Assembly: GCA_003695005.1 (NCBI GenBank)
Contig: RFJE01000010.1
Span: forward strand, 1 to 10,537
Length of the DNA: 10,537 nucleotides
Direction: 5' to 3'
Source of the DNA: Candidatus Hydrogenedentota bacterium
GTDB lineage: Bacteria > Spirochaetota > Leptospiria > Turneriellales > J094
Shown: one piece after another, positions 1 to 10,537 of the stretch
How positions within the stretch are numbered: position 1 is the stretch's first letter
Layout: each line of letters opens with the position of its first letter
Program-made: the position numbers and the translations under genes
The notes under the pieces: generated by a model
Database searches by the model: none
Seen by the model: only the letters and a program-made list of their open reading frames with translations
Told to the model about the DNA's origin: nothing

Positions 1-72
1 AACTTAAGCCAACCCTCGCGGTACAAGGATGTTCCCGCCAAACCTTACTTTATAAAACCTATTTTTTCTTGA
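1..72 (+). CDS. Possible C-terminal tail of an upstream gene (partial)
   Basis: Frame 1 is open from the window edge to a TGA at 70-72 and would encode 23 residues ending ...YKDVPAKPYFIKPIFS. The residue mix looks like a natural protein end, but frame 3 is open for about the same distance and the piece is too short to assign. The TGA overlaps the TTGACA of the next promoter. The alternative is plain intergenic DNA. No family is recognised. Confidence 0.25.
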   Translation, partial: NLSQPSRYKDVPAKPYFIKPIFS

Positions 73-97
73 CATAGAAGAGATAGCATGAAATACT
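69..97 (+). promoter_or_regulatory. Sigma-70-type promoter upstream of the yidD-like gene
   Basis: TTGACA at 69-74, a 17-base spacer, and AATACT at 92-97 (4 of 6 against TATAAT). The predicted start of transcription is near 104-105. It would drive the yidD-like gene and the M23 peptidase. The leader would cross the hairpin at 240-272 if translation starts at 284. Confidence 0.5.
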
Positions 98-213
98 TTA
101 ATGAATTAGATGAAGTGGATGGAAACATTGGTCTCATACCTTACCCCCCCTAAAAAAGGAGTAAAGTCAACAATTTTCGGTGAGGGGGAGGACTGTTTGA
201 GCACGAGCAGGCC

Positions 214-273
214 TTTTTTCCGTATTTTTAATGTTAATTCAGCGGTTCTCGGCGTTTTGCCGAGAACCGCTGG
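214..273 (+). repeat. 3' end of the dispersed repeat module, copy 1
   Basis: About 60 bases match the minus-strand sequence of copy 2 (around 6391-6450): a T6 run, then TTTTTAATGTTAATTCAGCG, then a hairpin ending GCTGG. Only a few substitutions and one or two small gaps separate them. Upstream of the T6 run the two copies look unrelated, and downstream of GCTGG homology stops at once. So copy 1 carries only the 3' terminus, in opposite orientation to copies 2 and 3. Confidence 0.75.
240..272 (+). repeat. Perfect hairpin, copy 1 of the module end
   Basis: Arms CAGCGGTTCTCGGC (240-253) and GCCGAGAACCGCTG (259-272) pair perfectly (14 bp) around a GTTTT loop. No T-run follows, so it is not a standard intrinsic terminator. 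It lies 11 bases before the proposed GTG start of the yidD-like gene and could hinder ribosome loading there, which is inference. Confidence 0.85.
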
Positions 274-283
274 GGTAAAGTAT

Positions 284-607
284 GTGTTGCTAGTGTTTCT
301 AATACAGCTTTCGATCATTCCTTCTCTTTTTGCATTTGATGCTGATACGGGGGTTCGACCTTATCTGCCACAAAAGAAAATCCCGAAAAAAGTAAAGGCG
401 GTTACTCTTCCTGGAAAATGGCTTATCCGCGGATTTCAGATTTGGCTATCCCCGCAAGATGGACCAGTTTGCCGGTTTCGGCCTACTTGCTCTCGTTATG
501 GCAAGCTTGCGATTGAAAAGTACGGCATTTTGTTTGGATCCATTATGACTGCCGACCGATTAATTCGGGATAATCCATTTCATCCACCTCAAGAAGATTG
601 GCCGTAA
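284..607 (+). CDS. yidD: YidD-like protein with N-terminal signal-type segment
   Basis: A 107-residue product from GTG 284, preceded by a GGGG stretch at 272-275. The YidD core is visible at residues 47-100: a WLIRGFQIWLSP stretch, then CRFRPTCSRYG (63-73), then ADRLIRDNPFHPP. YidD family members assist YidC-dependent insertion of inner-membrane proteins and are usually about 70-90 residues, cytoplasmic, with an amphipathic N-terminus. This one instead begins with a hydrophobic run, VLLVFLIQLSIIPSLFAF, resembling a signal peptide or anchor. It also replaces the usual second cysteine (KCHP) with RDNP and ends QEDWP rather than GGxDPVP. The frame stays open upstream to ATG 110, so a longer form translated through the hairpin is possible. 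It is followed after 53 bases by the M23 gene, probably in one transcript. The domain call is firm; the start and exact role are not. Confidence 0.75.
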   Translation: MLLVFLIQLSIIPSLFAFDADTGVRPYLPQKKIPKKVKAVTLPGKWLIRGFQIWLSPQDGPVCRFRPTCSRYGKLAIEKYGILFGSIMTADRLIRDNPFHPPQEDWP

Positions 608-660
608 AATCATCAGCAGAGAATCACTGAAAAAACAAAGGAATCTGCCGAAAATAAACC

Positions 661-2415
661 GTGCGTCGAATTTTTTTATTCCTTTTTTCTACGAACCTAA
701 TTTTCGGGATGAGTGCTAGCAAAAAAGCAGAGTTAGGTTCCCCTATGCAAATGCCTTTAATGCCTTCTGGATCCTTTGGTGAATTTCGACCAAGCCATTT
801 GCACATGGGAGTTGATTTTCGTACTTATAAAATCAATGGGATTCCTGTAACGAGTATGGAAGATGGTTACATTTTTCGCATTCATGGAAGTCCGTATGGT
901 TTTGGTCAGGCAATTTATGTTATGCATCCTAAGCTAAAAAAGTATTCTGTATATGGGCATTTAAGTCGGCTTACGTCTTCCTTTGATTTAGCAGAAACCT
1001 GGGAGCTTTTGCATTTCATGGAGCAGGGGGGAAAGTTTAATGTGATTTTTGAAGAAGGGAAATATCCCGTTCGCAAAGGGGATGTAATTGCATACACAGG
1101 AGAGCGTGGATCTGGTGTATCTCATTTACATGTTGAGCTATGGGATAAAGATAAAATTTCCTATAATTTACTGAAGCGTAATTATTTAAATATTGAGGAT
1201 ACAACACCGCCTGTCATTGAAAAAATTATTGTAAAAACACCTGATAGAAAAATCCAAGGTCGAACGGAACAAAGCTGTCGGCCGGAAGAAATTTCTATTC
1301 AGGGTAAAGTAAGAGAATATACATGTAATACCATAAAAGTAGATGGCAAAGTGTTCATTCAACTGCAAGGCTATGACAGAACGAATGTCGCAATTAATAA
1401 ACTAGGAATTACGGGTTTTCTTTTGCGAGCTTCCCGCTTACCAATTTTTGCTATGGAGTTTGATAAAATTGCGCGTAAGGATACGTGGAACTTAAAAAAA
1501 ATTTATGATTCGGGGAAGAGTAGTTTAGCTCCAGTACACTATACGTACAATTTATACTGGCGAAGCAAGAAAAAAATCCCGCCATTTATTTTAATTTTGC
1601 GGGGCGAAGGAGATATTGATGTAAGCTCCTTGCCCAAAGGAGAAAATGTCCCTATAAGTATTGAAACCGTAGATAGCCAAGGAAATTTATCCATTGTAAA
1701 ATTTAGCTTAAAAAAAGTAGAAGGTCGTCCAGTCTCTTTTGCGCGAAAAAAAAAGAATATACGTGCTGGTCAAAAGGTACAGCAAAAAATCGGTAATGTA
1801 GAAGTTCTATCTAATAAATTGCGTTATCCAGCTAGGATTCATGTATCTCGTGTTTATAAAAGACTGCCACGATACTTAAAAGTAAAAGAGAAGGCATATA
1901 AAATTGAATGGGAATCTGGATACCAAAAACTTACGGTTTATTATTACACCAAGTACAAGAGAAGATTATGGTTATATAACCAATATGGAAGACCTTTTAA
2001 AAAACTTCGGTATAATTTTAAGAAAAAAGCATACGAACTTTCGATTTATGCTACTACAACAATCATTCCTGCAGAAGACATGAGTCCCCCTTCTTATTCC
2101 TTGCCTCTTGTTTATGGGCCAATGGAACGAGATTTGTTTTGTCTGCAAGCATGGGATAAAGGTAGCGGAATTGACCCGTATCACTTTGAGGTGTATGTGG
2201 ATGGTCAGAAACTCACAAAGGAACAAAAAGAACTATGGCAAATTTATTATGATAAGGATAGGCATGGTTTTTTAATTCCCACTGGTCTTGCACCAAAAAA
2301 AACTTCTTCCGCCATTCAAGAAAAACCTGTAACGCGAAAATTATGGCTTCGTGCTTATGATAAAGCTGGCAATGCCGGTAAACTTTGGAAAGGATATATA
2401 CAAACCGCATTTTAA
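661..2415 (+). CDS. M23-family metallopeptidase, exported, with long C-terminal region
   Basis: A 584-residue protein. The GTG at 661 is the first start after an in-frame TAA at 655-657; an AAAGGA lies 18 bases upstream, too far for an ideal Shine-Dalgarno site. Residues 1-20 form a signal peptide (MRRIFLFLFSTNLIFGMSAS). The LytM/M23 domain covers about residues 30-165 and keeps the zinc ligands: HMGVD (H48, D52) and HLHVE (H155, H157), plus the YGHL segment (H100). Such enzymes cleave peptide cross-links in peptidoglycan in the periplasm. The spacer between YGHL and HLH is long, as in M23 proteins of Bacteroidota and spirochaetes. Residues 180-584 are Lys/Tyr-rich and probably beta-sandwich-like, with WDKGSGIDPYHFEVYVDG and a closing YDKAGNAGKLWKGYIQ that recall Ig-like repeats. 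Its TAA shares three bases with the TAA of the convergent ATPase gene. Confidence 0.88.
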   Translation: MRRIFLFLFSTNLIFGMSASKKAELGSPMQMPLMPSGSFGEFRPSHLHMGVDFRTYKINGIPVTSMEDGYIFRIHGSPYGFGQAIYVMHPKLKKYSVYGHLSRLTSSFDLAETWELLHFMEQGGKFNVIFEEGKYPVRKGDVIAYTGERGSGVSHLHVELWDKDKISYNLLKRNYLNIEDTTPPVIEKIIVKTPDRKIQGRTEQSCRPEEISIQGKVREYTCNTIKVDGKVFIQLQGYDRTNVAINKLGITGFLLRASRLPIFAMEFDKIARKDTWNLKKIYDSGKSSLAPVHYTYNLYWRSKKKIPPFILILRGEGDIDVSSLPKGENVPISIETVDSQGNLSIVKFSLKKVEGRPVSFARKKKNIRAGQKVQQKIGNVEVLSNKLRYPARIHVSRVYKRLPRYLKVKEKAYKIEWESGYQKLTVYYYTKYKRRLWLYNQYGRPFKKLRYNFKKKAYELSIYATTTIIPAEDMSPPSYSLPLVYGPMERDLFCLQAWDKGSGIDPYHFEVYVDGQKLTKEQKELWQIYYDKDRHGFLIPTGLAPKKTSSAIQEKPVTRKLWLRAYDKAGNAGKLWKGYIQTAF

Positions 2416-5108
2416 ATCGGCTTTTTCCTGTGAGATATCATCTTTATAAATTCTGTAACCGCGAAAATCGGAATGCCAATTAGAAAAAGAAGCAACCAAT
2501 CTTGTACATTTAAAGCTACGGTATGGAGTGCTTTTTGCAAAAAAGGAACATAAACGGCAAGGACTTGCAAACCAACTGTAATGGTCCATGCAATTAAAAC
2601 ATAAGGATTCGATAAAAAGCCAATTGTATACATGGGCTGTCTTAAAGATCGAAAATTAAACACGTTGATTTTTTCTAAAACAATAATGCCTGTAAAGGCT
2701 AATGTCTGTGCTTTTTCCAATGAAAAGTTTTTTAGTCCATAGTGAAAAATAAACAATGTGCCAAGGCCAATATAAGTGCCTAACGCTAAAATAATGAACA
2801 TAGCCTTTTTACTTAAAATCGCTTCTTGCGGCTTGTGCGGTGGTCTATCCATCACTCCTTTTTCGGCAGGCTCTAGTCCTAATGCAATTGCTGTCATTCC
2901 ATCGGTAACAAGATTCATCCACAAAATTTGAACAGGGAGTAAAATAAGGGGACCTCTCCATAAAATGTTTAAAGCAATCGCTACAATTTCTCCAAAGTTA
3001 GATGAGAGTAAATACCGAATAAATTTTTGGATGTTATCGTATTCGCGCCGTCCTTCTTCAATGGCACCTACAATGGATGCAAAATTATCATCTGTTAAAA
3101 TCATATCTGCAGCTTGCCGCGCTACTTCGGTTCCCCGCTTTCCCATGGCAATCCCAATGTCTGCTTTTTTTAATGCCGGCGCATCATTTACTCCATCGCC
3201 TGTCATAGCAACAACCTTATCTTGCTCTTGCAAAAGTTTTACGAGCCGCAACTTGTGCTCCGGAGTCGTACGGGCAAAGACTGCTTCTTCCTTTAAAATG
3301 TCTTTTAGATCGGCATCCGAGAGTGAATCAATCTCCGTTCCTGTTATTGCGGTTTTTGGTTCAAGACCAATTTGTTTGGCAATTGCTAGTGCAGTTTCTT
3401 TTGCATCACCGGTAATCATAAAAATGCGGATATGTGCTTTACGAGCAACTTCAATTGCTTTCGGGCCTTCTTCTCTTGGTGGATCCATAATTCCTACAAG
3501 ACCTAAAAAGGTTAATTCCTTTTCCACTTCATCCGGACTTAAAGACGAGTTTAATGGTAATGTTCTACGAGCAATTAGCAAAATCCGAAGGCCTTGTTCG
3601 GCTAGTTCACGGTAAGCATTGTCCACTTTTTGGCGCATTTCTTCTGTAAAGGGAATTTCGTTTTCACCATTAAAAATACGAGTGATCCTAGGCAGTAAAA
3701 CTTCCGGCGCTCCTTTTGTATGGACGAGATATTGATTGTTCCTTTGCTCAATAACGCTCATCCTTTTTCGATCTGAATTAAAGGAAAATTCACTAATGAT
3801 TTTTTCCTCTTCTCCTTTAGAAAGCCATGCCTTATAAGCTGCCACAATTAATGCGGCTTCGGTTGGCTCTCCAATGGCTTTCCACTCATTATTTTCTTTG
3901 CTGACTTTTGCATGATTGCATATCATAGCACTTTGTAGCAAAGTTTTTAAACGAGAGTGATTGTGATAGTCCACCCTCTCTCCTTTTTGCTCAAAGTGTC
4001 CTTTCGGATCATAACCATTTCCCGTAACTTCGATGGATTCAAGTGTATGATCCTCTCTCGGCAAAAGGATTTTTTTTACGGTCATTTCGTTTTTAGTAAG
4101 CGTTCCTGTTTTATCGGTGCAAATTACCGAAGCCGATCCAAGCGTCTCTGCAGCAGAAAGTCGCCGAAGCAAAGCTTTTCGCTTTACCATGGCGCGGATC
4201 CCGAGTGCTAAAGTAATGGTGACCACAGCTGGAAGTCCTTCGGGCACAACGGCTACTGCAAGAGAAATACCCGCTAAAAGCATTTCTATGATTGGCTTGC
4301 CAGTAATAATCCCTATAATCGTAACGAAAACAGAAACCGCAATGGATAAAATCGCAAGTTGCTTTCCAACTTTTGCGAGCTTTTTTTGCAAATTACTTTT
4401 TTCTTGTGATACGGTCTGTGTTAAATAAGCAATTCGACCTAATTCAGAATTCATTCCTGTAGCAGTAACCACTGCTTTAGCTCGGCCATTCGTAACCACT
4501 GTACCCATAAAGACCATATTGCTTTGTTTCGCAAGTGGGGTATTTTCCGGTAAGGCTTCTGTATTTTTTAATACGGAAACAGATTCACCAGTCAGCGTGG
4601 ATTCATCCACCTTTAAGTTAATGGATTCTATAATGCGAGCATCTGCCGGAACCCTATCACCCATTTCTAAAAACAAAATATCACCGGGGACAACATCTTC
4701 GGCAGAAATGGTAATTTGTTCTCCGTCTCGAATAACTACACAATGAGGATTGACCATTTTGCGCAAGGCTTCGATGGACTTTTCGGCTTTCATTTCCTGT
4801 ATAAAGCCTAAAACTCCATTTAACAAGACAATCATTACAATAACAATTGTATCACTTTTTTCGCCAATAAGCCAAGATACAATGGCAGCTGCTAATAAAA
4901 TAAAAATAAGAACATCTACAAACTGTCTCAATAAAATGTGATACCAGCGCTCTTTTCTTATGCTTTTAAGAGTATTATGTCCAAACTGTTCTAAACGCTT
5001 ATTAGCTTCTTCGGTAGGAAGTCCTGTGTCTAAATTTGTTTTTAGTAAAGACAAAATTTCCTTTGCACTCATGGTAAAAGGTGGTCTTTTCCAGAGTTTA
5101 GTTTGCAT
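2412..5108 (-). CDS. Ca2+-transporting P-type ATPase (type II, SERCA/PMR1-like)
   Basis: An 898-residue protein from ATG 5108, chosen because AAGGAG (5115-5120) lies 6 bases upstream; an earlier in-frame ATG at 5144 lacks this. All P-type landmarks are present: TGES (173-176), the phosphorylated DKTGTLT (D332), KGAPE (K465), TGD (567-569) and TGDGVND (from 636). Residues that form the two Ca2+ sites in SERCA have counterparts: PEGLP (E290) in TM4, SSNFGE (N704, E707) in TM5, NLVTD (N732, T735, D736) in TM6, and E812 in a VLEKINVFN segment matching TM8. This argues for Ca2+ export from the cytoplasm, though Na+/Ca2+ specificity cannot be read with certainty. The start overlaps the antiporter stop by 11 bases, so the two are co-transcribed and probably translationally coupled. 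The length is normal for the family. Confidence 0.9.
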   Translation of the reverse strand: MQTKLWKRPPFTMSAKEILSLLKTNLDTGLPTEEANKRLEQFGHNTLKSIRKERWYHILLRQFVDVLIFILLAAAIVSWLIGEKSDTIVIVMIVLLNGVLGFIQEMKAEKSIEALRKMVNPHCVVIRDGEQITISAEDVVPGDILFLEMGDRVPADARIIESINLKVDESTLTGESVSVLKNTEALPENTPLAKQSNMVFMGTVVTNGRAKAVVTATGMNSELGRIAYLTQTVSQEKSNLQKKLAKVGKQLAILSIAVSVFVTIIGIITGKPIIEMLLAGISLAVAVVPEGLPAVVTITLALGIRAMVKRKALLRRLSAAETLGSASVICTDKTGTLTKNEMTVKKILLPREDHTLESIEVTGNGYDPKGHFEQKGERVDYHNHSRLKTLLQSAMICNHAKVSKENNEWKAIGEPTEAALIVAAYKAWLSKGEEEKIISEFSFNSDRKRMSVIEQRNNQYLVHTKGAPEVLLPRITRIFNGENEIPFTEEMRQKVDNAYRELAEQGLRILLIARRTLPLNSSLSPDEVEKELTFLGLVGIMDPPREEGPKAIEVARKAHIRIFMITGDAKETALAIAKQIGLEPKTAITGTEIDSLSDADLKDILKEEAVFARTTPEHKLRLVKLLQEQDKVVAMTGDGVNDAPALKKADIGIAMGKRGTEVARQAADMILTDDNFASIVGAIEEGRREYDNIQKFIRYLLSSNFGEIVAIALNILWRGPLILLPVQILWMNLVTDGMTAIALGLEPAEKGVMDRPPHKPQEAILSKKAMFIILALGTYIGLGTLFIFHYGLKNFSLEKAQTLAFTGIIVLEKINVFNFRSLRQPMYTIGFLSNPYVLIAWTITVGLQVLAVYVPFLQKALHTVALNVQDWLLLFLIGIPIFAVTEFIKMISHRKKPI

Positions 5109-6324
5109 TGACTTCTCCTTGCTCTGAAATAGGACTAAATTCATCTTTCCAAAGACGAATAAACCAGGTAAGCAGCATCGGAACGAGTAAAGTTGTTAGC
5201 GAAGATGCTGCCACTAAGGCCGTAAATAGCTTGATATCAATAATTTTAAATTCAAACAAAAGTTGTGCTACAATAATTTCCGTAGTTAGTCGAGCATTTA
5301 AGCCAACACCTGTAACAATGGCTTCTTTCCAATCCATTTTTTTTAGCCATACTAAAACAAACATTCCACCAACTTTACCTAGGGCACCGGCAAAAAATAA
5401 AACCAAAGTTAGGATAGGGTCTTCCCATACTCCTTTTAAGTCGATTGAGAAACCAATCCAAAGAAAAAAGATTAAACCTAGAAATCCATAATTCAGTGGA
5501 CTTAAAAATTCATACATGCCTTCCCTTGCTTCGCGATAGTGATTTAAAACAGGCCTCATTACAATACCTGCGGTTAAAGCACCAATTACTAAACCGAGGT
5601 TTGCCTTTTCTGTATAGCCACCCAGTAAAAATAAGACTGCCACAGCTAATAAGGTAAAGTTTTTAACCGTAGGTTTTGTTAATTTTGCTAAAAAAGGAAG
5701 AAGCCATTTGTATGCAATAAACCCAACAATAATTAAAATTCCAGCGGATGCCATTACAGTCTCTATGGAATGAGATTGGCTTTGTTTGGCTCCTATCATC
5801 ACCGAAACCCAGGCAACTAAAAAAACTTCAATAAAATCGTCTAAAATTCCCGCACCAAGAATAATTTGGCCTGGCCTTGTTTTTAAAATTTTAAACTCAT
5901 CTAAAATAGGCACTACCACAGCTTCGGCTGTTGGCATTCGCGTAACCCCAATGACCGCCGCAATTAAAAGAGGAAAGCCTAGTGCAAGCATACCAAGAAA
6001 ACCAAGTATAAAAGCCCCTATAGTATTTAAGATCGTTGCATATACAATATTTTTCCCTAATGTAGAAATTTCTTTTAAGTCTAGTTGCAATCCTATTTGG
6101 AATAATAAAAATAAAACTCCCACTTGCGCTAACACTGTAAGGACTTCAAAGTTTTCCTTTTTGAGCATCGTTTCTCCAATGGCTGTCTCCCTTAAAAGCA
6201 TGGCTAAAACTAATGCTCCCACTAACGAAGGTATTTTTAAGCGCTCAAAAAGAATCGACAATAGGTAAGTTACACCAATTAAAAGTGCTAAATGCAAAAA
6301 GATAGAGGAAAGTATTTGTTCCAT
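5098..6324 (-). CDS. CPA2-family cation/proton antiporter (Kef/NapA type)
   Basis: A 408-residue, very hydrophobic protein with about 12-13 membrane segments. It starts at ATG 6324, the only sensible start close to the promoter. CPA2 signatures: FQIGLQLDL (about 75-83), the discontinuous TM4 segment VTRMPTAEAVVVPIL (127-141), and the paired acids in GAGILDDF (D162, D163), which in NapA/NhaA-type proteins carry ions and mark electrogenic exchangers. A GVGLNARLTTEIIVAQ segment lies near the C-terminus. The protein lacks the TrkA-N/RCK domain of KefB/KefC, ending soon after the last helix. Likely job: Na+ or K+/H+ exchange across the inner membrane. It overlaps the downstream Ca2+ ATPase gene, making a cation-homeostasis operon. 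No Shine-Dalgarno site precedes the ATG. Confidence 0.88.
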   Translation of the reverse strand: MEQILSSIFLHLALLIGVTYLLSILFERLKIPSLVGALVLAMLLRETAIGETMLKKENFEVLTVLAQVGVLFLLFQIGLQLDLKEISTLGKNIVYATILNTIGAFILGFLGMLALGFPLLIAAVIGVTRMPTAEAVVVPILDEFKILKTRPGQIILGAGILDDFIEVFLVAWVSVMIGAKQSQSHSIETVMASAGILIIVGFIAYKWLLPFLAKLTKPTVKNFTLLAVAVLFLLGGYTEKANLGLVIGALTAGIVMRPVLNHYREAREGMYEFLSPLNYGFLGLIFFLWIGFSIDLKGVWEDPILTLVLFFAGALGKVGGMFVLVWLKKMDWKEAIVTGVGLNARLTTEIIVAQLLFEFKIIDIKLFTALVAASSLTTLLVPMLLTWFIRLWKDEFSPISEQGEVNAN

Positions 6325-6329
6325 ACGAA

Positions 6330-6359
6330 AACATAAATAAAAAAATTAACTTTTGTCAA
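6330..6359 (-). promoter_or_regulatory. Promoter of the antiporter-ATPase operon, probably leaderless
   Basis: On the minus strand TTGACA (6354-6359) is followed after 18 bases by TATGTT (6330-6335). Only 5 bases (TTCGT) separate the -10 box from the ATG. Transcription should therefore start at or within a base or two of the ATG. The hairpin of repeat copy 2 ends 32 bases upstream of the -35 box. Confidence 0.55.
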
Positions 6360-6390
6360 GAAGGAAAATTTTTATTTAGAGCTGTAAGCG

Positions 6391-6544
6391 CCAGCGATTC
6401 TCGGCGAAACGCCGAGAATCGCTGAATTAACATTAAAAACAGGGAAAAAACTAAATGTGTTGATTTTGCTTTACGTAGAGGTTCCCTGCGAGAAAGTGGT
6501 AATGTGATAACAGGTGTGAGTTCTAGAAGACGAATATGGAGGTT
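6391..6544 (-). repeat. Conserved 3' non-coding region of the repeat module, copy 2
   Basis: The stretch between the gene stop and the hairpin is clearly similar to the same stretch in copy 3 (10157-10341), about four bases in five by eye excluding one 30-odd-base indel. It contains no reading frame of note. Conserved blocks include (plus strand) GATTTTGCTTTA, AGAAAGTGGT, AGGTGTGAGTT and ATTAAAAACAG. CAGGGAA (6440-6446) can pair with TTCCCTG (6482-6488). It may be a structured 3' UTR, a small RNA, or DNA sites for the encoded protein. Confidence 0.7.
6392..6424 (-). repeat. Perfect hairpin, copy 2 of the module end
   Basis: Arms CAGCGATTCTCGGCG (6392-6406) and CGCCGAGAATCGCTG (6410-6424) form 15 perfect pairs around AAA (TTT on the element strand). 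Relative to copy 1 one stem pair differs by a compensating double change (G-C versus A-T), and the loop region also differs. Flanking GAATTAACATTAAAAA is shared. No T-run follows in either direction. Confidence 0.9.
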
Positions 6545-7225
6545 TTACCCATCCCGTTGCCGCTTCGGTGGCCGCCACACCGTAAAATAGCGTACTTCCA
6601 GGGTTTTTGGCCTATCCGAGTCTATGTATTTTCCATAGCTATGCTCTAACAAAAACCCTCGCAGGTGCATGTACCACCCTTCTGTAGGTTTTCCCCCTTG
6701 CGTCAGCAGCAACTTATGTACGAGGAGCTCTAAATACATCCGCAGTGCAATATCCGCTAAATGAGACGCTGATATTTTCAAATTCCGCGACTTCGTCTGA
6801 ATATAATTCCACAGTTTTTGCTTGCAGTACGTATACACAGTGGCATAACTGTAGCGCTTATCGTTATATTGATGATTCGCTTCATGCGTTCGGCTATTGG
6901 CTTTAAGTTTTGGCAGCAGCCTAAAGATGCAGGCTAAAATCAACTCGGTTTCATTTACGGCGATTCCTGCTTTGCGAAGCTTGATTGTGTAGTGCTTTAA
7001 GCGGCCAGCTGTGAAGTTTGGTAATGTCATGCTAGATTTCGACATTGGCACGTAGGGTGAGTTATCGTTCACCTTTTGTTTACGTTTCTTTTCTAATATC
7101 TCTTTTTGTAGGTACGCATACCGTGCAATTTTAATTTTTAGCGTAGCTTTCCTTCGATTATTCTTTGCATTACTAGGATGCTCACTTTTTTTGTCTTTGC
7201 GGTATTGTTCGTATACTTTAGACAT
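6545..7225 (-). CDS. Repeated basic protein of unknown function
   Basis: A 226-residue protein, family not recognised. ATG 7225 is preceded by AGGAGG (7231-7236) with 5 bases between, the strongest ribosome site in the window. Residues 1-55 are very rich in Lys/Arg (for example KNNRRKATLKIKIARYAY, EKKRKQK) and probably helical. Two later segments, HYTIKLRKAGIAVNETELIL (about 78-97) and LKISASHLADIALRMYLELL, have the strand-helix-helix feel of ribbon-helix-helix or similar small DNA-binding folds; that is an impression, not a match. The C-terminus is Arg-rich (WRPPKRQRDG). There is no HUH, DDE, tyrosine- or serine-recombinase, HNH or reverse-transcriptase motif. The last 64 residues recur at 10342-10536 with 5 changes. 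Its codon pattern between copies is conserved as in a working protein. It sits divergently between host operons with its own promoter. Confidence 0.75.
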   Translation of the reverse strand: MSKVYEQYRKDKKSEHPSNAKNNRRKATLKIKIARYAYLQKEILEKKRKQKVNDNSPYVPMSKSSMTLPNFTAGRLKHYTIKLRKAGIAVNETELILACIFRLLPKLKANSRTHEANHQYNDKRYSYATVYTYCKQKLWNYIQTKSRNLKISASHLADIALRMYLELLVHKLLLTQGGKPTEGWYMHLRGFLLEHSYGKYIDSDRPKTLEVRYFTVWRPPKRQRDG

Positions 7226-7251
7226 ATTTTCCTCCTAATGGTGTTTGTTAT

Positions 7252-7282
7252 ATAATACCAAAAAGGGGTTATTTTTTTCAAA
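7252..7282 (-). promoter_or_regulatory. Promoter of the repeated gene, copy 2
   Basis: On the minus strand TTGAAA (7277-7282) is followed after 19 bases by TATTAT (7252-7257), inside a TATTATATAA run. This leaves a leader of about 20 bases carrying the AGGAGG site. The spacer is slightly long. The design, with a leader and a strong Shine-Dalgarno site, differs from the neighbouring host genes. Confidence 0.45.
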
Positions 7283-7368
7283 TCTTAAGACATTACTTTA
7301 AATAAAATTTCAAAATGGTAAAAAAATACCTAAAAATAAGACATAATCCCTTGATTTTTTTTCGAGCG

Positions 7369-7389
7369 AGGGAAAGATTAAGCGCTTAC
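7369..7389 (+). repeat. 21-base exact repeat, site A (inverted partner at 10208-10228)
   Basis: The 21 bases begin AGGGAAAGATTAAG and end GCGCTTAC. They occur again, reverse-complemented on the plus strand, at 10208-10228, with no further extension on either side. The core AAGCGCTT is a palindrome, and here the block is framed by GCGAG and CTCGC, which can pair. Site A lies upstream of the copy 2 gene, while its partner lies in the 3' region of copy 3. So relative to the module direction the two are inverted, as terminal inverted repeats would be. Confidence 0.7.
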
Positions 7390-7413
7390 TCGCACAGGCT
7401 CCTAAGTGCTTTC

Positions 7414-7437
7414 TTGACATGGTACTACCCCTATAAA
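7414..7437 (+). promoter_or_regulatory. Promoter elements of the SDR-PopT operon
   Basis: TTGACA at 7414-7419 and TATAAA at 7432-7437 lie just before ATG 7447. The 12-base gap is too short for both to serve one standard promoter, so one of the boxes may be fortuitous. Either way transcription would begin within a few bases of the ATG, and no Shine-Dalgarno site is present. Confidence 0.35.
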
Positions 7438-7446
7438 AAGAAACCT

Positions 7447-8211
7447 ATGCTTCTTTCAAAGAAAACATTTATTGTTACAGGCGGAGCTTCGGGACTAGGG
7501 GCTGCTTGTGTTCGCAAGTTACGAGACTCTGAAGCGAATGTGGTTATTGCAGACTTAAATGAAGAAGGCGCTAAAGTAGCGGAAAATCTCGGCAGCAATG
7601 TTATGTTTGTAAAAACCGATGTTGCTTCTGAAGATGATGTAAAAAAAATGCTCGATAAAGTAGAGGAAACATTTGGAGATATTCATGGGGTTGTACAGTG
7701 TGCAGGCATTGCTACAGCTGCTCGTATTTTAACCCCTAAGGGGCCTCACTCTCTCGAGTTGTTTGAAAAAACAATTCGAGTCAATTTAATTGGTACATTT
7801 AATGTAATGCGTTTAGCAGCAGAAAGAATCGCGAAACATGATCCTGCAAAAGATGAGGAGGAGTGCGGAGTTATTATCAACACTGCTTCGGTGGCGGCAT
7901 TTGATGGACAAATTGGCCAAGTCGCTTATAGTGCTTCGAAAGGTGGTGTAGCAGCAATGACATTACCCGCAGCACGGGATTTAGCACGCTATAAAATACG
8001 AGTTATGACGATTGCTCCCGGTACTTTTTATACACCCATGCTAGCGAAGTTACCCGAAAAAGTACGGATTGCGTTAGAAAAGTTAACTCCATTTCCACCA
8101 AGGTTAGGTCGTCCAGATGAGTTTGCCAACCTTGTTTTAAGCATTATTCAAAATCCTATGCTAAATGGAGAGGTAATTCGTATTGATGGCGCTTTACGAA
8201 TGCCTCCATAG
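7447..8211 (+). CDS. SDR oxidoreductase, type II 3-hydroxyacyl-CoA dehydrogenase-like (HSD10 family)
   Basis: A 254-residue protein from ATG 7447; the frame is open further upstream (to 7315), but that part runs through the 21-base repeat and promoter and is not SDR-like. The Rossmann NAD-binding motif TGGASGLG sits near residue 10. DLNEE follows strand 2, whose Asp favours NAD over NADP. The catalytic set is visible in [23 protein letters not shown] (Ser, then YSASK). The APGTFYTPM and [12 protein letters not shown] segments are typical of the HSD17B10/type II 3-hydroxyacyl-CoA dehydrogenase branch, which oxidises 3-hydroxyacyl-CoA in beta-oxidation and related steps. It is followed 11 bases later by the PopT-type transporter gene, with no obvious functional link. 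The family is certain; the substrate is inferred. Confidence 0.85.
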
Positions 8212-8222
8212 GGATTACAATC

Positions 8223-9359
8223 ATGAAAAAACTTCATAAAAAGCTCGGGCTTTTTTTACGTGGAATTGCGATGGGGGCAGCAGACATTATTCCTGGTGTT
8301 TCCGGCGGTACTATGGCTTTAATTACCGGCATTTATGATCGCCTGATTGATGGATTAGGAAATTTAAAATTACAACATATTCCTCTTTTGTATCAGTATG
8401 TATTTTCAAAAGGCGAAAAAAAACAGCAAGCAAAAAATGAAATACAAAAATTAGATTGGGAATTATATTTTTTTCTGCCCCCCGGAATCCTTTTAGGCAT
8501 TGTTTTGATGTCATTTTTAATTCAGGTGCTACTCCAAGATTACACTGCTCAGACGTATGCTTTCTTTTTCGGCTTAATTTTAATATCCGCTACAGTTCCA
8601 TGGAAGTTAATGAATCATCGTATATTAGAATATACCATTTTACTCCTTTTTGCAGGTATAATGTTTTTTATATCCGGGATTAGTCCATGGAAAGATGCAC
8701 ATTTGTACCGGCAGGATGCGAATAAAAAAATGCATACTCTTAATTTATCTCGCGAAGGAAAATTTTCCCTGCCTTTCAAAGTACAGAATTTACAAGAAGG
8801 TGCTACTCTCATTTTAGTTATGTCGAATCATAAATATTATTATAAAATAGACGGCAAGAAAATTATCACAATGAATCCAAACTCTCCCGAAGTTTTTCTT
8901 CGCCAAAAAGGCAATAAGCTTACCGGGGTAATTGCCCTAAAATCGAATCACAGTTACCCTGTTATATTTTTAAGTGCGGCGGTTGCCATATGTGCCATGA
9001 TTCTTCCGGGTATATCGGGTGCTTATATTTTAGTTCTTTTTGGACAATATGCTTTTATATTCCAAGCTCTCCATTCTTTCCATATTCCTGTGTTAATGGT
9101 TTTCTTACTAGGCGTGATTGCGGGCTTATTTAGCTTTGTTCGTTTATTAAAATTGCTCTTGCATCGGTATCACTCTTTAACCATGGCGGCACTCACCGGA
9201 ATTATGATGGGGTCTTTGCGGAAACTATGGCCTACGAACTATGAAGTGATCGATGCACAAAATATTTACTCTGTTATCGCTGCTGGTATTTTGGGGATAG
9301 TACTTGTACTCATTTTAGAGTATGGAAGTCAATACTTCCAGAAAAGAGAGTTGAATTAA
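8223..9359 (+). CDS. DUF368-family membrane protein (PopT-type polyprenyl-phosphate transporter)
   Basis: A 378-residue protein. ATG 8223 follows a TAGGGA Shine-Dalgarno-like site overlapping the SDR stop. The two DUF368 hallmarks are present: GAADIIPGVSGGTMALITG (18-36) and the inverted-repeat counterpart AMILPGISGAYILVLFGQY (258-276). DUF368 members were recently shown to recycle undecaprenyl phosphate across the inner membrane for cell-wall and surface-polymer synthesis. Roughly 7-9 hydrophobic segments are seen. This protein is longer than the usual 270-310 residues because of a hydrophilic, Lys/Asn-rich stretch at about 155-243, between the two halves. It includes SREGKFSLPFKVQNL and VMSNHKYYYKIDGKK and looks like a small beta domain. 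The gene ends 3 bases from the convergent SDR stop. Family confidence is high; the insert's role is unknown. Confidence 0.88.
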   Translation: MKKLHKKLGLFLRGIAMGAADIIPGVSGGTMALITGIYDRLIDGLGNLKLQHIPLLYQYVFSKGEKKQQAKNEIQKLDWELYFFLPPGILLGIVLMSFLIQVLLQDYTAQTYAFFFGLILISATVPWKLMNHRILEYTILLLFAGIMFFISGISPWKDAHLYRQDANKKMHTLNLSREGKFSLPFKVQNLQEGATLILVMSNHKYYYKIDGKKIITMNPNSPEVFLRQKGNKLTGVIALKSNHSYPVIFLSAAVAICAMILPGISGAYILVLFGQYAFIFQALHSFHIPVLMVFLLGVIAGLFSFVRLLKLLLHRYHSLTMAALTGIMMGSLRKLWPTNYEVIDAQNIYSVIAAGILGIVLVLILEYGSQYFQKRELN

Positions 9360-9362
9360 AGA

Positions 9363-10100
9363 TTACTGTGCGGTAAGTCCACCATCAATCACAATTGCCT
9401 GTCCTGTCATATACGAAGATAAATCACTTGCCATAAAGAGTACAGCCCCTGCAAGGTCGGTCGGAGTCCCCATCCTTTTTAAGGGGATAGAAGCACTTAC
9501 TTGTTCTTTTAGTTTAGGCCTGCTCGAAATCATTTTCGTCATATCTGTTTCAATAAACCCTGGGCAAAGAGCATTAACTCGAAACCCACTAGAAGCCCAT
9601 TCTAAAGCAAGGGACTTTGTAAGTTGTAACACAGCCCCCTTTGTTCCGGAATAAATACTTGCAAGAGGAGTTCCAATCATCCCTAAAACCGAAGATACAT
9701 TAATGATATTTCCACCTAGTTTTTTCTGTGCTTTATAGTATTCTTGGCACATCCGAAAAACACCTTTAAAGTTAATATCAATTATTTTTTCCATTTCATC
9801 TTCACGGATCCCTTTTGCTGGCGTATTTGATGCAACTCCTGCATTATTGACAAGCACATCAAGCTGGCCATGTTTTTGAATAATCGTCTGAATTGCTTCT
9901 TGGCAATCTTCTCGATTACGCACATTAAGCTTAATAGGATAGACTCCAATTTCTTTTAAAGGCGCAGCAGACTCTAAACTACTACCAGCACCATATACAA
10001 TCGACCCTGCTTCTCGAAATGCTTTTGCTAATCCAAAACCAATTCCCCTACTTGCCCCTGTAATGAGTACCGTTTTATCTTTTAAACCAAAATCAATCAT
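9363..10100 (-). CDS. SDR oxidoreductase, FabG-like
   Basis: A 245-residue protein from ATG 10100 (MIDFGLKDKTVLITGASRGIG). An in-frame ATG at 10136 would add 12 residues not typical of the family and overlaps the TTGACA box. Motifs in order: TGASRGIG (about 14-21), NNAG in DVLVNNAGVAS, then VSSVLGMIGTPLASIYSGTKG with catalytic Ser and YSGTK, then LCPGFIETDM, then a closing GQAIVIDGGLTAQ. This is a classical SDR close to 3-oxoacyl-ACP reductase (FabG) and to glucose/sugar dehydrogenase-like members. Because the gene stands alone, away from fab genes, a general NAD(P)H-dependent alcohol/ketone dehydrogenase is equally possible. It converges on the PopT-type gene. It has its own TTGACA box and no Shine-Dalgarno site. 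Confidence 0.87.
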   Translation of the reverse strand: MIDFGLKDKTVLITGASRGIGFGLAKAFREAGSIVYGAGSSLESAAPLKEIGVYPIKLNVRNREDCQEAIQTIIQKHGQLDVLVNNAGVASNTPAKGIREDEMEKIIDINFKGVFRMCQEYYKAQKKLGGNIINVSSVLGMIGTPLASIYSGTKGAVLQLTKSLALEWASSGFRVNALCPGFIETDMTKMISSRPKLKEQVSASIPLKRMGTPTDLAGAVLFMASDLSSYMTGQAIVIDGGLTAQ

Positions 10101-10130
10101 AACGTAAAGAAGGCAAATCGTTAGAGAGTT

Positions 10131-10136
10131 TGTCAA
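10131..10136 (-). promoter_or_regulatory. -35 box of the FabG-like gene
   Basis: TTGACA on the minus strand, 30 bases before ATG 10100. The -10 region is poor (CTTCTT at an 18-base spacing), so the promoter is only half supported. The spacing to the ATG matches that of the antiporter and the first SDR gene. The hairpin of repeat copy 3 ends 20 bases upstream. Confidence 0.4.
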
Positions 10137-10156
10137 TTAAGAAATAATCAATTCTC

Positions 10157-10187
10157 CAGCTTTTGCGGCGAAACGCCGCAAAAGCTG
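10157..10187 (-). repeat. Perfect hairpin, copy 3 of the module end
   Basis: Arms CAGCTTTTGCGGCG (10157-10170) and CGCCGCAAAAGCTG (10174-10187) form 14 perfect pairs around AAA. The ends (CAGC/GCTG) and the centre (GGCG-AAA-CGCC) match copy 2. The middle of the stem is different in sequence and one pair shorter, yet still fully paired. GAATTAATATTAAAAACAG follows as in copy 2. Confidence 0.9.
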
Positions 10188-10207
10188 AATTAATATTAAA
10201 AACAGAG

Positions 10208-10228
10208 GTAAGCGCTTAATCTTTCCCT
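10208..10228 (-). repeat. 21-base exact repeat, site B (partner at 7369-7389)
   Basis: Exact reverse complement of 7369-7389. It lies within the indel that separates copy 3 from copies 1 and 2, between the gene stop and the hairpin. Confidence 0.7.
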
Positions 10229-10341
10229 GTATAACGGTAAAAAAACTAAATTTGCCGGGATTTTGCTTTATACAGAGGTTGCCTGCAAGAAAGTGGTGAA
10301 GTGATAAAAGGTGTGAGTTTTAGAAGGTGGAAACAGCGGTT

Positions 10342-10537
10342 TTACCCATCCCGCTGCCGCCTTGGCGGCCGCCACACCGTGAAGTAGCGCACTTCGAGGG
10401 CTTTTGGCCTATCCGAGTCTATGTATTTTCCATAGGTATGCTCTAATAAAAATCCCCGCAGGTGCACGTACCACCCTTCCGTAGTTTTTCCCCCTTGCGT
10501 TAGCAGCAACTTGTGCACAAGGAGTTCTAAATACATC
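10342..10537 (-). CDS. Repeated basic protein, copy 3 (C-terminal part; runs off the window)
   Basis: The last 64 or so residues of a paralogue of the 6545-7225 gene, beginning MYLELLVHKLLLTQGG here and ending WRPPRRQRDG. The methionine at the edge is internal, and the gene continues beyond the window. Over about 195 bases I count roughly 21 differences from copy 2, but only 5 change the residue (Pro/Thr, Met/Val, Ser/Thr, Thr/Ala, Lys/Arg), all mild. The reading frame is intact. The function is unknown, as for copy 2. Confidence 0.75.
   Translation of the reverse strand, partial: MYLELLVHKLLLTQGGKTTEGWYVHLRGFLLEHTYGKYIDSDRPKALEVRYFTVWRPPRRQRDG

Follow-up and report, generated by a model that had tools for sequence, protein, structure and literature searches.

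A dispersed cassette with IS66-type ends carries a constrained gene for a predicted DNA-binding protein in a Turneriella-like spirochaete

Introduction

Classic members of the IS66 family encode a DDE transposase, TnpC (PF03050), together with TnpB (PF05717). Their terminal repeats are given in a passage of PMC11946415 as 20-30 bp long, starting with GTAAGCG and associated with 8-bp direct repeats, and according to part of PMC12888890 the members with passenger genes, a form known as tIS66 and exemplified by ISPa75 with fosZ, have ends with the same start. An exception, mentioned in an extract of PMC12898284, is ISDge4, whose ends start with GTGACTAC and GTAACTGC. Elements with IS-type ends and no transposase are divided, in a section of PMC3281130, into mobile insertion cassettes (MICs), which carry a gene, and MITEs, which carry nothing. 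Finally, TraY of the F plasmid is described in a passage of PMC12117103 as a relaxosome accessory protein.

Here we describe a dispersed inverted-repeat cassette of about 1 kb, element A, from a Turneriella-like spirochaete (assembly GCA_003695005.1; 2.19 Mb in 431 contigs, 80% complete), which has IS66-type ends and a single gene unlike known transposases. As in IS66 and tIS66, its ends start with GTAAGCG and a cargo gene lies between them; 8-bp duplications accompany two of five related gene-less elements. In contrast to those elements as they appear in the passages cited, it lacks tnpA, tnpB and tnpC, its cargo is a predicted DNA-binding protein rather than a resistance gene, and dozens of its ends occur in one genome. 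With MICs it shares IS-type ends, the lack of a transposase and the presence of a gene; however, the MICs in that section of PMC3281130 come from other IS families (Bacillus cereus is named, and IS231 stands in the reference list), and in element A constraint is seen on the cargo and on the non-coding ends alike.

Results and discussion

Two copies of an inverted-repeat element in the window

The window is a whole contig of 10,537 nucleotides (RFJE01000010.1, C257 in our analysis; L and G numbers below are our labels for loci and genomes). The first-pass annotation had described two copies of a repeat in the same orientation beside different genes, each made of a gene end, a 3' region and a hairpin. 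The repeat is real: when the window was compared with itself, positions 6462-6740 and 10259-10537 were 87% identical over 279 nt on the same strand, and different genes adjoin the two copies. The unit was misjudged, being an inverted-repeat element (Table 1). The 21 bp of its 5' terminal repeat in copy 1 have a perfect inverted match in copy 2, and it is at this terminal repeat, rather than just past the hairpin as had been thought, that copy 2 ends.

Aligned copies share one order. A 5' terminal repeat is followed by conserved non-coding DNA of about 140 bp, which includes a promoter-like block, then by a gene of 226 codons, a conserved 3' stretch of about 100 bp and a 3' terminal repeat. The terminal inverted repeats are about 21 bp long. 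In copy 1 the 5' repeat is full and the 3' repeat is reduced to its outer 8 bp, with a fragment of another repeat, MITE B, inside it; the inner border of this fragment is approximate, falling in a shared TTTTTTCCC run. The 8-mers flanking copy 1 differ, and therefore no target duplication remains there. The conserved 3' region gave no base pair in RNAalifold and nothing at gathering level in Rfam (one weak match, E 0.39, 20 bits against 76), and a tRNA search found none.

Table 1. Features of element A, MITE B and associated repeats. Positions without a locus label are those of the window.
Feature	Position	Strand	Basis or remark
MITE B copy, right part	175-272	+	hairpin 240-272; left end off consensus
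Element A copy 1, 1006 bp	6384-7389	-	outermost terminal-repeat bases; alignment of copies
Outer 8 bp of 3' terminal repeat of copy 1, GTAAGCGC	6384-6391	+	sequence
MITE B right-end fragment inside 3' terminal repeat of copy 1	6392-6446	-	hairpin 6392-6424; repeat search and sequence
Conserved 3' non-coding region, copy 1	6447-6544	-	without predicted RNA structure
Gene of 226-aa basic protein, pI 10.1, modelled tandem ribbon-helix-helix	6545-7225	-	
Conserved 5' non-coding region, copy 1	7229-7368	-	alignment of 10 copies
Shine-Dalgarno-like AGGAGG, copy 1	7231-7236	-	read by eye
Promoter-like TGGTATTATA, copy 1	~7251-7260	-	read by eye
5' terminal inverted repeat of copy 1, GTAAGCGCTTAATCTTTCCCT read on - strand	7369-7389	-	repeat comparison
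Diverged B-like right end just outside copy 2	10157-10207	-	hairpin 10157-10187
Element A copy 2, 3' part	10208-10537 (contig end)	-	terminal repeat 10208-10228; gene part 10342-10536
MITE B loci	L054, L217-L245 and the window		
Cuts of the element A gene at codon 149	L062 near 4076; L064 near 98; L070 near 2994; L075 near 2742		
Gene-less elements with A-type ends, 270-289 bp	L181:4386-4655; L123:1243-1521; L105:780-1068; L106:5807-6086		

Element A is dispersed in the genome and has IS66-type ends

A search of the genome with the window protein returned 34 matches. Twenty-four are A-type (55-100% identity, at 21 places on 20 contigs), 21 of these pieces being free of internal stops, and the remaining ten show 28-32% identity. 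Because contig ends cut many A-type copies, a single copy may have been counted twice, as its 5' half and its 3' half, and the 21 places found in this 80% complete genome are therefore an upper count. The 21-bp end sequence occurs at 49 genomic places with at most three mismatches, against none for a reversed control pattern; the element is repeated far beyond chance. The copies have common boundaries, and their alignment shows unrelated flanks. The expectation of a dispersed, mobile-looking unit, delimited by defined ends, present in several copies among unrelated flanks and lacking a transposase, was therefore borne out, and none of the outcomes that would have spoken against it (sole copies, inconsistent boundaries, or a known chromosomal family in synteny) was obtained. 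To call the unit undescribed was nevertheless too strong, because its ends belong to a known type, that of IS66.

Another palindromic repeat, with arms CCCTCACC...GGTGAGGG, interrupts the gene at codon 149 in four of the five copies inspected. An AU test rejected the cut copies as one clade (p = 1.8e-6), but 279 columns with rearranged rows are too weak a basis for a conclusion. The tree, from weak data, leaves the cut copies ungrouped, so codon 149 may have been hit repeatedly.

The terminal repeats of element A agree in length and in their GTAAGCG start with those of IS66. Five complete gene-less elements with such ends (256-289 bp) were present in the fetched contigs; perfect 8-bp target duplications flank two of them, at L181 and L123, and are absent from the other three. 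An internal palindrome resembling GGGGGACACCCCC is present in four of the gene-less elements (L181, L123, L105 and L106). When A ends were compared across contigs, one of the 17 x 9 pairs gave a perfect 8-bp match, but this was dropped as a candidate duplication because the overlapping contig parts differ; no target duplication could be established for a gene-bearing copy.

No match to PF03050 or PF05717 was found in the 80% complete assembly, while control genomes gave matches; the genome thus holds neither protein of an autonomous IS66 element as assembled. IS66 transposase matches are present in 7 of 18 genomes of the order. The one in G003 is a relic with two in-frame stops and no 8-bp duplication, whose ends match those of element A at 12 and 11 of their first 13 positions. 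Given the lack of an IS66 transposase in the assembly, and with a non-transposase gene lying between IS-type ends, we class element A as a non-autonomous IS66-type cassette rather than an IS66 insertion sequence.

The cargo protein is predicted to be a tandem ribbon-helix-helix protein

The window protein reached no Pfam, NCBIfam or PHROGs model and fits no known family, and a search against the sequences of solved structures gave nothing below E 0.1. RHH_1 did not match it, and scored 16.8 bits in one relative, below the cut-off of 20.5. DUF1564 (PF07600), a Leptospira family with many copies, matched neither the window protein nor other tested members, apart from a weak match in one relative from G012 (E 0.0087, 16.2 bits against a cut-off of 25). 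A limited literature search for DUF1564 with Leptospira gave nothing, and among the titles and abstract openings searched, a sample that does not prove absence, none tied such cargo to IS66-type ends. For ribbon-helix-helix genes in Leptospira, the passage of PMC3493377 is a table of toxin-antitoxin genes.

Structure prediction, which the first-pass annotation had suggested, gave a tandem ribbon-helix-helix model of the 226-residue protein, with strand-helix-helix and a two-stranded ribbon occurring twice in one chain. The best PDB matches of this model, and of the model of a second family described below, are chains of the F-plasmid relaxosome. The PDB comparison names the complex only; from a passage of PMC12117103 we infer that the matched chains E, F and G are TraY. 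A CRISPR-related structure (6oaw), AvtR (4hv0), DndE (4lrv) and single-chain Arc (1u9p) scored below the relaxosome chains. With two ribbon-helix-helix motifs per chain, as in TraY, the cargo protein is predicted to bind DNA. In contrast to TraY, with which they share 7-12% identity (rows marked VIA), the proteins considered here are longer, having an N-terminal helix or a C-terminal domain, and no relaxase or conjugation genes were seen in the window.

Relatives occur in a second element and across the order

A second family in the same genome, 24-27% identical to the window protein and 208 aa long, has nine full-length open copies, and its protein is also predicted to contain two ribbon-helix-helix motifs per chain. 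Inverted repeats, about GCGGCTACATTTTTGTGGAC, lie 804-879 bp apart at eight of the nine; no such ends were found at the ninth, L084.

Within the order, 12 of the 17 genomes searched had relatives of the cargo gene; outside it, none of 43 did. No strong inverted repeats were found beside the related genes of sister genomes in a search of 26 loci, of which three were retrieved twice and in which weak repeats may have been overlooked; this argues against the family being mobile in general. G012 holds five dispersed copies (L165-L169) of a related gene of 190-200 aa, 87.5-91% identical and with unrelated flanks. Their homology begins near an upstream GTAATAGTTATTAC palindrome and ends at about the stop codon, and they showed neither inverted repeats nor second-family ends. 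As for a phage or plasmid origin, no relative was found in viral contigs with the two family alignments or in plasmids with the window protein. A named genome collection gave 20 loci with the alignment of relatives and none with that of the second family.

By eye, a GGTATT(T/A)A-like block is seen shortly before the start codon of several otherwise unalike members (for example L193, L194, L200, L204 and the window at 7251-7260) and may act as promoter or operator.

Gene and non-coding ends are under constraint

Among copies of element A, dN/dS ranged from 0.03 to 0.34 (median 0.08; median dS 0.83) over 31 of 45 possible pairs, those with fewer than 60 shared codons or an undefined dS being dropped. 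The ratios were 0.07-0.18 in the second family (median 0.10; median dS 1.04; 34 of 36 pairs) and 0.07-0.10 in three pairs from three of the five G012 copies. They were also low in copies truncated at codon 149, which weakens the case for a need of the whole protein. The 3' non-coding DNA of element A was 81% identical against 57% at fourfold sites (medians, seven copies; higher in 18 of 21 pairs) and its 5' DNA 70% against 48% (four copies; higher in all six pairs). Identity in the second family was 55% at fourfold sites against 85% and 75% for the terminal repeats (eight copies), and the 5' and 3' flanks were 69% and 67% identical (eight copies, seven for the 3' flank). All these figures come from pairs that are not independent and from dS values near saturation, and the non-coding comparisons lack a neutral yardstick. 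Both the protein and the non-coding ends of element A are under constraint.

We regard element A as probably a mobile insertion cassette of IS66 type, non-autonomous, whose cargo, a predicted DNA-binding protein, may act on its own element. An IS66 DDE transposase would move, or would once have moved, the element in trans through its ends. The cargo protein, judged from its model, would bind DNA, and its target may be its own element, at the promoter, the conserved subterminal regions or both, where it would serve as a regulator or accessory factor; this last step is the weakest. Such binding would account for a conserved protein and conserved non-coding ends despite diverged silent sites.

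The main alternative, though rather unlikely, is that these proteins are regulators useful to the host, an expanded paralogous family of the order kept by host selection, the inverted repeats being mobile sequence that carries some of them. The strong protein constraint in all three sets measured would fit, as would the spread of related genes through sister genomes, with up to eight divergent copies in G014 and no strong inverted repeats around them. Selection by the host on the gene only, however, leaves unexplained why non-coding ends and terminal repeats are better conserved than fourfold sites, and the copies are dispersed among unrelated flanks.

A more ambitious version of the preferred reading, action of the cargo on its own element, is doubtful and to be taken as speculation: the order-specific tandem ribbon-helix-helix protein would have turned into a mobility factor encoded by two different short inverted-repeat elements of one genome. 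It would bind the subterminal DNA of the element that encodes it and help a transposase supplied in trans to choose that element, in the way that TraY places the relaxase on the transfer origin.

It is very unlikely that the elements move themselves, with the ribbon-helix-helix protein, or something unrecognised in it, as the mobility protein. The second family would be the most plausible case, having nine open copies, eight of them between inverted repeats, and ends that were not found on gene-less copies (of 14 places with its end sequence, 13 adjoin a gene copy and one is near a contig end), but no consistent target duplication was found in eight copies. To our knowledge ribbon-helix-helix folds have no catalytic site, and A-type ends are found on gene-less elements as well, so that the protein is dispensable in cis there.

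The hairpin is the end of an independent MITE

The hairpin is the end of an independent MITE, unrelated to element A. A DNA search with window positions 175-275, in which 40 of 133 candidates were scored, placed MITE B at at least 40 genomic places including the window's own. Thirty loci examined yielded 21 complete copies, 142-170 bp long, whose ends are CAGC(A/G)ATTCTCGG and which have a right-end hairpin. Target duplications of 9 bp flank 18 of these copies; 15 are perfect and the remaining three contain a single mismatch. Repeat B is thus short, gene-less and present in many copies, with inverted repeats and a target duplication, as MITEs are. Features 214-273 and 6391-6450 are MITE B right ends, the former having been mistaken for a third, 3'-end-only copy of the module. 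Beside copy 2, positions 10166-10205 are 88% identical to the MITE B fragment of copy 1; the diverged end at 10157-10207 is not among the listed B places. Longer MITE B copies have an extra inner hairpin, CCCTCACC...GGTGAGGG. By eye, a further repeat with GGCGGGAAC/CCGCC-type arms lies beside several elements (window 1-50, L061, L063 and L081), and the genome appears unusually rich in small nested repeats.

MITE B adjoins or nests inside some copies of element A, and its fragment inside the 3' terminal repeat of copy 1 made gene, 3' region and hairpin look like one module; common nesting of A and B accounts for that reading. Although such a hairpin adjoins both window copies, a single module in which gene, 3' region and hairpin move together is refuted as a general structure and can be given next to no credence, as the hairpin occurs at so many places, complete MITE B copies have ends and duplications of their own, the terminal repeat of copy 2 sits between gene and hairpin, and B ends lie near only 7 of 50 A-type terminal repeats, albeit more often than near random positions on the same contigs (2.0%).

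Implications

Cargo of transposase-free elements is expected to decay. Here both cargo and non-coding ends have been kept while silent sites are near saturation. The analysis gives a first predicted fold and genomic setting for a protein family that reached no model in the three collections searched. If the protein acts on its own element, element A would offer a simple and testable example of an element that has no transposase but encodes an accessory factor for itself.
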